Part shown: positions 1 through 64,000 of the stretch, in pieces
How the letters are laid out: each line of letters opens with the position of its first letter
Position numbering within the stretch: position 1 is the first letter of the stretch
Virus record (IMG/VR): IMGVR_UViG_3300049001_000044
Span: 248,001-312,000 of that record
Strand: one strand, 5' to 3'
Length of the DNA stretch: 64,000 bases
Origin: a virus
Program-made: the position numbers and the translations under genes
The notes under the pieces: model-generated
Database searches by the model: none
The model's input: only the letters and a program-made list of their open reading frames with translations
Told to the model about the DNA's origin: nothing

Positions 1-1
1 G

Positions 2-160
2 CTTAGCGCAAGCAGAGTGGACGTCAATGGTCCTGCTGCGAAAATGGCAGTGGAAGCAGACTGTGCTGCGACGGCAGAGAGCCCAACGATTGTTCCAGGT
101 CATGAGCCATGGAAGAGGCCTGAAACGAAAGGCAAGCGTAACAAAAACTGGAAGGCATGA
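2..160 (+). CDS. C-terminal fragment of a virion-type protein (partial)
   Basis: An open frame enters from the left edge and ends at TGA 158-160, giving the last 52 residues of a protein. The end is basic (KGKRNKNW) and contains the short motif VPGHEPW. From memory, similar HEPW motifs occur near the C-termini of some phage lysozyme or baseplate-hub proteins. A bidirectional terminator follows at once and the baseplate wedge genes lie just downstream, so a virion or hub protein is plausible. The family cannot be assigned from this fragment. Confidence 0.5.
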   Translation, partial: LSASRVDVNGPAAKMAVEADCAATAESPTIVPGHEPWKRPETKGKRNKNWKA

Positions 161-186
161 AAAATGGGAGCTAAAGCTCCCATTTT
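161..186. terminator. Bidirectional intrinsic terminator
   Basis: A GGGAGC stem with a TAAA loop and GCTCCC is flanked by AAAAT and ATTTT, so it has a T-run on both strands. It sits between the converging end of the rightward partial gene and the leftward gene ending at 188. Confidence 0.8.
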
Positions 187-187
187 C

Positions 188-568
188 TTAATGTGATGGA
201 ATGTCCGCGAAAGGAACCATCTTCTTCAACGACTCTCGATCTTCGCTTTCAAGATGTCCACCGCTTTCCTTAAGTCGCTCGATCATCCAAAAAAATCTAA
301 CAACCTGACGGATAGTTTCGGGATCAAACTTGTCCTCAACAGCATGAGCTAGGCTGCCATCATTGAACCATCCCGATTTACCGTCTGGGCCCTTCACATC
401 TTCGTCATCGTCATCTTGATGAACCCACTCAATACCGCCTCTGCGCATTGCGCCTGCTGCGATCAGAGCGGAAACAATATCAGGAATCTGGTCTACACTT
501 TCCGTGACAATGACGGATTCTTGTAGCGGCAGTCCGGCCAGCTTACGAAGCTTGTTGAGATCTTTCAT
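188..568 (-). CDS. Small protein with L-x-E leader, unknown function
   Basis: This 126-aa acidic protein is unrecognised. Its N-terminus (MKDLNKLRKLAG then LPLQE-S and VTE-S) is a short basic amphipathic helix followed by L-x-E/V-x-E, resembling prohead-protease-cleaved leaders of T4 internal proteins. The body has a very acidic stretch (HQDDDDEDV near residue 50) and a helical C-terminal half. The start is preceded by AGGAGAAAAAGA. It is the only leftward gene in the left 25 kb and lies between a terminator and the divergent baseplate promoter region, which suggests an insertion into the late cluster. The leader interpretation is inference. Confidence 0.65.
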   Translation of the reverse strand: MKDLNKLRKLAGLPLQESVIVTESVDQIPDIVSALIAAGAMRRGGIEWVHQDDDDEDVKGPDGKSGWFNDGSLAHAVEDKFDPETIRQVVRFFWMIERLKESGGHLESEDRESLKKMVPFADIPSH

Positions 569-589
569 TCTTTTTCTCCTAGTTATGTT

Positions 590-601
590 GCGGTCGACCG
601 C
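590..601. repeat. Perfect 12-nt palindrome in divergent region
   Basis: GCGGTCGACCGC is a perfect palindrome between the divergent genes starting at 568 (leftward) and 672 (rightward). It could be a regulator site or part of a leader hairpin; nothing distinguishes these. A leftward TGTAAATA box lies close by at about 609-616. Confidence 0.35.
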
Positions 602-642
602 GTGATTCGCTATTTACATGATTCTGTAACTTCAGGATGTTG

Positions 643-650
643 GATAAATA
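643..650 (+). promoter_or_regulatory. T4-type late promoter box upstream of gp25
   Basis: GATAAATA matches the T4 late promoter core TATAAATA at seven of eight positions. It lies 22 nt before the gp25 start, leaving room for a short leader with the ribosome binding site AAGGAG. Confidence 0.6.
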
Positions 651-671
651 GCTCCACAGCAAGGAGACTAC

Positions 672-1040
672 ATGGCCACCATCTACAAAGGCTTTTCAAC
701 TAAGGACTGGCGAAAGCGTCGTACCTTCTCGATGACCAACCTGGAGATCGTGAAGCGCGACCTGCTCAATCATATCTACACTATCAAAGGTGAACGCGTA
801 ATGATGCCTAACTTCGGCACACGCATTCCTCTTCTAGCATTCGAACCAAACGATGAGAAGACTAGGAAGGTTGTTGAGGATGATTTGACGGCAGTGTTCA
901 CCTACGACCCACGCGTCAAGCTGCTCGGTTTGAACGTGCTAAGTCTACCTGACAACAACGCGATCATTGCTGTGGCAGATTTGCTGTACGTTGAGCTTGA
1001 CGTTAGAGACGAGCTCCACATTGAAGTGGCGACCCAATAA
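672..1040 (+). CDS. 25: Baseplate wedge protein gp25-like
   Basis: This 122-aa protein is of the GPW/gp25 family (T4 gp25 is 132 aa), a lysozyme-like-fold subunit at the sheath-proximal end of the baseplate wedge. The diagnostic stretch is GERVMMPNFGTRIPLLAFEPND around residues 40-62, where the family usually reads G-x-R-x-x-P-x-FG followed by F-E-P. It starts 8 nt after AAGGAG and lies just upstream of the gp6-like gene, the same order as in T4 and many contractile-tail phages. It should join gp6 and a gp53-like partner in the wedge. Confidence 0.9.
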   Translation: MATIYKGFSTKDWRKRRTFSMTNLEIVKRDLLNHIYTIKGERVMMPNFGTRIPLLAFEPNDEKTRKVVEDDLTAVFTYDPRVKLLGLNVLSLPDNNAIIAVADLLYVELDVRDELHIEVATQ

Positions 1041-1056
1041 CCTTACGAGACGCTAA

Positions 1057-4000
1057 ATGACAATCAGAAATACCTACGCAGCGGAAGCTTGGGACAAGAT
1101 CTACAACGCTTTCCAGCAAATCAACTTCACGGCGTACGACTACGACACCGTTAAGGAATCCCTTCTTCAGTACCTGAAGATCTACCACTCAGAACACTTC
1201 AACGACTTCATCGAGTCAGGTGAACTGGTGGCGAACATCGAAGCGTTCGCGTACGTGGCTGAACAGCTAGCCTACCGTATCGACGTTATGAGTCATGAGA
1301 ACTTCATGTCCACTGCGCAGAGGAAGCAATCCATCCTGCGCCTGGCAAGACTCATCTCGTATCGAGCTTCTAGAAATATCCCAGCTCGTGGCCTGGTAAA
1401 GCTGACCTCTGTCCGTACATCTGAGCAAATCTTTGACTCGCTCGGCAACGATCTGTCGAACGTCACTGTAACTTGGAACGATCCAAACAACTCCAACTGG
1501 AAGGAGCAGTTCTTCCTAGTGATGAACAAGTCTCTCACGACTAAGTTTGGTCAGCCACAGAAGTCGTTCCAGATTGGTGACGTCACGATGCAGTTGTACA
1601 CCTTCAACAACAACGCATCTTCCTTCAAGAATGGTGTCTACACCTTCTCCGTTGGTGGCACGAACGAAACTCTCCCAGCAGAAATTACTCCCGCTGACAT
1701 CGATGAGACTGGCCCTTTCGAACGCTCTCCTGACCTCAACGCCCAGATGAGTTTGATTTATGCTGTGGACGGTCGTGGCGATGGTTCTGATTACACTGGC
1801 TTCCTGATGTTCATGAAGCAAGGCACGCTGCTGCGCACTGACTACACCATCCTTGAGCCTACTGAAAATCGTCGCATCGAGTTGGACGCCATCAACATCA
1901 ACGACACGGACGTGTGGGTTTACCGCGTTGATGACGAAGGTCGCATCATTGAGAACTGGTCGATGGTTGAGACGCTCAACGAACAGAATTTGGTCTTCAA
2001 CAGCGATTCTTCTTCTCGTAAGAAGTTCGAGGCTGAGACCCTTGAGAACGACCGTATCGCTTTGATCTTCGGTGATGGCAACTTCAGCGATGCGCCTGTT
2101 GGCAACTTCCAGATTTGGACTCGCGTCTCCACGAACAGCAATGTCACCATCCCGAAGAACCAAGTGGTGAATCAGAAGCTTAGCTTCAACTACTCCACTC
2201 AACAGAACTCCACTCAAACTCTCGCTGCTACCTTCTCGCTGACTAGTGCGTTGCAGAACAACAGCGCGTCAGAAACGACTGAGCACATTCGTCAAGCTGC
2301 GCCTGCGACCTACTACGCGCAGAACAGGATGGTCAATGGACAGGACTACAACACCTATCCTCTGAAGGATCAGTCCATCCTCAAACTCAAGACCATCAAC
2401 CGCACCTTCGCTGGTCAGCCAAAGTACATCGAATGGAACGACGCATCGGGCGCCTATCAGAACGTCAAGCTGTTTGGTGATGACCTTCTGATGTACTACG
2501 ACATTAACGCGAACAGCGTTGAGACTACTGGTTCAAGCCGCTCGCTCATCGATGGTGTGCTCGAGCCACTGCTCCAGGAGACAGGCGTCTTCAACATTCT
2601 CAACCACATCTCCGCTACTCATGAGCTGGGATATGGCGTGATTTCGAACCCTCGTCGTAAGTTCATGGAAGACAACCGTCCAGTCTTCTTCGATGGATTG
2701 ACTGGCGAAGCAACCAACCCTTACGGTCCAGTGGCTCCGTCAGCAAACGACGCAACGCTCCGTGAGAAGACGGCAATTCAAGGTGCACTCGACCGCCACT
2801 GGTACGGTGAGCCAAAGTCGTACGTCACGATCGACGGTATCCGTCATGGTGTCATTAGTGACCCAACTACTGCGGATGCAGCAGACGACGGCAACTTGTA
2901 TGATGAAGGATTGAAGCGCACCATCGACGGTGAAAACACTTGGCCGCCAGGTGACATCGGTTCTGGTTTGCAAACCTTCCTTACCAACCAGCAGTTCTTC
3001 GGTGTTCGCTTCAATAGGTTCCTCAAAGCGTTCGGTAACGGTGACATCGCTCTGTCGAGCGTAGCATCTGGCGTTGATGCCTTCAACGATCGCGTTGAAG
3101 TGTTTACGATCGAAGTGCAAAGCGACAAGACCACCCTTAGCGTCGTGAGTAACATCCGCGGTCGTCTTGCCGATGGACGTATTAACTCTCAATACGCTGA
3201 AGTGAACGACACAACTCAACCTATCGACTTCCTCATCACTCAAGGCGATGTAGCGTTTGAAGCAGGTGATGCGTTCGTAGTTGATCTGCGTTGGACGAGC
3301 ACTGGCTGGGTTCCAACAACTCGCCTCTTTAACGGCGAAACGAAAGTCAATTTGAACGGTTGGTTCGAGTTGATTCGTGCGGACGACTTGACTGATATTG
3401 ACCCTACTGACTCTGTGAAGTGGGCCCGCGCGGCTGTGGACTTTGATCCTTCTGACTCCGCTAAGAGCTGGGTGTTCATCATCAAGCGTGAGAACGACGC
3501 GAATGGTAATCCACTATCATTCACTGTCTGGTACCGTGACATGCGTTTGGTTGTAGAGAGTCCAACGACTAAATTTTGGTTCAACCAATCCGCACAGATT
3601 ATCGACGCAGAGACCTTGAAGCCAGTGTATGACAAGATTCGTATCCTTCGCTCCAACCTCGATGGTAAGAACCGTCCACTGATGGCGAACGATATCTACG
3701 ACGTGGTGGGCTTTGTCTACGACAAGGATGGCAACATTGTGACGTCGAAGCTGGAAGTGTTGCCATCGGATAGCATCAACTTCACCAAGTCTGGTGATGG
3801 TCTGCCTGACAACATTCTACAGTTTGAGAACTTCTCCACCGACTCCTATCAATTCGGTCGCTTTGACTACGACGCGAACAACGTCGAGTGGATGACTTGC
3901 GGTACCTATCGCTACGTTGGCAACTACGACACGACCGTCTATGAGAAGGAAGGTTACGACTCGGGCCGTTTGGAAGTATTGGACTCAACTGGAGTAGTCG

Positions 4001-4716
4001 TTGAGACGTTCGTCTTCAAGAGCGGCAACTTCCTCTCTGAACAGCACGAAGGTTCGATGATCTTCCGTCGTCGCCTAATGCCAGCTCCTTGCAGCGGTTC
4101 GGGGCTGGACTTCATGTGGCAGCACTTCACACCATCGGCCAACCTCATCGATCCATCGGTGACGAACATCCACGATGCGTTCATTCTAACTCGTGGCTAC
4201 TACGATTCGATGATCGACTTCGTCAAAGGCGTATCGACCGTCGAACCAACTCCACCAACTCCGCTGGACCTGCGTACTTCGTATGGTGAGCTGTTGAAGA
4301 ACAAGATGCTGTCCGACACTCTCGTACTCCACAGCGGCAAGATCAAGTTGCTGTTCGGCTCGATGGCTGATGCTCAGCTTCGTGCAAAGTTCAGAGTGGT
4401 GAAAGCTCCAGGCGCAACCTTCTCGAATGAACGTATCAAGACCGAGATCATCTCCGTCATTGACTCCTACTTCGACATCGGCAACTGGGACTTTGGCGAT
4501 AAGTTCTACGCAACTGAGCTGATCTCCTTGATTCACCAGCGTCTGCCAACTCAGATCGCTTCCGTCGTGCTTGTGCCTTCGTACTCGGTCAACTCTTTCG
4601 GTTCGCTGTTTACGATTGACTCGGGCTTCGATGAGATTCTTCAGTCGTGCGCAACGGTGAACGACGTTGAGATTGTCGACGCACTCACCCCATCGGTACT
4701 GCGTCAAATTAGATAA
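1057..4716 (+). CDS. 6: Baseplate wedge protein gp6-like (baseplate J family), enlarged
   Basis: This 1219-aa protein is about twice the length of T4 gp6 (660 aa). The first ~120 residues carry the gp6 hallmark: a YLKIYHSEHFNDFIESGE stretch, an AYVAEQLAYRIDV helix and then ENFMSTAQRKQSILRLARLISY. In the family this begins the wedge protein that dimerises to form the inner baseplate ring. The extra length is in the middle, where residues about 680-747 match a small beta module (F-x-I-x-x-G-x-x-x-F-x-x-GD-x-F) that also occurs in the next two large baseplate genes. The C-terminal ~150 residues look like the conserved gp6 end. It follows gp25 by 16 nt. Confidence 0.88.
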   Translation: MTIRNTYAAEAWDKIYNAFQQINFTAYDYDTVKESLLQYLKIYHSEHFNDFIESGELVANIEAFAYVAEQLAYRIDVMSHENFMSTAQRKQSILRLARLISYRASRNIPARGLVKLTSVRTSEQIFDSLGNDLSNVTVTWNDPNNSNWKEQFFLVMNKSLTTKFGQPQKSFQIGDVTMQLYTFNNNASSFKNGVYTFSVGGTNETLPAEITPADIDETGPFERSPDLNAQMSLIYAVDGRGDGSDYTGFLMFMKQGTLLRTDYTILEPTENRRIELDAININDTDVWVYRVDDEGRIIENWSMVETLNEQNLVFNSDSSSRKKFEAETLENDRIALIFGDGNFSDAPVGNFQIWTRVSTNSNVTIPKNQVVNQKLSFNYSTQQNSTQTLAATFSLTSALQNNSASETTEHIRQAAPATYYAQNRMVNGQDYNTYPLKDQSILKLKTINRTFAGQPKYIEWNDASGAYQNVKLFGDDLLMYYDINANSVETTGSSRSLIDGVLEPLLQETGVFNILNHISATHELGYGVISNPRRKFMEDNRPVFFDGLTGEATNPYGPVAPSANDATLREKTAIQGALDRHWYGEPKSYVTIDGIRHGVISDPTTADAADDGNLYDEGLKRTIDGENTWPPGDIGSGLQTFLTNQQFFGVRFNRFLKAFGNGDIALSSVASGVDAFNDRVEVFTIEVQSDKTTLSVVSNIRGRLADGRINSQYAEVNDTTQPIDFLITQGDVAFEAGDAFVVDLRWTSTGWVPTTRLFNGETKVNLNGWFELIRADDLTDIDPTDSVKWARAAVDFDPSDSAKSWVFIIKRENDANGNPLSFTVWYRDMRLVVESPTTKFWFNQSAQIIDAETLKPVYDKIRILRSNLDGKNRPLMANDIYDVVGFVYDKDGNIVTSKLEVLPSDSINFTKSGDGLPDNILQFENFSTDSYQFGRFDYDANNVEWMTCGTYRYVGNYDTTVYEKEGYDSGRLEVLDSTGVVVETFVFKSGNFLSEQHEGSMIFRRRLMPAPCSGSGLDFMWQHFTPSANLIDPSVTNIHDAFILTRGYYDSMIDFVKGVSTVEPTPPTPLDLRTSYGELLKNKMLSDTLVLHSGKIKLLFGSMADAQLRAKFRVVKAPGATFSNERIKTEIISVIDSYFDIGNWDFGDKFYATELISLIHQRLPTQIASVVLVPSYSVNSFGSLFTIDSGFDEILQSCATVNDVEIVDALTPSVLRQIR

Positions 4717-4727
4717 AGGAAACAAAC

Positions 4728-4979
4728 ATGAAGATCAAAGAACTGCTAGAGGGTGAGGTTGTTCAGGGCAATTTCCCAAAGCATGGAAAAGTTATTGTCT
4801 CAACTCGTAGAGATGTAGGCGATGAATGGAAGTATTGGACCGGCGTGAATTTCTTCGGTACTAAATCTCGGGCGCTGAAAGTTCCCATGAACAGCGTTGA
4901 TAAGTTGCTTTCTGATTGGGGATTGAAGCTAGATAAACCCACGAGATCAGGTGAAGCAAGAATCGAAAAGGTTCTATAA
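4728..4979 (+). CDS. Small protein with L-x-E leader (83 aa)
   Basis: Unrecognised. It begins MKIKELLE-G, an eight-residue amphipathic leader ending in L-x-E, the same form as the gene at 28098-28412 (MKIRELLE-R) and close to T4 internal-protein leaders (T4 IPIII begins MKTYQEFIAE-A). The remainder is short, basic and likely beta-rich. AAAGGAAACAAAC precedes the ATG, and the gene is 11 nt after gp6, so it is probably made late and in quantity. A role as a packaged internal protein is inference. Confidence 0.7.
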   Translation: MKIKELLEGEVVQGNFPKHGKVIVSTRRDVGDEWKYWTGVNFFGTKSRALKVPMNSVDKLLSDWGLKLDKPTRSGEARIEKVL

Positions 4980-5063
4980 GGCCCAGAGATGCTTCTACTG
5001 CTCGATGTAGAAGCATCTTACTTTCAAGCAGAGAGGTCTCTGGGCCTCTCTAGTAAGCTCCAG
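4980..5063 (+). ncRNA. Dispersed pseudoknot-like intergenic element, copy A
   Basis: GGCCCAGAG at 4980-4988 is complementary to CTCTGGGCC at 5038-5046. Between them is a perfect 10-bp hairpin (4989-4998 with 5007-5016). GAGAGG at 5031-5036 can also pair with CCTCTC just after the second block, giving interlocked pairing. Its core GGTCTCTGGGC (5035-5045) recurs at 28063, 38546 and 57451. It fills almost the whole gap between two small late genes. Whether it acts as RNA or DNA is unknown. Confidence 0.5.
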
Positions 5064-5071
5064 GATATACA

Positions 5072-5605
5072 ATGTTCACATTCAAAACCTACCTAACTGA
5101 ACTCCTCGATAGGACAGCTTCCCTTCACTACACTTTGGATTGGCCTGAAGAATTGGAGGCTGTTGCCGACATCAATGGCCGTCGTGTCATGTTTCAAGCA
5201 GGTCTAAACAACGCAAAGGATCCTGCACATTCATTTTGGGAAGTATCTTTCAAGGAGCGTGGCAGCTGGGGACACCAACTTAGTGGCAATCGTGGTGAAC
5301 TTGAGGTCTTTGCATCCGCAAAGGCATTCATCCAACACATTGTTGACACAAGAGATTCGCCAACAATCGTGTTTAGGGCAGATAATTTGGCAGGTGAAGA
5401 CTATACTAAGAGAGGCGAGCTGTACCAAAAGATGGCTGTCAAGTTCAAGCCAAAGAACTACACGCTGTTCATCGATAAGACCTTATCAGCCTTCCACTTC
5501 GTATTTAAACCGAAGAAGGAAGGGATAACGGATGTGGAAGTACGTGACGATAGAGAAAGAGAACGGCAGATCCAGCAGTACATGAAGGATCACGGTCTAG
5601 ATTAA
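5072..5605 (+). CDS. Candidate internal protein with L-x-E leader (177 aa)
   Basis: Function is not recognised. It begins MFTFKTYLTE-L, similar in length and spacing to the T4 IPIII leader. The middle contains an aromatic-rich beta region, and residues about 110-160 contain GELYQKMAVKF then a F-H-F-V-F-K-P-K-K-E strand, a pattern I associate loosely with a widespread class of small phage proteins of unknown role. The C-terminus is highly charged and helical. The gene starts nine bases after the pseudoknot-like element, with AGGA as a weak ribosome binding site. Being late and ahead of a strong hairpin, it may be a virion or capsid-interior protein. Confidence 0.6.
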   Translation: MFTFKTYLTELLDRTASLHYTLDWPEELEAVADINGRRVMFQAGLNNAKDPAHSFWEVSFKERGSWGHQLSGNRGELEVFASAKAFIQHIVDTRDSPTIVFRADNLAGEDYTKRGELYQKMAVKFKPKNYTLFIDKTLSAFHFVFKPKKEGITDVEVRDDRERERQIQQYMKDHGLD

Positions 5606-5627
5606 TCTGGGATCGCTTTTCCCAGAT
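5605..5627 (+). terminator. Hairpin terminator-like
   Basis: ATCTGGGA at 5605-5612 pairs with TCCCAGAT at 5620-5627 directly after the 5072-5605 gene. The downstream T-run is poor, so it may also work as an mRNA 3' end stabiliser. Confidence 0.45.
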
Positions 5628-5638
5628 CCTGCTAGGAG

Positions 5639-5646
5639 GATAAATA
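5639..5646 (+). promoter_or_regulatory. T4-type late promoter box upstream of the giant baseplate gene
   Basis: GATAAATA lies 40 nt before the preferred ATG at 5687. A TSS about 6 nt downstream would give a ~35-nt leader for that start but almost none for the alternative ATG at 5660. Confidence 0.55.
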
Positions 5647-5686
5647 TCCCATACTTCATATGGGCACAACCTCTTATACGCAGGCC

Positions 5687-8600
5687 ATGGCAAATAAACA
5701 AAAGATCGATCTCAAAAAGTTCATTCCATCTAATCTTCGGAATGAACTCAACACCAGTCTCGCTGATAACCTGTTCAACCGATTCCTCTCCGAAGAGCAG
5801 AGCGTATCAGTGTCTGGCCAGGTTGGTAAGGTTACCGATCCTAATGATGCGGTGATCCAAGCCAGCGACCTTGACCGAGAACTCAACGCGCTCGTTCCCG
5901 CCCTGTACTTCAAGACAGGCGCTGAGGAAAGTCTGTTCACGTTCGACGACCTGCTCAACCGCATGGCGGCACTGGGCGTGGACATCAACAATCTGAAGTC
6001 CTCACTGTCTGAACAAAGTCTGAACTTGGCTCCTCCTATCGACTTGGACAAGTTCATCAACTTCTCCAACTACTACTGGACTGCAGTCGACGCGAAGCCT
6101 GTTCGCGCAGAGCAGACCATGGCCTGGAATACCGCGCTCAACGCCGAGTACTACGTCATCAAGCGCCCATCTGCTACTTCCAACATCAAGCTGCCTGTCA
6201 ACTTGGCAACGACCAATGACATCAAGCTGTATGGTAAGGGAAGAGAGCCAGAAAAAGTCACGGTTGAATTCCAAAGCAACGACACGTTCACAATCACCGG
6301 TTCAAACGGTCCACTGTCTGTTGACAAGAACCAACTGACTGGCATCAAGACGCTACTCACTGTCACCGGTCCAAACAGCCTCGCCCTGTTCAGCTTCCAA
6401 ATCACTCAAGGTAGTGAAGCATTTGAAGTGGGCGACAAGTTCGAGATCGACATTACCTACGTTACTGGTTCGAACACTGTCTCCTTCACCCCTGGTCCAT
6501 CTCTAATCACTTTGAGCAAGGGCTTCGTGTCGAACATCGTCGCTGACTCTCAGCTGATGATGGTTGACGGTGTGCGCGTCAAAGTCGGTGACACTGTGCT
6601 GGTGAAGAACCAAACTAACGCTGCTGAGAATGGCGTCTACGTTGTGAAGATGGACAAATGGTTGCGTCTCTCCAACTACAGCGATGCATCACATTTCCCA
6701 GCCAGTACTTCGATCTACGTCTACTTTGGTTCGCAAGCAGGTAAGACATTCACGTTGCAATCCACCGTGACTGAAGTGGGTGTGTCTCCTATCGTCTTCG
6801 CACCGGACACTACCAACCCTGCGATTGCGGTAAACGACTGGCAGATCTACAATTTCTGGGTTCACAAGGATGATCTGGACCCAACCTATACGAACGCGAC
6901 TCAAGCTACTCGCCCGATTATCGAGTACGACAATGATCTGCAACTGAACGCTGCTTTCGACGATGATGGTTACCCAACCATCGGTTCCTCTGCGCCTCAG
7001 TCAAAGACGCGCTTCAACCAAATTCCACAGTTCGACCTTTTCTACTACGACGGCCACCACGCTAAGAAGACGTCGGGTATTTTCTTCTACGAGGAAGACC
7101 CTGACTTCGACGTTGACGCGATCTTGCTGCGTCGTACCAAGCTCACTGTCAACGCAGACTACATGTTTGGCCTGGGTGTGAAGGATGAAGACGGTCGCCT
7201 GCTCTTCTTCAAGAAGCAAGGTGAGTTGAAATCCATCTGGGCTCCAGGCAACACCACCGCATCTGTCACCTCGCTCACTCTTAACGCAGAAGCAAGCGAG
7301 ATGAAGGGCAGCATTAGCACGCAAGTCTTTAGCTCGGCTGACACCCAAACTTGGACCATCACTGCAAAGTCTGCAACTACCTTTAGCGTCGTTGGCAGCC
7401 GTAGCGGTTACCAAGGCGATGCGATCATAGGTGTGGCATTCACTGCTCCCGACGACTTCGAAATTGTTATCAACGAAGGAAGCGTAGAGTATGCAGTGGG
7501 CGACACCTTCACCATGAACGTTGCGGGTGTGGTCGCGCCACGCTACGTCAAGAAGGTAGATGGGAATGTTGTGAACGTCGTAGGCGGTCCACTTGGCGAT
7601 ACTGCGCAGGAAGGTTCGTGGATGGTTCCTCGTCGCATGTTCGAAAACATGCTTCGCACTCTCTCCACCGAGATCGCATACGGCGACTTGGTTGATCACT
7701 GCCGTTCGATCATCAAGTCGCAAGACGGCTTCAAAGGTTCCAGCTTCGGTATCAACAACTACCGTCAACTCTCGCACAACCATGGTCTGGGCGGTAACAT
7801 CCGTGAGTACAACGGAAACTTCCCACTCCTTGCTTCCCTGCTGATGCAGCCCGGTATGTCGCCTCTGTCTATCATCGACTTTGGTGAGCAGCAGTATGCG
7901 ACTGCTCTGGCATCAATCGACCAATTCCTGTCGAATGAGCTGGCCAACTACATCGCTACCACTGCAGTTCCATCGCTTAGCTTGATTGATCCAACTGATG
8001 CGCAAGTACAGAACCTTCTCAACACCTTTGAGAACCTTCGTGCGAACGACCAACTCCTGAAGGACGTCTTCTCGGACTCTACCGCGTTGGTGAAGAACTG
8101 GCCTGTCACGCTGCCTATGATGGGTATCACGCGTAAGACGAAGCCAACTATCACGTTCGACATGGATCTAGGTATCGATGTTATCGTTCACCACGACAAC
8201 CACCGTTCACCACTTGCGGCGACTGATGTTGAATTCGATCGTAACCTCGCTCGCACCTTGGTTCGTCGCTCTGACAGCACCACTTCGGCTGGTGTCTTCG
8301 CGGAAGCAATGCCAAACCTTCCTTACGCTCGTCAGCTGTGGTTCAGGCCATCGACGAACGAACTGAAGGTGTTTGACGTCTTTGCGGATACGGACGAAGC
8401 TCCTGCATCTGGTGTTGATGGTCAGTTCTGGTACAAGCGCTCTGCGAATGAACTGCGTGAATGGGATAGCCTATCCAACACGTGGGTCATTAGCGCATCT
8501 ACCATCGCCAGCCGTTGGACCATTCTCAACAGTGCAGCGATTCGTAACAGCCTCGTACTGGCCGTTGAACAGAAGTTGGCTGATTCGGTTCATCCTTCGA

Positions 8601-11600
8601 TGACTCCACGTGTTGCGCTTTCATCGTACGACCTTGACGACATGGCCGCTGTTGAGCTGGCCAGATTCTCGGCTAAGTACGGTTACGACACTTACGCTAC
8701 AGTCTTCGATCAGTCGGACGCATTCACCTGGAACTACAGTATGATGTTTGGCGATGCAAGATGGTTCGATGTCTACGCCACCTACTTCTACAATGAAGTC
8801 GGAGTAGTTGATCTCAAGCGTCCTAACATTGAACCTTGGAAGCTGCTTGGCCTAACCGATAAGCCTTCTGACTGGGATGCTAAGAACGCAGGTGTTGACC
8901 GTCTGTGGAAGACCGAGATGTGGTTGGACATTATGGCTGCAAAGCCAGGCCTGAAGCTGTGCGTTGACATCAACACCGACGCTTTGCTCCCACCATACGT
9001 TTCTTCCTCGCTGCCTGAATCGCAATACGCGCTTACCACCGTTAAGCCAGAAGGCATCGCGAACACCTACAGCTTCCAAGACAACGGTCCAGTTGAGAAC
9101 ATCTGGAGAAAGTCACTTGAGTACGGCTACAGCTTGGCTCGCATCTACTTCAAGCGTCAGCCTCTGCGCTTCGTTGAGAATCTGTGGGGCACCACCTACA
9201 TCTACCCATCCAGCAACGCTCTGCGTCTGGAACGAAACCTGTCTCAGCCATCGTCGCCATCGAAGTTCCTCCTCCATGGTGAGCGTCTCCACAACATCGT
9301 TGAGCGTGATGCAAGTGAACACTTCATCGGCAAGGTGCGCATGAGCAGCACCGCTACGGCGAACGTTGAGTTCCAAGTCACTCACACTGACAACAACAAA
9401 ACCTACTTCTACGCTTACATCAACGGCGCGCTGAAGATGATCGTTGAGGAAGGTAAAGTGTTCAGTTTGAGTGGTGACGGTGTCATTATCAATGACGTCA
9501 TCATAGATGACATGGGTATCCCATTCTCTCTTGGTGATAAATTCACTATCAAGTACACCGCTACGCCTGACCCTGCAGTTGATCCAGCACCGCCTGTCGA
9601 TCCAGAAGATTGTGGCTGCGTCGTCCCAGGAACCAATGATACTCTTCCATACCCACAAGTCGTCGTGACTTCGGTCTGGACCTTTACCCCTGCGAAGACG
9701 AAGAAGTACAACGGTGTTGGTCAACTCTACACCAATCTGCTGCGCTATAACTACATCGACACTGACATGTCGAAGGCAACCAACGCATATCGTAGTTGGG
9801 ACGTTCGCCTGGTTCACCGTCTTGGCGCTCTGATCCGCGGTGACTCTCTTGAAATCGACACCGCGCTTGGTACTCTGCCTGAGACCGCATACAATTTGCT
9901 GTTGAAGCGCAGTGAGTATCTGGACAGCAAGTGGATTTCTGCTCTTCGCATCCAGCTGGTTCAAGCTGGTAAGCGTGTCGCGACCAGCGCGGGCAACTAC
10001 ATTCCTGTTGGTGCAGGCGAAGACTGGGTCTTCCGTCTAGAGACGTACAACCCACAGCACCCGCTCATCGAGTACTACTCCTATGAGCAGGACGAGTACC
10101 TGACCTTCAACGCACTGCAGGGTCAAACGACCAAGCTTGAGTGGAAGCACCGCACTAAGCGCGCACATCTCAACCAAGTCACTACTCCTATCGCCATCAC
10201 TGGCGTGCAGAACCTAATCGACGTTATCTTCGGTTACATCGAAAGACTTGAAGAAGTTGGCTTCAAAATCAACATGACCGAGGATGTTGTCGTTGATGCA
10301 GAGACCGGCCGCAACCTTGATTGGCAGTTGGAAGTTGAAAAGCTGGTGGATCGTATCTACACGAACATGGGACCAGGTAATGGTCACGTATTGAATCCAT
10401 TCCTCCACGCTCTCTACGTTGAGACTCCTACTGGTCTGCTGTCACGCTACACTGAAAGCAGCTTCATCGACACGACTGCGGCGCAGGCAATCTTCGACGT
10501 GACTGGCAAAGTAATCCCAATGAACAACCTCTACGTTGTTCGTACGGACGATTCTGCCGTCACTTACTCGGATGTTCCTATCTTCTCTGCCCACGTCTTC
10601 AACGATGAGTTTGAACACGTGATCGTCTTCAACACCCGTCTGTCGGATGAAATCGGTAGCTCGACCATCTTCGACCCATTCCTGGGTATGAGGATCGACA
10701 CCGCTCGCCTCGCATACACTCGTCAGGCAGAGGTAGATAGGAAGCCTAGGTTCCACGGCTTCGTCCTTAACGGCAATGACGTGAGGCGCAACATCGTATC
10801 GAGCGTGGATTCCATCGCCAACTATTACGATGCATCGAAGACGTTTAACGAGCCAGCGACAGCTAAGCACGCACTATCTCTGCTCGGCTTTAGTAGCAAG
10901 CAATACTTCGCAGACATCGGAATCAGCGACGCAACGCAGTTCAACTTCTGGCGCGGTCTCATTCAAGCTAAGGGTACGAACATGTCGATCGATGCGTTCG
11001 TCAACTACAAGAAATTCGCTGACGCTTCCGTCGATGAGTACTGGGCTTACAAAGTTGCTGACTATGGTGATGCACGCCCTCGCAATCTGCCTGAGATCAA
11101 AATTGAGCAGGCCGATTGCCAGCAGTCGTTCACTCAACTGCAATTCTACGACGCGACCACGGACCACGACCAGCTTCCTCAGTTCATCCAAATCGAAAAG
11201 GAAGATGACGCTCGTTGGTTTAGCATTGATGATCTGGGCGTGGGCATGGTATTCGATGCTCTGCCTACTTCTGTCACCGTCACCGCGGCAAATGTTGGCT
11301 ACTACCAGCTCAACACCATCTTCCATAACGGAGATGATGGTGCACCGACTGTGACGAAGAATGGTCTGGCAACGAACGACGCCACGATGGTGAACGCTTC
11401 CCTCCTGAAGGTGAACGTTGCTGGTACCTACGTCGTCAATGGATACACCTGGGCTAACCCAGTAAAGCAGTCGCCTGTCAAGCTGTTCGACTACAAGACC
11501 AACACACTGGTCAAGCAGATCGCGCTGTGGCACCCAGCTATCGGTATCCACGCCCACGAGCCACTGGAGATCATCAACACCGTTTCGAAGGCAGATCCTG

Positions 11601-13930
11601 CGCTGTACAACTACTCGACGCAGACCACCAACAACCCGAACCTTTCCACTCTTCGCCCATGGGGCAAGAAGGAAGTTGGTAGAGTATGGTGGGACACCGA
11701 CAACCTCGGCTACGTCTCGTACTACGATGCGCAAGTCTATCCTAATCGCAACGAACGTAACGCACGTTGGGGCAGTCTTGCTGAATGGGCGACTATCGAT
11801 CTGTGCGAATGGACAGAATCCACTGTTCCTCCTACCGAATACGATGCACTGGCTAGCGCTCAGCAAGGTAGCTCGGAAATTCCAGCTGAACAGCGCGCAT
11901 CTGGTAAGGCAGCGAAAAAGTCCTACTACAAGCGAGACAGAGAAATCACTGTTCGTCCTATCGCATGGTCGAAAGCTGGCGTTGGCGATCAAGCTGCGCA
12001 CCCAGCATTTGGTCCTGCAGTCGCGACGAAAGTTTACTACGCTGGTGGTGCTCTCTTCGCAGACGCTGGCCGTACTCTCACCATCAACTTGGTGGAAGAT
12101 CGCCACTTTGGTGCATGGTTGAACAACAAGCCAGTTGGTGAAGTCGTCATCACTGACCAGATCGTCTACGACCTGGGTTCGTCCACCTCGCTTGCTACTC
12201 CGCAAGTTGACGGTCTTGGCATCTCTCTCATCGTTGGTGGTCGATTCGGTGATCGTATCGGTCAAATCAACTTGAACGCTCGCACCGCTCCGAACGGTGT
12301 TGAATACCTGACGATGTCAGACGACTTCAACTTCTCGCAAGAGATTGAGCTGCCTGCATTCAACGGCGTTGCTGGTGATCAGCGCGAAATTCGCTTCGAC
12401 GATTTCAGTATCATCCTTACTGTTGACGCGCTGGCGATCGCATCACAGATTGCTAATGCTTGGAGCGACGTTTATGTTCGCGAAGGTGTAAGAGTTGAAG
12501 AGATCATCGCTCTCCCAGACTACGTCTTCGTCAACGATCCAACTGATGCTGATTATCTCAGCCACGATTATGAGTGGAAGGCATGGGACGTTCCTTCTCA
12601 AGAAGATCTGTCCAGTGACTTGATGCCACCACGCAGCACATGGATGCCATACGTCGGTGCGCCAGTCAGCATCGTACCAACCGCTGCTGTTGTTAAGGCA
12701 ATGGGCGAAGCTAACCTGACTCTGAAGAGTGGTATCGAGATCACCCGCTACAACTCTACTTGGACCGACTGGGTCAAGCTGGAGACCGCGAAGGTTGAGA
12801 AGATCAGCGATGGTGAGAACAAAGTTAGCTTTGATCGCTCCTTCACTGATGAGGCAGAGGTAGATGTGAATCGTCTCTCCATCTACGCGAATGGTGTTCA
12901 GCTGAACCCGCAAACGTACATTGTTTCGGGAGGCGTTGGACAGGAAGTAGTTGAGATCGTAAATATCCTGCCAGAAGGAACGCCTGTTCTGTTGATCTAC
13001 CGCGCTTACCAACCAACCGCAGCTGAGTTGGAGTTTGATCCAGCGGTGAAGGATGATGCAGCCGTTCTGACTCAGTACAAGGCAGACTACCAGTACACGA
13101 AAGTGGATGTTCGCAATGAAGCGGGCGTAATCGTAGGTGCCAAGTACTACTTCTGGGTTCAGGATAAGACCGTCGTTCAACCTAACAAGAGCATGTCACT
13201 CGTGCAAGCAAAGAGCATTCTGACTAACGGACCTTCGCAGTTCATGATGTTTGCCCGTCTAACTGACGGCAACTTCGACTCGTGCGTCATCGCTGGTCTG
13301 AACAATCTGGTTACGAACAACGACACGTACAAGCTGCGCTTCCAACGCAACCACACCCTACGTGATGATCCTGAGCAACTGAGTCTGAAGAACACTCATA
13401 CAGAGTGGGCGCTTATCCGTCGCAGCCAGTCGTCTAAGATTCCTAAGACGCTGTGGGATCATCTTGCAAATGCGGCCGCTGCTCATGATGCTGTTGGTAA
13501 CCCACTGCCTTCGAAGTCTCGTATCGATTACGACGAACGCAATGGCACCAGAACGCAGTTTGGTTTCAAGCAAGGTCAAATCTTTGCCGACACCAACCTA
13601 GTTCGTGCTTCGATCGTTAACACGATTCTGAACACATCGCTTAGCATCAAGCTCGGTAACACTTCGATTCCTGACTACATCACCGCTCTCAACTTCGACA
13701 AGAGCGATGAATGGTTCGCAGATGATGACGCAGCAAGAGCAACAATGGATCTTATCTGGTCGACGGCTCGCCCACGTCAAATCAACGAAATCTTCTTCGA
13801 AGTACTGGAAGATGCTCTTGCATCTAACTACGAATTCAGCGACATCTTCAAAACGTCTCTGATCTCGGTGTACTCCACGACGAAGGTTGAAGAACAAGTA
13901 GAAGGCGAAATCGAGGATGGCAAATTCTGA
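5687..13930 (+). CDS. Giant baseplate wedge protein in the gp7 position
   Basis: A 2747-aa protein, more than twice T4 gp7 (1032 aa). The assignment rests on position after gp25-gp6 and before another large baseplate gene, on the late promoter, and on a composition rich in beta strands and aromatic residues; no domain is certain by eye. Three copies of the small GD-x-F beta module occur (about nt 6255-6460, 7345-7530, 9330-9565). A Pro/Asp-rich linker with CGC near nt 9580-9640 may be a hinge. An in-frame ATG at 5660 gives nine more residues, but MANKQKIDLKKF is a more natural start and fits the promoter. It overlaps the next gene by 14 nt. Confidence 0.75.
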   Translation: MANKQKIDLKKFIPSNLRNELNTSLADNLFNRFLSEEQSVSVSGQVGKVTDPNDAVIQASDLDRELNALVPALYFKTGAEESLFTFDDLLNRMAALGVDINNLKSSLSEQSLNLAPPIDLDKFINFSNYYWTAVDAKPVRAEQTMAWNTALNAEYYVIKRPSATSNIKLPVNLATTNDIKLYGKGREPEKVTVEFQSNDTFTITGSNGPLSVDKNQLTGIKTLLTVTGPNSLALFSFQITQGSEAFEVGDKFEIDITYVTGSNTVSFTPGPSLITLSKGFVSNIVADSQLMMVDGVRVKVGDTVLVKNQTNAAENGVYVVKMDKWLRLSNYSDASHFPASTSIYVYFGSQAGKTFTLQSTVTEVGVSPIVFAPDTTNPAIAVNDWQIYNFWVHKDDLDPTYTNATQATRPIIEYDNDLQLNAAFDDDGYPTIGSSAPQSKTRFNQIPQFDLFYYDGHHAKKTSGIFFYEEDPDFDVDAILLRRTKLTVNADYMFGLGVKDEDGRLLFFKKQGELKSIWAPGNTTASVTSLTLNAEASEMKGSISTQVFSSADTQTWTITAKSATTFSVVGSRSGYQGDAIIGVAFTAPDDFEIVINEGSVEYAVGDTFTMNVAGVVAPRYVKKVDGNVVNVVGGPLGDTAQEGSWMVPRRMFENMLRTLSTEIAYGDLVDHCRSIIKSQDGFKGSSFGINNYRQLSHNHGLGGNIREYNGNFPLLASLLMQPGMSPLSIIDFGEQQYATALASIDQFLSNELANYIATTAVPSLSLIDPTDAQVQNLLNTFENLRANDQLLKDVFSDSTALVKNWPVTLPMMGITRKTKPTITFDMDLGIDVIVHHDNHRSPLAATDVEFDRNLARTLVRRSDSTTSAGVFAEAMPNLPYARQLWFRPSTNELKVFDVFADTDEAPASGVDGQFWYKRSANELREWDSLSNTWVISASTIASRWTILNSAAIRNSLVLAVEQKLADSVHPSMTPRVALSSYDLDDMAAVELARFSAKYGYDTYATVFDQSDAFTWNYSMMFGDARWFDVYATYFYNEVGVVDLKRPNIEPWKLLGLTDKPSDWDAKNAGVDRLWKTEMWLDIMAAKPGLKLCVDINTDALLPPYVSSSLPESQYALTTVKPEGIANTYSFQDNGPVENIWRKSLEYGYSLARIYFKRQPLRFVENLWGTTYIYPSSNALRLERNLSQPSSPSKFLLHGERLHNIVERDASEHFIGKVRMSSTATANVEFQVTHTDNNKTYFYAYINGALKMIVEEGKVFSLSGDGVIINDVIIDDMGIPFSLGDKFTIKYTATPDPAVDPAPPVDPEDCGCVVPGTNDTLPYPQVVVTSVWTFTPAKTKKYNGVGQLYTNLLRYNYIDTDMSKATNAYRSWDVRLVHRLGALIRGDSLEIDTALGTLPETAYNLLLKRSEYLDSKWISALRIQLVQAGKRVATSAGNYIPVGAGEDWVFRLETYNPQHPLIEYYSYEQDEYLTFNALQGQTTKLEWKHRTKRAHLNQVTTPIAITGVQNLIDVIFGYIERLEEVGFKINMTEDVVVDAETGRNLDWQLEVEKLVDRIYTNMGPGNGHVLNPFLHALYVETPTGLLSRYTESSFIDTTAAQAIFDVTGKVIPMNNLYVVRTDDSAVTYSDVPIFSAHVFNDEFEHVIVFNTRLSDEIGSSTIFDPFLGMRIDTARLAYTRQAEVDRKPRFHGFVLNGNDVRRNIVSSVDSIANYYDASKTFNEPATAKHALSLLGFSSKQYFADIGISDATQFNFWRGLIQAKGTNMSIDAFVNYKKFADASVDEYWAYKVADYGDARPRNLPEIKIEQADCQQSFTQLQFYDATTDHDQLPQFIQIEKEDDARWFSIDDLGVGMVFDALPTSVTVTAANVGYYQLNTIFHNGDDGAPTVTKNGLATNDATMVNASLLKVNVAGTYVVNGYTWANPVKQSPVKLFDYKTNTLVKQIALWHPAIGIHAHEPLEIINTVSKADPALYNYSTQTTNNPNLSTLRPWGKKEVGRVWWDTDNLGYVSYYDAQVYPNRNERNARWGSLAEWATIDLCEWTESTVPPTEYDALASAQQGSSEIPAEQRASGKAAKKSYYKRDREITVRPIAWSKAGVGDQAAHPAFGPAVATKVYYAGGALFADAGRTLTINLVEDRHFGAWLNNKPVGEVVITDQIVYDLGSSTSLATPQVDGLGISLIVGGRFGDRIGQINLNARTAPNGVEYLTMSDDFNFSQEIELPAFNGVAGDQREIRFDDFSIILTVDALAIASQIANAWSDVYVREGVRVEEIIALPDYVFVNDPTDADYLSHDYEWKAWDVPSQEDLSSDLMPPRSTWMPYVGAPVSIVPTAAVVKAMGEANLTLKSGIEITRYNSTWTDWVKLETAKVEKISDGENKVSFDRSFTDEAEVDVNRLSIYANGVQLNPQTYIVSGGVGQEVVEIVNILPEGTPVLLIYRAYQPTAAELEFDPAVKDDAAVLTQYKADYQYTKVDVRNEAGVIVGAKYYFWVQDKTVVQPNKSMSLVQAKSILTNGPSQFMMFARLTDGNFDSCVIAGLNNLVTNNDTYKLRFQRNHTLRDDPEQLSLKNTHTEWALIRRSQSSKIPKTLWDHLANAAAAHDAVGNPLPSKSRIDYDERNGTRTQFGFKQGQIFADTNLVRASIVNTILNTSLSIKLGNTSIPDYITALNFDKSDEWFADDDAARATMDLIWSTARPRQINEIFFEVLEDALASNYEFSDIFKTSLISVYSTTKVEEQVEGEIEDGKF

Positions 13931-16900
13931 TAAATCATCTCGCTACCTTTCGGTAGCGAGTGGTCACATTGACAGTCTGATCAGCTACGTCACTGACGTA
14001 AAGCCGTATCACACGAAGCTGTCTGAGATTGTTGAGGAGTTCCTCTTTGAGGACTCCATCAATGTCAAGATCGAGGAGGAACATCAAGAGCTTCTGGTCC
14101 TTGGACCTGACCTCCTCAATCGTGGCTCAAACAGCGCGTTGAAAGTATGGGATAAGATCGGTGCGTCACGCCCTGCCGATACTCTGTCTGCGCAAAGGAC
14201 AGTGATTTCGGATGGTACACGTAGAACGTTCCCAATCCCACTGACCACCGTTCCAAAGCTTCTTAGCCAGTCTAGCCAAGACGCCTTTGTAGTAGGTGTG
14301 AACGACAACCAGCAAATCCCTGGTTTGATTCGCGGCGTCTATTCAAATCGTCGCTTTGACGGCCCGGGTGTTCCTCTCGTTCAGAAGAATGGCAAGCACA
14401 TGGTTGAAGGTGTGGACTATCACATCTCCCTTGGCGCATTCTCCTTCAAGACCATCGGCGGTAGCAAGTGGAAAGAACAAGCTGTTGCTGACCTCACCTC
14501 TTTTGCGCAGAATCCAGGTGCATTGGCTTTCAACAATGTCTACGAGCAGTTCGGTTCGATTGTCGACATTATCCCAGGCACATACGAAGAGTTCAAGCTG
14601 ACATGGAATGGCACCGCGTTGACCGTCGTTGGTTCGATCTCTGGTAATTTGGGTACTTGTCAATTCGGCAAGACCTTCACCTCGCCAAAAATCACCTTCA
14701 CCTTCACCTCAGCGTATGGTGATCCAGCAACTGAGCAGCCAACGTTGAATGTTGGTGATACGTTCATCTTGACTCCTCGTGAGAAGATCACGGTTGCGAC
14801 AAACGCACCAGATGAAACGTGGACGATCATCAAGACCAATCCACAGGCTCTCCAGGCCGCTCCACTCTTTAAGCGCACAAGCAGCATCCCTGCTCAGTCT
14901 ACGCCTGCTCTTACCATTTATGGACAATCGCTTGAGTGGACGCTTCGCTCTGATTGGACCATCACGTTCATTGATGCAACGACGTACGTCATTAGCACGA
15001 AGGACGTCGTCAACAAGCAGCTGGCGGGATATCCAAAAACCGTTAGCCTAATAGATGGATGCAGCTTCAAAGATGAGTTCATCCATTACACGATCGTTCC
15101 TCCGCTCAATGGCTTCCAAGCAGGCGACAGCTTCTCATTCACCATCAAGACGCTCAAGCCAAACTACCTAGTGTATGGTTCGAAGTCTGGTTGGCAGGCG
15201 CCTGCAACTGCGGGTCAGTGGTATTGGAACGGTAAGATTGGTTTCAAAATTCCTAAGCTCGACTACTACGCGCTGAAGCGGTCTTCGACCATCTCTACGT
15301 CGAAGGATGGTGACGATTGGCAGCCTGTTGTCGTGAATGGACAAGAGCTAACCAACGTCAGCTACATCAACAACGCGTTCATTGCAAGCGGCGCAAAGTC
15401 TATCGTAGCCGCATCTACTGACGGTACGAGTTGGTCTGACGACCTAACTAACTTCGCAACTATCGACAAGCGTCTTGCCATCGTTGGTGAGGACGGCCTT
15501 GTTGCGATGACTGAAGATGGTGAGACCTGGTACAAAGTTGCCACCCACACCACGAAAAAACTGAAGGGTATTACGGTAATCCCAGTAAGTGGCGGTGAAT
15601 CACCCAACGTTATCATCGTCGTGGGCGAAGGCGGAACAATCCTTACTTCTATCAACGGCTTTGGTTGGACTAATCGTGAAAGCAATGTGAAGGCGTCGCT
15701 GAACTCTATCGCCTACTCTAATGATTGGATCATTGCTGTCGGTGATAACGGTACCATCCTTCGTTCGAAAGACCGCATCACCTGGACTGTCACTACTTCG
15801 CCAACGACTGAGAACCTGAACAAGGTCAAGTTCTTGAATGACGCGTTCTGGGCAGTAGGTACAAACGGCACAATCATCACGTCCAAGGACGGTGTGAACT
15901 GGGCGAAGGGCGTGAGCAACACGACTGCTGAGCTCAACGATATTGCGTTCGGTGCTGGTCGCTACCTCGCTGGTGGTAGAGGCGGCGTCATGTGTAAGTC
16001 CTTTAACGGAATTACCTGGACCTCGTACGACTCCAAGCCGATTAACGCGATCGAATTCGGTGCTGAGGAACAAGTCTTTGTAACAGTTGAACACGTCATC
16101 GGCGTACCTGCGAACTTCGTACCGCTTCGTGCTCCTCATTCGGCTGCTGCTCCTTCGATGTACACCATCACCTTCCGTTCCCCAGTGAATGGCGGCTCAG
16201 TCGTCGGTGGTACCGTTCAAAATAATCTCTACGGATACCGTCAGGGCTTCAAGATTAATGAGAATTGGCAAGACGAATACTGCTCCTTCAAGATTGGTCC
16301 GTCCGACGACGTGTACCGTCCAGGTGAACAAATCGACGTCTACTTGGTTCCAAAGGCTACATTCATCGCGAACGGTAACTACGACGAACTGCCGTACGAC
16401 ACAACCGTCTTTGACACGCACATCGGTAAGATCGAATACCCTCTTGATCTGTTGCAGGAGTACTTCCCACTCCACTACAACCAAGACGCGCTGATCTTCC
16501 CTAACACCACACCTGCTGACGATGGTGTGAAGATCATCGTTGACAAGGCGATGAAGGAGTCTATCGACTTCCGCATCGGCAAAGGAGCTGAAGATCAAGT
16601 CGTTCCGCCTGCAGAGTTGGCAGCGACGAATGGTTGGGTGCCTCTTGAATTCCGTTACTACGATCGTCGTATCAACAACGACTCTGTTGCAGAGTTCCCT
16701 GATCTCGCGACCTACCTTGATGCGTACTTGGCTTCGGATCCAGACACTAAAGTGTTCACCATCACGCAGCCTCGCTACAAGACGACGAATAGACCGGCTG
16801 AAGCTACGCTGATTTTTGATGACGTCTTCTTTAAGAAGTATCTGCCTGAGCGTAAGTACTTCTCACTGCGCTTTAACCAAACGGACAGCTACAGCCAAAC

Positions 16901-17549
16901 CATTCGTGTGAAGGTGAGTGAGAACCTCCGCATCTACGCGCGTATTCGACTGAACTTTGATGATATCGCAATGGTCAAGGTGAGCGACATTACGCCAGCA
17001 ACATGGGAGACGGTTGCCATCCTGAACATGCAGGATGAGTTCAACGCTGCGTTCTTGGAAGGTGGCTTCTTCACGAAGGTGGACGCGAACGAAATCACGT
17101 CGATTGTTCCGATGCCTGAGCCTACCATTTCAGTCAAAGAGAAGCCGACTGAAATTGCTGGCACGAACTTCTCAGAAGGTCTGCAGATCGTCATGCGTCT
17201 GACTGCAGATGCAGAAGTTGGTTACGATACTTACCCGTACGACACTGAACCCTACTACGATTACATCGACAACCGCCCTGTTGGTACGATCTTGAGCGTC
17301 AGCCTGAACTATGACGTAAATACCGACGTGAATGGTATCCACGTTGCGATCGCAGCTGAAGAATACGTTGTCACGCACAACAAGAAAGGCAGCACTCCTA
17401 CTGTCATCGTTTATCCTGACGATACGACTAAGCCATCCTTCGTCGTGTTCCCTGAGATGATCTATACTCCTGTCGCTGGCGCGCAGCTGTCAAGTTTCAA
17501 GTTCTCTGTACCTGATGGAACGGGTCCCTTCCAACTGACTCTGGCGTAA
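13917..17549 (+). CDS. Large baseplate protein with beta-propeller, gp8 position
   Basis: A 1210-aa protein that starts inside the end of the giant gene. Residues about 454-724 are a run of ~40-residue repeats of the type W-x-x-G-x-x-G-T-I-x-x-S-x-D-G-x-x-W (for example VGDNGTILRSKDRITW, VGTNGTIITSKDGVNW). This is the pattern of YCF48/BNR-like beta propellers, which usually bind proteins or glycans. Upstream are two copies of the GD-x-F beta module (nt ~14590-14800 and 14935-15165). The N-terminal ~70 residues (Y-V-T-D-V-K-P-Y-H-T-K-L region) look like a conserved attachment segment. A peripheral wedge protein is inferred from position; T4 gp8 is only 334 aa, so this is not a simple orthologue. 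Confidence 0.7.
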   Translation: MANSDKSSRYLSVASGHIDSLISYVTDVKPYHTKLSEIVEEFLFEDSINVKIEEEHQELLVLGPDLLNRGSNSALKVWDKIGASRPADTLSAQRTVISDGTRRTFPIPLTTVPKLLSQSSQDAFVVGVNDNQQIPGLIRGVYSNRRFDGPGVPLVQKNGKHMVEGVDYHISLGAFSFKTIGGSKWKEQAVADLTSFAQNPGALAFNNVYEQFGSIVDIIPGTYEEFKLTWNGTALTVVGSISGNLGTCQFGKTFTSPKITFTFTSAYGDPATEQPTLNVGDTFILTPREKITVATNAPDETWTIIKTNPQALQAAPLFKRTSSIPAQSTPALTIYGQSLEWTLRSDWTITFIDATTYVISTKDVVNKQLAGYPKTVSLIDGCSFKDEFIHYTIVPPLNGFQAGDSFSFTIKTLKPNYLVYGSKSGWQAPATAGQWYWNGKIGFKIPKLDYYALKRSSTISTSKDGDDWQPVVVNGQELTNVSYINNAFIASGAKSIVAASTDGTSWSDDLTNFATIDKRLAIVGEDGLVAMTEDGETWYKVATHTTKKLKGITVIPVSGGESPNVIIVVGEGGTILTSINGFGWTNRESNVKASLNSIAYSNDWIIAVGDNGTILRSKDRITWTVTTSPTTENLNKVKFLNDAFWAVGTNGTIITSKDGVNWAKGVSNTTAELNDIAFGAGRYLAGGRGGVMCKSFNGITWTSYDSKPINAIEFGAEEQVFVTVEHVIGVPANFVPLRAPHSAAAPSMYTITFRSPVNGGSVVGGTVQNNLYGYRQGFKINENWQDEYCSFKIGPSDDVYRPGEQIDVYLVPKATFIANGNYDELPYDTTVFDTHIGKIEYPLDLLQEYFPLHYNQDALIFPNTTPADDGVKIIVDKAMKESIDFRIGKGAEDQVVPPAELAATNGWVPLEFRYYDRRINNDSVAEFPDLATYLDAYLASDPDTKVFTITQPRYKTTNRPAEATLIFDDVFFKKYLPERKYFSLRFNQTDSYSQTIRVKVSENLRIYARIRLNFDDIAMVKVSDITPATWETVAILNMQDEFNAAFLEGGFFTKVDANEITSIVPMPEPTISVKEKPTEIAGTNFSEGLQIVMRLTADAEVGYDTYPYDTEPYYDYIDNRPVGTILSVSLNYDVNTDVNGIHVAIAAEEYVVTHNKKGSTPTVIVYPDDTTKPSFVVFPEMIYTPVAGAQLSSFKFSVPDGTGPFQLTLA
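13939..13960 (+). other. Strong hairpin inside the start of the gp8-position gene
   Basis: CTCGCTACC and GGTAGCGAG form a 9-bp stem around a TTTC loop, centred about 30 nt into the coding sequence and just after the stop of the upstream gene. It could slow ribosomes or protect the message at this gene junction. Confidence 0.4.
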
Positions 17550-17561
17550 ACCATACCATAC

Positions 17562-17569
17562 CATAAATA
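17562..17569 (+). promoter_or_regulatory. T4-type late promoter box with CCATA repeats
   Basis: CATAAATA lies 48 nt before the gene at 17617. It is embedded in direct repeats of CCATA (17551-17577, four units with one interrupted), which are probably coincident with the promoter and may set its strength. Confidence 0.55.
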
Positions 17570-17616
17570 TGCCATAGTTTTCATCCTGGCGAAATAACCA
17601 TATTAACGGAGAAATA

Positions 17617-18192
17617 ATGACTGCAGCCATCGTCAACACCCACGTTAAAGGACACGTCCTTGTGCAGGACGCTTCCACAGGCGAGGTGCTCCTCGACAAG
17701 TTCAATGCTGTCCACAACAAGAACATGGCCATCGCTTTGGCGCGTGGTCTTGCGAACGATGCCAACCACCAGATCTACAAGATCAAGCTGGGCAATGGTG
17801 GTTCATCGATCGACAGCATGAACCAAATCACCTACCAAGCTCCTAACGTTACGGGCAGTGGGGCCGATCTCTACAATCCGACTTATTCGGAAATCATCGA
17901 TGAAGCGCAGGCATCAACCCCTGCGGAGAACTCGGTGACGTATCAGGAAAGTCCGACGAACGATACTACGATCGTCATCTGCACCGCCACGATTGCATCT
18001 GGCGAACCAGCAGGTCAAGACGTTTCTGACTCGCCTCCGAACCCGAATCCTGAAGCTCAATTTGCGTTTGACGAACTTGGTCTGTTCTCAGCAGACAACC
18101 GTCTTCTCACGCACATTATCTTCTCCCCGATTCTGAAGACGCAAAACAGAGAACTGGTCATCACTTATACCCTGACGATTAGCGTTTCATAA
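17617..18192 (+). CDS. Structural protein, probable fibre or baseplate attachment (191 aa)
   Basis: The ribosome binding site is ACGGAGAAATA. The first ~60 residues form a beta-rich head (GHVLVQDASTGEVLLDKFNAVHNKNM, then a helix ALARGLAN and IYKIKLGNGG), a pattern often seen in small tail-associated proteins. The middle is Ser/Thr/Pro-rich and the end is a strand-rich FDELGLFS then LTHIIFSPILK segment. I do not recognise a named family with certainty. It opens the fibre cluster and has its own late promoter. A structural role is inferred from context. Confidence 0.6.
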   Translation: MTAAIVNTHVKGHVLVQDASTGEVLLDKFNAVHNKNMAIALARGLANDANHQIYKIKLGNGGSSIDSMNQITYQAPNVTGSGADLYNPTYSEIIDEAQASTPAENSVTYQESPTNDTTIVICTATIASGEPAGQDVSDSPPNPNPEAQFAFDELGLFSADNRLLTHIIFSPILKTQNRELVITYTLTISVS

Positions 18193-18220
18193 ACCCGTCA
18201 CTTTTCCATAGGAGGGAGAA

Positions 18221-19267
18221 GTGAAGGTCTCTTTTAGACAAGGTATAGTCCGTTGTAAGATGGTGCCTGCCTCGGGCGGTGCCACTTCAACACCAACATT
18301 GCTGTTCATCCAGCCAAGTTCTAAGGGTACGACCGTCGACCTGTTCGCTTCACAACAGGAACCGACGGTCGTGTCGTTTGCCCATTATGGCGCGAACTAT
18401 TTGGCTGAAGAAAGTAGAAACGTGACCTCAGCCTGGGGTGGTGGGGTCGAGGCTGTTATTGGCGCCTCGAAGGACATCAACAATAGTCCGCTCGACAAGT
18501 TTGGTATCCAATATCTGTATTGGGATATCGACTTGAGCACCGGCGCTGTGCGTAGAGGTTGGACAGATAAGGCTCTCATCGTATCGGCAACCGAGCCAGT
18601 GAATGCGCCCAACGATCAGCACTGGTTTGACCTAAGCAAGAACGTGATGAAAGTCCGCCGTGTGACTGGCGCAACAGCGCACTGGTTGGATAAGATTCGT
18701 GTCTTTGCTGGCACGTACACGGCGCAGGGAGCAATCGTTCCATTCGTACCAACAATCATAGGCTCGCAAGTAGGGATTTCCAAAGGCGAGTACTCTGCTG
18801 GTGCGATCCTTCTAGGTACGAACAATAAGCCGCTGCGCCAATCGGATGGCACTTTTGCCACCACCGAAACTGACCTCATCGTCCAACAGACGAGTGGTCA
18901 AAACGTTAAGTTTGATTCCGCTGTAGTCTTCGCACAAGCAAGCGAGGAGATTCCAAAGTTCTATTTGGTTTCGTTTAGTCCAGATCGTCGCATCAAGTTA
19001 GGCACGCACCTGAACAAGAATCAGTTCATTGCAGGAATTGTTGTTGATGACCTAAATGAAAACGAAACTGGCCAAGTCATTACGAATGGTGCTATTCGTA
19101 ATGAGCAATGGAACTGGCCAGAGTCTAGCTTTGGTAAGCCTCTCTTCTGCTCTGCTTCCGGCCATCTCACCCTTACACCACCCCAAGTAGGTGTGTCTCA
19201 GCAGGTGGGATTCGTTTATGACAAAGATGCCATCTATCTAAATCTATTTCCGCCAGTGAGGTTGTAG
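18221..19267 (+). CDS. Tail fibre or tip protein, GTG start (348 aa)
   Basis: The start is GTG at 18221, preceded by the very strong ribosome binding site AGGAGGGAGAA. The protein is beta-rich with no visible catalytic motif. Residues about 180-345 contain repeated short strands, and the last 30 residues (ASGHLTLTPPQVGVSQQVG) look like a compact C-terminal domain. It lies between two other fibre-like genes, 2 nt ahead of the next, so both should be translated together. Function is inferred from position; no adhesin family is recognised. Confidence 0.55.
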   Translation: MKVSFRQGIVRCKMVPASGGATSTPTLLFIQPSSKGTTVDLFASQQEPTVVSFAHYGANYLAEESRNVTSAWGGGVEAVIGASKDINNSPLDKFGIQYLYWDIDLSTGAVRRGWTDKALIVSATEPVNAPNDQHWFDLSKNVMKVRRVTGATAHWLDKIRVFAGTYTAQGAIVPFVPTIIGSQVGISKGEYSAGAILLGTNNKPLRQSDGTFATTETDLIVQQTSGQNVKFDSAVVFAQASEEIPKFYLVSFSPDRRIKLGTHLNKNQFIAGIVVDDLNENETGQVITNGAIRNEQWNWPESSFGKPLFCSASGHLTLTPPQVGVSQQVGFVYDKDAIYLNLFPPVRL

Positions 19268-19268
19268 T

Positions 19269-20222
19269 ATGGCAGAATTAGTTTTGAAACCAATCTACCT
19301 AGATGACGAAGGTATCTTCGCTAGGTTGCCGGATGGTTCTATCGTTAACATTGGTGGTACGAACAGTCAGTATTTCACCGTCAACGGTAGAGGACTTGTA
19401 TTTGACGATGCTTCGTCTACAGCACCAGGTGGAACCGGTCTAACCCTTCAAAAGGTCTACGACGAAACGGTTCGCCATGGTGAGGCAACTATCAAGCTAC
19501 AAACGGGAAAAGATTTCTCGATCGTTGACGACAACGACAAGAACGTCTTCTTCCGCATTGACTCTGAAACCGGTAAGGTCACTTTGACAGGTGACTTGGA
19601 AGTTCTTGGTCAAAGCACCGTCATCAACACTGTCATTCAAGACAGTGACCACTGGGTTATCTCACCATCGACGGGCACGACGACTGCTCTCGTAATTGAG
19701 CCAGATCCAGGCGTCGTACCAATTGTCGACCTAGTAACAGTACGCAGAACTTACGGCACACCACCTGTATTCCGCATCGACAAGGATGGCAACCTCATCA
19801 CTACCGGTCTCTTTAATGGGATCGACATTGCGAAACTCAAGAGCGATCTTGACTCGCATATTGCTGGTACTTATGGACGCCACACGGCGTCTCAAGTTGA
19901 CATCCACCCCATTGAGGCCCTGCCGGGATCAACGGACGTTCAATCCGCAATTGAAGCTCTGTCTAATAAAGTGGAGAACGCGGGTGGTGGAAATACTGGT
20001 GGCGGTATCAGTGGCGTGCAGGGTTATGAGCACGTGCAAACCACGCCCGCAAAGATGTGGTTCATAACGCATGAAAAGAATACACGCCGTGCGACAGTGG
20101 CGTTGTACGATGATGATTGGCAACTGATCATTCCCGACCATGTAAAGATCATGGATCCGAACACGGTGGCGGTCATGTTCAGCGCAGCAATTAGCGGCAG
20201 AGGGATCCTAACTCTCTTCTAA
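19269..20222 (+). CDS. Fibre-like protein ending in the HNLG-type beta domain (317 aa)
   Basis: The order is an N-terminal beta region, a typical fibre shaft segment (a VTLTGDLEVLGQSTVINT strand repeat around residues 95-120), a helical stretch (LKSDLDSHIAG... VQSAIEALSNKVENAG), a Gly-rich linker and a C-terminal ~65-residue domain (K-M-W-F-I-T-H-E... ending A-A-I-S-G-R-G-I-L-T-L-F). That last domain matches the repeated domain in four downstream genes, although here H-E-K-N replaces H-N-L-G. The shaft plus linker plus tip layout suggests a trimeric fibre with the small domain as the tip. Confidence 0.6.
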   Translation: MAELVLKPIYLDDEGIFARLPDGSIVNIGGTNSQYFTVNGRGLVFDDASSTAPGGTGLTLQKVYDETVRHGEATIKLQTGKDFSIVDDNDKNVFFRIDSETGKVTLTGDLEVLGQSTVINTVIQDSDHWVISPSTGTTTALVIEPDPGVVPIVDLVTVRRTYGTPPVFRIDKDGNLITTGLFNGIDIAKLKSDLDSHIAGTYGRHTASQVDIHPIEALPGSTDVQSAIEALSNKVENAGGGNTGGGISGVQGYEHVQTTPAKMWFITHEKNTRRATVALYDDDWQLIIPDHVKIMDPNTVAVMFSAAISGRGILTLF

Positions 20223-20236
20223 ATTTTGCGTCCTGA

Positions 20237-20244
20237 TATAAATA
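20237..20244 (+). promoter_or_regulatory. Exact T4-type late promoter box
   Basis: TATAAATA is identical to the T4 late core and lies 43 nt before the ATG at 20287. Confidence 0.65.
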
Positions 20245-20286
20245 GAACCTGTCAATCAACCAAGAAACATTTTAAGGAAGACGGCT

Positions 20287-20517
20287 ATGTCAAAGAAAAC
20301 TATTGAGACACAGGACATTGTTCTGGCAGCTACTCTCAAGGTGCTCGGATATCGTCTTGACCACATCGAGAAAGTTGGCAACAAAGGGATTTTCCACTTT
20401 GTAAACGTTGATGAAGAAGTGATCAATGACTACGATCTGGGGAACCTCAAGGTAGAGCCTGTGGCTTTCAATTCTGCGATCAAAGCACTGACCACCGCAT
20501 CTCGTAGAACGCTTTGA
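20287..20517 (+). CDS. Small conserved phage protein, DUF5659-like (76 aa)
   Basis: The opening MSKKTIETQDIVLAATLKVLGY then L-x-x-I-E-K-V-G-N-K-G-I-F-H-F is the pattern I know from DUF5659, a small domain found in phages and bacteria with no known function (family recalled, not searched). It predicts a compact alpha/beta fold with an acidic middle (NVDEEVINDYD). It has an exact late promoter and AAGGAAGACGGCT before the ATG. It interrupts the fibre genes, so it may be a late non-structural protein. Confidence 0.6.
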   Translation: MSKKTIETQDIVLAATLKVLGYRLDHIEKVGNKGIFHFVNVDEEVINDYDLGNLKVEPVAFNSAIKALTTASRRTL

Positions 20518-20525
20518 TTCAAGAT

Positions 20526-20561
20526 TTAGTAGTATCGTAGTACCTGTAGTAAAGTAGTAAG
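20526..20561 (+). repeat. Short GTAGTA-rich repeat upstream of fibre gene
   Basis: The stretch contains repeated TAGTA/GTAGTA units (TAGTAGTA, CGTAGTACC, TGTAGTAAAGTAGTAAG) in the 76-nt gap before the 20594 gene. No ATAAATA box is present here, so it may be a leader feature of the upstream late transcript. Confidence 0.35.
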
Positions 20562-20593
20562 TTTGTTTCACGCCACTCACTTAGGAGCTTCAC

Positions 20594-22357
20594 ATGAGAC
20601 TTAATGGCAATCTCGTACTCAACTCGGACGCGTCTGGAGAAATTCAACACGCATATATCGAACGCCTGGCTGCGGCGCCTACGTTCGATGCTCTGCAGAA
20701 GGGTCGTATCTACTTCAATACTAATAGCTCGTTGTATTACTACAACGACGGCGCGGCTTGGGCACCGTTCGCAACTGGCGGCAATGCAGCAGCACTGCAG
20801 TCAGAAGTTGACGCTATCGAAGCATCGCTTGGCGGTCTGGTAAATGCTGACGGAACGTACGTTGCTGGCGCCCTCACCGGCTCCCTGGCAGGAACTGCTT
20901 CCCTTACCGACGCCATCCAAAAACTGCAAGCACTGGCTGATGCTAACGCATCCGCTATTTCGGCCGAAGTTGCTGACCGTCAGGCAGCAATCACCGCTGA
21001 AGAAACCGCTCGTACCGAAGCTGACACTGCAGAAGCTACTGCTCGTGCAGCAGCCGACCAGACGCTGACCGATAACCTCGCAGCAGAAGTCACCCGCGCA
21101 ACCGACGCTGAGGCAGCTCTTGGCACTCGCGTTGACGGCGTTGACGCTGACCTCACCGCAGAAGTAACCCGTGCTACTTCCGCTGAGGCTGCTCTTGGTA
21201 CCCGCGTTGACGGCGTTGCAGCTGATCTGGCGCAAGAAGTTACCGACCGCGAAACCGCAGACACCAATCTGCAGCTCGCAGTTGATGGTAAAGTCTCGAA
21301 AGCTGGCGACACCATGTCTGGCCAGCTTGCAATGGGCGGCAACAAGATCATCGGCGTGGGAGCTCCTACCCAAGCTGACGATGCAGTCAACAAGAACTAC
21401 GTTGATTCGCTGCTCTCCGGTCTGACCTGGGAAGCGCCAGTTGACGAAATCGTTGCTGACGCAACCGCAGTTGATCTGACTGGTAAAGCAGATGGCTACC
21501 GTATCGTCGACACCACCGCTAAGAAGATCTTCACCGTCGCTGGTGGCGCTCTTGACGCAGGTGAAGACCTGGTAGAAGGCGCAGCACTCTTCCACAAGGG
21601 TGACGAGCAAGGCTTCGTATTCAACGGCACTGATCTGGTCCAGTTCACTGGTACCGGTCAAATCGCTGCTGGTATCGGCCTGGTTAAAGTTGGTAACCAA
21701 CTTGACGTTAACCTCGGTGCAGGTATTGCACAGCTGCCAACCGACGAAGTCGGCGTCGACGTTCTCGGCACTGGTGGTCTGTTCCTCACCATCGACGGCG
21801 TAACTCCTTCGACCGATTCCGCTTCGCAGCTGTCTGTAAAGCTGGACGGCGATACCCTGACCCGCGGCGAAAACGGCCTGAAGGTTTCGAATGCTGTTAT
21901 CCAGTCCATCTCTGATGCAGCTGGCGCAGCAGCAACCGAACAGACCCGTGCAGAAGCGGCTGAAGGTGCTCTCGGTACTCGTATCGACGGCGTTGAAGGT
22001 GATCTGGCCCAGGAAGTTACCGATCGCACCGCAGCAGACACCGCTCTGGACGGTAAGATCGCAACCGAAACTTCGGATCGTCAAGCTGCTGACACCACCC
22101 TGCAGGGCAACATCGACGCAACCAATGTTCGCATTGGCAAGATGTACTTCTTGTACGAAGCAGGTGCTGCTGCAACGGTTCACACCGTTACTCACAACCT
22201 GGGTCAGAAGTACTGCAACGTGACCATCGTCGACGACACCGACAACGTGGTGATCCCACAGTCGATCGTGTTCGATTCGGATAACCAACTCACTGTGTCC
22301 TTCACCTCTGCTCTGCAGTGCAAGGCCATCGTGATGGGTCTGGCAGTTGTAGCCTAA
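20594..22357 (+). CDS. Tail fibre with coiled-coil repeats and HNLG tip domain (587 aa)
   Basis: Residues 1-60 form an attachment module found in many phage fibres (F-x-x-L-Q-x-G-R-I-Y-F-N then Y-Y-N-D-G-A-A-W-A-P-F). Residues about 95-225 are Ala/Glu/Asp-rich heptads with a repeat of the form E-A-A-L-G-T-R-V-D-G-V, a trimeric coiled coil. Residues about 235-275 contain the fibre motif GDTMSGQLAMGGNKI then NKNYVDS. A beta region and a second coiled-coil run (about 440-515) follow. The last 70 residues are the HNLG domain (VHTVTHNLGQKY). The organisation is that of a long trimeric host-recognition fibre. Its codon use is unusually GC-rich. Confidence 0.8.
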   Translation: MRLNGNLVLNSDASGEIQHAYIERLAAAPTFDALQKGRIYFNTNSSLYYYNDGAAWAPFATGGNAAALQSEVDAIEASLGGLVNADGTYVAGALTGSLAGTASLTDAIQKLQALADANASAISAEVADRQAAITAEETARTEADTAEATARAAADQTLTDNLAAEVTRATDAEAALGTRVDGVDADLTAEVTRATSAEAALGTRVDGVAADLAQEVTDRETADTNLQLAVDGKVSKAGDTMSGQLAMGGNKIIGVGAPTQADDAVNKNYVDSLLSGLTWEAPVDEIVADATAVDLTGKADGYRIVDTTAKKIFTVAGGALDAGEDLVEGAALFHKGDEQGFVFNGTDLVQFTGTGQIAAGIGLVKVGNQLDVNLGAGIAQLPTDEVGVDVLGTGGLFLTIDGVTPSTDSASQLSVKLDGDTLTRGENGLKVSNAVIQSISDAAGAAATEQTRAEAAEGALGTRIDGVEGDLAQEVTDRTAADTALDGKIATETSDRQAADTTLQGNIDATNVRIGKMYFLYEAGAAATVHTVTHNLGQKYCNVTIVDDTDNVVIPQSIVFDSDNQLTVSFTSALQCKAIVMGLAVVA

Positions 22358-22393
22358 TCAGCAAAACAACTAATTTGGCTTAAGGGCTGAATG

Positions 22394-22422
22394 AGGGGAG
22401 CTTCGGCTCCCCTTCTCTTTTT
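22394..22422 (+). terminator. Intrinsic terminator with TTCG loop
   Basis: AGGGGAGC, TTCG, GCTCCCCT and then TCTCTTTTT lie 36 nt after the fibre stop codon. The UUCG tetraloop makes it a strong rho-independent terminator. Confidence 0.85.
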
Positions 22423-22432
22423 CAGGTTGAGC

Positions 22433-22440
22433 CATAAATA
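22433..22440 (+). promoter_or_regulatory. T4-type late promoter box
   Basis: CATAAATA follows the terminator and precedes the 22477 gene by 37 nt, so the next three small tip genes form a separate late unit. Confidence 0.6.
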
Positions 22441-22476
22441 GAGCACGTAGTTAATTTTTAGTTCAAAGGGGACACC

Positions 22477-23082
22477 ATGAAATTTTTCGGCGACGCCCAT
22501 CTTCAACAAAATAACCTCAGAGAAGCGGTCATCCCGCTGGACACCTCCTTCCCAACTAATCCAAAGGTTGGTCAGCTGGCGTTCACCGGCCGTATCCTGT
22601 ACATCTGCGTAGAAATCATGGCTGACGGTATGCCTGTGTGGGTACCAATGACGCAGGAAATTACTGCGTTCACGTTTGTACAGAGCACAGAGTCGTCTAC
22701 TTGGGTCATCAACCACAACCTCAATACTACCAGCGTTAGCCCAACGGTTTACGATGAACTGGGTCGTGTTGTTATCCCAAGCGAAATCACGGTCAACAGC
22801 GCTTCACAAGTCACTGTCGACTTTGGTACCCCTGCTAAGGGTAAAGTTGTTCTGGTGTCTGGTCACTTCGATGGTCAGCTAAAGCCAACATACGCATTTG
22901 AGTTCTACCAAACCAATCCTTCGACTACTTGGGTGGTTGATCACGGTCTTGGACGTCAGCCTATCGTCCGTGTGTTTGTCGGTAATCAGGAAGTTCAGCC
23001 AGAGACCGTCACATTTGACTCGATGGATACCATCACCATCACGTTCTCGACTCCGCAGGTTGGACAGGTTAAGCTTATCTAA
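22477..23082 (+). CDS. Fibre tip protein with two HNLG-type domains (201 aa)
   Basis: Residues 1-60 resemble the attachment module of the upstream fibre (R-E-A-V-I-P-L-D then G-Q-L-A-F-T-G-R-I-L-Y-I-C). Two tandem copies of the ~65-residue beta domain follow: STWVINHNLN... PSEITVNSASQVTVDF and TTWVVDHGLG... PETVTFDSMDTITITF, each ending P-x-x-G-x-V. The domain pattern is T-W-x-V-x-H-N-L-G, a central D or G, a P-x-x-V strand and an F-x-x-P-x-x-G end. The ribosome binding site is AAAGGGGACACC. It is a good candidate for a small fibre or decoration protein. Ligand unknown. Confidence 0.65.
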   Translation: MKFFGDAHLQQNNLREAVIPLDTSFPTNPKVGQLAFTGRILYICVEIMADGMPVWVPMTQEITAFTFVQSTESSTWVINHNLNTTSVSPTVYDELGRVVIPSEITVNSASQVTVDFGTPAKGKVVLVSGHFDGQLKPTYAFEFYQTNPSTTWVVDHGLGRQPIVRVFVGNQEVQPETVTFDSMDTITITFSTPQVGQVKLI

Positions 23083-23093
23083 GGGAGGTTATT

Positions 23094-23330
23094 ATGAGAC
23101 TCATCCCTGGAGTTTATCGTCACTCGCAAGCAATTGCGATGGATACGTGGACGATTAAGCATAACCTTGGTAGCAACGGAACCAAAGGCGTACCAATTGT
23201 TGATGTGACCGTTACTGACAGCGGTAAAGTTCAGAAGCTCATACCTGCAGGTGTTGAGATCGTTGATAAGGACAACCTTATCATTCGATTCTCGGCACCG
23301 CGTAGCGGCTCTGCAACCATCATTGCCTAA
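23094..23330 (+). CDS. Single HNLG-type domain protein (78 aa)
   Basis: Almost the whole protein is one copy of the beta domain: DTWTIKHNLGSNG then a D-V-T-V-T-D-S-G turn, I-P-A-G-V-E-I-V and F-S-A-P-R-S-G-S-A. The ribosome binding site is AAGGGAGGTTATT. It follows a gene carrying two copies of the same domain by 12 nt and precedes another single-domain gene by 12 nt, consistent with duplication of one module. It could assemble on the fibre as a separate tip subunit. Confidence 0.6.
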   Translation: MRLIPGVYRHSQAIAMDTWTIKHNLGSNGTKGVPIVDVTVTDSGKVQKLIPAGVEIVDKDNLIIRFSAPRSGSATIIA

Positions 23331-23341
23331 AGGAGGTAAAC

Positions 23342-23575
23342 ATGGCTTATGGCGGAGTTCAATCGAAGGTGTTCACGTTTGACGTGGCCTCGGATACGTG
23401 GACGGTCAATCACAATATGGGTCTTATCCCAGTGGCTGATGTTCGAGCAAGCGTTGATGGCGAGATTACGAAGGTTTATCCGTTGTCTATGGTTTATCCA
23501 GACGTCAACACGATCGTAATTCAATGGTCTGTTCCCAGAACAGGCTCAGTCTTGCTGGCGACGGCTCAGGTGTAA
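23342..23575 (+). CDS. Single HNLG-type domain protein (77 aa)
   Basis: It is a paralogue of the preceding gene: DTWTVNHNMGLIP, A-S-V-D-G-E-I-T, then V-Y-P-D-V-N-T-I-V-I-Q-W and S-V-P-R-T-G-S-V-L-L. The ribosome binding site AAAGGAGG is near-ideal, suggesting high expression. It is the last gene before a terminator and the lysis cassette. Same inferred role as its neighbours. Confidence 0.6.
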   Translation: MAYGGVQSKVFTFDVASDTWTVNHNMGLIPVADVRASVDGEITKVYPLSMVYPDVNTIVIQWSVPRTGSVLLATAQV

Positions 23576-23580
23576 ATAAG

Positions 23581-23613
23581 AGGGAGAGCTTCGGCTCTCC
23601 TTCTTTCATTTTA
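23581..23613 (+). terminator. Intrinsic terminator with TTCG loop
   Basis: GGAGAGC, TTCG, GCTCTCC and then TTCTTTCATTTT separate the tip genes from the lysis genes. Confidence 0.8.
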
Positions 23614-23626
23614 TCTGGAGAAAATC

Positions 23627-24094
23627 ATGAGCGCATTACTTGCCCTAATCTTGGGTGGCGGTCAAGGGACCAAAATCTCTGCCATCGTTGGTGCTGTACT
23701 TCTCACCCTTGCAACAACTTTCATCGGCTTGAAGCTGATCGAAATTCACGAATTGAATAGCAAGGTCGAAACACAGGCGAAACAAATCGCCGACCTTACG
23801 CTTGACAACAAGATCCTAACAGAGAACAACAAGGTGCTGAAGCAGAATCAAGGCACGTTGGTCGACTCCAACCAAACCAACTACGACACTGCGAAAAAGC
23901 TTGATGAGGAAAGAGCCACATCTAAGGCAGCTATCGCCTCGCTCGCTGCGCAGAATACCAAGAGCAAAGAAGCGCTGGACACCCTACGCAAGACCGTCGC
24001 GGCTCTTGCAAAGGATCCTAACAATGATGGCCCAGTTGCTGAAGTGCTGAAAGAAACCATCCGTCAAATCCAAGCGAATAGGGATTCCAAATGA
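23627..24094 (+). CDS. Inner-membrane spanin (Rz-like) candidate
   Basis: A 155-aa protein with one hydrophobic segment near residues 16-37 (ISAIVGAVLLTLATTFIGLK) followed by a long coiled coil (about 40-145) with heptads such as KQIADLTLDNKILTENNKVL. This N-in, C-out layout is that of i-spanins, which cross the periplasm and fuse inner and outer membranes with an o-spanin at the end of lysis. The next gene overlaps by ATGA and encodes a small lipoprotein, which strongly supports the pair. A holin is the alternative, but the long coiled coil argues against it. Confidence 0.75.
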   Translation: MSALLALILGGGQGTKISAIVGAVLLTLATTFIGLKLIEIHELNSKVETQAKQIADLTLDNKILTENNKVLKQNQGTLVDSNQTNYDTAKKLDEERATSKAAIASLAAQNTKSKEALDTLRKTVAALAKDPNNDGPVAEVLKETIRQIQANRDSK

Positions 24095-24408
24095 AGCGTC
24101 TAATCCTTACCCTTCCTATCCTCCTCGCCGCATGTGGTCACGTTCCTCCTAAGCCAGAGCCAATCGTTGTTCCTCGTATGGAGTACGTCATCAAGGTTCC
24201 GCCTGCTGAGACCATGCGACTGCCTGCCAAGCCAGCGAAGATCGATGTGGACAAAACGGACTTGAAGCAAAGTGATGTCGCCAACTTCATGAGCAATTCT
24301 GAGGACTACACTATTCAGTTGGAAAACAAGCTCATCACCATTGCCAAGTTCTTCACCGACGAACAGCAAAAGCTGGACGACAAAGCCAAGAAAGAGAATA
24401 GCAAATGA
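24091..24408 (+). CDS. Outer-membrane spanin lipoprotein (Rz1-like) candidate
   Basis: A 105-aa protein with a signal peptide and lipobox: MKRLILTLPILLAAC, cleavage before Cys15. The mature end is proline-rich (GHVPPKPEPIVVP, VPPAETMRLPAKP), as in Rz1-type o-spanins, followed by a helical C-terminal half able to contact the partner coiled coil. It is linked by ATGA overlaps to the i-spanin before it and the hydrolase after it. This is larger than lambda Rz1 but within the range of phage o-spanins. Confidence 0.75.
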   Translation: MKRLILTLPILLAACGHVPPKPEPIVVPRMEYVIKVPPAETMRLPAKPAKIDVDKTDLKQSDVANFMSNSEDYTIQLENKLITIAKFFTDEQQKLDDKAKKENSK

Positions 24409-26012
24409 GTTGCAATTGCCCGCCTCCAGAGCGCACATCGCTCTGGACTCCCATTCCTCAACTGAGACAGCCAACAGACATGCTGCCTGGTGAGAACATT
24501 GACTGCTTCGCGCGGCGAGCTGGTGATCCAACTGGCCAGCAAGATGACGCGCGACAGGATCCAGAAAATCGAATTCAAAACACCTCCATTAAAGTGGTGA
24601 AAGCCGCTGATGGTAAGCACTTCAAGGTGGATGAAGAGATGACCCTATCGAAAGGACCGCGCAATGCTAAGAAGTGGAAGATCAATCCACCAACCGGGTC
24701 GCTAACCATCAATGACGAAGGCAAGCTGACGGGGTCCATTGACGAAGGGACTTATAAGGTGACTGTCACTGTAAGCGATGATGAAGGAGATATCGACAGT
24801 AGAGAATTTACCGTCGTTGCTGCAGAGGCTAAGAAGGGTGAAAGCATTTCCCTTTGCATTCCATACGTCAGCACGAATGGTCAAACGCCACGAGTCAACT
24901 CTGGCTTCGGTCCTCGCATGCACCCTATCCACAAAGTGATGAAGCTGCACAAAGGCCAGGATTGGGTTGGTGGCAGACAGGGTAAGATCGTCGCGGCCGC
25001 CGATGGCGAGGTCGTGTTCTGTGGTAATGCTGGTGCATACGGTAACCAAATTAGAATCAACCACCTAGCTGCTGACGGTTCGATCATTGTTCAAACTACC
25101 TACAACCACCTCTCACAAATCCTCGTTACTAGGGGTCAGAAGGTTGCTCAAGGCCAGGCAGTCGGTAAGGAAGGTTCAACTGGTGCGTCGACTGGTAATC
25201 ACCTCCACTTTGAAGTGCTACTGGGCGGTAAGCAACACGTTGACCCAGCTCCCTACCTCAGTGGAACTTTCACCGTCCAACCACCAGCGCAGGCAGATGG
25301 AACGCAACCACCTCCTAAGACGGTCGATAACAGCGGTGGCGCTGCGGCGCCTATTACACTTAGCGAGACGAACGCCCGCACTGCAAGTGACTGCCCTCAA
25401 GTGCTAGACTCGGGCGCGACGCCGGTGAATAGTAACTCAAGCTACCCACAACCAGGTGACGACTTCAAAAACCAGGCCGCCACGACAAGCGACTGCAAGC
25501 CAGAGAAGAGACCTTCTTATTCAGAAGTAAGTGCGATGATTGATGAGGCGCTCAACGGCGCAGCGGGATTGGACGCAGAGGATAAGAAACTGATTCGCTT
25601 CATTGCACAGATTGAGAGTAGGTTCGATCCATACGCGAAGAACCCAACAAGTTCGGCGATGGGATTGTATCAGATGTTGGACAAGATTGCGGTAAAGTAC
25701 TTCGGCATTATCGGCGTTCCACCAACATGCGTTAACCGATGCAATGCTAAGTACGCAACACAGGCGATGATCGAGTTCTACAAGAGGGAATTGAAGTCGT
25801 ACTACGATGGATACAAGGCGTCGGGTGGAACAAAGATTGCTAATAAGCCGATCAAGCCAACACCACATAGCCAACGCTATCCATCTCTGTCAAAGGGAGA
25901 GTTCTGTTATGGACTCATTCACCATGATGGAGTTGGTAGCGCTGTGAATGGAAAGGATCTACAGGGCGTAGACTATTTCCGTAAGAAGGTTAAAGAGACT
26001 GGCTTTGCTTAA
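24405..26012 (+). CDS. Two-domain peptidoglycan hydrolase: M23 endopeptidase plus transglycosylase
   Basis: A 535-aa protein. Residues about 60-150 form an Ig/Big-like beta domain (YKVTVTVSDDEGDI). Residues about 165-290 are an M23 peptidase with zinc motifs H-x-x-x-D (HKGQD, ~182) and HLHFE (~265), which cuts peptide cross-links. A Pro/Ser-rich linker leads to a lysozyme-like SLT domain from ~390 with the catalytic Glu in I-E-S-R-F-D-P and then S-S-A-M-G-L-Y-Q-M. Having peptidase and glycosidase together is typical of lysins that work from outside (tail) or of fused endolysins. No signal peptide is seen, and its place after two spanins supports the lysis role. It overlaps the convergent leftward gene by 23 nt. 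Confidence 0.82.
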   Translation: MSCNCPPPERTSLWTPIPQLRQPTDMLPGENIDCFARRAGDPTGQQDDARQDPENRIQNTSIKVVKAADGKHFKVDEEMTLSKGPRNAKKWKINPPTGSLTINDEGKLTGSIDEGTYKVTVTVSDDEGDIDSREFTVVAAEAKKGESISLCIPYVSTNGQTPRVNSGFGPRMHPIHKVMKLHKGQDWVGGRQGKIVAAADGEVVFCGNAGAYGNQIRINHLAADGSIIVQTTYNHLSQILVTRGQKVAQGQAVGKEGSTGASTGNHLHFEVLLGGKQHVDPAPYLSGTFTVQPPAQADGTQPPPKTVDNSGGAAAPITLSETNARTASDCPQVLDSGATPVNSNSSYPQPGDDFKNQAATTSDCKPEKRPSYSEVSAMIDEALNGAAGLDAEDKKLIRFIAQIESRFDPYAKNPTSSAMGLYQMLDKIAVKYFGIIGVPPTCVNRCNAKYATQAMIEFYKRELKSYYDGYKASGGTKIANKPIKPTPHSQRYPSLSKGEFCYGLIHHDGVGSAVNGKDLQGVDYFRKKVKETGFA

Positions 26013-26262
26013 GTCTACTTTCTTCAATGAACTCCCGAAGAGCAAGATTGGACAGGGAGCGAAGGTAGTCTTGGAGTAGATCAGCCGTCCACTCTTCTTC
26101 CGAGTTGATGAGGAGTGGGCCTTCAGCCATGTTCACTTTCGCGAACATCGACATCCCAAAGAGGACCCCTTTCGTTTCATCGTCATCAGCATTGACTTGA
26201 TGCCACGATGCGACATAGGGTCCTTTTAGCGTGGGCCGAATGGTGAAAAGATATTTGTTCAA
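25990..26262 (-). CDS. Unknown small protein (90 aa)
   Basis: Unrecognised. It begins with strands (KYLFTIRPTL then YVASWHQVNADDDE) and ends in a helix rich in Leu and Glu. It is the last gene of the leftward block and runs 23 nt into the end of the rightward hydrolase, so readthrough of either could produce antisense RNA. Its ATG overlaps the stop of the preceding gene, so it belongs to the operon with the UDG-like and HAD-like genes. Confidence 0.65.
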   Translation of the reverse strand: MNKYLFTIRPTLKGPYVASWHQVNADDDETKGVLFGMSMFAKVNMAEGPLLINSEEEWTADLLQDYLRSLSNLALREFIEESRLKQSQSL

Positions 26263-26780
26263 AAGTAAGCTCCTTCTTCAAGAGTTCGCACCCCGAGTTC
26301 CCAACCAAGGAACTCAATCAATGGGTACTCCTCACTGTTCTTAAAGCGTTTGTGGTATTGAGGGTGATCGAACTTGTAGTATTCGTACCCATACTCACAC
26401 GCGGCCTCGTACCACTTCGCAGCATTCCCACCAAGGCAGATCGTCTTATCCGCTTCCAACTTATCTAAGATAGTTGGATCTAACGGTACTCCATCCTTGT
26501 CAGCAGAGTTAATCCAAATGAGCCGCTCTTCTGGAATCTGCGCCACGTAAAGAGCTGCGTTTAGCCATCCACTGCAATGCTTCGTTGAGTAGAAGGGAGT
26601 ATGATGGTAGTTGGGGTCTTGTGGTGCGGAAGGACCAGGCCGATCCCCAATGATCAAGATACTGCCCTTGACCCACTGAGGATCATTCATTGCCTTCAAG
26701 TAGTTTCGTTTTCGTACTTCTAAGTTGCGAGCTACTGCGCGCTTGCCATCTTCGTTAAGCGCAGGGTACGACACTCTCAC
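26259..26780 (-). CDS. Uracil-DNA-glycosylase-like fold protein (173 aa)
   Basis: Motifs in order match the UDG superfamily layout: ILIIGDRPGPSAP (41-53; the family has G-x-x-P-G), HCSGWLNAA (68-76), WINSADKDG, ICLGGNAAK (114-122; end of a core strand) and DHPQYHKRF (138-146; the usual His-Pro of the DNA-intercalating loop). The family excises uracil or related bases, but many phage members have no known substrate. It sits in an ATGA-coupled operon with a HAD-like protein and Tpt1. The assignment is by motif recognition only and the catalytic residue is unclear. Confidence 0.5.
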   Translation of the reverse strand: MRVSYPALNEDGKRAVARNLEVRKRNYLKAMNDPQWVKGSILIIGDRPGPSAPQDPNYHHTPFYSTKHCSGWLNAALYVAQIPEERLIWINSADKDGVPLDPTILDKLEADKTICLGGNAAKWYEAACEYGYEYYKFDHPQYHKRFKNSEEYPLIEFLGWELGVRTLEEGAYF

Positions 26781-27199
26781 TTTAGCTCTCGCTTGTAGTA
26801 GAAGGAGATGATTTCATCCCAGTCCTTATCGGGATCGAAGCCTGCCTTGTCATCGAGCAACACACTGAAGTAGAACTTCTTGTCGAAGCAGCCAGTCTTC
26901 GTGTTCTTTTCCAATGGATTAGCATTGAATGCCAGCACATCGATCCCATGCGACTTGAAGAACTCGATGATGGTTGGTTGCTCTTCTTCATGCGCCGAAG
27001 ACCACAAGATGATCTTGTTTTCTGGCTGGGCCGCGATCATCCTTAGCGCGCGAGCCGCGGTGTCGTTGATCCACGTGTAGCCACCCTGTTCATAGTTCGA
27101 GACGAGGCAGACACCGTGCAGATCCACTGCCCAATAAATGGTGTCCCATCCACGCTTTTCCATGATGTCGTAGGATCGTTGGATTGCATCAAGCAGCAT
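26777..27199 (-). CDS. HAD-like phosphatase-type protein (140 aa)
   Basis: The HAD order is visible: a strand with D-L-H-G (D26, H28; normally D-x-D), a strand ending W-S-S (motif II Ser/Thr, ~67), K-K-F-Y-F (motif III Lys, ~107) and V-L-L-D-D (motif IV, ~115-116). The change of the second Asp to His would weaken classic phosphatase chemistry, so it may act on an unusual substrate or only bind. T4 Pnkp has a HAD 3'-phosphatase domain, and this gene overlaps Tpt1, so an RNA-end role is possible but unproved. Confidence 0.55.
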   Translation of the reverse strand: MLLDAIQRSYDIMEKRGWDTIYWAVDLHGVCLVSNYEQGGYTWINDTAARALRMIAAQPENKIILWSSAHEEEQPTIIEFFKSHGIDVLAFNANPLEKNTKTGCFDKKFYFSVLLDDKAGFDPDKDWDEIISFYYKRELK

Positions 27200-27755
27200 A
27201 GTAAATCTCCGCGAAGTTGAAAGGGATGATGTCCTCGGTCAGCCAGACGCCATTGCTCGACAGGTAGAACTTCACACCCGTCTTCCACAGATCGTATGCG
27301 CGAATCCGAAGGATGATAGGCACGCCGCGCTTGCCACGACCACCCACGTCTTCTGCTGTGTTCGTGTCGAGAGACAGATGAACGTGATTCCTACTCATGG
27401 GCTTGATGCCTTCCACCTTGATGAACTCGATTGCCTTCTTCGAAGTGCCATGGTAGAGGTAGGTGGGAGGAGTGAGCGACTGCATTTCCAGATCGACATC
27501 GATGCTGTGACCTTGATTTGCGCGCACGTAATTCATGTCGGCGTTCTCAAAAGAATACCGTGACTTCTCGTCGGTGAAGACGATCTCCTTGATGTCATCA
27601 AAAGAGAATGGGTTACAGGGGTATTTCCCACTCCTGCTGTTGTCGATGATCTGCTGGACTTCGACGTAGCCCTGTGCGTCCATCGTCAGGCCCAGTGCGT
27701 CGGGTTTATGGCGCAGCAGTAGGGATAGGAACTTACTTTTCTTGTTGAGGCTCAT
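27189..27755 (-). CDS. kptA: RNA 2'-phosphotransferase (Tpt1/KptA)
   Basis: A 188-aa, full-length Tpt1/KptA. These enzymes use NAD+ to remove the 2'-phosphate left at an RNA splice junction. Diagnostic motifs: SKFLSLLLRHKP (7-18, catalytic Arg-His), a winged-helix N-terminal half ending with R-A-N-Q-G-H-S (78-84), YHGT (101-104), HVHLS (124-128) and the later R-G-K-R-G-V-P-I-I-L. All key residues look present. The C-terminus (TEDIIPFNFAEIYY) is also typical. It overlaps the HAD-like gene downstream and the small membrane gene upstream. In this phage it keeps company with two or three ligases, which suggests RNA repair. Confidence 0.88.
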   Translation of the reverse strand: MSLNKKSKFLSLLLRHKPDALGLTMDAQGYVEVQQIIDNSRSGKYPCNPFSFDDIKEIVFTDEKSRYSFENADMNYVRANQGHSIDVDLEMQSLTPPTYLYHGTSKKAIEFIKVEGIKPMSRNHVHLSLDTNTAEDVGGRGKRGVPIILRIRAYDLWKTGVKFYLSSNGVWLTEDIIPFNFAEIYYAA

Positions 27756-27945
27756 TCTTGCTCCGATATTTGTCGTAGGCCTTCATCACGCCCTTCTGGA
27801 TGATGCCACTTGCCGCATCTTTTGCCATACTTCCGGCGTTGGCCATCACTTGGCGAACCTTATACACACCGTACATGTAGGTCAGGAACAGTCCTGCCAG
27901 GAAGCCAAAGAATCCGCCAACAAAGAAACCTAATACGTGTTCCAT
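27733..27945 (-). CDS. Small membrane protein with Gly zipper (70 aa)
   Basis: The start is chosen at 27945 because AAAGGTAAAC precedes it; an upstream in-frame ATG at 27990 lacks a site. One strong membrane segment (residues about 4-23) holds small-residue repeats G-G-F-F-G-F-L-A-G. The rest is a charged helix ending KNEPQQEK. It overlaps the Tpt1 start. Function unknown; superinfection exclusion or a membrane anchor are possible. Confidence 0.65.
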   Translation of the reverse strand: MEHVLGFFVGGFFGFLAGLFLTYMYGVYKVRQVMANAGSMAKDAASGIIQKGVMKAYDKYRSKNEPQQEK

Positions 27946-28002
27946 GTTTACCTTTCTTCTTAAGATACTATCATTGTAAATCGACATCAATCATACAAAA
28001 AC

Positions 28003-28035
28003 TAAAAGGCCCAGAGGTGTTAGCTCTGGGCCTTA
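28003..28035 (-). terminator. Intrinsic terminator (leftward) within element B
   Basis: Read leftward, AAGGCCCAGAG, loop CTAACAC, CTCTGGGCCTT is followed by TTAGTTTTTG, a classic terminator after the 28098 gene. The 5' arm of the plus-strand hairpin is also the first block of the pseudoknot-like element. Confidence 0.75.
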
Positions 28036-28087
28036 ATGACTTCTATGTCGAATTTTGCAGGAGGTCTCTGGGGTCCTCTGGTGACCT
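28008..28087 (+). ncRNA. Dispersed pseudoknot-like intergenic element, copy B
   Basis: GGCCCAGAG (28008-28016) can pair with the near CTCTGGGCC (28024-28032) or with the distant CTCTGGG at 28066-28072, which is itself flanked by GAGG and CCTC. The core GGTCTCTGGGG is at 28063-28073, and GCCCAGAGGTGTTAG is shared exactly with copy C. On the plus strand it opposes the leftward genes. Confidence 0.45.
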
Positions 28088-28097
28088 CAGAGCTATA

Positions 28098-28412
28098 TCA
28101 CTGACGATACTTTGAGTTGTCTACATCAGCTTTAGCAAGATGAGACTTCGCAAGATCTTCCTCAGCGCGTTTAGCCATGTTAGCCGCAACGCGAGGGTTC
28201 TTGAATTGGTGCTCTTGGCTGATTCGAATCCAATCAAATTCAGCAGTGTCATGGGCTTGATGAGCGGCTTTGCTGTCCTCATCATCCTTGCCCTTGTACT
28301 TCAACGCCATTTCCTTGTGCCACTTTGCGCGAGCGTAAGCGTCGTCGCGCTGCTTCTTCATTAGGGCTTCGGCCTCGAAGTCGGTTCTTTCCAGTAGTTC
28401 TCTGATCTTCAC
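28098..28412 (-). CDS. Small helical protein with L-x-E leader (104 aa)
   Basis: It begins MKIRELLE-R, near-identical to the leader at 4728. The rest is one long charged helix (KKQRDDAYARAKWHKEMALKYKG, then A-N-M-A-K-R-A-E-E-D-L-A), low in hydrophobic residues. Small, basic-acidic and helical is what packaged internal proteins of T4-type phages look like after leader removal. It overlaps the 28409 gene by ATGA and is followed by a strong terminator. The internal-protein role is inference. Confidence 0.65.
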   Translation of the reverse strand: MKIRELLERTDFEAEALMKKQRDDAYARAKWHKEMALKYKGKDDEDSKAAHQAHDTAEFDWIRISQEHQFKNPRVAANMAKRAEEDLAKSHLAKADVDNSKYRQ

Positions 28413-29047
28413 ATGAACTCCGCAAGCCAGTCACTCCAACGCCCAGGGAAATTGGATGGCTGGTAGAACCACATGCCACCGTCCTTGGTCTTGATGTTGA
28501 TGTTCAGCTTAATTTGATACAGCGAGCCAAGCAGAATTGGGGAAATAGTGTTAATGAAGTGTGGGCCTGCAGGCATCAGCACTAGAGTGCCACGCTGTGG
28601 AACGAGGGAGAAGTTGTATGCAGGGAATTCCAGCTTGCCGCCCAATACTTCATGGCGTGGATCAAGTGGCACATCGCTGTTGAAATCCTTCAACCAAACA
28701 TAGCCCACCAAATCTACGTCCTTGGTTTTTACCCACTTCTTGCGGACGTATTGGGAGCTTTCGCAGCCCGGCTGTTCTGCTGGTGCTTTCGCATTCTCAG
28801 GATAGAACTGGAACAGCGGTTTCTCTAGACGACGATAGGTCGCATCGTATCGCGCCTCAATGTCTGGGATGATCTCATGGAATCGCTCGATGATTTCCTG
28901 TTCCCATTGTAGGCAGTGACGCTCAGTTTTGATCGGATCGCCGTTTCGATCGACATCGGGCTGCTGAATCTCGATGTCTTTTATGATACTCTCGCAGATA
29001 AGCGGAGAGAGAAAATCCTGTTGAATGAGGAATGGACTCTTCTTCAT
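28409..29047 (-). CDS. 2OG-Fe(II) oxygenase-like fold protein (212 aa)
   Basis: The C-terminal half resembles phage prolyl-hydroxylase-type folds: a strand VGYVWLKDF, then GGKLEFPA (~140), V-P-Q-R-G-T-L-V-L-M-P and P-H-F-I-N followed by L-L-G-S-L-Y-Q-I-K-L-N-I. The distal His and the last strand are where the family has them, but I cannot find the usual H-x-D pair before GGxLxF, so it may be catalytically altered or only share the fold. The N-terminal part is helical. A leftward ATAAATA-like box lies upstream at about 29080. Confidence 0.4.
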   Translation of the reverse strand: MKKSPFLIQQDFLSPLICESIIKDIEIQQPDVDRNGDPIKTERHCLQWEQEIIERFHEIIPDIEARYDATYRRLEKPLFQFYPENAKAPAEQPGCESSQYVRKKWVKTKDVDLVGYVWLKDFNSDVPLDPRHEVLGGKLEFPAYNFSLVPQRGTLVLMPAGPHFINTISPILLGSLYQIKLNINIKTKDGGMWFYQPSNFPGRWSDWLAEFM

Positions 29048-29079
29048 TATGCCTCTAAGATAGAACGATTTGATTGGCG

Positions 29080-29087
29080 TATTTAGC
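29080..29087 (-). promoter_or_regulatory. Candidate late promoter box (leftward)
   Basis: Reads GCTAAATA leftward, 33 nt upstream of the 29047 start; it matches six of eight TATAAATA positions. Confidence 0.35.
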
Positions 29088-29121
29088 CTTGGAAAGAACG
29101 AGTATGTTCAGGACACACTCG

Positions 29122-29481
29122 TTACTTGTCCGCCTGCTGAGTTTGCTGTGGGGCCACAGACTTGTAAGTCTGGAAGGCGGAGTAGTAGAGAGGAAATGCG
29201 CCAATCGCTAGGATGGCTGCGACCACACCAGAGACAACAGCGGCTGTGACCTTCTTACGAACCTCGTCAAGCACTTCCTGATATGGCTTGAACTGTTCTT
29301 TGGTCATGTACTTCTTGTCTGCGTCGTCCTTGATCGACTTCAGTGCGTCTTCAAACTTTCGTTCCATAGAACGAAGGTGATCGGACACGTCCTCAAACTT
29401 CTCCTCCATTGACTCAAACTTGGTCGTCAAGCGGATCAGCAAGTCTCTGTCAGAGCGCGGGTAATCTTGTTGCGTCGGCAT
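29122..29481 (-). CDS. Coiled-coil protein with C-terminal membrane anchor (119 aa)
   Basis: The start at 29481 follows AGGACCATCAAA; an upstream ATG at 29514 has no site. Residues about 15-75 are heptad-rich (LTTKFESMEEKFEDVSDHL), then a basic hinge and one membrane segment near 83-105 (VVSGVVAAILAIGAFPLYYSAF), with a Gln-rich tail. The layout is like XhlA-type or other single-pass holin accessory proteins. It has a candidate late promoter. Lysis or membrane remodelling is a guess from topology. Confidence 0.55.
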   Translation of the reverse strand: MPTQQDYPRSDRDLLIRLTTKFESMEEKFEDVSDHLRSMERKFEDALKSIKDDADKKYMTKEQFKPYQEVLDEVRKKVTAAVVSGVVAAILAIGAFPLYYSAFQTYKSVAPQQTQQADK

Positions 29482-29537
29482 TTTGATGGTCCTAGAGGTA
29501 GGTGAAAATAACAACGATGTTGAACTGTCATCGTTGC

Positions 29538-29545
29538 TATTTACC
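29538..29545 (-). promoter_or_regulatory. Candidate late promoter box (leftward)
   Basis: Reads GGTAAATA leftward, about 57 nt before the preferred start at 29481. Confidence 0.35.
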
Positions 29546-29576
29546 TCATTTACCGGTTTTCAGGTTATTTTCTTCG

Positions 29577-30284
29577 TTAACCTGAGAATCCACTAGCCGC
29601 ATCTGCGCCGGAGATAGTCAGCAGCTCCATGTCACCGCGGATAACATCCACGAGAAGAGCGACCGTATCAGAGCTGTCCATCTTACGTACGACGACGCGA
29701 ATGGTGGTAGGACCAATAGGATGAGATGGGTTGATTACTGCAGCCGCATCAACTGCTGGTGGAACGCGGAATTCGATCGAGCCGTACCAGAAGTCTAGCA
29801 AACCATCACTACTTACTACGTCAGTCGTGACGGACAGATACGATTTGTCTGCTTTAGGCGCGATGATAGCGGGGACGCTGTTTGCAGATGTCAGTGACAT
29901 GACGACTACTTTGCCCACATCCACTTCGCCAGTTACTTCAGCCGACGATGGCAGAGTTTCAGGCTCTTTTTCCAACTCAACGGCTGGTTCATTAGCGACA
30001 GTGATAGGAACTTCTTCGGCAGGAATCTCGACGGCTGGGATTTCGATAGCAGGAAGTTCCATGCTAAATTCTGCAGGAGGTGCAGCTTGGGCTTCCATGT
30101 CTGCTTCCTTCGCTTTGATCTCTGCAGCAAGGGCGTCGAGGTCTACGGCTGGTGCTTCAGCCGCTGGCTCGTCATCAACTACACTGATGGTGACGCCACT
30201 CAGATGACCAACGGCGGTGATTACACTGATGAAGTGATCTTTACAGGACTCGTCTTGTAGATCGGCGATGATGGTAACCTTCAT
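29577..30284 (-). CDS. Unknown protein with acidic Ala/Pro/Glu-rich middle (235 aa)
   Basis: Residues 1-35 form a small alpha/beta start (KVTIIADLQDESCKDHFISVI). Residues about 37-115 are a flexible low-complexity run of A, E, P and V with repeated P-A-I-E-I-P-A-V-E-I-P units. The C-terminal ~110 residues are beta-rich (KVVVMSLTSANSVPAIIAP, TTIRVVVRKMD). Two folded domains joined by a linker is the likely shape. No family recognised. The start has AAAGGAAAAGAA. Confidence 0.6.
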   Translation of the reverse strand: MKVTIIADLQDESCKDHFISVITAVGHLSGVTISVVDDEPAAEAPAVDLDALAAEIKAKEADMEAQAAPPAEFSMELPAIEIPAVEIPAEEVPITVANEPAVELEKEPETLPSSAEVTGEVDVGKVVVMSLTSANSVPAIIAPKADKSYLSVTTDVVSSDGLLDFWYGSIEFRVPPAVDAAAVINPSHPIGPTTIRVVVRKMDSSDTVALLVDVIRGDMELLTISGADAASGFSG

Positions 30285-30293
30285 TTCTTTTCC

Positions 30294-30956
30294 TTAGATT
30301 TTGAGGGTGCTGTAGAACTTCTCAACACGCAGAGCGAGCGGCTCGTAGTAGTCAAGGAGATCAACTTTGAATTCTTGTGGGAAGCCCATCTCACTCGTCA
30401 TCAAAATGATGCCACGATTGATGTTCGTGCCGAACATTTCATTGTGCATGATCGCGTACGCGGTGAGTTGGAAGCGATAATCTTCGATCGCCTTTTCATC
30501 CTTGATTTTGCCCGACGTCTTGAAGTCGATGATGCATGGTTCACCACCATAAACACCGATACAGTCACAGCGGCCAGCTAATCCCAGTACTTTGGAATAC
30601 AGCGCAACCTCTTGTCCCCACAGCTCTTCGATCTTGTTCAACTTCAGCTTAAGTGCGTTGAACGCGTTGATATTCTGCTGCGTGAAGTTGTCGTTCTTCT
30701 GGATCAGCTCTTCCTTCTTCAGGTAGCGCTCAACCAGCAAGTGAACGGCGGTGCCGTGATCTGCTGCGTCCTTTGTCTTCTTAGTCGCGAGTGCGCCTAG
30801 AGCATTTTGCCATTTTTGAAGTGACTTTGACTTCTCTTCACTCATCGTCTTGCCCAGCATTGTGGTGATCGATGGAAGGTAGTCGCCTTCGGGAGTTTCA
30901 TACAGGCGCATCCCATTGACTGAGACGGTTTGCATGTCAGGGTAATTGAATTTCAT
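30294..30956 (-). CDS. RecB/Cas4-like PD-(D/E)XK nuclease (220 aa)
   Basis: The active-site order of the RecB family is present: an early His (D-H-G-T-A-V-H-L-L, ~64), G-L-A-G-R-C-D-C-I (Asp), P-C-I-I-D-F-K-T-S (the D-x-K of motif III) and Y-R-F-Q-L-T-A-Y-A (QxxxY). There are no Fe-S cysteines at the end, so it resembles phage exonucleases of the PD-(D/E)XK type rather than classical Cas4. ATG 30956 is preferred; an in-frame TTG six bases upstream is possible. It sits just downstream of the 1253-aa gene, separated by a hairpin. Confidence 0.75.
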   Translation of the reverse strand: MKFNYPDMQTVSVNGMRLYETPEGDYLPSITTMLGKTMSEEKSKSLQKWQNALGALATKKTKDAADHGTAVHLLVERYLKKEELIQKNDNFTQQNINAFNALKLKLNKIEELWGQEVALYSKVLGLAGRCDCIGVYGGEPCIIDFKTSGKIKDEKAIEDYRFQLTAYAIMHNEMFGTNINRGIILMTSEMGFPQEFKVDLLDYYEPLALRVEKFYSTLKI

Positions 30957-30991
30957 GGCCAAGGCTCTGTGTTATGAGGATATGGTAGTTA

Positions 30992-31017
30992 TTGGAGGGA
31001 GCATTCACTCCCTCCAA
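30992..31017 (-). terminator. Strong intergenic hairpin
   Basis: TTGGAGGGAG and CTCCCTCCAA form a perfect 10-bp stem with a 6-nt loop just after the 1253-aa gene. There is no clear T-run, so it may be a terminator or an RNA-processing site. Confidence 0.5.
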
Positions 31018-31024
31018 CATCCTA

Positions 31025-32122
31025 TTACTTCTGGTTGCTGCCGATGATTGCGTTTAGCTTCTTGATGTTACGCAGAACCAATGCGTAGTTTTGCATCTGC
31101 TGACGCTTCTGCTTGACAGCCAGTTCGGTCTGCTTACGACGATAGTCGAGCAGAGTTTCTGGGATACCGAGCGAAGCAGCAAGCTTCATAATCTCGTCAA
31201 CCCACTCATTACCGGTTTCTTCGCCTTGTGCTGGTGCAGCTGCTTGCGCTGCCATCGCAGGGCCGGCTTCTGTCACCTTACGACGCTCAAACTGCGCGCA
31301 CCAACGGTCAAATGCTTTTTGCAGTTTTGGTTGACCTGACGCAACGTCTTCTGGATCAAGATCGAGCGCAGGGAGAACATAGATCGTGTTGCCCTTGACG
31401 GTGATTGAATCAACGGTTACAACGGTTTGATTTTGAATAAAGCTGTCGTCACCCTCTTCTTCACCAAAGATCGCGTCTTCTTTCTTAGCCGCACTTAGTG
31501 CACGCAGTTTCGATGCTGTTGCGGGGATTTCGATCCTATACTTAACATTCTTCACCGCTTCCTTCAGATCACCGGTAACGGCGTCAATGCCCAGCTGCTC
31601 AGCGACCATCTTCAGGTACTGACGAATCTTGGCGTTGGAGTTAGCGAGCTTAGCACGTGAACGCAGAGCAGTGCGGAGGGTAGCACGACCCAGACGCTCG
31701 ACCGATTCTGGCAGACCAACCTTCTGCATGATTTCCAGAATCATCTTCTGCATTGCATTGCCCAGCTCATCGTGCAGGGTTGCTTCTTGCGGGCTGGTGT
31801 TCGCCTTCATCAGTTCTTCAGTCAGGCGATTAACCCAATTACGGAACTGGCTGTCCTTCAGGAACTTGTCCGAAGCTTCAGCGACCGACTTGCGAAGGTC
31901 TGCCTTCTTCAAAGTCATGGCTTCGATTGGTGCGCCGAGCAGGTACAGCAGAACGACCATTGCCTTCGACCCGCGGTTAGGGAACGACTGCAGCAGTTTG
32001 GTTACTTCAGCAGGAAGAGTTGCGGCTTCAGCGGCCGATTGAACTTCCTCTTTGTCTTCTACTTTCTTTGGAGCTTTCTTTTCGGTAAGAAGCTTCGATT
32101 TGAACTGTTGTCCGAATGTCAT
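31025..32122 (-). other. Internal translation start within the 1253-aa gene (365-aa product)
   Basis: In frame, Met889 is preceded by AGAGGAGTCCCACAAC, a strong Shine-Dalgarno site with about 9 nt spacing, unusual inside a coding region. The product would begin MTFGQQFKSKLLTE-K, a 14-residue amphipathic leader ending in L-x-E like those of several small genes here. The body is Lys/Ala-rich helix with a beta segment near its end. It could be made separately as well as part of the long form. Confidence 0.45.
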
Positions 32123-34786
32123 GTTGTGGGACTCCTCTGTCTTTTTGGGTTTGGTGGCATTTTCTTCATCATCGTCTTCTTCCTCTTCATCGTCGGTGCC
32201 AGATGGTGGTGGTGGTGGTGTTTCGTCATCATCGCCCTCTTCAGGAGGAGTGTCATCATCGCTTGGTGCTGCAACTTCACCGCCTACGACTTCATCATCG
32301 TTGTCAGTGTCGTCAGTCGTATCGTCGAGTTCAGATGTGGTGTCATCCGACGAAACGGCGTCTGGATTATCTACCTCGTCCGGCGTGGTGTCAGCGGCAG
32401 GTTGATCTTGGACATCAATGTTGTCGTCGTCGCCAGGTGAACCGCCTTCATCATCGTCGTCAGAAAAGACCGTGGTGTCGATACCAGAATCAGTGGTCTC
32501 GCCTGCCGGCTCAGGAGTTGACTCGTAGTCTTCTTCCTCTTCTTCCTCTTCCTCGCCATTCTGTTTGATGTCGCCCAAGTTGATGACTGGGTTAACTGAA
32601 GGGGTAATATCGGTGTTCGTGTCGGTAACCTCTGCGCTGGCATTGGCGTCACTAGCTACTGGATCGCTAGAACCCTCGACGCCGGTTTCAGCATCAACGC
32701 CAACTGGGGTTTCACCAGTCGACTGGAAATTCTGTGGCCATTCAACGTCAACGATGTCAAAGGTCATTGCCAGATCGTTGATCGCTTCTTCAGCATCGTC
32801 GGTCTCACCAAGTTTCTGCGACAGAGCGTCTTCAAAGCCGTCGGCTTGGGTGGCATTGACGTAGACCTTTGCGATCGAGCCATCATCCATCTCCAGACCG
32901 AAAGCAACGGTGTCAACCTCATCGTTTAACTCGTGCGCCTTGTCAAGGTAGCGAGTAACGTCCGCGTCAGTCACGTTGTCACCAACGCTTGCGTTGTTTC
33001 TCAGCTGTTTGAACTCGACATCGTTCTGGGCGCTAACCGTATCATCGACGTCAGTAGCATTTTGGTTCATGACGTCGAACTCTACCAACTGCAGAAGAGA
33101 TTCATTTACGCCAGGCTTTGCGAATTTCTTCTTCACGACGAAGGTTCGCTTACGCTTGACAATGTTCTTTCCAGACCCGATTGATTGTGGAAGCGGTGCG
33201 ATAGCATCCGCTCCTGTTGTTGCTGGCTGCTGCGGAACGACACCAGCGGGAACACCGCTTGGTGCAACGTCTTCCTCGCTCAATGCCTTCAGCAAGCTGA
33301 ATGATTCTTTCACTTTATCGCTCCCTTTGAAAAGCGATTGGATAGTTCTACCGTACAGCGACATGATGAGTTCAGCCGGGGTCTCCGACTTATCAACAGC
33401 CTGATCAATCAAGTTGATGTCGCGCTTAATCTCTGCGAATGCAGTGAGGGTGCGCTTGATCACGGTAGGGGACAGTCCGATCTCTCTCCCAGTCTTTAAC
33501 TTTAGTTTGTAGGTGTCAGCTTCAGCCTTGAACTTGTCAACGATCTCATCTACTTCTTCGATCGTATTCTGCAGAATGGCTGAAACCTTTTGGCGCATCG
33601 CTGGGAAACTCTGGATGTGAGTCACCTTTGCGATATTTTCGGCGGTCTCTTGGGGAGTCGCGCCTTTGAACTTAGCGATGGTCTTTCGTGCGGACGAAGA
33701 CACCGCCAATTCTCGGATGCCCAGCAAACGGGCAATACGAATCTTTGCTTGACCAAATGCACCACCTCGCTTATCTAGTGGGGCGTCTTGATCGTCAGTA
33801 ACAACCGGTCCACTCGCTACATCGCGAATGGAATTGTTGAAGCTATTAAGTGCAGTGAACACGTCGCGATCAACCAACTTCACTTGGTCGCCGGTGTCGG
33901 GATCACGAAGTATCACACCTTCAACGCCGGTGTCTTCGCTTGGATCCAGCTCGTCTGCTTGGAGTTGTGGCTTGATCTTCCTGACGTAGTTGTTCAGTAG
34001 GATTTCCTTGATGGGCAGCTTATAAGTCTGAAGGATGACGCTAAGGATTCGCTCCCTTTCCGCCTTCATCTTCTCCCTACCTGCCTTCTCAACACTACCT
34101 AGCTTAACCTCTGCGACCTCTTTGTTGGTCATATCAGAGTACGTGGCGTTTGACTTGCGTAGGAACTTTTCCAGCTCCTTCAACTTCTTCAGTGCGTCGG
34201 CGGTGTTCACCTTCGAATTGTCGACTGGGCGAACCTGCGTAAACTCCCACTGCAACTGTTCCTCGTTGTATTGGAGTTGGTCACCATCAGGTGAATCAAC
34301 TACCGTAGAGGTGACGTTGACAATGGTGTTGTCTAGGCGATTGCCAAGAGCGTCAACCTTCTTTGAATCGGCAGTGATGGGACGAAGGATGACGATGTAA
34401 TTCTTACCATCCATGTCATATGTGACGGTGTTCGGTTGACGACCGAAGAGAACTTCAATCTCGACGATATCACCAACAGCGAGAACCTTGAGGATGGTTT
34501 TCTTAACCTGTTCCAGGGCTAGGTGAGCAGCGCGGAATCCATTGAAGGCAGCGATAACTGGATAGTCGTCTACGGAGTAGAATCTACCGTTGCGCTTACC
34601 CTTACCTTCTCGCGAAGTGAAGAAGCCCTTCTCATCGACGCCGATCCATAGATTCGCGCCATCGAGCTTCTCAGTAGCAACCTTGCTCTTGAGATTCTCT
34701 ACGGTGTCGATAAATTTTTCTAGTGGCAGATCCTCGAGATGGGCGATGCCCTCTCTGATCACTTCGCCTTTTTGAATTCTGCTCAT
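31025..34786 (-). CDS. Ligase-type nucleotidyltransferase fused to acidic and C-terminal domains (1253 aa)
   Basis: Residues 1-310 look like an ATP-dependent nucleic-acid ligase core: motif I T-E-K-L-D-G-A-N (Lys40 as adenylated residue), S-R-E-G-K-G (58-63), I-V-E-I-E-V-L-F (motif III-like), E-G-V-I-L (289-293, motif IV) and Q-V-K-L-V (301-305, motif V). A helical region (310-500) follows, then L-S-E at 502-504 and Q-L-V-E at 566-569. About 690-880 is a very acidic D/E/T/P run. From 889 a helical C-terminal protein begins, itself starting with an internal-protein-like leader. It has a leftward late promoter. Probably a fusion of two ancestral genes; substrate unknown. Confidence 0.6.
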   Translation of the reverse strand: MSRIQKGEVIREGIAHLEDLPLEKFIDTVENLKSKVATEKLDGANLWIGVDEKGFFTSREGKGKRNGRFYSVDDYPVIAAFNGFRAAHLALEQVKKTILKVLAVGDIVEIEVLFGRQPNTVTYDMDGKNYIVILRPITADSKKVDALGNRLDNTIVNVTSTVVDSPDGDQLQYNEEQLQWEFTQVRPVDNSKVNTADALKKLKELEKFLRKSNATYSDMTNKEVAEVKLGSVEKAGREKMKAERERILSVILQTYKLPIKEILLNNYVRKIKPQLQADELDPSEDTGVEGVILRDPDTGDQVKLVDRDVFTALNSFNNSIRDVASGPVVTDDQDAPLDKRGGAFGQAKIRIARLLGIRELAVSSSARKTIAKFKGATPQETAENIAKVTHIQSFPAMRQKVSAILQNTIEEVDEIVDKFKAEADTYKLKLKTGREIGLSPTVIKRTLTAFAEIKRDINLIDQAVDKSETPAELIMSLYGRTIQSLFKGSDKVKESFSLLKALSEEDVAPSGVPAGVVPQQPATTGADAIAPLPQSIGSGKNIVKRKRTFVVKKKFAKPGVNESLLQLVEFDVMNQNATDVDDTVSAQNDVEFKQLRNNASVGDNVTDADVTRYLDKAHELNDEVDTVAFGLEMDDGSIAKVYVNATQADGFEDALSQKLGETDDAEEAINDLAMTFDIVDVEWPQNFQSTGETPVGVDAETGVEGSSDPVASDANASAEVTDTNTDITPSVNPVINLGDIKQNGEEEEEEEEDYESTPEPAGETTDSGIDTTVFSDDDDEGGSPGDDDNIDVQDQPAADTTPDEVDNPDAVSSDDTTSELDDTTDDTDNDDEVVGGEVAAPSDDDTPPEEGDDDETPPPPPSGTDDEEEEDDDEENATKPKKTEESHNMTFGQQFKSKLLTEKKAPKKVEDKEEVQSAAEAATLPAEVTKLLQSFPNRGSKAMVVLLYLLGAPIEAMTLKKADLRKSVAEASDKFLKDSQFRNWVNRLTEELMKANTSPQEATLHDELGNAMQKMILEIMQKVGLPESVERLGRATLRTALRSRAKLANSNAKIRQYLKMVAEQLGIDAVTGDLKEAVKNVKYRIEIPATASKLRALSAAKKEDAIFGEEEGDDSFIQNQTVVTVDSITVKGNTIYVLPALDLDPEDVASGQPKLQKAFDRWCAQFERRKVTEAGPAMAAQAAAPAQGEETGNEWVDEIMKLAASLGIPETLLDYRRKQTELAVKQKRQQMQNYALVLRNIKKLNAIIGSNQK

Positions 34787-34811
34787 AATCTGGTATGTGT
34801 ATTCAACGGGT

Positions 34812-34819
34812 TATTTATT
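34812..34819 (-). promoter_or_regulatory. T4-type late promoter box (leftward)
   Basis: Reads AATAAATA leftward, 26 nt upstream of the 34786 start. Confidence 0.5.
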
Positions 34820-34842
34820 GACCGAACCAGTCTAGCGGAAAT

Positions 34843-34860
34843 GAGGAGCCGAAGCTCCCC
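34843..34860 (-). terminator. TTCG-loop hairpin after the helicase operon
   Basis: Leftward GGGGAGC, TTCG, GCTCCTC, then ATTTCC; it ends the helicase-containing transcript before the late promoter of the next gene. Confidence 0.6.
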
Positions 34861-34865
34861 ACCTC

Positions 34866-35075
34866 TTACGATCCCAACTCTTGCTTGACGATCGCAGCCA
34901 GCTCCATGTCGATCTGTCGAATAGCTGCTTCAGTCTTCAAGGCGGCTTCCCTTTCCTTCTCCAACTCAACCTGCCATCGATGCCGAAGAGCGACCAAGTC
35001 CTGCACTTGCTCACTGAACTTGGAGAGTGAGTAGCTGGTGTCGTCGATGATGATCTCAGAAATTTGTTGAACCAT
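34866..35075 (-). CDS. Small coiled-coil protein, DUF6447-like (69 aa)
   Basis: It begins with two short strands (ISEIIIDDTSYSL), then a helix with S-E-Q-V-Q-D-L-V-A-L and a heptad-rich end (EKEREAALKTEAAIRQIDMEL). The I-x-I-D-x-x-x-Y-x-L... L-x-x-L pattern is what I recall for DUF6447, a small phage/bacterial family of unknown function; not searched. One nucleotide separates it from the helicase, so it is co-translated and might be a replisome accessory. Confidence 0.55.
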   Translation of the reverse strand: MVQQISEIIIDDTSYSLSKFSEQVQDLVALRHRWQVELEKEREAALKTEAAIRQIDMELAAIVKQELGS

Positions 35076-35076
35076 C

Positions 35077-36414
35077 TTAACCTCCCGTTTGGAACAAGTT
35101 CATTACGTCGTTACCCTTCTTCTGTCCGCCAATCGCGATCGGTGTTTCAGGGATAACGACTTGACGCTTACCAGGAACCTTCAGCTCTTGCTTCTTGCCA
35201 GCCCTCGAAGAAACAACCAGCGATACTGGATCCCAACCAAGTCGTACGCTTGCACCAACACCGCCAGAGTTACGGGACTTCAAGATGTCGTACTGGATTT
35301 CGCCTTGCGACCGCATCAGATCATCTTGCTTGATACCAATCACGTAGTCAGAAGTGTTGATCTTGGAGATACCACCCTGAATGTGCGATTGATTCAGCTT
35401 CTCTGCTTCGATAGCTGCACGACCCAGCTGAGCTGCAGAAACCATGATGCAGTTGTAGTCAAAGCCCAGCGAACGAATCTCCTCTGTGACGTACTTATCC
35501 TTGATGAAGAGATTGTCAAGGGAGATGTTGTGAGTGGTGCCCATGATGTCGATGTAGTCGACGATGATGAAGTCAGGACGGAAACCATTCGCTTGTTCCA
35601 ACTGTTGGAGATAAGCTTGGATGGTGTGGATGTTGGTACGATTCTCTGCAAATCGCTTCACGAAGAATCTTCCGTAGCCCTTTGCACCAGCTTTCTCAAC
35701 CGCTGCTGCGACCTTGTGCATGTTCTTCAGCAGATCAGCCTGGCTGATCGCGGACACCATCGAGTCTAGACGTTTCGTCACCACGCCTTCGGCCATCTCC
35801 AATGTGATGTAGATGCCGTTAAGACCTTGCTTCAGGAAGTTGTGGGCCAAGTTCAACATGTTCATCGACTTACCACCGCCTGAGTTAGCGAGGAACGTGA
35901 TGAGTTCTTGTCGAGCCAGACCGCCACCGATCAGCTCGTCAATCTCTGGAAGACCAGTGCTGATGCGTGATTGCGTCTGCAAAGTTGCTTCAAGACGAGC
36001 GGTTGGATCGGCGAAGTAATCGATACCAATGTCCTTCTGCAGGCCAGTGGTAATGGCGTTCTTCAAGTTCTCAATAATGGCGCCCATGTCACCCTTCTTC
36101 AAGAGCTCTGGGCCAGCCAAGATCGCTTCAGTCACCGCACTATCGCGGCAGAACTTTTCGATCTCTTCACTGATGTATGTTGTCTCTGCACGAGAGATGA
36201 CGCCAACATCATCCAACAGTTGGCCAGTTTCGGCACGGATGATTTGGATCTTTGGTACGTCTTTGTATTGGTTGAAGTAGTCGCTGAGGAACTTGACGGT
36301 CTTCTTCAGCGATGGGTCAAAATAGCTGGGCTTCAGGAGACCGGCAGTCAGTGCCATGAGGTCTCGGTTTGCGCACAGCGCGGAGAGGATCAGTCTTTGC
36401 TTTTCAATATCCAT
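35077..36414 (-). CDS. 41: Replicative DNA helicase, DnaB/gp41-like
   Basis: A 445-aa RecA-fold hexameric helicase (T4 gp41 is 475 aa). Walker A is N-S-G-G-G-K-S (177-183), Walker B D-F-I-I-V-D-Y-I-D (281-289), and a glutamate switch lies in TLEMAEG (~204-210), followed by a K-x-R-N/S-x-G-G-V-G motif near 370 typical of DnaB motif H4. The N-terminal ~130 residues are the helical DnaB-N-type domain. It unwinds DNA ahead of the polymerase and recruits primase. The primase gene lies just upstream with one small gene between, so the primosome is encoded together. Confidence 0.9.
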   Translation of the reverse strand: MDIEKQRLILSALCANRDLMALTAGLLKPSYFDPSLKKTVKFLSDYFNQYKDVPKIQIIRAETGQLLDDVGVISRAETTYISEEIEKFCRDSAVTEAILAGPELLKKGDMGAIIENLKNAITTGLQKDIGIDYFADPTARLEATLQTQSRISTGLPEIDELIGGGLARQELITFLANSGGGKSMNMLNLAHNFLKQGLNGIYITLEMAEGVVTKRLDSMVSAISQADLLKNMHKVAAAVEKAGAKGYGRFFVKRFAENRTNIHTIQAYLQQLEQANGFRPDFIIVDYIDIMGTTHNISLDNLFIKDKYVTEEIRSLGFDYNCIMVSAAQLGRAAIEAEKLNQSHIQGGISKINTSDYVIGIKQDDLMRSQGEIQYDILKSRNSGGVGASVRLGWDPVSLVVSSRAGKKQELKVPGKRQVVIPETPIAIGGQKKGNDVMNLFQTGG

Positions 36415-36423
36415 GTTTTACCT

Positions 36424-36684
36424 TTAGTTGTCTTCGTCTCGCCACATAGCTCTGTTGCAGAGCTCTTTGTATGTAATGTTCTCTCGCTTCATGGCATGTT
36501 CAAGGAGCGCATTCAGTTGCTCCAACAAGTTGTATGAAACGAGTGGCCACTCCCTGCTCATGATGGTGATCTCGTCGTGGATACGAAACACCTCCATCAC
36601 AGGAGAATCAACCGTGAGCTTGGAGATGTGAGTGTAGAGAGTGTCGTCGTTTACTTCGTGTCGTTGAAAGATCAGTCGTCTCAT
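36424..36684 (-). CDS. Unknown small protein between primase and helicase (86 aa)
   Basis: Unrecognised. A beta start (RRLIFQRHEV) leads into helices (WPLVSYNLLEQLNALLEHAMKR) and an acidic end WRDEDN. It overlaps the primase stop by ATGA and is 10 nt from the helicase, so it is made stoichiometrically with them. In T4 the helicase loader gp59 is larger and unrelated by eye; a small replisome adaptor is a reasonable guess only. Confidence 0.6.
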   Translation of the reverse strand: MRRLIFQRHEVNDDTLYTHISKLTVDSPVMEVFRIHDEITIMSREWPLVSYNLLEQLNALLEHAMKRENITYKELCNRAMWRDEDN

Positions 36685-37664
36685 TTGCAGTTGAAGGCGA
36701 TGGCCAGCCTTGCTGAGGCTTCGTCAGCAGGGATGTTCTTGATGAGTTGTCGGGCTGTCCAGGAACGGCCAAAGCGTTGTACGGATTTGTTTAGATCGGC
36801 GGCTCCATCTGGAGCGAAGGTGATATCCCAGCCAGCTCGAATGACAGAGTCAGCAAAGCTGGCCCCGTTCTTGTCCTTGTCGATGACGAACACCAACCTA
36901 CGGTTCGTCTTAGCAAGCAACTCCACTTTTGCTTCACTGAGCTTGCTGCCCAGCACTGCGATGCCGTTGAACATCATCGCATCGAAGATGCCCTCACATA
37001 CGAGGAGAGGAGTTGGTGAGTAGCTTTGGAGCTGGTCGAAATTGAAGATGACCGCGTCGCGAGACACAATCGCGTTGTCGTACCGCTTCTTCTCATTTGG
37101 GTCGATGCTACGTGCTTGCCAGTAAATGAGATTGCCATTGCGATAGAAGGGGACAATCACTCGATCCTTCATGCGTGGATCGAGCGAGAAAAAGAATTGG
37201 TATTTGTCGAAGTCGATGCAGCGATTGACGAGGTAATCGACGATGCGTTCTTGCAAGTCTAACCCTTCGTCTGTCTCACCAAGCTTGAAGGACTTCAGTG
37301 GGAGTTTAACCGGAGGAGTGGCGGTGTTCACCTTCTGCAGTGCGCCTAAGGTGATCTTGCCGGTCTCCTCCTTCTTGTTGAAGAACGCCGAGTTGACTAC
37401 AGAACTGATGGAGGAGTCGTCGACGCCGAACGCATTCAAAATGCGTCGCATGCTCTTACTCATCTCACCACTGTACTCCTCGTACTTCCCTGTCTTACCA
37501 CAGTTGAAGCACGAGTATCCTACAGCACCACCGTCAAACTTGAATCCACCACGATCCTTGTAGTCATGGCAGAGGACACACTTGCAAGTGTACCAGCCAG
37601 TAGACGTCGGACGTAAGTTGATGGACTCGAGTATGAGGTCTTCGAGTTTCTGTTGTTTAATCAA
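36681..37664 (-). CDS. 61: DNA primase, gp61-like
   Basis: A 327-aa protein (T4 gp61 is 342 aa). The N-terminal zinc finger has Cys27, 29, 32 and Cys52, 55 with an intervening F-K-F-D strand, and binds the template. The Toprim domain shows V-C-E-G-I-F-D-A (~207-214, catalytic Glu) and V-F-V-I-D-K-D-K-N (~245-252, metal-binding Asp pair). It makes RNA primers with the helicase. The start has ATCTTGATTA upstream with no strong Shine-Dalgarno, so expression may be weak, as fits a primase. Confidence 0.9.
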   Translation of the reverse strand: MIKQQKLEDLILESINLRPTSTGWYTCKCVLCHDYKDRGGFKFDGGAVGYSCFNCGKTGKYEEYSGEMSKSMRRILNAFGVDDSSISSVVNSAFFNKKEETGKITLGALQKVNTATPPVKLPLKSFKLGETDEGLDLQERIVDYLVNRCIDFDKYQFFFSLDPRMKDRVIVPFYRNGNLIYWQARSIDPNEKKRYDNAIVSRDAVIFNFDQLQSYSPTPLLVCEGIFDAMMFNGIAVLGSKLSEAKVELLAKTNRRLVFVIDKDKNGASFADSVIRAGWDITFAPDGAADLNKSVQRFGRSWTARQLIKNIPADEASARLAIAFNCK

Positions 37665-37709
37665 GATGAGGACAGAATTAAGAGGTTAACGCTGTCCTCC
37701 AAAACCAAC

Positions 37710-38336
37710 TTATAGTCGGTCAGACTCTAGCGATTTGATGTTCTTCAAGACGCTAATCGTGTAACGATTAGTGCGGGGATTTTTGGATTTGGCACCGTGA
37801 GGACCTAAGTTAAATGCTAGTGCCAACTTAGCTATTGTAACATAGCCTAGCCGGCTTAAAACTAGCGTGTACTTAGACGCGACTGATGCATTGAATCGTT
37901 CGTCATTCTTCAACTTGGAGATGACCTCCTTATCCGACTTTCCGCGGAAGCCAAATTCTTCCCAGAGAGATGGATAAGCCCGCAGAGCTTCACGCGCCGC
38001 GACCAATTTGATTTGAAAGATTCCGTAGCAATCACTTCCTTTACGGAGCTTGGTTTCCCCAGCATTGGTTTCCTGCAAGAGGAGACCTTGAAGAAGCTGC
38101 GGGTGTTCATGCCCATCGTCCTTCGCTACTTGGTAGACCATCGTGAGCAGCTTGGCCTGGTGTTCGCTAAAACGTTTGGACAGGTTCAAAGAAAATCCAT
38201 CAGGAACGACGGTCTCAGGTGCAACATCTGTGACAGGCGTAGTGGTGGACGCGATGACAGGAATCACAGTAAGTGAAGATGTGATTCCAAATGAAAGCGC
38301 TGCAACGAGCGCTAGAGCGGAATTGCTCCATTTCAT
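37710..38336 (-). CDS. Secreted lytic-transglycosylase-like protein (208 aa)
   Basis: The start at 38336 is chosen because AAGGAGCCTTACCT precedes it. Residues 1-30 are a signal sequence (MKWSNSALALVAALSFGITSS). The C-terminal domain resembles SLT-type muramidases: LLQGLLLQETNAGETKL (catalytic Glu in Q-E-T), C-Y-G-I-F-Q-I-K (the G-x-x-Q motif) and L-A-F-N-L-G-P-H-G near the end. Unlike the lysis hydrolase it has its own export signal, so it may open or edit the wall during lysis or act in the periplasm. A late box lies 236 nt upstream. Confidence 0.7.
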   Translation of the reverse strand: MKWSNSALALVAALSFGITSSLTVIPVIASTTTPVTDVAPETVVPDGFSLNLSKRFSEHQAKLLTMVYQVAKDDGHEHPQLLQGLLLQETNAGETKLRKGSDCYGIFQIKLVAAREALRAYPSLWEEFGFRGKSDKEVISKLKNDERFNASVASKYTLVLSRLGYVTIAKLALAFNLGPHGAKSKNPRTNRYTISVLKNIKSLESDRL

Positions 38337-38372
38337 AGGTAAGGCTCCTTTCCTTGTGTCATAACACATACG

Positions 38373-38466
38373 CTGGAGCTTACTAGAAGCGCCCAGAGGT
38401 GTTAGGACCGTTAAGATGATAGCTTCATCATCATTAAGCAGCAGGACCTCTGGGAGGTCCTGCTGC
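38373..38466 (+). ncRNA. Dispersed pseudoknot-like intergenic element, copy C
   Basis: A perfect 11-bp stem (38438-38448 with 38456-38466) has loop TCTGGGA. The loop plus flank ACCTCTGGG (38446-38454) is complementary to CCCAGAGGT at 38392-38400, so loop pairing would make a pseudoknot, with a small hairpin (GATGATA...TCATC) between. At its left edge (38373-38387) is the 15-nt reverse complement of the right edge of copy A. Confidence 0.5.
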
Positions 38467-38496
38467 GAGGCGGTGGTCTACTTTCGATTTAGAGAG

Positions 38497-38556
38497 CAGA
38501 GCTTCGTTTTTATATTGCCCAGGTTGCACGACCGAAGACTCCGACGGTCTCTGAGC
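38497..38556 (+). ncRNA. Diverged fifth copy of the pseudoknot-like element
   Basis: GGTCTCTGAGC at 38546-38556 is identical to the core of copy D. Upstream CAGAG (38497-38501) can pair with CTCTG in the core, and GACCG...CGGTC forms the adjoining hairpin. It follows copy C by about 30 nt. Confidence 0.3.
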
Positions 38557-38571
38557 TTGCTGCTTGACAGG

Positions 38572-38579
38572 TATTTATA
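38572..38579 (-). promoter_or_regulatory. Exact T4-type late promoter box (leftward)
   Basis: TATAAATA on the minus strand, with a long (~235 nt) leader to the transglycosylase-like gene. That leader contains the two pseudoknot-like copies on the opposite strand. Confidence 0.6.
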
Positions 38580-38630
38580 TGCTTTGCAGTGAGTACATTT
38601 TAACAAAATGATAACCTGGCGAAAACTGCG

Positions 38631-38657
38631 CAAAATAAAAGGGCCCGAAGGCCCTTT
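38631..38657 (-). terminator. Intrinsic terminator (leftward)
   Basis: AAAGGGCC, loop, GGCCCTTT, followed leftward by TTATTTTG, after the 38694-40294 gene group. Confidence 0.8.
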
Positions 38658-38693
38658 GTAAACTGAGTGCTTAGGAGTTAGAACGACAGTATC

Positions 38694-39416
38694 TCATTCA
38701 CCTTCGTAATCGGCGCGGGTACCACTGCGCCAGCTGCTGGTGTCTACGACGAAGTATTTGTCGTCACTTGGGATGTCTTGGCCTTCATCGTCTTCGGATC
38801 CAGTCACGTAGATGAGAACCGAATCTGCATCTGGGCATTTAGCAATTTCGATGCCGTGAACGGTCTGTCCCTCAGCATCGAGGTAGTAGGTAACAGATTC
38901 AAAGCTACCCTGTTCCCAGTCAGAATTTTCAAGCATGTCCTTTTCATCTGGCTGTTCCTTGTAGAATGCATCCAGATGCTGCTGGAGATTTTTGCCCTCG
39001 TAGCTTGCACCAGCCGATTCGTTTAGGCCATCTTCAGTGAGAAGCTTCTCCATTGCGGCCTCGATGTCTTTCGCTTCATCGCCTGTCAGTTCCTTGATGA
39101 GCGTGACTTCTGCCTGGTAAACAGCTTCACCAGCCATGAGGTTGAAGTTGTCCTCATCGTCCTCGTCATGGTCACTCACCAGCTCGAAAGTAGCCCCGCC
39201 AATTGGGCGAAGGAGATGGTTGATTTCCTGCTCGATGTCTTCCCCGTGCTCGGGGAAGTCATAACGAACTCCCCACGTAATTCGATTACCTTCCACGTAA
39301 GGATCAGCCCCTTGAGCACCTCGTACGTCCAGCGTACGCTTGACCGCTTCCAAGATCAGTGCTTTGACGTCAGGCGCACCTTCTTTCAGTGCCATCAGTT
39401 CTTTGATCAGTTGCAT
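38694..39416 (-). CDS. Acidic protein with L-x-E leader (240 aa)
   Basis: It begins MQLIKELMALKE-G, an amphipathic 12-residue leader ending L-x-E, then a second candidate (A-L-I-L-E-A at 20-25). The body is strongly acidic, mixed alpha/beta, with stretches such as DHDEDDEDN (~100) and SEDDEGQD (~210). No enzyme motif is seen. It is one of three consecutive small genes with the same kind of leader (next at 39420 and 40037), separated by 3 and 14 nt. A packaged internal protein is the working idea. Confidence 0.65.
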   Translation of the reverse strand: MQLIKELMALKEGAPDVKALILEAVKRTLDVRGAQGADPYVEGNRITWGVRYDFPEHGEDIEQEINHLLRPIGGATFELVSDHDEDDEDNFNLMAGEAVYQAEVTLIKELTGDEAKDIEAAMEKLLTEDGLNESAGASYEGKNLQQHLDAFYKEQPDEKDMLENSDWEQGSFESVTYYLDAEGQTVHGIEIAKCPDADSVLIYVTGSEDDEGQDIPSDDKYFVVDTSSWRSGTRADYEGE

Positions 39417-39419
39417 TGG

Positions 39420-40022
39420 TTACTCCTCTTCTTCGTTGTGGAATGAATCTTCGGATGGTGGAAAGCTGAGATGCACCGCATAGCCGCCATCCTCCATACC
39501 CTCGTCATCGGGGATGCCGTCCATGAGGGATAATTCCGTGTCACCGTGCATGGCAATCATGTCATTAAACCACGAATGGAAATGTTCCATCTTAGTTTTT
39601 CCTTCTGCCTCGGTGACAGCACGGACCCACAGGTGCGCTTCACGCTCTTCAGGGTCTTCGAAGTCGATAGAGATTACTGCATCACCGGATTCATGCTCAA
39701 CGTACATATCCCCTCCAGGATGAGATTCATTCACTGACTCAGTAGTCATCGCCTCGACTTTCGTCTTGAACTTCTGCAGGCTGGTCGAATACACTGGACG
39801 ATTCTTGTCACCATCCATGTCCTCATCAATATCAGAGAGGAAGTACACCAGGTCATCTTCGATTTTCTGCACGCGGAGAATATCGCCAGCTTGATGGCCT
39901 GCGTTGATACGACCTTGGTCGTACGCGCTCGCAATGAAATTCTTGGTGACTGTATAAAGGCTACCCTCTTTGATACTCGCGCTGGCCTCAGATAGGGCCA
40001 AAAGTTGTTTCAACAGTTCCAT
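39420..40022 (-). CDS. Acidic protein with L-x-E leader (200 aa)
   Basis: It begins MELLKQLLALSE-A, very like its downstream neighbour. Residues ~20-85 are beta-rich (GSLYTVTKNFIAS, DILRVQKIEDDLVYFLSDIDED), perhaps a small SH3-like barrel. The C-terminal half is acidic and ends in EEEE. Another possible site, VNE-S, lies at ~98. The ribosome binding site is AACAGGAGTAAGT. Confidence 0.65.
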   Translation of the reverse strand: MELLKQLLALSEASASIKEGSLYTVTKNFIASAYDQGRINAGHQAGDILRVQKIEDDLVYFLSDIDEDMDGDKNRPVYSTSLQKFKTKVEAMTTESVNESHPGGDMYVEHESGDAVISIDFEDPEEREAHLWVRAVTEAEGKTKMEHFHSWFNDMIAMHGDTELSLMDGIPDDEGMEDGGYAVHLSFPPSEDSFHNEEEE

Positions 40023-40036
40023 ACTTACTCCTGTTT

Positions 40037-40294
40037 TTAGATTGGAATTTGTAGCATCGTACCAACTTTCATCTCTTCAATGCTCAGGATAACGGTTTTC
40101 ATTCTTGTAATCTCATCTCTGTCAGACAATAATTCTTCTGCATGCGATTCAGAATTGGCAATCACTACGTAGAATTCATCATAGCCCTTATGACCAGGAT
40201 TTTTGTTATCTCTACGGAATTTAACGTAGTATGCTTTCGACGTGCCAGCTTTACGACTTGCACTTTCCCTCATAAGTTCTCTCATTAGTTCCAT
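40037..40294 (-). CDS. Small protein with leader ending M-R-E (85 aa)
   Basis: The start at 40294 is chosen because GGAGGAAAT precedes the ATG directly; the in-frame ATG 15 nt upstream would overlap that site. It begins MELMRELMRE-S, again a 10-residue amphipathic leader. The remainder is a compact alpha/beta body (SKAYYVKFRRD, EFYVVIANSESHAEELL, MKTVILSIEEM). It is the first gene of the three-gene leader group. Confidence 0.65.
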   Translation of the reverse strand: MELMRELMRESASRKAGTSKAYYVKFRRDNKNPGHKGYDEFYVVIANSESHAEELLSDRDEITRMKTVILSIEEMKVGTMLQIPI

Positions 40295-40357
40295 ATTTCC
40301 TCCAAACAACCAGTGTTAATTAAATTATACACTGACTTCAGTAGTTTTATACGTGAT

Positions 40358-40540
40358 TTAGCTCGGCATATTAGCTTTAGTCTCTTCTGAATGCTTCTTC
40401 CCCATTCTCGCGAGAGCAATATTTCTCCTGGCTTCCTCACTAATTGGCTTGCGAGGCTTCCTAGGCTTTGCGCTTCTTTCAAAGCTTTGTACGGCGCGAC
40501 TCCATGAATTAACTCCTATAGAGTCGTGCTGTTTTGTACC
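40358..40540 (-). pseudogene. Decayed homing-endonuclease remnant with NUMOD3 motif
   Basis: In frame directly after the TGA of the AAA gene lies an open stretch ending at 40358 whose last 30 residues (KPISEEARRNIALARMG then KKHSEETKANM) are a clear NUMOD3 DNA-binding repeat, found with GIY-YIG and HNH homing endonucleases. No nuclease domain remains. A ribosome binding site and ATG (TAGGAGTTAATTC-ATG at about 40502-40517) lie in another frame, so a frameshift separates start and motif. Confidence 0.6.
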
Positions 40541-42034
40541 TCAGGCGTAAAGCTTCACCAAAGTCTCCCAATTTGCTGCACCAGAAGCCGCCAAGTTCAG
40601 TGCACGTACAAGTGTACGCAGGGAGACTTCTTCCCTACGCTTACCTTCCTTGACCGTCCCCAGAACGTTTTCACGCTGCTTCTTGGTCAGGCTGAGGCCG
40701 TCTTCCAGAGGAATCTTGTGGAGGATCTGTTCCATACGCTCCAGCAGTTCTTCTGGAGTTGGGTTGATCGAGATGACGAAAGCGCGGGTACGCAGCGCTT
40801 TGTCAGGGTCCAGCTTGTTCAGTGACAGGTTTGAAATGAAGATGATTCGGCCTTCGAAGTTGAAGTACTTCGGAATACGGTCGTCATCATCTTCAAGATT
40901 CTCCACGTCTTCAAACTCAGGGTCGATCATATTCGAAGACTTTTTGTTCCAAACCAGCTTACGAATCTTCTTGGTGTCGGTTGCAGCCTTGATCAGGTTA
41001 CGTGCGTCTTGGTCAGCGAGTGCGCCGTCCGAGTCGTCGAACAAGATGATGTCTTTGCGGTGGTGGAAGAGCAGCGAGTAGATACCGATTGCAGAAGCTG
41101 AACCAGTGTTCTTGAAGTAGCCATCACCGTCACGGAGACCTGCTTCATGCAGAGTGTCTTCAACGGTTTGGGTCTTACCAGTACCACCTTTACCTGCAAC
41201 GAACAGTGCGTTGAAGGAGCCCTTGATCAGACCTTGAGTCAGACCTTGCAGGTGTTCTAGGGAGTCAGCGAACGGGATACGGTCAGCAGGATCTTCCAGC
41301 TCTTCTTGCGAAGTTGATTGGTATGTTTCGTTGGTACCGCCAGCCGTAACTAGCAGCTCGCCGTCACCGTGCGCAAGCACTGCTGCAGCCAGTGTGTCTG
41401 TATCAACACCTGGAGCCAGCTGAATACGCTTGCCTTGCTTGACGAGCTGTTCGTCGTAGTCGCCATTTACCAGCACGTCGAAAGCTTCAACAGTGGAGAT
41501 GTGGTACTTGACGATCCAGTCAGTGCGGGTGCAGCTGGTCTTCTTGATACGGATGAGGAAGTCCTTGAGTGCAGATTCGTACGTGTACTCACCACGCTTT
41601 GCCTCAGAAAGGATGGCTTCGCTTTCAGCGACCATTGCTTTTTCTGGCTTGGCGGCGAAGACAGTGAAGGTGCCTTTCTTCGGATTAGCGACGGCGCCGG
41701 CCAGCGCGGGGAGAATCTTGACGAACGAAATGCCGTCAGTCTTCATGGTGTAGGATGGGTCCTTCTTGCCGTCGAATACGTCGATCGACATGATGGAGCT
41801 GGACTTACCAGTTTTTGGTTCCGATTCCCAGTTGAAGCGGATGCACTTGGTGCTGCCGTCAAACACGTAGCGGAGACCCCAACCAGCAGTTTTGCTGTTC
41901 TTGAAGTGTTCGACGCCGGGAACTTTGATGAGTCGTGCACCTACTGCACGCTCCAAGTAGGAGATAACTTTGGTCATCGCGGCATCGACTTTGTGGCTAC
42001 CGATTCGCGCTTCAAATAGGTCTTGTAGTTTCAT
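40541..42034 (-). CDS. AAA-type ATPase with L-x-E-type leader (497 aa)
   Basis: Walker A is G-K-G-G-T-G-K-T (281-288) and Walker B D-I-I-L-F-D-D-S (328-335). A later I-I-F-I-S-N-L segment has the sensor-1 Asn, and RTRAF may supply an Arg finger. The N-terminal ~250 residues are a separate alpha/beta domain. It begins MKLQDLFE-A and has another L-S-E-A at 142-145, both fitting the prohead-protease rule. A late box at 42070 drives it. A motor, remodeller or packaged ATPase is possible; the family is not recognised. Confidence 0.7.
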   Translation of the reverse strand: MKLQDLFEARIGSHKVDAAMTKVISYLERAVGARLIKVPGVEHFKNSKTAGWGLRYVFDGSTKCIRFNWESEPKTGKSSSIMSIDVFDGKKDPSYTMKTDGISFVKILPALAGAVANPKKGTFTVFAAKPEKAMVAESEAILSEAKRGEYTYESALKDFLIRIKKTSCTRTDWIVKYHISTVEAFDVLVNGDYDEQLVKQGKRIQLAPGVDTDTLAAAVLAHGDGELLVTAGGTNETYQSTSQEELEDPADRIPFADSLEHLQGLTQGLIKGSFNALFVAGKGGTGKTQTVEDTLHEAGLRDGDGYFKNTGSASAIGIYSLLFHHRKDIILFDDSDGALADQDARNLIKAATDTKKIRKLVWNKKSSNMIDPEFEDVENLEDDDDRIPKYFNFEGRIIFISNLSLNKLDPDKALRTRAFVISINPTPEELLERMEQILHKIPLEDGLSLTKKQRENVLGTVKEGKRREEVSLRTLVRALNLAASGAANWETLVKLYA

Positions 42035-42069
42035 TTAGGATTTGTCCTAGAATAGGGTTGAACGCGTCT

Positions 42070-42077
42070 TATTTATG
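42070..42077 (-). promoter_or_regulatory. T4-type late promoter box (leftward)
   Basis: Reads CATAAATA leftward, 36 nt upstream of the AAA gene start, right after a terminator. Confidence 0.6.
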
Positions 42078-42081
42078 CGAA

Positions 42082-42104
42082 AAGGGAGTCATCATGACTC
42101 CCTT
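42082..42104 (-). terminator. Intrinsic terminator (leftward)
   Basis: AAGGGAGTCAT and ATGACTCCCTT pair closely, followed by TTCG on the minus strand; it lies between the 42132 gene and the late promoter of the AAA gene. Confidence 0.7.
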
Positions 42105-42131
42105 GCGTACGGCGTTTTGCGTGCTTAGCTG

Positions 42132-42383
42132 TTAGCTGCTCGGCGTGAACTCAACATCTTCGATAATGTCTTCGGGAGCATCTGCAAATCTAACCACCGA
42201 AATCCTTGACTTATGCATCGGAAGGATCATGACTTTGTTGTCTGGGAAGTACTCTGCAATCGATGCTTTGGCTTGCTCGATGTAACGAGTAGCAGCAGAT
42301 TGCGGCATCATCCCTAAGTCAAGCTCCACCACCAACACATCGCCCGGATTTACGGTGAGTGTCTTAATGGTGGAGTCGTCCAT
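42132..42383 (-). CDS. Unknown small protein (83 aa)
   Basis: A strand-helix-strand protein: VNPGDVLVVELDLG, then helix AATRYIEQAKASIAEYFP, then NKVMILPMHKSRISVV, with an acidic end. The P-G-D-V-L-V-V pattern and length recall small phage conserved hypotheticals; no function known. Its ATG overlaps the stop of the upstream gene by one base, so the two form one unit. Confidence 0.6.
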   Translation of the reverse strand: MDDSTIKTLTVNPGDVLVVELDLGMMPQSAATRYIEQAKASIAEYFPDNKVMILPMHKSRISVVRFADAPEDIIEDVEFTPSS

Positions 42384-42823
42384 TAGTTACCTGCGCGGTC
42401 GAAACGGCGAGTGGTAGGATCCAACATTGCTTCAGCTGGGTTGGTGAAGTCAGCACCGATCATTGCGTCGTTGACGTTACCTGCATCAGCCAGACCGCCT
42501 GCTGCAGCGCGTGCACCCTTCGGACGCTTCACTTTGACGCAGTTTGAGTGGAAGAAGTCCAGCGCGTTCATACCATTTGAGAGCTTGGACATAGCCAGCA
42601 GTTCCCACATAGAGTACTTGTCAGCGTGAGGACCAGTAACGATCTTCTTCAGACGTGCTTTGTCGATTTGGTGAAGTGGATCGATGTCGATGTAGTAGAT
42701 CGAACCATCTTTAAACTCTTTCACTAGAGCGATTTCACGAAGCAGACCGGAGTCGTCGATGTCGCACAGAAAGATGTGTGGGAGGGAAGTCGGTTTCAGA
42801 TCGATTTTGTCTTTTGCGGCCAT
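42383..42823 (-). CDS. Unknown late protein (146 aa)
   Basis: The start at 42823 is chosen since AAAGGAGCATTACC precedes it; upstream sequence to 42925 is a terminator and promoter region. The first half is alpha/beta (PHIFLCDIDDSGLL, GSIYYIDIDPLHQIDKARLKKIV), then a helical part (MWELLAMSKLSNGMNALDFFHSN) and an Ala/Gly-rich flexible end. A late box is ~90 nt upstream. Structural role possible; family not recognised. Confidence 0.6.
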   Translation of the reverse strand: MAAKDKIDLKPTSLPHIFLCDIDDSGLLREIALVKEFKDGSIYYIDIDPLHQIDKARLKKIVTGPHADKYSMWELLAMSKLSNGMNALDFFHSNCVKVKRPKGARAAAGGLADAGNVNDAMIGADFTNPAEAMLDPTTRRFDRAGN

Positions 42824-42887
42824 GGTAATGCTCCTTTGAGTATGAGGGGATAACGTGTAACGTTTTGACAACCCCAGAAATAAAAAC

Positions 42888-42909
42888 AGGCCGTCTTGAT
42901 TGACGGCCT
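42888..42909 (-). terminator. Intrinsic terminator (leftward)
   Basis: AGGCCGTC and GACGGCCT with a short loop, followed leftward by GTTTTTATTT. It is the second of two terminators in tandem here. Confidence 0.85.
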
Positions 42910-42911
42910 GG

Positions 42912-42919
42912 TATTTATG
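42912..42919 (-). promoter_or_regulatory. T4-type late promoter box (leftward)
   Basis: Reads CATAAATA leftward, between two terminators. The transcript would start within or just before the hairpin at 42888-42909 and read into the 42823 gene, so the hairpin may sit in the leader rather than terminate this RNA. Confidence 0.45.
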
Positions 42920-42956
42920 CTTCACTCAAAGGTGAATGTCAGGTTATCTTCCAAAC

Positions 42957-42995
42957 AAAAATGGACCAGTTCCTTTCGGATACTGGTCCATTTTT
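42957..42995. terminator. Bidirectional intrinsic terminator
   Basis: AAAATGGACCAGT pairs with ACTGGTCCATTTTT around an 11-nt loop; T-runs exist on both strands. It ends the 43009-gene transcript. Confidence 0.85.
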
Positions 42996-43008
42996 GGGTG
43001 AAGCTATT

Positions 43009-43464
43009 TTATTCGAAGCGAACTCGGAAGCACGTCTTGTCCTTCAGCGAAGTGTACGCCGTGGCGATGAAGCTGGGCTTAGGTTCAGGAATTTCTTCAC
43101 CACGCTCACGAGCTTCCCACAGCTTTTGCTGCTTTGCTTCACGGCGCTTCTCCTTGAAGTAGTGGAAGCTGATCAGGCAGCCGATTGCCGTGGCAATGAG
43201 TAGCAGGCCGATGATGACCTGCGCACCGAGATGCGGATCGAGATTGAACCATAGTCCCGTGGTAACCATCGCCGCAAGGTATGCGAAGAAGTCACCAAGG
43301 AAGAACATCATCATCGTGCCGACGAACAGGAACATCAGGCCGATGATGCCACCGAAAATTGCCGATCGAACGTAGTGGCAGAAGTCCGGGCGGTACTCGT
43401 TGTACTCACCCAGCTTTGCCAACTTGTAGTGCCAGGAGTTCTTGCTGAAGTTCAGTTCTTTCAT
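43009..43464 (-). CDS. Membrane protein with about three membrane segments (151 aa)
   Basis: Hydrophobic runs lie at about residues 34-70 (two adjacent segments, IFGGIIGLMFLFVGTMMMFF and DFFAYLAAMVTTGLWF) and 82-101 (VIIGLLLIATAIGCLISFHY). The end is a charged cytoplasmic-type tail rich in Lys/Glu. No signature of known holins. It could be a superinfection-immunity protein, antiholin or host membrane modifier. It is the last gene of a cluster with two very small genes upstream. Confidence 0.7.
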   Translation of the reverse strand: MKELNFSKNSWHYKLAKLGEYNEYRPDFCHYVRSAIFGGIIGLMFLFVGTMMMFFLGDFFAYLAAMVTTGLWFNLDPHLGAQVIIGLLLIATAIGCLISFHYFKEKRREAKQQKLWEARERGEEIPEPKPSFIATAYTSLKDKTCFRVRFE

Positions 43465-43468
43465 CGTA

Positions 43469-43639
43469 TTATCCGTAGAATTTCGGGTTGATCGCCAGTA
43501 CTTCCGGGAATTGCATCATCGATGTATCGACGCTCTTGCCACGGTGCATGTAGTGGTACATCGCACGTAGTGCCAGGTCCAGCTTGTTTGCGTCTTTCGC
43601 TTTGATCGCGTCGTCAATATTCTGTTGCAGGTCTTTCAT
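43469..43639 (-). CDS. Tiny helical protein (56 aa)
   Basis: It starts MKDLQQNIDDAIKAKD and ends NPKFYG. The start codon overlaps the stop of the upstream gene (ATGA) and the stop lies 4 nt before the next start, so translation coupling supports it being real. It is an amphipathic helix with L-A-L-R-A-M-Y-H-Y-M-H in the middle. Function unknown. Confidence 0.7.
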   Translation of the reverse strand: MKDLQQNIDDAIKAKDANKLDLALRAMYHYMHRGKSVDTSMMQFPEVLAINPKFYG

Positions 43640-43899
43640 TCTTCGTCTTCCTCGTCAATGAATTGTTCGATGTCTTCCATGGTCAGTACCGAGATGCCCA
43701 TCGATTCAGCAGTGCATCCTGCCGGCAGGGTAATCGTGCGGTAGCTGAAGTCACCACCGGCGCAGCCGTAGTCGTCATAGTCCATGCGACCAGCATCGCT
43801 AGCTTTCTCCAGCGCGTCGATGACGGCGGGGTCCAGCACATAATCAACGTCGAAGCTGCCATCCGATTGATCGGTCAACAGTACAAAGAGAGTTACCAT
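43636..43899 (-). CDS. Acidic small protein (87 aa)
   Basis: It begins with strand VTLFVLLTD, has a mid-region with Y-D-D-Y-G-C-A-G-G-D-F and ends in a D/E-rich helix (EDIEQFIDEEDEE). No family recognised. The ribosome binding site AAAGGAGCATGACGA precedes the ATG. It heads a three-gene cluster closed by terminators. Confidence 0.65.
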   Translation of the reverse strand: MVTLFVLLTDQSDGSFDVDYVLDPAVIDALEKASDAGRMDYDDYGCAGGDFSYRTITLPAGCTAESMGISVLTMEDIEQFIDEEDEE

Positions 43900-43932
43900 T
43901 CGTCATGCTCCTTTAATTAGAGTTCATCAAGT

Positions 43933-43970
43933 AAGTGTTGATGATGACATTTTATACATCATCAACACTT
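43933..43970. other. Intergenic 14-bp hairpin
   Basis: AAGTGTTGATGATG pairs with CATCATCAACACTT around a 10-nt loop, between the nuclease gene and the small acidic gene. There is no T-run directly after it on either strand, so it is not a standard terminator; it may stabilise mRNA 3' ends. Confidence 0.45.
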
Positions 43971-43980
43971 TAAAAAACTG

Positions 43981-44991
43981 TTAGAACGTCAGGAGCGAAG
44001 GCTTCTTCTTTGCAAGCTGATTGCTCACGACACCATTGGGGCTCATGACCTTCTTGCCATTCGCAGAGAACATGTCAGCGAAGGTCTGAGCGTTTTCTGC
44101 GATTTGAGCCAAACCGAATTTGCCACAGAACTTGGTGAAGTGGAAGTGCGAGAACTTGCCATGATGTTCCAGCTCGTAGTCGAGGGTCTCTTTCACCAGC
44201 TGGCGGATGTCTTCTGGCTGCGCGTGCAGATCCATCAGCAGTTTGTTCTCTTCAAACAGCTCGCAGGTTTTGTAGTGAGTGACTTCACCGGTTTCAGGGT
44301 CAGTAAAATCCCACTCATGATTCAGCAGCTGAGTCAGCATGTAGTCGTCCGTCATTGCCTTCGCCAACTTCGTCTTCAGAACGCGCGGATAAGCTGTCAT
44401 GACGTTATCGCCTGGATCGCCACGGAAACATTTCTCGAACATGAAGAAGTGAGGGTCGTCGCAAGTGCGTGGCTTGCCATCGTTAGGATCGATCAACGTG
44501 AAGTTCTTGTACTTCAGGAGTTGGACGAAGTCACGGTCACCGGAGATGCCAATGATTTCGTCTGCGCCTTCCAGCAAAGATTCGTCTTCCACACCATAGC
44601 GCTCAACGAAGCCAGCGAACAGATCATCACCCTCAAGGCGAGGAGCGGAGAGGCAAGCTACTGCAGTGTGAGTGCGAGCCAGATCCTCAAAGCCCTTGAT
44701 CAGTTCGAAGAACGGTTCCATCGAAGCGTCCTTCACTCGGTTACCCTTGTACAGCTTCTTCGACTTGCACTGTGCGGACTTGGTGTATTCCTTACGCCAG
44801 TTCTGACCACCTTCGAAGGTGACGACGAGTTGATCAGGGCGATACTTCTTGTAGTACTTGTTGAGGGTATTCAACGCGATGTGCATCGCAAGACCGGCCT
44901 TCTCCTCGGGGGTACCGGCAGGGCCGTACTTGCCATGGGCTGCTGCAACTCGGAACAGAACGTTCGCGGTGTCTACAATCATTCGTTTCAT
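43981..44991 (-). CDS. rnh: 5'-3' exonuclease, T4 RNase H / flap nuclease-like
   Basis: A 336-aa protein (T4 RNase H is 305 aa). FEN-family features: M-I-V-D-T-A-N (Asp7 of the first metal site), F-E-G-G-Q-N-W-R-K near 60, L-E-G-D-D-L (~125-130, acidic cluster), G-D-R-D-F-V-Q-L (~155-162) and the helix-hairpin-helix-like G-D-P-G-D-N-V (~192). It removes RNA primers and flaps from lagging strands. It lies in one leftward run with the sliding clamp and polymerase, its natural partners. Confidence 0.85.
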   Translation of the reverse strand: MKRMIVDTANVLFRVAAAHGKYGPAGTPEEKAGLAMHIALNTLNKYYKKYRPDQLVVTFEGGQNWRKEYTKSAQCKSKKLYKGNRVKDASMEPFFELIKGFEDLARTHTAVACLSAPRLEGDDLFAGFVERYGVEDESLLEGADEIIGISGDRDFVQLLKYKNFTLIDPNDGKPRTCDDPHFFMFEKCFRGDPGDNVMTAYPRVLKTKLAKAMTDDYMLTQLLNHEWDFTDPETGEVTHYKTCELFEENKLLMDLHAQPEDIRQLVKETLDYELEHHGKFSHFHFTKFCGKFGLAQIAENAQTFADMFSANGKKVMSPNGVVSNQLAKKKPSLLTF

Positions 44992-45341
44992 TCTTCGTCT
45001 TCCTCTTGATCCAGTTTTGCTGCACGAGCTGTTGCTTTTTCCACCATGCTCTCAAGCACGTTGTAACCAACCTGACCACCGCACATGTTGATGAACTCGT
45101 GATAGAATTCTTCGCTGCATGGCTGGTCACTGACGCCCATTTCGAAGTCGTCGAATGAGTAGAATTGCAGAAATTCATTCGTGCCGAAGTAGTACTCGTC
45201 ATCTTCAGTTAGAACGTTGGCGTCGAAAGCAAGTTGAACTATCGACATGTTCTTGTTGAACTCACGCTTGTCAGCAACGAAGCAGCAGTCGACATCGAAC
45301 TCATCCGCATAGTCATGGGACATCTTTACAAAAACGTACAT
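44988..45341 (-). CDS. Acidic small protein between nuclease and clamp (117 aa)
   Basis: The start at 45341 (MYVFVKMSHDYADEF) is chosen because GGAGATAAG precedes it; the longer frame upstream overlaps the neighbouring gene. It is rich in Asp, Glu, Phe and Tyr, with a strand YVFVKM then DVDCCFVADK, and ends KLDQEEDEE. It overlaps the nuclease start by ATGA. Unknown, but a replisome partner is possible by location. Confidence 0.6.
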   Translation of the reverse strand: MYVFVKMSHDYADEFDVDCCFVADKREFNKNMSIVQLAFDANVLTEDDEYYFGTNEFLQFYSFDDFEMGVSDQPCSEEFYHEFINMCGGQVGYNVLESMVEKATARAAKLDQEEDEE

Positions 45342-45342
45342 C

Positions 45343-45645
45343 TTATCTCCGGAGAATGTTTGCTTCGTTGGTGAGGTTTGGAGTTGCCGAAGGATTGATG
45401 GTGTCATCTTCTTCAAGCAGGGATTCAGGCAGCATCTGAGTCGAGAGGTAGAACATCTGCACCATCTCTTCTTCAGTCTGGCCTTCATAACCAGCAACTT
45501 TCAGGGTGTGGATGAATGCGTCGTTCCAGCTCATGGTGAACTCAAGACGTCCATCGATAGGACCAGTGGTTTCAAAACTTGCCCAGGGCTTCTTCGACTT
45601 CTTCCGAAGAAGCTCCTGTAGTTTGGACAGGAGCGACCTTTTCAT
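45343..45645 (-). CDS. Unknown small protein (100 aa)
   Basis: A basic N-terminal helix (KRSLLSKLQELLRKKSKKP), a strand region GRLEFTMSW and a helical end. It begins in overlap with the upstream stop and ends one base before the next start. No family recognised. The basic start followed by an acidic end resembles small DNA- or protein-binding adaptors. Confidence 0.6.
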   Translation of the reverse strand: MKRSLLSKLQELLRKKSKKPWASFETTGPIDGRLEFTMSWNDAFIHTLKVAGYEGQTEEEMVQMFYLSTQMLPESLLEEDDTINPSATPNLTNEANILRR

Positions 45646-46019
45646 TACAGACCTTTCGAGATAGAGAGACGATCGACGTTGTCGATGGCACGGGAGAGAG
45701 GAGGACCCAGCTTGCTGACTACGTGTTCAGTCAGAAGTTCGATGATGAACTGTTGCGCTAGGGAGTGGGCGATAGTGTGCTTGTCGTCGATGAAGTACTT
45801 CGCGTGCGTCTGCGACAAAACCTTCGTCACTACTTTACCACCAGCTTCGCCAGTGATGTGGACGTCATACGCACCGTTGTTAGGGGTGACCTGAACATTG
45901 AAGTCGATCTTCCAATCGACCAGCTCTTTGTTCGCTTCGGCCAGTTGCTGTTGAAGCAGCTTGATGCGGTTGGTGGCCTCAGTCATTTCAGTGAGGTTGG
46001 CTACTGCTCGTTGATCCAT
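45645..46019 (-). CDS. Unknown protein next to the clamp (124 aa)
   Basis: A coiled-coil start (ATNRIKLLQQQLAEANKELVDWKI), then beta-strands (DFNVQVTPNNGAYDVHITGEAGG) and a C-terminal helix pair. Its ATG overlaps the stop of the clamp gene by one base, so the two are translated together; an N-terminal coiled coil could dimerise it. No known family. Confidence 0.6.
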   Translation of the reverse strand: MDQRAVANLTEMTEATNRIKLLQQQLAEANKELVDWKIDFNVQVTPNNGAYDVHITGEAGGKVVTKVLSQTHAKYFIDDKHTIAHSLAQQFIIELLTEHVVSKLGPPLSRAIDNVDRLSISKGL

Positions 46020-46747
46020 TAATCGTCTCCGTCAATTTGAGAGAATACGTACATTGGGTGGCCATGTACGAGGAGGTTGATGGTGCCTGCGCCGCCAACG
46101 GTGAAGCTTACGCCATCGTCAGTTTGAGCAGTGCGGAAAAGAGTACTGAGAATGTCCGTGTTGTAGTAGTGGACTAGGGTCTCCAGATCATCTTCGTGGA
46201 TGTCTTCCAGCCTCTCTACTTGGTCATCCAGCTCGATGGTCATGCGGTCATTGTTGGAATCGGCAGTGTCGAAGAAGACCTTGCCGTCCTTCTTGATCGA
46301 CAAAGTGATTTGCTTTGCGCCCATTACCTTGATGGAGTTGAGGACTAGCTGGAGTTGGTCCTTCTTCACTTTGATCTTCGCGACTGGTTCGTCGTTGAGT
46401 TTCTTCGGTGCCTTGATGAGGGCAGTGGACGTGCAGCGGAATTGGATCTTACTTTTACCAGCAACGATCTCCAGCTGAACAATTTCACCACGCTCACTTT
46501 CCTTGGCATCGATCGTGACGTCAGGGTTGTTCACGAGGAGATCCAGCCGTTGGCGCAGCAGATTCAAACGGGACAGACCAATTTTCTGGCCGAAGGAAGG
46601 GATGTCGTTGTCAGAAATGAAGACGGCGTTCTTATTGTTCAAGCCGCTGGCCAGACCATTTTCGATAACGATCGCATCGATTCCGCCCAACGCAACCGTC
46701 GCCAGAAGGTTGTTCAGATTTACAGCATCAGCACGGGATAATTTCAT
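46019..46747 (-). CDS. 45: DNA polymerase sliding clamp, gp45-like
   Basis: A 242-aa protein (T4 gp45 is 228 aa). It starts with a helix MKLSRADAVNLNNLLATVA and two repeats of a beta-alpha-beta clamp fold: the second begins PVAKIKVKKDQLQLVLNSI, and the last strands are GTINLLVHGHPMYVF. As in other clamps no catalytic motif is expected. It encircles DNA, tethers the polymerase and in T4 also activates late transcription, which fits the ATAAATA promoters here. It lies between nuclease and polymerase genes. Confidence 0.85.
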   Translation of the reverse strand: MKLSRADAVNLNNLLATVALGGIDAIVIENGLASGLNNKNAVFISDNDIPSFGQKIGLSRLNLLRQRLDLLVNNPDVTIDAKESERGEIVQLEIVAGKSKIQFRCTSTALIKAPKKLNDEPVAKIKVKKDQLQLVLNSIKVMGAKQITLSIKKDGKVFFDTADSNNDRMTIELDDQVERLEDIHEDDLETLVHYYNTDILSTLFRTAQTDDGVSFTVGGAGTINLLVHGHPMYVFSQIDGDD

Positions 46748-46968
46748 GGGTATTGGATGTAGTCGATTGATTGGATTTTCTTCTTGCGCTTCTTCGCCAG
46801 CTCTTTCTCAACAGCGTTCTTGATGAAGTACTCAGCTTGTGCTTGGCTGTCAAAGGACTGAACTTCAGAGTAGGAAGTGAAGTTGTACCAGAAGAGGAAG
46901 GTCTTGTACTGAGGGAAGTAGGTCTTGGAATCATCACCTTTCGTGATGACCTTAATACGTGTTTTCAT
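46744..46968 (-). CDS. Small basic protein after the polymerase (74 aa)
   Basis: KTRIKVITKGDDSKTYFPQYKT, then a strand FLFWYNFTSY and a helix with KNAVEKELAKKRKKKI: a strand-rich start and a very basic helix. It overlaps the clamp start by ATGA. Unknown; a small DNA-binding or translational role is possible given its charge. Confidence 0.6.
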   Translation of the reverse strand: MKTRIKVITKGDDSKTYFPQYKTFLFWYNFTSYSEVQSFDSQAQAEYFIKNAVEKELAKKRKKKIQSIDYIQYP

Positions 46969-46977
46969 TTAGTATTT

Positions 46978-47000
46978 TACCCCGCTTATTAGGCGGGGTA
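46978..47000 (-). terminator. Hairpin terminator after DNA polymerase
   Basis: TACCCCGC and GCGGGGTA with loop TTATTAG lie between the polymerase stop and the 46968 gene. On the minus strand AAAATAC follows, so termination may be partial and the clamp still expressed by readthrough. Confidence 0.55.
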
Positions 47001-47008
47001 ATCTCGCA

Positions 47009-49705
47009 TCAGAATTCAAGCAGACGTTTTACATGAACGCCTTGAGGAGTTGGGACTTCATGACCAAGAGCAGCGAACACACCACCCAGTTTCGCATCGA
47101 ACATCTTCTGCTCCGTCTTCTTAATGTCGACGCTGAAGTTCTCCACGAACCATTTCGGGAATCGCAGCAGTTCGGCTGGCAGGGCGATCGACTTCATCCC
47201 ATAGTTGTTGGGCTTGAGGTAGTAAACCAGACCCTTGTCACCGCTTCGAATCGACTTTGCACCCTTGTCGAACTCATCCAACAGCATGTTGTAGTTCATA
47301 GCTGCCATCGCGTGACCTGGGACACGAGGCTTCTTACCTATGCCACCGTTCTTCTGCCAAACGAAGTACTCAGCTGTGTACTGCTCCAAGTTGTTGATTT
47401 GCTTTGCCACACCCAGCAGGAAGACGTTGTCAGGGTTCTTCAACACAATCCTACGCTGGCTGTTCACGTAGTCAGAGACGGTGTCGAGGTCTTCACCATT
47501 CAAGATCATGTCCACAGTCTCTTTCAAGAACTTCTGGATAATCTTCGGGGTATCGGCCTTCTTAATCTCCGAGCCTTGCGACTTCATCTTGTCGACGCGC
47601 TTGCCTTCGATGTCGAAGCACTTGATCATGTACTTCTTCTTCGCTTGGAACAGGCCACGAACACCAACAACTTCCCTTGCCGCTTGGATGTGGGTGTCAA
47701 AGCCAGGCTGACACAGGAATCCATTCCTCATCAAGTCAGGGAACGAGTCATTCACTAGCTTTGCCACTTCATCAGCGATCGCCACTGCGGTGTCATTGTC
47801 CTCTGCACCCACGCACTTGAAGTAACCAGAGTCGGTGTCAGAGTAGATGATCGCATCGCTGTCGATCGTGTAAAGAATCTGCAGATCGCCTTTGTCGTCG
47901 ATGATGCGCTGCTTCTTCAGTGGGACTTGCTCACCAGTCAGGTAGAAGTTCAGCGTCTCCAACATGTGCTTGGTGATTCGACGGCCAGATGCGGTAACTG
48001 ATGCACCCATTCGTTCGTCACCGAAGCGGAAGGCCACGTTCAGCAGAGCGCCATACAGCGAGTTCATCGAGATTTTCTTGGTCAGCTGGAGAAGATCAAA
48101 CTGCTCAGCCAACTTCTCGTACTCTGCCTTCTTGACTGGATCCTCTTCCTTGTCCGCCAACTTGGAGTATTTCTTCTTTTCTGCCTGAAGACGAATACGC
48201 TCAGTGTACCAGAAACCAAGAATGTCTGCAACGACACCCCTTCCGTTACCTTGATCGAAGACAGTGCCGTAGCCAGAGACTGCCCACTTGTTGTCGATGA
48301 GGATCTGTTTCCATTCAGCAGCAGTCTTCACATGCTGGGTGCCATCTTCCAGAATCAGTGTGCAACGTACTGCGTGATCGCCACGGTTGATTGCTTCCCA
48401 ATCTGCTTCATCTTCAGTGTTGGTGAACTGACCGATGATCTTCTCAGGGGAGATGTTGATGGAACGAATGACGTTTGGATACAGCGACTTGATGTCAACT
48501 GATGCTGGCAGATCATGCATGCCAACCTTTGGCGACAATACAACCGCGCCCTCAACCTTGTTGTTCTGCCCAATGACCTTATCATGGACGATCTTGTTCA
48601 GAACTCTGTGTGCGTGGTTGGTAATGCCCGTCTCCACGTACTTCACAGTACCAAGAATAGCTGCGAAGTCGACGGTGTTTTCGTGCGCCATCTGATTGAC
48701 TAGCGCAATGAACTTGAACTTCTGATCCAGCTTTACCAGCACTTCAACGTCTCGTGCGTTGTATGTGATGAAGTGGATGAAGTCGTTTAGGTACAGTTCT
48801 TCCAGGGTACCGTCATAGTCCAGCTTTGGTACGTCCAGCTCTTCGTTCGCGATGTTTGCCAGCGCATAGGAGGTGCGACCTTCGAACGTGAACTTCTCGA
48901 ACAGTTGGCGGTAGTCAAGGTGCGAACGACCTTGGAACTTGTAGACTGGTTCTTCGTTGCCGAAGTGGTTCATCATCTCCTTGCGAGGAGGACGGCAGCC
49001 GGGCAGCTCCAGACTTGACAGAGCTTTTTCACCCATGAGCAACTTGATGCGTTCGCAGACGTAGGGTACGTCATAGAACTCCGAGTTCCAACCACTGATG
49101 ATGTCAGCGTCTTGGATCAAGTCAAGGGTTCGTTCGAGCAGTTCCAGCTCGTCTCGGCAAATGATGATGTTGGGCTCGAAGCCCATCTTCTGCTGTTTCC
49201 AATTCTCATGGATTTTATCCATGAACGTCTCATCTATCACATAGCCTGGCGGAGGAACAGCTAAGGTGATGTACTCGTTAGTCCACGAGCTGTAGATAGT
49301 GTTGGCGTTGATTGGGGCGTAAGGGTTCGAAGGGCCTGCAAAGCCAATCGACTGTTTGTAATCAACCTCAATGTCGAAGAAGACGAAGTTGACAGGAGGG
49401 GTGGGACGTCCGTAGTACATATCCATCAGCACTCGGGCGAGTGGACGAATATCGGACTCAAACTTGACTGGACATGCACGAGAAAGGTAGTCGAACTCCT
49501 CTTTGGAGTCTGCGTCAACCCTCGCAAGCTTGTCACCAAAGATCGACTCATACTCACCATCTTCGTCAGGGACGTAGAAGTAGTAAGGAGGTTTCACTAA
49601 GGTGGTGAAGCGCTCACGCGTCTCGATGTCGCGTTCTACAACGACGACTCGATCTTGCTTGTAGTCCATCCAAGCAGCGATGTAATTGCTAGTGGCTTCA
49701 GTCAT
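47009..49705 (-). CDS. 43: DNA polymerase, family B, gp43-like
   Basis: 898 aa, the same length as T4 gp43. Exonuclease: Exo I F-F-D-I-E (Asp111, Glu113), Exo II G-W-N-S-E-F-Y-D-V-P, Exo III Y-N-A-R-D (Asp319). Polymerase: motif A S-V-D-I-K-S-L-Y-P (Asp404), motif B K-K-I-S-M-N-S-L-Y-G and motif C S-D-T-D-S near residue 620. All catalytic acids are present, so it should be a proofreading replicative enzyme. The last residues (H-V-K-R-L-L-E-F) may be the clamp-binding tail. A terminator follows, and the start sits just after the groES terminator. Confidence 0.95.
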   Translation of the reverse strand: MTEATSNYIAAWMDYKQDRVVVVERDIETRERFTTLVKPPYYFYVPDEDGEYESIFGDKLARVDADSKEEFDYLSRACPVKFESDIRPLARVLMDMYYGRPTPPVNFVFFDIEVDYKQSIGFAGPSNPYAPINANTIYSSWTNEYITLAVPPPGYVIDETFMDKIHENWKQQKMGFEPNIIICRDELELLERTLDLIQDADIISGWNSEFYDVPYVCERIKLLMGEKALSSLELPGCRPPRKEMMNHFGNEEPVYKFQGRSHLDYRQLFEKFTFEGRTSYALANIANEELDVPKLDYDGTLEELYLNDFIHFITYNARDVEVLVKLDQKFKFIALVNQMAHENTVDFAAILGTVKYVETGITNHAHRVLNKIVHDKVIGQNNKVEGAVVLSPKVGMHDLPASVDIKSLYPNVIRSINISPEKIIGQFTNTEDEADWEAINRGDHAVRCTLILEDGTQHVKTAAEWKQILIDNKWAVSGYGTVFDQGNGRGVVADILGFWYTERIRLQAEKKKYSKLADKEEDPVKKAEYEKLAEQFDLLQLTKKISMNSLYGALLNVAFRFGDERMGASVTASGRRITKHMLETLNFYLTGEQVPLKKQRIIDDKGDLQILYTIDSDAIIYSDTDSGYFKCVGAEDNDTAVAIADEVAKLVNDSFPDLMRNGFLCQPGFDTHIQAAREVVGVRGLFQAKKKYMIKCFDIEGKRVDKMKSQGSEIKKADTPKIIQKFLKETVDMILNGEDLDTVSDYVNSQRRIVLKNPDNVFLLGVAKQINNLEQYTAEYFVWQKNGGIGKKPRVPGHAMAAMNYNMLLDEFDKGAKSIRSGDKGLVYYLKPNNYGMKSIALPAELLRFPKWFVENFSVDIKKTEQKMFDAKLGGVFAALGHEVPTPQGVHVKRLLEF

Positions 49706-49719
49706 AGGAATAGGAAAAT

Positions 49720-49745
49720 GGCTCTAAGAGTACATACTTAGAGCC
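49720..49745 (-). terminator. Intrinsic terminator after groES
   Basis: GGCTCTAAG pairs with CTTAGAGCC; leftward ATTTTCC follows. It separates the groES operon from the polymerase gene. Confidence 0.7.
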
Positions 49746-49763
49746 GTGGTAAATCAAGTTTGC

Positions 49764-50060
49764 TTACATGTCACGAATGATGGCAAGAACGTCTGCTTCA
49801 GCCATGATGGTGAAGACTTCGCCTTCAACCTTCACTTCTTGGCCAACGTTCTTGGCGAAGATCACAGTGTCACCTGCTTGAACTTGCAGTGGCTTCACAT
49901 TGCCGTTCTTGTCTTCACGGCCTGGACCGACTGCAATCACAACACCACGGTCAGGGCGTTCGCTCGAAGTGTCGGGGATGTACAGACCACTTTCGGTCTT
50001 CTTGACGGTGTCTGCTTTTTGGACTACGATGCGGTCCAGGATAGGATTGATTTGTGCCAT
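49764..50060 (-). CDS. groES: GroES-like co-chaperonin of bacterial type
   Basis: A 98-aa, full-length GroES: N-terminal I-L-D-R-I-V-V-Q, mobile loop T-E-S-G-L-Y-I-P-D (which contacts GroEL), G-V-V-I-A-V-G-P-G, the roof loop region with K-N-G-N-V-K-P-L, and V-Q-A-G-D-T-V-I-F plus the C-terminal A-E-A-D-V-L-A-I. It is close to bacterial GroES, unlike T4 gp31, which has little sequence similarity. Likely used with host GroEL to fold the phage capsid or other large proteins. Confidence 0.92.
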   Translation of the reverse strand: MAQINPILDRIVVQKADTVKKTESGLYIPDTSSERPDRGVVIAVGPGREDKNGNVKPLQVQAGDTVIFAKNVGQEVKVEGEVFTIMAEADVLAIIRDM

Positions 50061-50063
50061 TTC

Positions 50064-50417
50064 TTATTCCTCAATGCTGTTGAATTGTGCGGATGCGGCG
50101 ATGGAAGTGTTCAGCATCAGCGCTTCCAGGGCCATTTCCATTTTCTCGATCTCTGCCTTCTTCTGATCAAAGTTGTTGTTGAAGAACAGGGAGACCAGAG
50201 TCATGAACATCTTAGGCTCGATGCCAAGCTTCTCAACTGCGCTCTCCTTCAGCGTCTTGATCGACTCTTGTTCATCGAGGATTTTGGTCTTGCATCGCAC
50301 TGCTTCGTCGACATAGTTCTGGAGTTTTGCACGATCGGACGGGTTGTTCAGAATTTCGTGGACATCACGGAACTTCGAAGCTTTCTTACCGGTCGTTGTG
50401 AGTTGATTCTTGGCCAT
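50064..50417 (-). CDS. dsbA: DsbA-like double-stranded DNA-binding protein
   Basis: A 117-aa helical protein. Residues ~45-100 (KTKILDEQESIKTLKESAVEKLGIEPKMF then LFFNNNFDQKKAEIEKMEMALE) match the pattern of T4 DsbA (89 aa), which has K-L-K-I-S... D-E-L-G-V-D-G-K-M-F and then a K/E-rich helix. T4 DsbA binds dsDNA and is linked to late promoters. The extra N-terminal 25 residues are basic (MAKNQLTTTGKKASKF). It lies 4 nt from groES. By-eye assignment, moderately sure. Confidence 0.6.
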   Translation of the reverse strand: MAKNQLTTTGKKASKFRDVHEILNNPSDRAKLQNYVDEAVRCKTKILDEQESIKTLKESAVEKLGIEPKMFMTLVSLFFNNNFDQKKAEIEKMEMALEALMLNTSIAASAQFNSIEE

Positions 50418-50501
50418 CTAAATTTCTCCTAAAATGAGGTGGTGCTTAACTATGAAATTGTAATTTGCTAGCCATCGTAAAGTTACTTCGGCCTGCCTGA
50501 C

Positions 50502-50864
50502 TTAGATCGTATTACTGAGGGAGATGTGCGCGCTAATGGAGTAAAGAATCTCTTCAGTCTCTTTGTACTCTTTCGCCTTCGCCACATAGAGTCGTGCGAC
50601 TTGCTTGTCGGCAAACTCAACCTTCTCTTCGTCTCGATCGCGGAATTTGGATACGACGATGAATTGCTCGTCGCTGACTTTGTTCAGCAGCGCGCACAGC
50701 CGATGCATGAGGCCTTGAAGCTGGTTTAGGCACTCATCATAGGTTGGGTAGTAGTGTGAGGTGATGATCATCTCGGCCGCGTTTTTGGCAATGGAAACCA
50801 GGGGCTCCACAGCAAGGAGCCGGCAGCTCTTAGAGAGCCGAGCATTGTAGATGTATTTGGACAT
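50502..50864 (-). CDS. Unknown helical protein (120 aa)
   Basis: Nearly all helix: SKSCRLLAVEPLVSIAKNAAEMI, then CLNQLQGLMHRLCALLNKVSD and VARLYVAKAKEYKETEEILYSI. The last residues are hydrophobic (SAHISLSNTI). No catalytic motif. It starts 2 nt after the stop of its upstream neighbour, so it is part of that operon. Unknown. Confidence 0.6.
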   Translation of the reverse strand: MSKYIYNARLSKSCRLLAVEPLVSIAKNAAEMIITSHYYPTYDECLNQLQGLMHRLCALLNKVSDEQFIVVSKFRDRDEEKVEFADKQVARLYVAKAKEYKETEEILYSISAHISLSNTI

Positions 50865-50866
50865 GG

Positions 50867-51418
50867 TCAGTGCAGAGAAGCCGGTGTTGGTGGGATTTCT
50901 CGATGAGCAGACGTTGCACGGGTTGCTTCTTCCTCCATCATCTTTCCCTTCTCATCCATGTAGACGTTAGGGTTGATGGCGATTCGCATCTTGATCTTGT
51001 AGTTGGCTGCCTCTAACTGCATACGGACAGCAACGTAGTCGCCGAGAGGATCAAACCGTCGGGTGACGACTACTGGAAATTGGTTGTCTTCCTTCACCAA
51101 ACTCTCTGCGTACTCTTCAGCGATCGCCTCTTGCGTCAACTGCTCTTCAGTGGGTTCGATGGTAGGAATCGAAGGGAAGAATTCAGGGTTGTAATCCACC
51201 GATTCGGTGTAGTCATCATGGTCAAGCTTGTTGTTCTCAAGCATGAAGTCGACTGCTTCTTGCCCTGCCGAAGCAGCCTCCATGTCGTTGGTGAAATCGT
51301 AAGAGCCGATGGTTACCCGCTTGACGCCGAAGTTTTGGCCTAACAGGAATTCCAAGCTCGCTGCTTCACCCTCCAAATCCAAGATGTAGAGGGCGGGCAG
51401 AATCTTGTTTGCGATCAT
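50867..51418 (-). CDS. Unknown acidic protein (183 aa)
   Basis: It starts with alpha/beta (ALYILDLEGEAASLEFLLGQNFGV and KRVTIGSYDF), has a central acidic region (EPTEEQLTQEAIAEEYAE) and a strand-rich end (VVVTRRFDPLGDYVAVRMQLE, YKIKMRIAINP). Overlaps the 51415 gene by ATGA. The combination is not one I recognise; it may be a small virion or assembly protein because its partner has a late promoter. Confidence 0.6.
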   Translation of the reverse strand: MIANKILPALYILDLEGEAASLEFLLGQNFGVKRVTIGSYDFTNDMEAASAGQEAVDFMLENNKLDHDDYTESVDYNPEFFPSIPTIEPTEEQLTQEAIAEEYAESLVKEDNQFPVVVTRRFDPLGDYVAVRMQLEAANYKIKMRIAINPNVYMDEKGKMMEEEATRATSAHREIPPTPASLH

Positions 51419-52479
51419 ACTGGTCCAAGAATTTTCTTGCTCGCAAAGCGTGCTTCTTCTGTGTCAGTCACAACTGCTGATGAGGATCCAACCGTGAAAA
51501 GATCGGTTGAGATGTAAGCCTCAGGTACCAGCATTAGAGGTGGGAACAACTCCGAGAGAAGTGCTTGGCTGGCGGTGAGTCTTCCACTATCGTGGGCCGT
51601 GTTGAAGTCATCCGATAGAATCGACTGATCAACTACAAAGTTTAGGTACCTGTCGGTTGATTGGTAAGGGGTAGACGCGAGTAAGAAGAAGGCCTCATCG
51701 CTCACATCGTTCTTCACAACTCTAATCTTACCAGCGGTCAGACCTGCGATTACGTCCGTGCTGTACAGGTACCACTTCGAAGTTCCACCATTCGCCTCAG
51801 CCTGCACGACGTAATCTATGTTCGACCATGAACCACGAGTGAGGGATGGCAACAGGGTTTTGTTGCGCGTCAGGGTAAGAGTGCGAGTGGTAGTTGACTT
51901 TTCGGTATAGATGATAATATCAACGATCGCGCCAGCAAAAATCTGTGTCCTGAACGTGATGCGAGACGGCTCCAGAAGGAAGTCAGTCGTATCAACGCCA
52001 TTCACCCGCACGGTGATTCTACCCTCGTCAATAGCCAGCTGGTCAAAGCGCAGGTTCTTGCCAACACTGTCCTTGCCAGAAATCAGCGTAGTGCTGGCGG
52101 AGGGCTTGAATTGATACTGCTGATAGGCGACATCGCCCACTCTCTTCTGCTCTAGCGAGATGGTGAGCTGGGTAGGAAGGGCAGTTGGAGAGTCGCTTCG
52201 CACCGCCAACACCAAGCTTCCTGTCGCAGAGGTGGAGAGGGTAAAGTTTGGAGTGACAGATACTGCTCCAGCTTTGGCATGAGTCACGCCACGAGCATAC
52301 CACTCCTCAACACCGTTCACTGCCTTAGTAGCAGTGGGTTGGGCGGTTTCTTTCGTTGGGATAAGCCTACCTAGGCAACCCTTTGTGATCGTGCAGCTGT
52401 CCGGCGTTACACGAAGGTTGTCCTTGACAAAGCTCTTGCTTCTTCGGCACGTGGTGCACTCGTAGTTTACGTAACTCAT
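51415..52479 (-). CDS. Late protein with N-terminal zinc ribbon and beta-rich body (354 aa)
   Basis: Residues 7-35 carry Y-E-C-T-T-C then two further Cys (C-T-I-T-K-G-C-L), a plausible zinc ribbon. The rest is almost all beta strand with alternating Val/Thr/Ser and no catalytic motif. A leftward late box (52505-52512) lies 26 nt upstream. A virion component such as a neck or baseplate accessory fits, but no family is certain. Confidence 0.6.
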   Translation of the reverse strand: MSYVNYECTTCRRSKSFVKDNLRVTPDSCTITKGCLGRLIPTKETAQPTATKAVNGVEEWYARGVTHAKAGAVSVTPNFTLSTSATGSLVLAVRSDSPTALPTQLTISLEQKRVGDVAYQQYQFKPSASTTLISGKDSVGKNLRFDQLAIDEGRITVRVNGVDTTDFLLEPSRITFRTQIFAGAIVDIIIYTEKSTTTRTLTLTRNKTLLPSLTRGSWSNIDYVVQAEANGGTSKWYLYSTDVIAGLTAGKIRVVKNDVSDEAFFLLASTPYQSTDRYLNFVVDQSILSDDFNTAHDSGRLTASQALLSELFPPLMLVPEAYISTDLFTVGSSSAVVTDTEEARFASKKILGPV

Positions 52480-52504
52480 GATTTTCCAAATAGGTGGGAT
52501 GGAA

Positions 52505-52512
52505 TATTTATC
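52505..52512 (-). promoter_or_regulatory. T4-type late promoter box (leftward)
   Basis: Reads GATAAATA leftward, just upstream of the zinc-ribbon gene. Confidence 0.55.
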
Positions 52513-52515
52513 CCA

Positions 52516-52707
52516 TCACTTACCCTCTACAACCTCATACAGCTGCTCCATCGGCACCCACTTCTTCCAATCGAAGGTGTCGTCAACAGGCGTGATCTCG
52601 ACAAGCGACATCTCACGTGGCGGCTTGCCTGGGACGGTGGTGACTCGTTTGACGGCCTTGCGACCCGTCAGCTTAACTTCGGTTCCATCAAACACAAATG
52701 TCTTCAT
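52516..52707 (-). CDS. Small beta-rich protein (63 aa)
   Basis: KTFVFDGTEVKLTGRKAVKR, then strands with VEITPVDDTFDW and a short helical end. A single small domain, likely five strands. Located directly before the late promoter of the zinc-ribbon gene. Unknown. Confidence 0.6.
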   Translation of the reverse strand: MKTFVFDGTEVKLTGRKAVKRVTTVPGKPPREMSLVEITPVDDTFDWKKWVPMEQLYEVVEGK

Positions 52708-52725
52708 GCACTACTCCAAGATGTT

Positions 52726-52743
52726 GGCTGTCGAATGACAGCC
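52726..52743 (-). terminator. Hairpin between small genes
   Basis: GGCTGTC and GACAGCC with loop GAAT, after the 52753 gene; no long T-run follows, so termination is uncertain. Confidence 0.45.
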
Positions 52744-52752
52744 TCCACCTAT

Positions 52753-52941
52753 TTACTTCTTCGCGTAGTGCTTTTCCAGACGAGCAATCGATCGACCAAC
52801 CCATGCTAGACTCTGCTCGATGTCTTGCATCGTATCTTGGAATTCCTTCCAATGTTTTTCCCAAATGTGGTCTGGCATCCGCATGTAGTCAAGGGGCTTT
52901 TCCTCCTTGACTTTCTTAACCTTCTTTGCAGGATCGCTCAT
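52753..52941 (-). CDS. Small basic helical protein (62 aa)
   Basis: The start at 52941 (MSDPAKKVKK) is preferred because it overlaps the stop of the tiny upstream gene as ATGA; an in-frame ATG seven codons upstream lies inside that gene. A Lys-rich start is followed by a helix with WEKHWKEFQDTMQDIEQSLAWVGR and a Lys end. No family recognised. Confidence 0.65.
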   Translation of the reverse strand: MSDPAKKVKKVKEEKPLDYMRMPDHIWEKHWKEFQDTMQDIEQSLAWVGRSIARLEKHYAKK

Positions 52942-53042
52942 GTCATCAACACCCATATCCATAGGATTATAGCCGGAATCCAGAAAAGAATTCGATCCCT
53001 TCTGAATTTCCGATTGTGCTTCTCAATCTGCTCTTCGGTCAT
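52938..53042 (-). CDS. Tiny single-pass membrane peptide (34 aa)
   Basis: MTEEQIEKHNRKFRRDR, then ILFWIPAIILWIWVLM: a charged cytoplasmic start and one Trp-rich membrane segment. Its ATG overlaps the exonuclease stop (ATGA) and its stop overlaps the next ATG (ATGA), so both junctions show translational coupling. Toxic or regulatory membrane peptides have this shape. Confidence 0.65.
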   Translation of the reverse strand: MTEEQIEKHNRKFRRDRILFWIPAIILWIWVLMT

Positions 53043-53665
53043 AGACCCAAAGCTTCTTTGACGAGCATACGAACCACTGCGCAGGTCTCAAGCGTCTGGC
53101 TTGCATCTTGCAGTGCGTCATGTTGACCACGTTCGTTGAAGCCCATCGCCTCGAACAGGAGGTCTGACTTGAACAGGCCCATGGTGATAAAGCCCAGCGC
53201 TGAAGTGTCCAACACTACGTGGTGCATTTGGATCCATCCTTCGCTGTTGGTGGTGCGCTCTACACTGAACTCGATACCAACGGTCATCGTCAGCTGGTTG
53301 GTAAAGCGGCGGTCGAACTCAGGGTTGTGGCCCAAGAACATCACCTTGTTATCAGGACCCCAATATTTCAGGATTAGTTCGAGTAGGGCGCCTGCCGCTT
53401 CTTCCTGTGTGAAGCCATTCTCTTCCAGGTACTCACGGGTCAAACCATGGATCTTCTCTGCCTCAGGCGACCACTTGTACTTCGAGGCGTCGAACTTGAT
53501 ATCGATCTTCAGCTTCTCGACAGGGGAGAAGTCCTTCGTGCGGAACACGATGATACCAATCTGGATGCCTTGGTACTCAATCGATGAGTCCTTGCCCCAT
53601 GCTGCGCCCGACGTTTCCCAGTCAACACAGAGGCCGAATTCCGGGGTTACTTGCTTAGTAGCCAA
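53039..53665 (-). CDS. DEDD 3'-5' exonuclease (DnaQ/DexA-like), TTG start
   Basis: The RNase T/DnaQ fold is seen from residue 12: L-C-V-D-W-E-T-S (Asp15, Glu17; motif I), F-L-G-H-N-P-E-F-D-R-R (motif II Asp) and H-D-A-L-Q-D-A (motif III His and Asp). The preferred start is TTG 53665 after AGGAGTAGTAA, placing motif I close to the N-terminus as in T4 DexA; an upstream ATG at 53710 overlaps the membrane gene further. It probably degrades DNA or trims RNA. It overlaps the upstream small membrane gene by 19 nt. Confidence 0.8.
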   Translation of the reverse strand: MATKQVTPEFGLCVDWETSGAAWGKDSSIEYQGIQIGIIVFRTKDFSPVEKLKIDIKFDASKYKWSPEAEKIHGLTREYLEENGFTQEEAAGALLELILKYWGPDNKVMFLGHNPEFDRRFTNQLTMTVGIEFSVERTTNSEGWIQMHHVVLDTSALGFITMGLFKSDLLFEAMGFNERGQHDALQDASQTLETCAVVRMLVKEALGL

Positions 53666-53850
53666 ATTACTACTCCTAAAGTGTAGATGATTAGCATGTG
53701 ACTCGCGCATGTTGGGAGGCTGTTCATCCAGCGATAGGGTAATGGCTTCGTCGTGATGGCTTGACACAGTAGCGCAGGCCAGATCAATAAGACGGTGATG
53801 GCCATACCAATAGACCAGATGATGTTCCATCCAACGGCGCGAGTCAGCAT
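53647..53850 (-). CDS. Small membrane protein with two segments (67 aa)
   Basis: Hydrophobic runs at about 8-29 (NIIWSIGMAITVLLIWPALLC) and 50-66 (MLIIYTLGVVIWLL) are joined by a short basic loop (TTKPLPYRWM). It starts 2 nt after the kinase gene ends and overlaps the exonuclease start. Holin-like or exclusion protein topology; unknown. Confidence 0.65.
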   Translation of the reverse strand: MLTRAVGWNIIWSIGMAITVLLIWPALLCQAITTKPLPYRWMNSLPTCASHMLIIYTLGVVIWLLSK

Positions 53851-53851
53851 G

Positions 53852-54436
53852 TTAGTCTTGTTTCATACGTTCGATCACCTCAACGAGACGGTAGTCGATG
53901 TGAATGGATTCGATGATAGCGTGAGGAAGACCGCCACCCACAACGAAGTCTTCGACCTCCTTGGCGTGGAACTCTCTACTCGCTTCATCAGCTCTGTTCG
54001 CTTCCGCAACGAATGGGATTTCTTCGCGGATAGGAACGATCAGTTGGCGTCGATACATTGTGCCTGCCAGATAGCGGCACGTTGCTTTGTAAGCGGAGAG
54101 GCGGTCTTGATCAACCTTTCCACCTAGACGATTCGACCACAGCTTCGCATAGCCCCATAAATCTGCAGGGGTACGATCAACTAAGGTGACGATGCCACTT
54201 TTGGTAATTTGCAGATCGCGATCATACATTGCTTGCATGATCGCATCTTGCAGGGCCCACATATTTTCTTCGGACTCCTGCGCGTACTTCAGGGAGTCCC
54301 AACCCAACACCGCTTGCGCAGTGCGAGAGAGTTGGGTATCTACCACAGGGTACCCGGCAGCTTTCACGGCTTGTAGAATGGTGCTCTTTCCGGTACCATG
54401 GGTACCGCAGAGACCGACGACGGATAGTTCTGTCAT
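53852..54436 (-). CDS. P-loop kinase, NadR/AAA_28-like (194 aa)
   Basis: The N-terminal strand V-V-G-L-C-G-T-H-G-T-G-K-S (7-18) is a Walker A loop, and T-L-V-D-R-T-P-A-D-L-W (~83-93) is a Walker B-type strand with the D-R-T seen in small-molecule kinases. The rest is helical with Arg/Lys-rich lids (Y-R-R-Q-L-I-V-P). This resembles AAA_28/NadR-type kinases that phosphorylate nucleosides or ribosides. Some phages use P-loop kinases on modified bases in DNA; nothing here separates these options. Confidence 0.65.
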   Translation of the reverse strand: MTELSVVGLCGTHGTGKSTILQAVKAAGYPVVDTQLSRTAQAVLGWDSLKYAQESEENMWALQDAIMQAMYDRDLQITKSGIVTLVDRTPADLWGYAKLWSNRLGGKVDQDRLSAYKATCRYLAGTMYRRQLIVPIREEIPFVAEANRADEASREFHAKEVEDFVVGGGLPHAIIESIHIDYRLVEVIERMKQD

Positions 54437-54912
54437 TTGCCCTCGTAATCTTTTGCTTCGGCGCAGTTCAAGCCATCCACATTCGGCCAGACATGAGTGA
54501 AGTCGCCGTCAGGAATGTTGGTGAGGAACCACGTCTTGTTGGATTTGATGTGATAGAAGGTTGGGCCCCTCAGGAAAAACCAACCATCCCAGTTGTCATC
54601 ATCGGTATCCTTCTTATCGAAGAGAATGAAGTAACCGTTGCGATCTTCGAGATAACAGATCTTCTGCGTCTTGTACTCACGGAAGAGAGCTGCATAGGCA
54701 TCATCCAACGTCAGCTCATCTTCCTTCGGCCCCAGCTCCTTGGCCTGCACTGCAGCTTCGACCTTCACCGTCTTCTCGCTGTAGCGACCATAGATGAGAG
54801 TGATGAGGATCAGGATCGAGACAATCACGATAGCTGCTGCCGCGAACATGTTTACATTCTTGTACCACGGCCGCTTGATCGGAGGTTCGTAGTTGGGGTT
54901 GTTGTAGCTCAT
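54433..54912 (-). CDS. Single-pass membrane protein with periplasmic-type domain (159 aa)
   Basis: The N-terminus is short and Pro-rich (NNPNYEPPIKRPW), followed by one strong segment near 23-42 (FAAAAIVIVSILILITLIYG). The rest (~110 aa) is aromatic and acidic with Y-C/C-Y pairs (KICYLED, LNCAEAK) that could form a disulfide. The start overlaps the next gene (ATGA). Unknown; an envelope role is likely. Confidence 0.6.
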   Translation of the reverse strand: MSYNNPNYEPPIKRPWYKNVNMFAAAAIVIVSILILITLIYGRYSEKTVKVEAAVQAKELGPKEDELTLDDAYAALFREYKTQKICYLEDRNGYFILFDKKDTDDDNWDGWFFLRGPTFYHIKSNKTWFLTNIPDGDFTHVWPNVDGLNCAEAKDYEGK

Positions 54913-55517
54913 TTTGCCAGGTCTTTCGATTTGAGGAAGTCGACGAACTCAAACAGCTCGTCAGTTTCTTGGATGAGATACTTCGCGCCGGACGTCGGCT
55001 CAATCCACTCGTAACGTACCACGCCATTTTCGAACTTGCGACGCAGATTGAAGATGTAGTCAGGCAGAACGACCGCGACTGCAGTCATCAGACCGCCCAG
55101 TGAATCTTCATCTTCATGGAAGGGCGCGAAGGGGAATCCACTCTTCTCAGCCAACACCAGTGCCTTCTTGATGTCCACGTGACGGCCGCCGTTCAGCGTG
55201 ATGTAGGTTTTGTAGTTGTCGGCCCAGTCAGCAACCATTTCGGTGTGACGAGGTTCAACGGCTGCCATTGGGTGAACGTACTTGCGGATGATGTCCACAG
55301 ATGCGTGGCCGGTTTGGATGCCCTGCTGGATCGAGCTGAGGTAGAAGTTGACGAAGGCGTACAGACGCAGCTCAGGTTTGTACGTTGGTTCCGGACCGGC
55401 TTCGTCCTCTTCCTTGTCAAGGACGACGAAGCCGGCGTCTTCGAGAGCCTTGCGCAGTTCCGCAGGGGTTATCTCTTCCAGCTTCTTCATCGCGTATTCG
55501 AAAAATGCTTGATTCAT
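54909..55517 (-). CDS. Unknown protein (202 aa)
   Basis: The start at 55517 follows AAGGAGAACT; the longer frame overlaps the upstream tiny gene. It has an acidic helix start (FFEYAMKKLEEITPAELRKALEDAG), a helical middle with HASVDIIRKYVHPMAAVEPRHTEMV and a beta-rich end (ALVLAEKSGFPFAPF, LMTAVAVVLPDYIFNL). No family recognised by eye. Confidence 0.6.
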   Translation of the reverse strand: MNQAFFEYAMKKLEEITPAELRKALEDAGFVVLDKEEDEAGPEPTYKPELRLYAFVNFYLSSIQQGIQTGHASVDIIRKYVHPMAAVEPRHTEMVADWADNYKTYITLNGGRHVDIKKALVLAEKSGFPFAPFHEDEDSLGGLMTAVAVVLPDYIFNLRRKFENGVVRYEWIEPTSGAKYLIQETDELFEFVDFLKSKDLAK

Positions 55518-55525
55518 AGTTCTCC

Positions 55526-55684
55526 TTAGGGTGAGATTCGATGTTGTTTGTATTTGCGGAGGCCGCACGTCTGGCATTCCCGCTCTTGAATGAACGAGTA
55601 GCCTTTCACCGCGCCAGTGCGTGAGCTAATGATTTCAGTTTTGTGGATGGTGCTCCAGCGGCCCCAACTATGGAAGTGAAACAT
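55526..55684 (-). CDS. Tiny Cys/His protein (52 aa)
   Basis: MFHFHSWGRW, then EIISSRTGAVKGYSFIQEREC, C-Q-T-C and a basic end. It starts after GATAAGGAGGCAAC, a near-ideal site, and ends 8 nt before the next start. H-x-H and C-x-x-C are consistent with one zinc site. Small zinc peptides of this size in phages often bind nucleic acid or host proteins; not tested. Confidence 0.65.
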   Translation of the reverse strand: MFHFHSWGRWSTIHKTEIISSRTGAVKGYSFIQERECQTCGLRKYKQHRISP

Positions 55685-55735
55685 GTTGCCTCCTTATCAT
55701 ACAGCTATTGTAGCTTGATGGCAACCTCAATGAAA

Positions 55736-57085
55736 CTACGTCCTGCCCACCAACATGTAGCGATCATATTGGATGAACGTCCTCGTACCCTCATACAGAA
55801 CTTCCGAAAGATTGAGTGCTTTACGGAGTTCATGTGAGTTGTTGACGCATGAGACGTGCCCCTCGCCTTGAAGGTAGTTGTTGTTCTGCACAATGATTAG
55901 CTTTCCAGCGGGAATCTTCTCACGCCATGCAGGGATATTTGGGATATGTTCTGACGAAGTGTTGATGATGACGTCAAACTGCGAGTAGTCAAGTTGGTAC
56001 ATGTCCATCGTCATCGTACCAAATCCTTCGTAGTCGTAATTGAGTTTTTCAGCGATACGATTGGCGCGCGGATCCAAGTCTATCGACGTCACCTTCAATG
56101 ACAGCTCCTTACAGTGGAGCATGAGAGTGAGGGTACCGATCCATCCACCAAGAATTGCAACTCTACTTCCCTTCTCCAACACGCCTTCATCTAACATCGA
56201 CTGAAGTCTCTCAGCCAACCACATCTTGCTGAGGATTTGCCCATCTGAAATTGCATCCCTAATCTCAGTCAATGGAAGATTTCCCAACACGTAGGGATCG
56301 TATAGCGCGCTAGCAATTCGGGTGGTGAAGAAGAATTCTTGTTTCATTGGATGGTCAGGTGCTGGAGTTGGATCTTTGATAGGATCAATGGTTGGGTCGG
56401 TCGAGGGAGCTTCGATCAAATCACCTAGCAGTTTAAGCATGAAGTCATGGTCATTGATGAACATGAGATCAGCATTTTTCTCTGCCTCCTTCACACCTAA
56501 TTCTGCGGCTTGCCTGATGATGTCGCTAAAGTCGCAAGGGATTGGATTCAACCATCTCTTCAATCGATCCTCGGCTTCCATTCTAACGAACTTCGGCTTA
56601 ATAGGATCCTGTGTTGTCCTCCACAACTTTGCTGCCTCCCTAAATGCGCCGCGGGCACTACGATAGTGATCGCTGTTGAAGTGAGTGGTGCAGACAGTTT
56701 GCGGGATAACCTTGATGTCCTTCGTCAGAGTCGTGGTGAAATCAAGCTGAGATTGGACGTTCTTAAAGAAGGCCTTGTTGAATAGCTTGACGCCACCGTA
56801 CCCATAACTAATGCCTAACGCAGGGTTCATCGCGTACCAGACATGGACATAGTTCTCATCACCCTCTTTAGGCTTGTAGGAGAAGTCGAAGGTGGGATGA
56901 ATAGTGGCGTCAGCATCGACCACGTAGAAGAACTTGGTGAGAGCTTTCTTCGAGGCGGCAATGTGAGCGTTGGCGATACCCTTTACTCCGTGGACACGGC
57001 GGGCATGAGGAAAGCGAGCCTTCAACGCAGCGAAGTTCTTGTCTGCGTTGGGCTCGTCGTATGAGATGAAGATGATGTCTAGCAT
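55736..57085 (-). CDS. Glycosyltransferase-methyltransferase fusion (449 aa)
   Basis: Residues 1-230 look like a GT-A glycosyltransferase: a Rossmann-like start (LDIIFISYDEPNADKNF) and V-V-D-A-D-A (55-60), the D-x-D that holds metal and nucleotide sugar. A Pro/Asp/Thr linker (228-246) leads to a class I SAM methyltransferase: R-V-A-I-L-G-G-W-I-G-T-L-T (308-320, glycine loop) and V-T-S-I-D-L-D-P (332-339, acidic ribose contact), then F-D-V-I-I-N. The pair could add and methylate a sugar on DNA, lipopolysaccharide or a virion protein. No sugar operon is nearby. Confidence 0.75.
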   Translation of the reverse strand: MLDIIFISYDEPNADKNFAALKARFPHARRVHGVKGIANAHIAASKKALTKFFYVVDADATIHPTFDFSYKPKEGDENYVHVWYAMNPALGISYGYGGVKLFNKAFFKNVQSQLDFTTTLTKDIKVIPQTVCTTHFNSDHYRSARGAFREAAKLWRTTQDPIKPKFVRMEAEDRLKRWLNPIPCDFSDIIRQAAELGVKEAEKNADLMFINDHDFMLKLLGDLIEAPSTDPTIDPIKDPTPAPDHPMKQEFFFTTRIASALYDPYVLGNLPLTEIRDAISDGQILSKMWLAERLQSMLDEGVLEKGSRVAILGGWIGTLTLMLHCKELSLKVTSIDLDPRANRIAEKLNYDYEGFGTMTMDMYQLDYSQFDVIINTSSEHIPNIPAWREKIPAGKLIIVQNNNYLQGEGHVSCVNNSHELRKALNLSEVLYEGTRTFIQYDRYMLVGRT

Positions 57086-57107
57086 GCCGTATTTACGGCA
57101 CGTAGAA

Positions 57108-57353
57108 TCACGGTAGGAAGTAGATGTACTTGGAGTCGATGCTCGTGACGTTCGTGTCGGTCATCGACGCCTTGTTCTTCAGGACACGGCCATCAGTGGA
57201 ATCGGTCATGCGAGACAGCGTACGATCGACGAAGGCCTTTGGATAGCGACGGCCCAGCTGCGTCTCGACGATGTGATGGAGCTGATTGCTGTCAGAGCGG
57301 ACAGTGGTTTTCAGTGCGTTGATAATGATGGATGGAACAGTTTGCTTTGCCAT
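57108..57353 (-). CDS. Unknown small protein (81 aa)
   Basis: The start at 57353 follows AAAGGTATCACC; the upstream ATG leaves no site. It is a winged-helix-like layout: PSIIINALKTTVRSDSNQLHHIVETQLGRRYP, then FVDRTLSRMTDSTDGRV and a strand SKYIYFLP. That helix-turn-helix-wing sequence could bind DNA; not certain. It sits next to element D. Confidence 0.55.
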   Translation of the reverse strand: MAKQTVPSIIINALKTTVRSDSNQLHHIVETQLGRRYPKAFVDRTLSRMTDSTDGRVLKNKASMTDTNVTSIDSKYIYFLP

Positions 57354-57400
57354 GGTGATACCTTTCATCGAAGTTAGTTAACGTAAAATTTTAGAACGTA

Positions 57401-57479
57401 GGAGGTGCTCGAAAAACTGCGTGTAGTGGCTGTCAACAGCTTTGCATGGAGGTCTCTGAGCACCTCTGGTAAGTCCCAG
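57401..57479 (+). ncRNA. Dispersed pseudoknot-like intergenic element, copy D
   Basis: AGGTGCTC (57403-57410) pairs with GAGCACCT (57458-57465); between them GCTG/CAGC forms a hairpin. GAGGT (57449-57453) can instead pair with ACCTC (57462-57466), enclosing the same core GGTCTCTGAGC (57451-57461). It ends by the stop of the YqeY-like gene and opposes the leftward genes. Confidence 0.45.
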
Positions 57480-57480
57480 C

Positions 57481-57912
57481 TTATTGCTGCTTCAACAGCT
57501 CGTCGATGATCTGCGAAGCCAGCTTACCGTCGAACTTGCCTGCGAAGTTGTCCTTCAGGTACTTCATGCAGGTACCTTTGTTCAGCTGCAGACCAGATGC
57601 AGCCAGCGCATCCATGATCTCCTGGCCATTCATTTGTTTCGGCAGATAGGCAGACAGAATCTTCTTCTCTTGCTCCATCGTCTCAGCACTGTCGTACGAC
57701 CTTTGAGCGTAGAGGATAGTGAGGGTGTCATCAACACCCTTGATGAATTTCTTGATGACTTGAATGACCTCTTGGTCGTTCGTCTCGCGGTTGCCGTCGT
57801 TTTTACCGATGGTTGCCGCCTCACCGATCAGGGTGGTGAGCAAAGTTGCTTCTGCCTTGTTGCCGTTCTTTCGTGCTTGCAGTTGGTCTGCTTTCAGTTG
57901 TTGCATCAACAT
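57481..57912 (-). CDS. YqeY-like protein (GatB/YqeY domain)
   Basis: 143 aa, the full length of YqeY family members. Typical pattern: an N-terminal helix LMQQLKADQLQARKNGNKAEATLLTTL, then E-V-I-Q-V-I-K-K-F-I-K-G, Y-A-Q-R-S-Y-D-S-A-E... E-Q-K-I-L-S-A-Y-L-P-K-Q-M and a C-terminal G-T-C-M-K-Y-L-K... F-D-G-K-L-A-S-Q-I-I-D-E-L. The domain is shared with the tRNA-binding tail of GatB. Its function alone is unknown; a link to tRNA is suggested by the RNA ligases next door. Confidence 0.8.
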   Translation of the reverse strand: MLMQQLKADQLQARKNGNKAEATLLTTLIGEAATIGKNDGNRETNDQEVIQVIKKFIKGVDDTLTILYAQRSYDSAETMEQEKKILSAYLPKQMNGQEIMDALAASGLQLNKGTCMKYLKDNFAGKFDGKLASQIIDELLKQQ

Positions 57913-57914
57913 GA

Positions 57915-59033
57915 TTAGTCCTTTTCTTTCAGTAGGAATTTGTTCGAGATGGTCTTGAAGGAGAACAGGCCGTCCATACGCTTGTAAACCAGACCTTCAC
58001 GGATTGGGTGAGTGATGGATGGACCTTCGGCTTTTGCCAGCAGGTCTTCGATGGTTGTGCCAGCTGGAATCTTAAACTCTTGTTCCAGGATAGGGACGTG
58101 CTTGAAGTTCTTACCCATCTGGAAGTTGTGAGTGATGATCTCAAACAGCTGCCACCTTGCTTCCGGCGCCATGTATTCCTGGCGATCGATGTCGAAGATG
58201 TCGAAGACGTGGAACTCGAAGTCCTTCAGATTCTCCCTGTTGCCTTGGATACCAGGACCCATCAGCTCGCCTTGAATTGCGATGTTGCGGCCCAGATTCT
58301 GCAGCATGTTCAGCACACCAGTGGTAGTGGCGGTCTTGATGAGGGTGTTGTCCTTGTTGTCCTCGTTTACCTTCAGTTCCAGGTTACGCGAGCAGACACC
58401 GACTTCACCGTTGAAGTGGTAGATGGTCAGCGACGAGCCATCCAGCTTCATCGTGACTTCGTACTCTGCTTCATTGTCGTTCACGACGTTCGGCATATTC
58501 TGAACGCGCTCTTGATCAGTCTTGCGAATGAACGACGGGAACATACCCTTCACTTGACCAACCAGCTGCGGCGGGATCGGCGGTTCCCACTTGACAACAC
58601 CCAGCAGTTCAGCGAAGTCTTGCTCGCGGATGGCAGTCAGATGTTCGCCAGCCTTGGCGACGACATCGTTCAGATCAGCGCACGTACCGAAGTCAGGGAT
58701 AGTGCTGATGATGTGCCGTGCGATCTCAGGGAACTTGCGCAGTGGGATCGAGAAGCCTTGGCTGACTTGACCACGCAGCTTGATGGTGCGCAGACGGTGG
58801 CCACGCTTGCCTTCGTACTCCCTCCCTGCCTTGTCGACCAGGTCTTGCCAACGTTCATCACCATCTGGCAGGAAGCTGTCGATCTCGAAGTAGACCGCGA
58901 AGTCACCTTGCTGGTAGTTGCCTTTCTGGCTTACGACGTTCCAGCCTTCAATGGTGATGCGCTCGATGCTGTCGGCACCTTCGATGGGATTTACCGCCGA
59001 CACTTGGCGGACTGTTACCAGTTTACGTGTCAT
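57915..59033 (-). CDS. RNA ligase with N-terminal OB domain (Rnl5/DraRnl-like)
   Basis: The start at 59033 follows AAGGAAAACAAC. Residues 1-110 form an OB-like domain (VRQVSAVNPIEGADSIE). The nucleotidyltransferase follows: motif I V-T-M-K-L-D-G-S-S (Lys196), a Ser/Arg motif (G-V-C-S-R-N-L), motif III F-H-V-F-D-I-F, motif IV E-G-L-V-Y-K (346-351) and motif V S-F-K-T-I-S-N-K-F-L-L-K. An N-terminal OB before the catalytic domain is the Rnl5 layout (Deinococcus Rnl), which seals 3'-OH/5'-PO4 nicks in RNA. Length 372 aa is complete. Confidence 0.8.
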   Translation of the reverse strand: MTRKLVTVRQVSAVNPIEGADSIERITIEGWNVVSQKGNYQQGDFAVYFEIDSFLPDGDERWQDLVDKAGREYEGKRGHRLRTIKLRGQVSQGFSIPLRKFPEIARHIISTIPDFGTCADLNDVVAKAGEHLTAIREQDFAELLGVVKWEPPIPPQLVGQVKGMFPSFIRKTDQERVQNMPNVVNDNEAEYEVTMKLDGSSLTIYHFNGEVGVCSRNLELKVNEDNKDNTLIKTATTTGVLNMLQNLGRNIAIQGELMGPGIQGNRENLKDFEFHVFDIFDIDRQEYMAPEARWQLFEIITHNFQMGKNFKHVPILEQEFKIPAGTTIEDLLAKAEGPSITHPIREGLVYKRMDGLFSFKTISNKFLLKEKD

Positions 59034-59043
59034 GTTGTTTTCC

Positions 59044-59196
59044 TTATTTGATTTCGATATCGTGGATGTCGCCACCCATGTCTTCAGCCAGAATGTGGAG
59101 AGACTCCTTCACCATCTCCATGTTCGCATGGTAGTTTTCGTCGGCGAAGAATTCTTCTGGCAAGCAATGGATGGTGACGTACAGTTTCAGTTCCAT
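59044..59196 (-). CDS. Tiny acidic protein (50 aa)
   Basis: MELKLYVTIHCLPEEFF, then a helical acidic end IHDIEIK. The ATG overlaps the stop of the 59196 gene (TAATG) and the stop lies 10 nt before the RNA ligase start. The unit is tightly packed, supporting a real gene. Unknown. Confidence 0.6.
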   Translation of the reverse strand: MELKLYVTIHCLPEEFFADENYHANMEMVKESLHILAEDMGGDIHDIEIK

Positions 59197-59498
59197 TATT
59201 TGCTCCAGCTCTTCCAATCATGAGGACAGATGTCCTGCACTGGGCATTGATCGCAGTACCAGTCGTCGTGGTAGTAGTGCTCACCCTTCGCTTTGGCTTC
59301 TGCTTCATAGGTGAGAATGCAGCCCCATGGCTTGATGTTTTCGGGGTCACCCTTCCTACCACCCCAACCCCAGTCAACCGGCATTGTGTCGCAGATCTTG
59401 GTGCAGAGCTCTTGGAGCTTTTTCCCCTGCATGTCCAAGTGCAACTTCTGCTTTTCCTTCAGCGCATCGTACTCTTCTTGTGTGAGGATGTACTGCAC
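59196..59498 (-). CDS. Cys-rich small protein (100 aa)
   Basis: A helical start (EYDALKEKQKLHLDMQGKKLQEL) is followed by a Trp/Gly segment (MPVDWGWGGRKG) and a C-terminal Y-C-D-Q-C-P-V-Q-D-I-C-P-H-D-W with C-x-x-C-x(5)-C and an earlier Cys. It could bind zinc or an iron-sulfur cluster. Family unknown. Confidence 0.6.
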   Translation of the reverse strand: MQYILTQEEYDALKEKQKLHLDMQGKKLQELCTKICDTMPVDWGWGGRKGDPENIKPWGCILTYEAEAKAKGEHYYHDDWYCDQCPVQDICPHDWKSWSK

Positions 59499-59801
59499 TT
59501 AATCACCTTGGAAGATGTAGTGAATGAGGTCAGCGATGATCTTGTGCGCTGCCTTGTTGTCATGCGGCCACGCTCGACCATCAGGGCATTTTTCGATGTC
59601 GCCAGGGACCACGCCATAGCGGACCAGGGGATCAAACACTTCATACTGCCACGAGCTGTTGCCGAACGGTCGCTTGCCGCTGAAGCCTTCTTCCTCATAC
59701 CACAGGGTGGTGAGGAGACGTTGGAGGTACTCACGGATGGTGAGCGTCTCGTTCAGATCATCACTGCGAAATTTCAACTCTGCGATGTCTCGTAGTTCCA
59801 T
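59499..59801 (-). CDS. Unknown small protein (100 aa)
   Basis: The start at 59801 follows GGGGAAATA and overlaps the upstream stop (TAATG). It is largely helical: ELRDIAELKFRSDDLNETLTIREYLQRLLTTLW, then a F-G-N-S-S-W-Q-Y-E-V-F segment and HDNKAAHKIIADLIHYIF. No family recognised. Confidence 0.6.
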   Translation of the reverse strand: MELRDIAELKFRSDDLNETLTIREYLQRLLTTLWYEEEGFSGKRPFGNSSWQYEVFDPLVRYGVVPGDIEKCPDGRAWPHDNKAAHKIIADLIHYIFQGD

Positions 59802-59953
59802 TATTTCCCCGTGAGCTTGGCAATGATCGCTAGTGGGATCATCAGAAATTGTTGAAAGAGAGTAGGTTTGCGGCGGTCGAAAGCGGTGATGAATGCGCTG
59901 CCACAACCCGCCACGAACCACAACAGTGCGAAGAAGAGAATCCAGCCTACCAT
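59801..59953 (-). CDS. Tiny membrane protein (50 aa)
   Basis: VGWILFFALLWFVAGCGSAF is one membrane segment, followed by a basic loop (DRRKPTLFQQF) and a second weakly hydrophobic stretch (LMIPLAIIAKLTG). Both ends overlap neighbours as TAATG. Similar to other short membrane peptides here. Confidence 0.65.
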   Translation of the reverse strand: MVGWILFFALLWFVAGCGSAFITAFDRRKPTLFQQFLMIPLAIIAKLTGK

Positions 59954-60198
59954 TAGAACACCACCGCGCAGAGCTTCAAACCTTCTTCCTTAGGATCGCG
60001 TTCGTAGTATTCCAGGTCTTGACCCGTCAAACACTCACGCGACTTCGGATCGTAGTAGTTGGCATGTTCTCCAGATGGGATGAATTCAACACCACGAACG
60101 TAGTGGTAGCCATTGCCTTCATCATCTTCTTGCATGACGAGCGGAATGCTGTCGTCAAGTTCTGCGAGGTCTCGTTTAAGATCACCGATCGTGTACAT
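59953..60198 (-). CDS. Unknown small protein (81 aa)
   Basis: YTIGDLKRDLAELDDSIPLVMQEDDEG, then Y-H-Y-V-R-G-V-E-F-I-P-S and a C-terminal strand LKLCAVVF. The T-I-G-D-L-K-R-D-L-A-E-L-D-D-x-x-P start is common in small phage proteins of unknown role. It overlaps the next gene by TAATG. Confidence 0.6.
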   Translation of the reverse strand: MYTIGDLKRDLAELDDSIPLVMQEDDEGNGYHYVRGVEFIPSGEHANYYDPKSRECLTGQDLEYYERDPKEEGLKLCAVVF

Positions 60199-60450
60199 TT
60201 AGGTTGCCTTGTTTTCGTAGGAGAAGTGGATGAAGCAGCCCGTGCCACCGCAACCACATTGGACGATGTTGTGGTTGTTGCCTTTCAGCTCCACTTCACC
60301 GCGGTTGATCTTGCTGTTTCGAATGGCTTCGTCCAGCTTGACGATCGCCATGTCATACAGTGTGTAGAAGCGCCGACCGTTTCCACGGCTCAGCTTGTTG
60401 CCAACGAGGCGTTTGATTGAACGCTTCGAATGCGGAATACGCTTACTCAT
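60199..60450 (-). CDS. Basic small protein with C-terminal Cys cluster (83 aa)
   Basis: KRIPHSKRSIKRLVGNKLSRG gives a strongly basic start; the end has Q-C-G-C-G-G-T-G-C-F-I-H-F, three Cys and a His that may bind zinc. Basic plus zinc suggests nucleic-acid binding. Its start overlaps the end of the upstream tiny gene by 8 nt. Confidence 0.6.
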   Translation of the reverse strand: MSKRIPHSKRSIKRLVGNKLSRGNGRRFYTLYDMAIVKLDEAIRNSKINRGEVELKGNNHNIVQCGCGGTGCFIHFSYENKAT

Positions 60451-60598
60451 CCTCTTCTCCTTTCCATTGACGATACTCGGCGAGAGCTTCCCAGTACCAT
60501 TCCCAGTTATCTACGCCACCATTGATAAGTGAATTCAACTTCGCCGAATCATCGAGGAGCTTTTCATACTCCTCTTTTGAAATAGTAACAGTTCCCAT
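60443..60598 (-). CDS. Tiny acidic helical protein (51 aa)
   Basis: MGTVTISKEEYEKLLDDSAKL then NWEWYWEALAEYRQWKG and an E-E-D-E end. It starts immediately at the ligase stop and overlaps the next gene by 8 nt. The I-S-K-E-E-Y-x-x-L-L start resembles many small phage helices. Unknown. Confidence 0.6.
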   Translation of the reverse strand: MGTVTISKEEYEKLLDDSAKLNSLINGGVDNWEWYWEALAEYRQWKGEEDE

Positions 60599-61725
60599 TA
60601 TTCTGCCTCTGCCGTGCTGTCCATTAACGCCAGTTGGCGCAATGTGTACTCTTGACGGAGGATGTTCCGCTCGAAGTACTCCTTGTAGGATGGCTGCTTT
60701 CCAGTGAAGGCTGCCATGATCAGGCCACGATGAGTGTGGTCCTTGTACTTGATCGCAAAGTCCTTCCGCTCCATCTCACCATCCACACGCAGTGCATCTT
60801 GAACGGTGTTGTGCAGATTGATGAGCTGACTTACTACGCGGTTCTCGATCTTCAAAATGTCTTCGATGTTTACACCATCGCCGACGAGCATGGACTTGAC
60901 ATCATCCAAGCCTTCGTCCAGCACAAGCTGAGCGATGTCACGCTCACGGAGGAAGGTCATTGCGCGGTGACGCTTCAAATACCAGTCGGTCTTGACCTTC
61001 ACCATTTCGCCGTTGTCGTACTGCGCAATCCAACCTTCGATGTTTTCGCTGGTCTTCGCTGCATCGAGCAGCATTTGGAGGGTGGCGAATTCAACATTGA
61101 ACTCTTCCACTACCTTTACCTTGAAGATCACGGCAGCTGCTCGCACTTCTTCCACTGGCCAGTACACACCAGTCCGGTTGTTGCGGATATGTAGCACCTG
61201 CAACTCTGCCTTCTTGTAAGGCAGAACGATGCGAGCGTCCGGAGCGGTGTATTCGAAGATCACGGTATGACCAGCCATCGCCATCTTTTCGGCGAAGATG
61301 AAGAAGGAGAAGTTCTCTGGCTCATTGATCCATGCAGTGGCTTGTCTTGCAACGTCCGAGTCAAACGACTTCTTCGACTTCAGAGCGAAAGTATAGCCAC
61401 CTTCATTCTCCACCTTCACAGTGTGGATCATCGAACCGTCACGCTTGTCCATCAAGCGAGTGATCTTGGACGGCAGATTTTCTGGACGAGTCTCTTCACG
61501 TTCGTTCACATTGAAGAACTTGTGCAGGGGGCGACCGACCACTTCGCCAGTCCGCTTGTCAAACACGATACCACGGCACTCACGTGACCACGCATCGTCA
61601 AAGGTTCCTTCAGCCGACACCATGTAGCAGAACGAGATTAGGTTGGGTGCAATCTCTGCTTCCCGAATCTCTTGCTTGCGCGCAACCTTGGAACGAAATT
61701 CATCGAGTGAGTTGATAGTTAGCAT
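60598..61725 (-). CDS. rnlA: RNA ligase 1 (T4 Rnl1-like)
   Basis: 375 aa against 374 for T4 Rnl1. Motif I is D-K-R-D-G-S (Lys94 adenylated; T4 Lys99), preceded by the family's R-E-C-R-G-I-V-F segment and K-F-F-N (67-72). F-A-L-K-S-K-K-S follows, then the motif III-like stretch V-I-F-E-Y, E-G-W-I-A (motif IV) and V-K-V-K-T-D-W-Y (motif V). In T4 the enzyme reseals tRNA cut by host PrrC with Pnkp. The start has AGGAGCTACAC. It is the first gene of the leftward block, so probably expressed early. Confidence 0.88.
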   Translation of the reverse strand: MLTINSLDEFRSKVARKQEIREAEIAPNLISFCYMVSAEGTFDDAWSRECRGIVFDKRTGEVVGRPLHKFFNVNEREETRPENLPSKITRLMDKRDGSMIHTVKVENEGGYTFALKSKKSFDSDVARQATAWINEPENFSFFIFAEKMAMAGHTVIFEYTAPDARIVLPYKKAELQVLHIRNNRTGVYWPVEEVRAAAVIFKVKVVEEFNVEFATLQMLLDAAKTSENIEGWIAQYDNGEMVKVKTDWYLKRHRAMTFLRERDIAQLVLDEGLDDVKSMLVGDGVNIEDILKIENRVVSQLINLHNTVQDALRVDGEMERKDFAIKYKDHTHRGLIMAAFTGKQPSYKEYFERNILRQEYTLRQLALMDSTAEAE

Positions 61726-61790
61726 GTGTAGCTCCTTGTGAGAGTTGTATTGTATGCTTTGCGACGTCAGATGAAATCTTTATTCAGCGG

Positions 61791-61798
61791 AATAAATA
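61791..61798 (+). promoter_or_regulatory. T4-type late promoter box
   Basis: AATAAATA is 28 nt before the ATG at 61826, in the divergent gap next to the Rnl1 gene. Confidence 0.55.
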
Positions 61799-61825
61799 TG
61801 ACTTTCAACCAAAGGAGAAAGTCCC

Positions 61826-62014
61826 ATGAACTACGAGGAACTGAAAGAGAGCATGCCTTCTGCATCTCACGTCTACTACGGTGTTGCACAGGATGTGATC
61901 GAATCTCTCACCGTCTCGGCATGGTGGGGACAAGACAGGGGTACCTACTATATGGGTACTGAAGAGCCAGTCGAGGAACTGGCCGCGCTGGAAGTTCTGC
62001 CAGCAAATTCCTAA
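61826..62014 (+). CDS. Small late protein (62 aa)
   Basis: MNYEELKESMPSASHVYYG then V-S-A-W-W-G-Q-D-R-G-T-Y-Y-M-G-T and an acidic end. The site CAAAGGAGAAAGTCCC precedes the ATG. Its own late promoter and a second one just after its stop make it a one-gene unit. No family recognised. Confidence 0.6.
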   Translation: MNYEELKESMPSASHVYYGVAQDVIESLTVSAWWGQDRGTYYMGTEEPVEELAALEVLPANS

Positions 62015-62029
62015 AATCAGGGTCAACCT

Positions 62030-62037
62030 GATAAATA
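62030..62037 (+). promoter_or_regulatory. T4-type late promoter box with leader hairpin
   Basis: GATAAATA, then GCCTGACC-AAGAT-GGTCAGGC at 62040-62060, a strong hairpin that would be at the very 5' end of the late mRNA for the 62080 gene. Confidence 0.55.
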
Positions 62038-62079
62038 ATGCCTGACCAAGATGGTCAGGCTCTAAGTGAGGTACGCATT

Positions 62080-62550
62080 ATGCTATTCGACGGTATTGAA
62101 CTGATCGACTCATCAACAGCTGTAAATTTAACAATAGATAACGGCCCGAACTTCCCATCGGGAACTAAAGGCGAACTCTTCTTCAAGGACGGAGTTGGTC
62201 TGTTCGTCTTTGATGGCGCTACGTGGGTCCGCGTTCAAGGACAAACAGCCGCTAACTGTGTGACTGGCAATTTTCCAGGTGATGTGAAGCAAGTGGCAGG
62301 CACCGCTCGCTTTTATCCACGCGATGTTATCGCGGTGACATCTATCTCTGCTTGGCTGTCTAGCAACGCAACTACTGATGTTGTTGCCACTGTTAGAAAG
62401 AATGGGAATGTGGTGACTAACATCACCATCAAGGCGGGCGATTCGATGACGAAAATTGCTGCCAACTTTAGCGTGCTAACAACCGACTATCTGACGATGG
62501 ACGTCGTAAGTGGTGTTGGCAAGGATCTAACTATTCGACTGGACTACTAA
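62080..62550 (+). CDS. Fibre-like protein with attachment module (156 aa)
   Basis: The start at 62080 follows GAGGTACGCATT. Residues 5-55 (FDGIELIDSSTAVNL, then F-P-S-G-T-K-G-E-L-F-F-K-D-G-V-G-L-F-V-F-D-G-A-T-W-V-R-V) match the attachment module seen at the start of the long fibre at 20594. The rest is beta-rich (VVATVRKNGNVVTNI). It opens a second fibre cluster, with two paralogues downstream. Confidence 0.65.
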   Translation: MLFDGIELIDSSTAVNLTIDNGPNFPSGTKGELFFKDGVGLFVFDGATWVRVQGQTAANCVTGNFPGDVKQVAGTARFYPRDVIAVTSISAWLSSNATTDVVATVRKNGNVVTNITIKAGDSMTKIAANFSVLTTDYLTMDVVSGVGKDLTIRLDY

Positions 62551-62551
62551 C

Positions 62552-63379
62552 ATGCAAGCAAAATATGTTGCTCTGGGTTCTTACACTCAGGCGAACCTAA
62601 TCTCTGACCTTGCTGCCATTCTTTGTGGCGCGCAAGTTGCAGACCTCTCAGCAACTTGCGACAAGGCAAACACCACGATCGTAAGCACTGTTGCCCCTGG
62701 CTGGACTCTGGTAGATGCCAACGCATCTAACTTAGGTAAAGTCATCTCTGCCCCAGATATGAATGGCAATCCGAAGTATGTGTACATCTACGCATCAGGC
62801 ACTTCGCAGATTGCTATCAGAGTGTATGAGACTTGGAACAGTACCACCCACACTGGTACTAACCCAAGTGGCGCATACGTCTTGAGCAATGGTACGAGCT
62901 TCATGGTCTTTGGTACCCCGCAAACAGCATACATCTCCGGTGGTGCTGACGGTTTTGGTGTGCTCGAAGTGTCTCGTGATGTCGCATACCTGCAAAACAA
63001 CACTACCTACCCCGCTACCGTTGCTGGCGGAGCATACGGTTTTAGTAGCCCGACGGCCATGTCAATGCCTAGGGGCAAGAATATGACAGCTGCCGGTGAC
63101 ACCCTACCGTACCCTGTTCAATCCGCAACGATCACGGCAAGATCCAGCAGTTCGATTTTGGCTGGAACCACTGCACGGCAAGACGCCAACGGTGTTCAGT
63201 ACATTGAAGTACGTCCTATTTGGATCGCTCTATCCGACAACACGATCATCGGCCGCCTCTACGATATCGCAGAGATCACTCGTGGTGGCTACACTGTGTT
63301 CGACACGTTCAGCGACGGTGTTGACACGTGGATGGTTCTCCCAGGCTATAGTGGTTTGATGGCTCTCAAGGTAAAGTAA
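62552..63379 (+). CDS. Fibre-cluster paralogue 1 (275 aa)
   Basis: MQAKYVALGSYTQANLISDLA then L-S-A-T-C-D-K-A-N-T and V-A-P-G-W-T. Residues ~1-110 align along their length with the next gene (TQANxIxDxAAxLxGA, DLSxxCDK, TVAPGWT, YETWNSTxHTGTNP). Later regions are Gly/Ser-rich beta strands. It begins 2 nt after the 156-aa gene. Probably a trimeric virion adhesin or decoration protein; no enzyme motif. Confidence 0.65.
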   Translation: MQAKYVALGSYTQANLISDLAAILCGAQVADLSATCDKANTTIVSTVAPGWTLVDANASNLGKVISAPDMNGNPKYVYIYASGTSQIAIRVYETWNSTTHTGTNPSGAYVLSNGTSFMVFGTPQTAYISGGADGFGVLEVSRDVAYLQNNTTYPATVAGGAYGFSSPTAMSMPRGKNMTAAGDTLPYPVQSATITARSSSSILAGTTARQDANGVQYIEVRPIWIALSDNTIIGRLYDIAEITRGGYTVFDTFSDGVDTWMVLPGYSGLMALKVK

Positions 63380-63393
63380 GGAAAGGAATTCTC

Positions 63394-64000
63394 ATGTTCG
63401 CAAAATACGTAACCACTTCTTCGCCTACTCAGGCAAATGTGATCGCTGATATCGCCGCTCTTTTGGCGGGCGCAGCAATTACTGACTTGTCCTCTTCTTG
63501 CGACAAGTCTAACTCAACCCTCTTGAGCACTGTTGCCCCAGGTTGGACCATTACTGACAACAATGCTGGCAGCTCAGGATACATCCTTTCAGCGCCAGAC
63601 CTGGCTGGCAACACCAAGTACGTCAAGCTATTTGCTTCTAATGCAACGTACTTGGATATTCAGGCGTATGAAACCTGGAATTCCACCTCGCACACTGGTA
63701 CTAATCCAACCACCGCACTTGGTGCAGTGTCGACCTCTCCAGGCGTGACAGTAAATGTTGTCAATTACTTTTTCATTTTTGCAACCGCGAGATCATTCAT
63801 TGTTATGGGTGGCGGCTCTAATCCAGCAGGCGGTGGCGGTATTGGTGCATTTGAATTCACGAGAGAAGCAGCTTATCTCCAAGGAACCACCTACCCAGCA
63901 GTATGCGTCGGTATGTTGGCAGGTCTTACCAATAGTAACAAAAACATGAACATTTCACGTACTAAGAATCTCACTGCCGCAGGAGATACTGTACCAACGA
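63394..64000 (+). CDS. Fibre-cluster paralogue 2 (partial, runs off the edge)
   Basis: Begins MFAKYVTTSSPTQANVIADIA with AAAGGAATTCTC before the ATG and stays open to the end of the window. It mirrors the previous gene: D-L-S-S-S-C-D-K, T-V-A-P-G-W-T, Y-E-T-W-N-S-T-S-H-T-G-T-N-P, later K-N-L-T-A-A-G-D-T against K-N-M-T-A-A-G-D-T. This is a recent-looking tandem duplication of one fibre protein. Confidence 0.7.
   Translation, partial: MFAKYVTTSSPTQANVIADIAALLAGAAITDLSSSCDKSNSTLLSTVAPGWTITDNNAGSSGYILSAPDLAGNTKYVKLFASNATYLDIQAYETWNSTSHTGTNPTTALGAVSTSPGVTVNVVNYFFIFATARSFIVMGGGSNPAGGGGIGAFEFTREAAYLQGTTYPAVCVGMLAGLTNSNKNMNISRTKNLTAAGDTVPT

What the first reader, a model, noticed from the sequence alone, without database searches (positions are those of the whole stretch)
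38694..40294. A shared N-terminal leader ending in L-x-E marks many small proteins
Genes at 188, 4728, 5072, 28098, 38694, 39420, 40037 and the AAA gene at 40541 start with 8-17 residues forming a short amphipathic helix, then L-x-E (or M-R-E) before A, G, S, R or L: MKIKELLE-G, MKIRELLE-R, MKLQDLFE-A, MELLKQLLALSE-A, MQLIKELMALKE-G, MELMRELMRE-S. T4 internal proteins carry such leaders (IPIII MKTYQEFIAE-A), which target them into the prohead and are cut by gp21 after (L/I)-x-E. The proteins may form a set packaged in the capsid and delivered with DNA, including host-takeover factors.
Basis: partly seen in the sequence, partly recalled or inferred. Interest (0 to 1): 0.72.

Follow-up and report, generated by a model that had tools for sequence, protein, structure and literature searches.

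The report
Capsid-targeting leaders on jumbo-phage cargo proteins
About forty genes of this very large T4-related phage begin with one of two short, recurring N-terminal tags that look like T4's capsid-targeting sequences, so the genome appears to label the proteins it packs into the virus head and may inject with its DNA.

Summary
The window lies in a 343-kb T4-related virus record. Two leader forms, MRFKxYLxE (class A) and MKLxxLFE (class B), match 36 of 475 called genes against about 0.2 expected by shuffling. When E is left out of the search pattern, it still occupies the predicted cut position in 17 of 19 class A and 19 of 23 class B matches, against a 6% background. The strongest evidence is comparative: seven orthologs of the window's AAA protein keep the body, the E and the boundary, but swap the leader. 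T4's own IPII, IPIII and Alt start the same way. Best reading: T4-type capsid-targeting sequences cleaved by gp21, expanded to about 40-45 proteins. Predicted cargo includes a AAA+ ATPase, a Nudix, a zeta-toxin-like kinase, an amidoligase and a paralogous array that may be ADP-ribosyltransferases. Packaging, cleavage and injection are inferred; no virion data exist for this phage. The mechanism is known; the scale, two classes and private leader dialects appear new.

The parts
518..568 (-). Class C leader MKDLNKLRKLAGLPLQE| of the 126-aa gene 188-568; the same start is on genes next to gp21 (223925) and at 231899
   Evidence: translation and genome scan; no homolog in IMG/VR scan
4728..4751 (+). 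Class B leader MKIKELLE| of the 83-aa gene 4728-4979
5072..5101 (+). Class A leader MFTFKTYLTE| of the 177-aa gene 5072-5605
   Evidence: body matches phrog_16075 and phrog_6387, both of unknown function
28389..28412 (-). Class B leader MKIRELLE| (GTG start, Shine-Dalgarno GGAG) of the 104-aa gene 28098-28412; the weakest of the set
39381..39416 (-). Class B2 leader MQLIKELMALKE| of the 240-aa gene 38694-39416
   Evidence: body has no hit in Pfam, PHROGs, phages or IMG/VR
39987..40022 (-). Class B2 leader MELLKQLLALSE| of the 200-aa gene 39420-40022
   Evidence: no homolog in phages or IMG/VR
40265..40294 (-). Leader MELMRELMRE| of the 85-aa gene 40037-40294
42011..42034 (-). Class B leader MKLQDLFE| of the 497-aa AAA+ gene 40541-42034
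   Evidence: leader position kept but leader sequence swapped in orthologs
40541..42034 (-). AAA+ ATPase: C-terminal half related to T4 NrdC.10, preceded by an extra N-terminal region with the leader
   Evidence: phrog_1250 1e-35; tblastn to NrdC.10 family; Foldseek hits to AAA+ proteins; leaderless paralog at genome 11463
41600..41611 (-). Possible second gp21-type site ILSE144|A ahead of the AAA domain; E invariant in 7 orthologs as [IVL]xE|[AS]
   Evidence: alignment A3, residue check

Best explanation
The leaders are T4-type capsid-targeting sequences. During prohead assembly the short N-terminal helix docks each protein onto the scaffold core. The phage's gp21-type protease then cuts after the (L/I/M)-x-E, freeing the protein inside the head, and the mature protein leaves with the DNA at infection. 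This phage has expanded the system to about 40-45 proteins in two main leader classes: class A (MRFKxYLxE), like the T4 internal proteins, and class B (MKLxxLFE), like T4 Alt. Shown here: leader recurrence, conservation of the E, the protease, co-occurrence in related phages, and leader swapping on conserved bodies. Inferred from T4: docking, cleavage, packaging and injection. Host takeover is inferred from the predicted enzymes.
For: (1) 36 of 475 proteins against 0.19 by chance, and 2 of 545 in CBB; E occupies the cut position when it is not in the search pattern. (2) Peptidase_S77 in the same genome, E 1e-24, aligned to T4 gp21 5JBL; its own start MKQQLLIE resembles the LIE site noted for T4 gp21. 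(3) gp23 has LKE39|TAEAG within about 2 residues of the T4 mature start. (4) T4 ipII and ipIII start MKTYQEFIAE|A and Alt starts MELITELFDE, read from the record; IPIII residues 4 and 7 target, 8 and 10 control cutting (PMC9026906), and class A keeps that spacing (F3, Y6, L7, E9). (5) AAA orthologs: MKLQDLFE|A, MKLSQLHE|A, MKSFKSYLAE|G, MSTKLSFKGYIAE|A, MEKFSKWLTE|A, MLEFKDYITE|E, MNIDEMLNE|S on 39-58% identical proteins. (6) S77 protease found in 7 of 9 leader-bearing relatives; the 2 misses are 95-97 kb fragments. (7) In Atu_ph07 the tandem M[RK]WxQL[TN]E array (gp53-62) lies in CDS 31-76, where 29 proteins were found in virions by MS (PMC6102473). (8) In CBB, an early [LIM]xE|[AS] is enriched among 55 MS-detected virion proteins (5/55 vs 7/490, p 0.004; one of four related patterns tried, uncorrected).
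Against: No virion proteome exists for this phage. The Atu_ph07 per-protein list is in a supplement I could not open, so no individual leader protein is shown to be packaged there. The loosest CBB pattern is not significant (9/55 vs 45/490, p 0.08). Some P1' residues (R, L, W, Q) and M at P3 depart from the T4 rule. Several window bodies have no homolog, so their leaders cannot be tested by conservation.
Confidence: 0.85

Rival explanations
1. The leaders target proteins to the prohead but many are not cleaved; the E is part of the docking helix, not a protease site.
For: In T4 IPIII, D at position 10 still allows targeting (PMC9026906). Some sites have poor P1' residues.
Against: E is kept across swapped leaders while the other residues change. 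The residue after E is mostly A, S or G (25 of 42). gp21 is present.
Confidence: 0.08
2. The shared starts simply reflect gene duplication: a paralogous family kept its N-terminus.
For: Seven class A proteins at 163-182 kb are paralogs, and there are further paralog pairs.
Against: Most other leader proteins have no detectable similarity beyond the leader and belong to different families. AAA orthologs change leader class while keeping the body. Leaderless paralogs of the AAA and Nudix proteins exist.
Confidence: 0.02
3. The leaders are a sorting tag for another destination, such as a phage replication compartment, a host membrane or a chaperone, or a translation-initiation feature.
For: Short amphipathic N-terminal helices can do such jobs in general (established knowledge); compartment proteins were not searched for in this genome.
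Against: The form matches T4 capsid-targeting sequences read from the T4 record. gp21 co-occurs. Leader genes include one next to gp21 and two near gp23.
Confidence: 0.05

Closest known systems
T4 internal proteins IPI-IPIII (capsid-targeting sequence, CTS)
   Same: Class A has the same short N-terminal leader, same spacing of aromatic/hydrophobic residues and E, and the same type of protease in the genome
   Different: Here about 17 class A proteins plus about 20 class B, against a handful in T4; cargo includes large enzymes; leader sequence is private to each phage
T4 Alt (packaged ADP-ribosyltransferase)
   Same: Class B leaders resemble the Alt-family starts MELITELFDE, MTQLNEVFESE and MEILNEVLDE. 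One class B protein (207632) hits ART-PolyVal at 3e-6, just under the cut-off. The paralogous array has a conserved R-G and a distal E
   Different: ART identity of the array is not confirmed: no Pfam hit, no PDB fold hit, hhalign to Alt not significant
Atu_ph07 gp53-62 array and the 484-kb uncultured phage LR756508
   Same: Homologous array proteins (E 4e-21 and 2e-15), each with an LxE-type leader, and an S77 protease
   Different: Leader dialect differs: M[RK]WxQLTE and MKLKxxLxE forms
SPN3US / phiKZ-like ejection proteins
   Same: Giant phages with many packaged proteins, some cut by a prohead protease (PMC7411985, PMC10052503; abstracts seen)
   Different: Different phage group; I made no sequence comparison here

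Membership tests
T4-type capsid-targeting sequence (CTS) | short N-terminal propeptide (about 7-19 residues) shared by otherwise unrelated proteins | tested here: met
T4-type capsid-targeting sequence (CTS) | ends in (L/I)-x-E at the cleavage position | tested here: met
   with E left out of the pattern; a few exceptions such as M-R-E at 40037
T4-type capsid-targeting sequence (CTS) | gp21-type S77 protease in the same genome, catalytic motifs kept | tested here: met
   query GELNHP and GVSSRG align with the T4 protein (5JBL carries A at the His position); assignment as catalytic His and Ser is from memory
T4-type capsid-targeting sequence (CTS) | leader is necessary and sufficient for packaging into the head | not testable with these tools
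   needs a fusion assay
T4-type capsid-targeting sequence (CTS) | mature proteins found in virions with the leader removed | not testable with these tools
   no proteome for this phage; indirect support from CBB and the Atu_ph07 cluster
ADP-ribosyltransferase (Alt-like), for the paralogous array at 163-182 kb | significant match to a known ART family or fold | tested here: not met
   no Pfam, PDB-sequence or PDB-fold hit; hhalign to Alt probability 4%
ADP-ribosyltransferase (Alt-like), for the paralogous array at 163-182 kb | invariant R near the N-terminus and a distal catalytic E | tested here: met
   R52-G53 and E257 invariant in 16 sequences from three phages; this is a motif only
AAA+ ATPase (40541) | P-loop and AAA+ fold | tested here: met
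   P-loop (GKGGTGKT in the window protein) and FDD motif conserved in 7 orthologs; Foldseek to AAA+ proteins, best E 2e-4; best Pfam match AAA_16 (0.0048) is below its cut-off

The most novel reading that the evidence does not exclude
T4-lineage jumbo phages carry a readable packaging code: each phage has its own leader dialect (probably matched to its own scaffold), worn by up to about a tenth of its genes, which marks a large set of head-packaged, injected effectors, including arrays of probable ADP-ribosyltransferases. The packaged proteome could then be read from sequence alone.
Probability: 0.5. Interest if true: 0.78.

Novelty: new variant of a known kind. Interest (0 to 1): 0.62.

Why it matters
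Most jumbo-phage genes have no known function. A leader that can be read from sequence gives a concrete list of proteins likely to be packed into the head and to act first on the host. It turns 'which proteins does a giant phage inject?' into a testable list of about 40, and leader swapping on a conserved enzyme offers a natural experiment on scaffold-cargo matching. Papers on jumbo-phage ARTs (PMC7824862, PMC9503650) argue packaging from gene context and fusions; the passages I read do not use a leader signal.

Tried and rejected
Loose L-x-E alone: only modest excess, so a stricter pattern was used. Late-promoter link (TATAAATA upstream of leader genes): not seen in this genome. Extra internal LxE sites in leader proteins: density not raised (1.7 vs 2.0 per 1000 aa), so only the conserved E144 of the AAA protein is proposed. 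ART identity of the paralogous array: not confirmed by Pfam, PDB sequence, Foldseek PDB or hhalign; Foldseek BFVD finds mainly the same family. Homologs of 188, 5072, 38694 and 39420 in IMG/VR: none. DNA-level relatives of 36.1-44.0 kb in phages: none. RsoM2USA record not held. XacN1 chitinase ORF272 and lipase ORF279, reported in virions, carry no such leader as annotated, so not every virion-packed enzyme uses it. CBB has a homolog for only 1 of 41 leader proteins.

Full report
WHAT WAS CHECKED. The window is bases 248001-312000 of a 343,229-base IMG/VR virus record. I fetched the rest in pieces, called about 475 genes and scanned them for the leader.

IS IT MORE THAN CHANCE? An L-x-E somewhere near the start is not striking alone (83 genes vs 56 +/- 6.5 shuffled). 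The full leader forms are. Class A (MRFKxYLxE type) has 17 members and class B (MKLxxLFE type) has 19. Together they are 36 of 475 proteins against a mean of 0.19 and a maximum of 2 in 1000 shuffles; the related phage CBB has 2 of 545. To avoid circularity I searched for the hydrophobic core without requiring E. E stood at the predicted position in 17 of 19 class A and 19 of 23 class B cores, against 6% background. Adding the B2 forms of the window, the three NKLRKLAG starts (class C) and a few shifted forms gives about 40-45 genes.

THE PROTEASE. The same genome has a Peptidase_S77 at 224.7-225.1 kb (E 1e-24), within a gp21-gp22-gp23-like cluster (the gp22 and gp23 matches to CBB are). It matches the T4 gp21 crystal structure 5JBL at 1e-13, with the GELNHP and GVSSRG motifs aligned. 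Its own N-terminus, MKQQLLIE, resembles the LIE site noted for T4 gp21. The major capsid protein has YLKE39|TAEAG; the alignment to the mature T4 chain puts the expected start within about two residues.

MATCH TO T4. From the T4 record itself, ipII and ipIII begin MKTYQEFIAE|A and Alt begins MELITELFDE. In IPIII the first ten residues suffice for packaging; residues 4 and 7 act in targeting and 8 and 10 in processing (PMC9026906). Class A has the same spacing one residue earlier (F3, Y6, L7, E9). Class B resembles Alt-family starts.

LEADER SWAPPING. Homologs of the window's AAA protein were found in 23 IMG/VR loci. In those with a readable start, the body is conserved but the leader differs: MKLQDLFE, MKLSQLHE, MKSFKSYLAE, MKSFKNYLSE, MSTKLSFKGYIAE, MEKFSKWLTE, MLEFKDYITE and, with a TTG start, MNIDEMLNE. 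In the seven-member alignment the leader E is kept. A second invariant glutamate, E144, sits in [IVL]-x-E|[AS] ahead of the AAA region and may be a second cut. In T4-like phages the related NrdC.10 covers only the AAA half, and this genome has a leaderless paralog. So a leader-bearing region appears to have been joined to an ordinary phage ATPase (inference).

OTHER PHAGES. Atu_ph07 has a tandem array, gp53-62, starting M[RK]WxQL[TN]E. It lies in CDS 31-76, a cluster in which 29 proteins were found in virions (PMC6102473). The per-protein list was not readable here, so this is cluster-level support. LR756508 (484 kb) has related proteins with MKLKxxLxE-type starts; LR756502 (642 kb) has an AAA homolog starting MKIKKYQAFYE with leader-like neighbours. 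A 349-kb record, G003, has both classes again (MITFKQFLSE type and MKxxELFE type). S77 proteases were found in 7 of 9 such records; the two misses are partial contigs of 95-97 kb.

VIRION DATA. CBB has 55 MS-detected virion proteins in a printed table (PMC5259590). An early [LIM]xE|[AS] occurs in 5 of 55 against 7 of 490 others (p 0.004). The broadest pattern is not significant (p 0.08). These are four related patterns tried on one data set, uncorrected, so this is modest support. Against a simple rule, XacN1 chitinase and lipase, reported in virions, show no such leader as annotated.

WHAT THE CARGO MIGHT DO. Pfam finds a zeta-toxin-like kinase (162981), an amidoligase (165541), a Nudix (56482), a nucleotidyltransferase (242756) and, just below its cut-off, ART-PolyVal (207632). 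A paralogous array of about 280-440 aa proteins at 163-182 kb carries an invariant R-G and a distal invariant E, as ADP-ribosyltransferases do, but no database or fold search confirmed it. I call these probable ARTs by motif only. The window proteins other than the AAA have no identified function.

VERDICT. The mechanism belongs to a known kind, the T4 capsid-targeting sequence. What appears new is its scale, the two coexisting leader classes, and private dialects that can be exchanged on a conserved protein. Docking, cleavage, packaging and injection remain to be shown for this phage.

Noticed in passing
genome 214644, 215212, 223165 (L013): Three genes near gp21-23 share a different N-terminus (MSHIKSLINNFINGxxDEAxLDxHxHxKG type; 68% identical over 38 aa in two) with differing bodies; possibly gp67/68-like core proteins.
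   Followed up: partly
window 41600-41611 (-): Second invariant [IVL]xE|[AS] site (E144) in seven AAA orthologs, suggesting a possible second cut between an N-terminal region and the ATPase.
   Followed up: partly
genome 11463 and 52903: Leaderless paralogs of leader-bearing proteins (NrdC.10-like AAA; Nudix) in the same genome, a natural comparison of packaged and unpackaged copies.
   Followed up: partly
L025:39484-41820 (Atu_ph07 gp53): 778-aa leader protein with the LYRGM-type motif; the structure library names a 778-aa Atu_ph07 match a zeta toxin domain protein, so two effector-like domains may be fused.
   Followed up: no
CBB record 304960-305559 (KU574722): MEMKKLME|DISAIMEGQLPDYYYHGSSS: class B leader on a protein with a YHG motif, not in the CBB virion list.
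   Followed up: no
L028 (LR756502, 642 kb): Run of genes beginning MSRIRKYKEFITE|S, MKIKKYQAFYE|A, MKHLKRFSELNE|G, MRIRRFNE|N: another leader dialect in a very large phage.
   Followed up: partly
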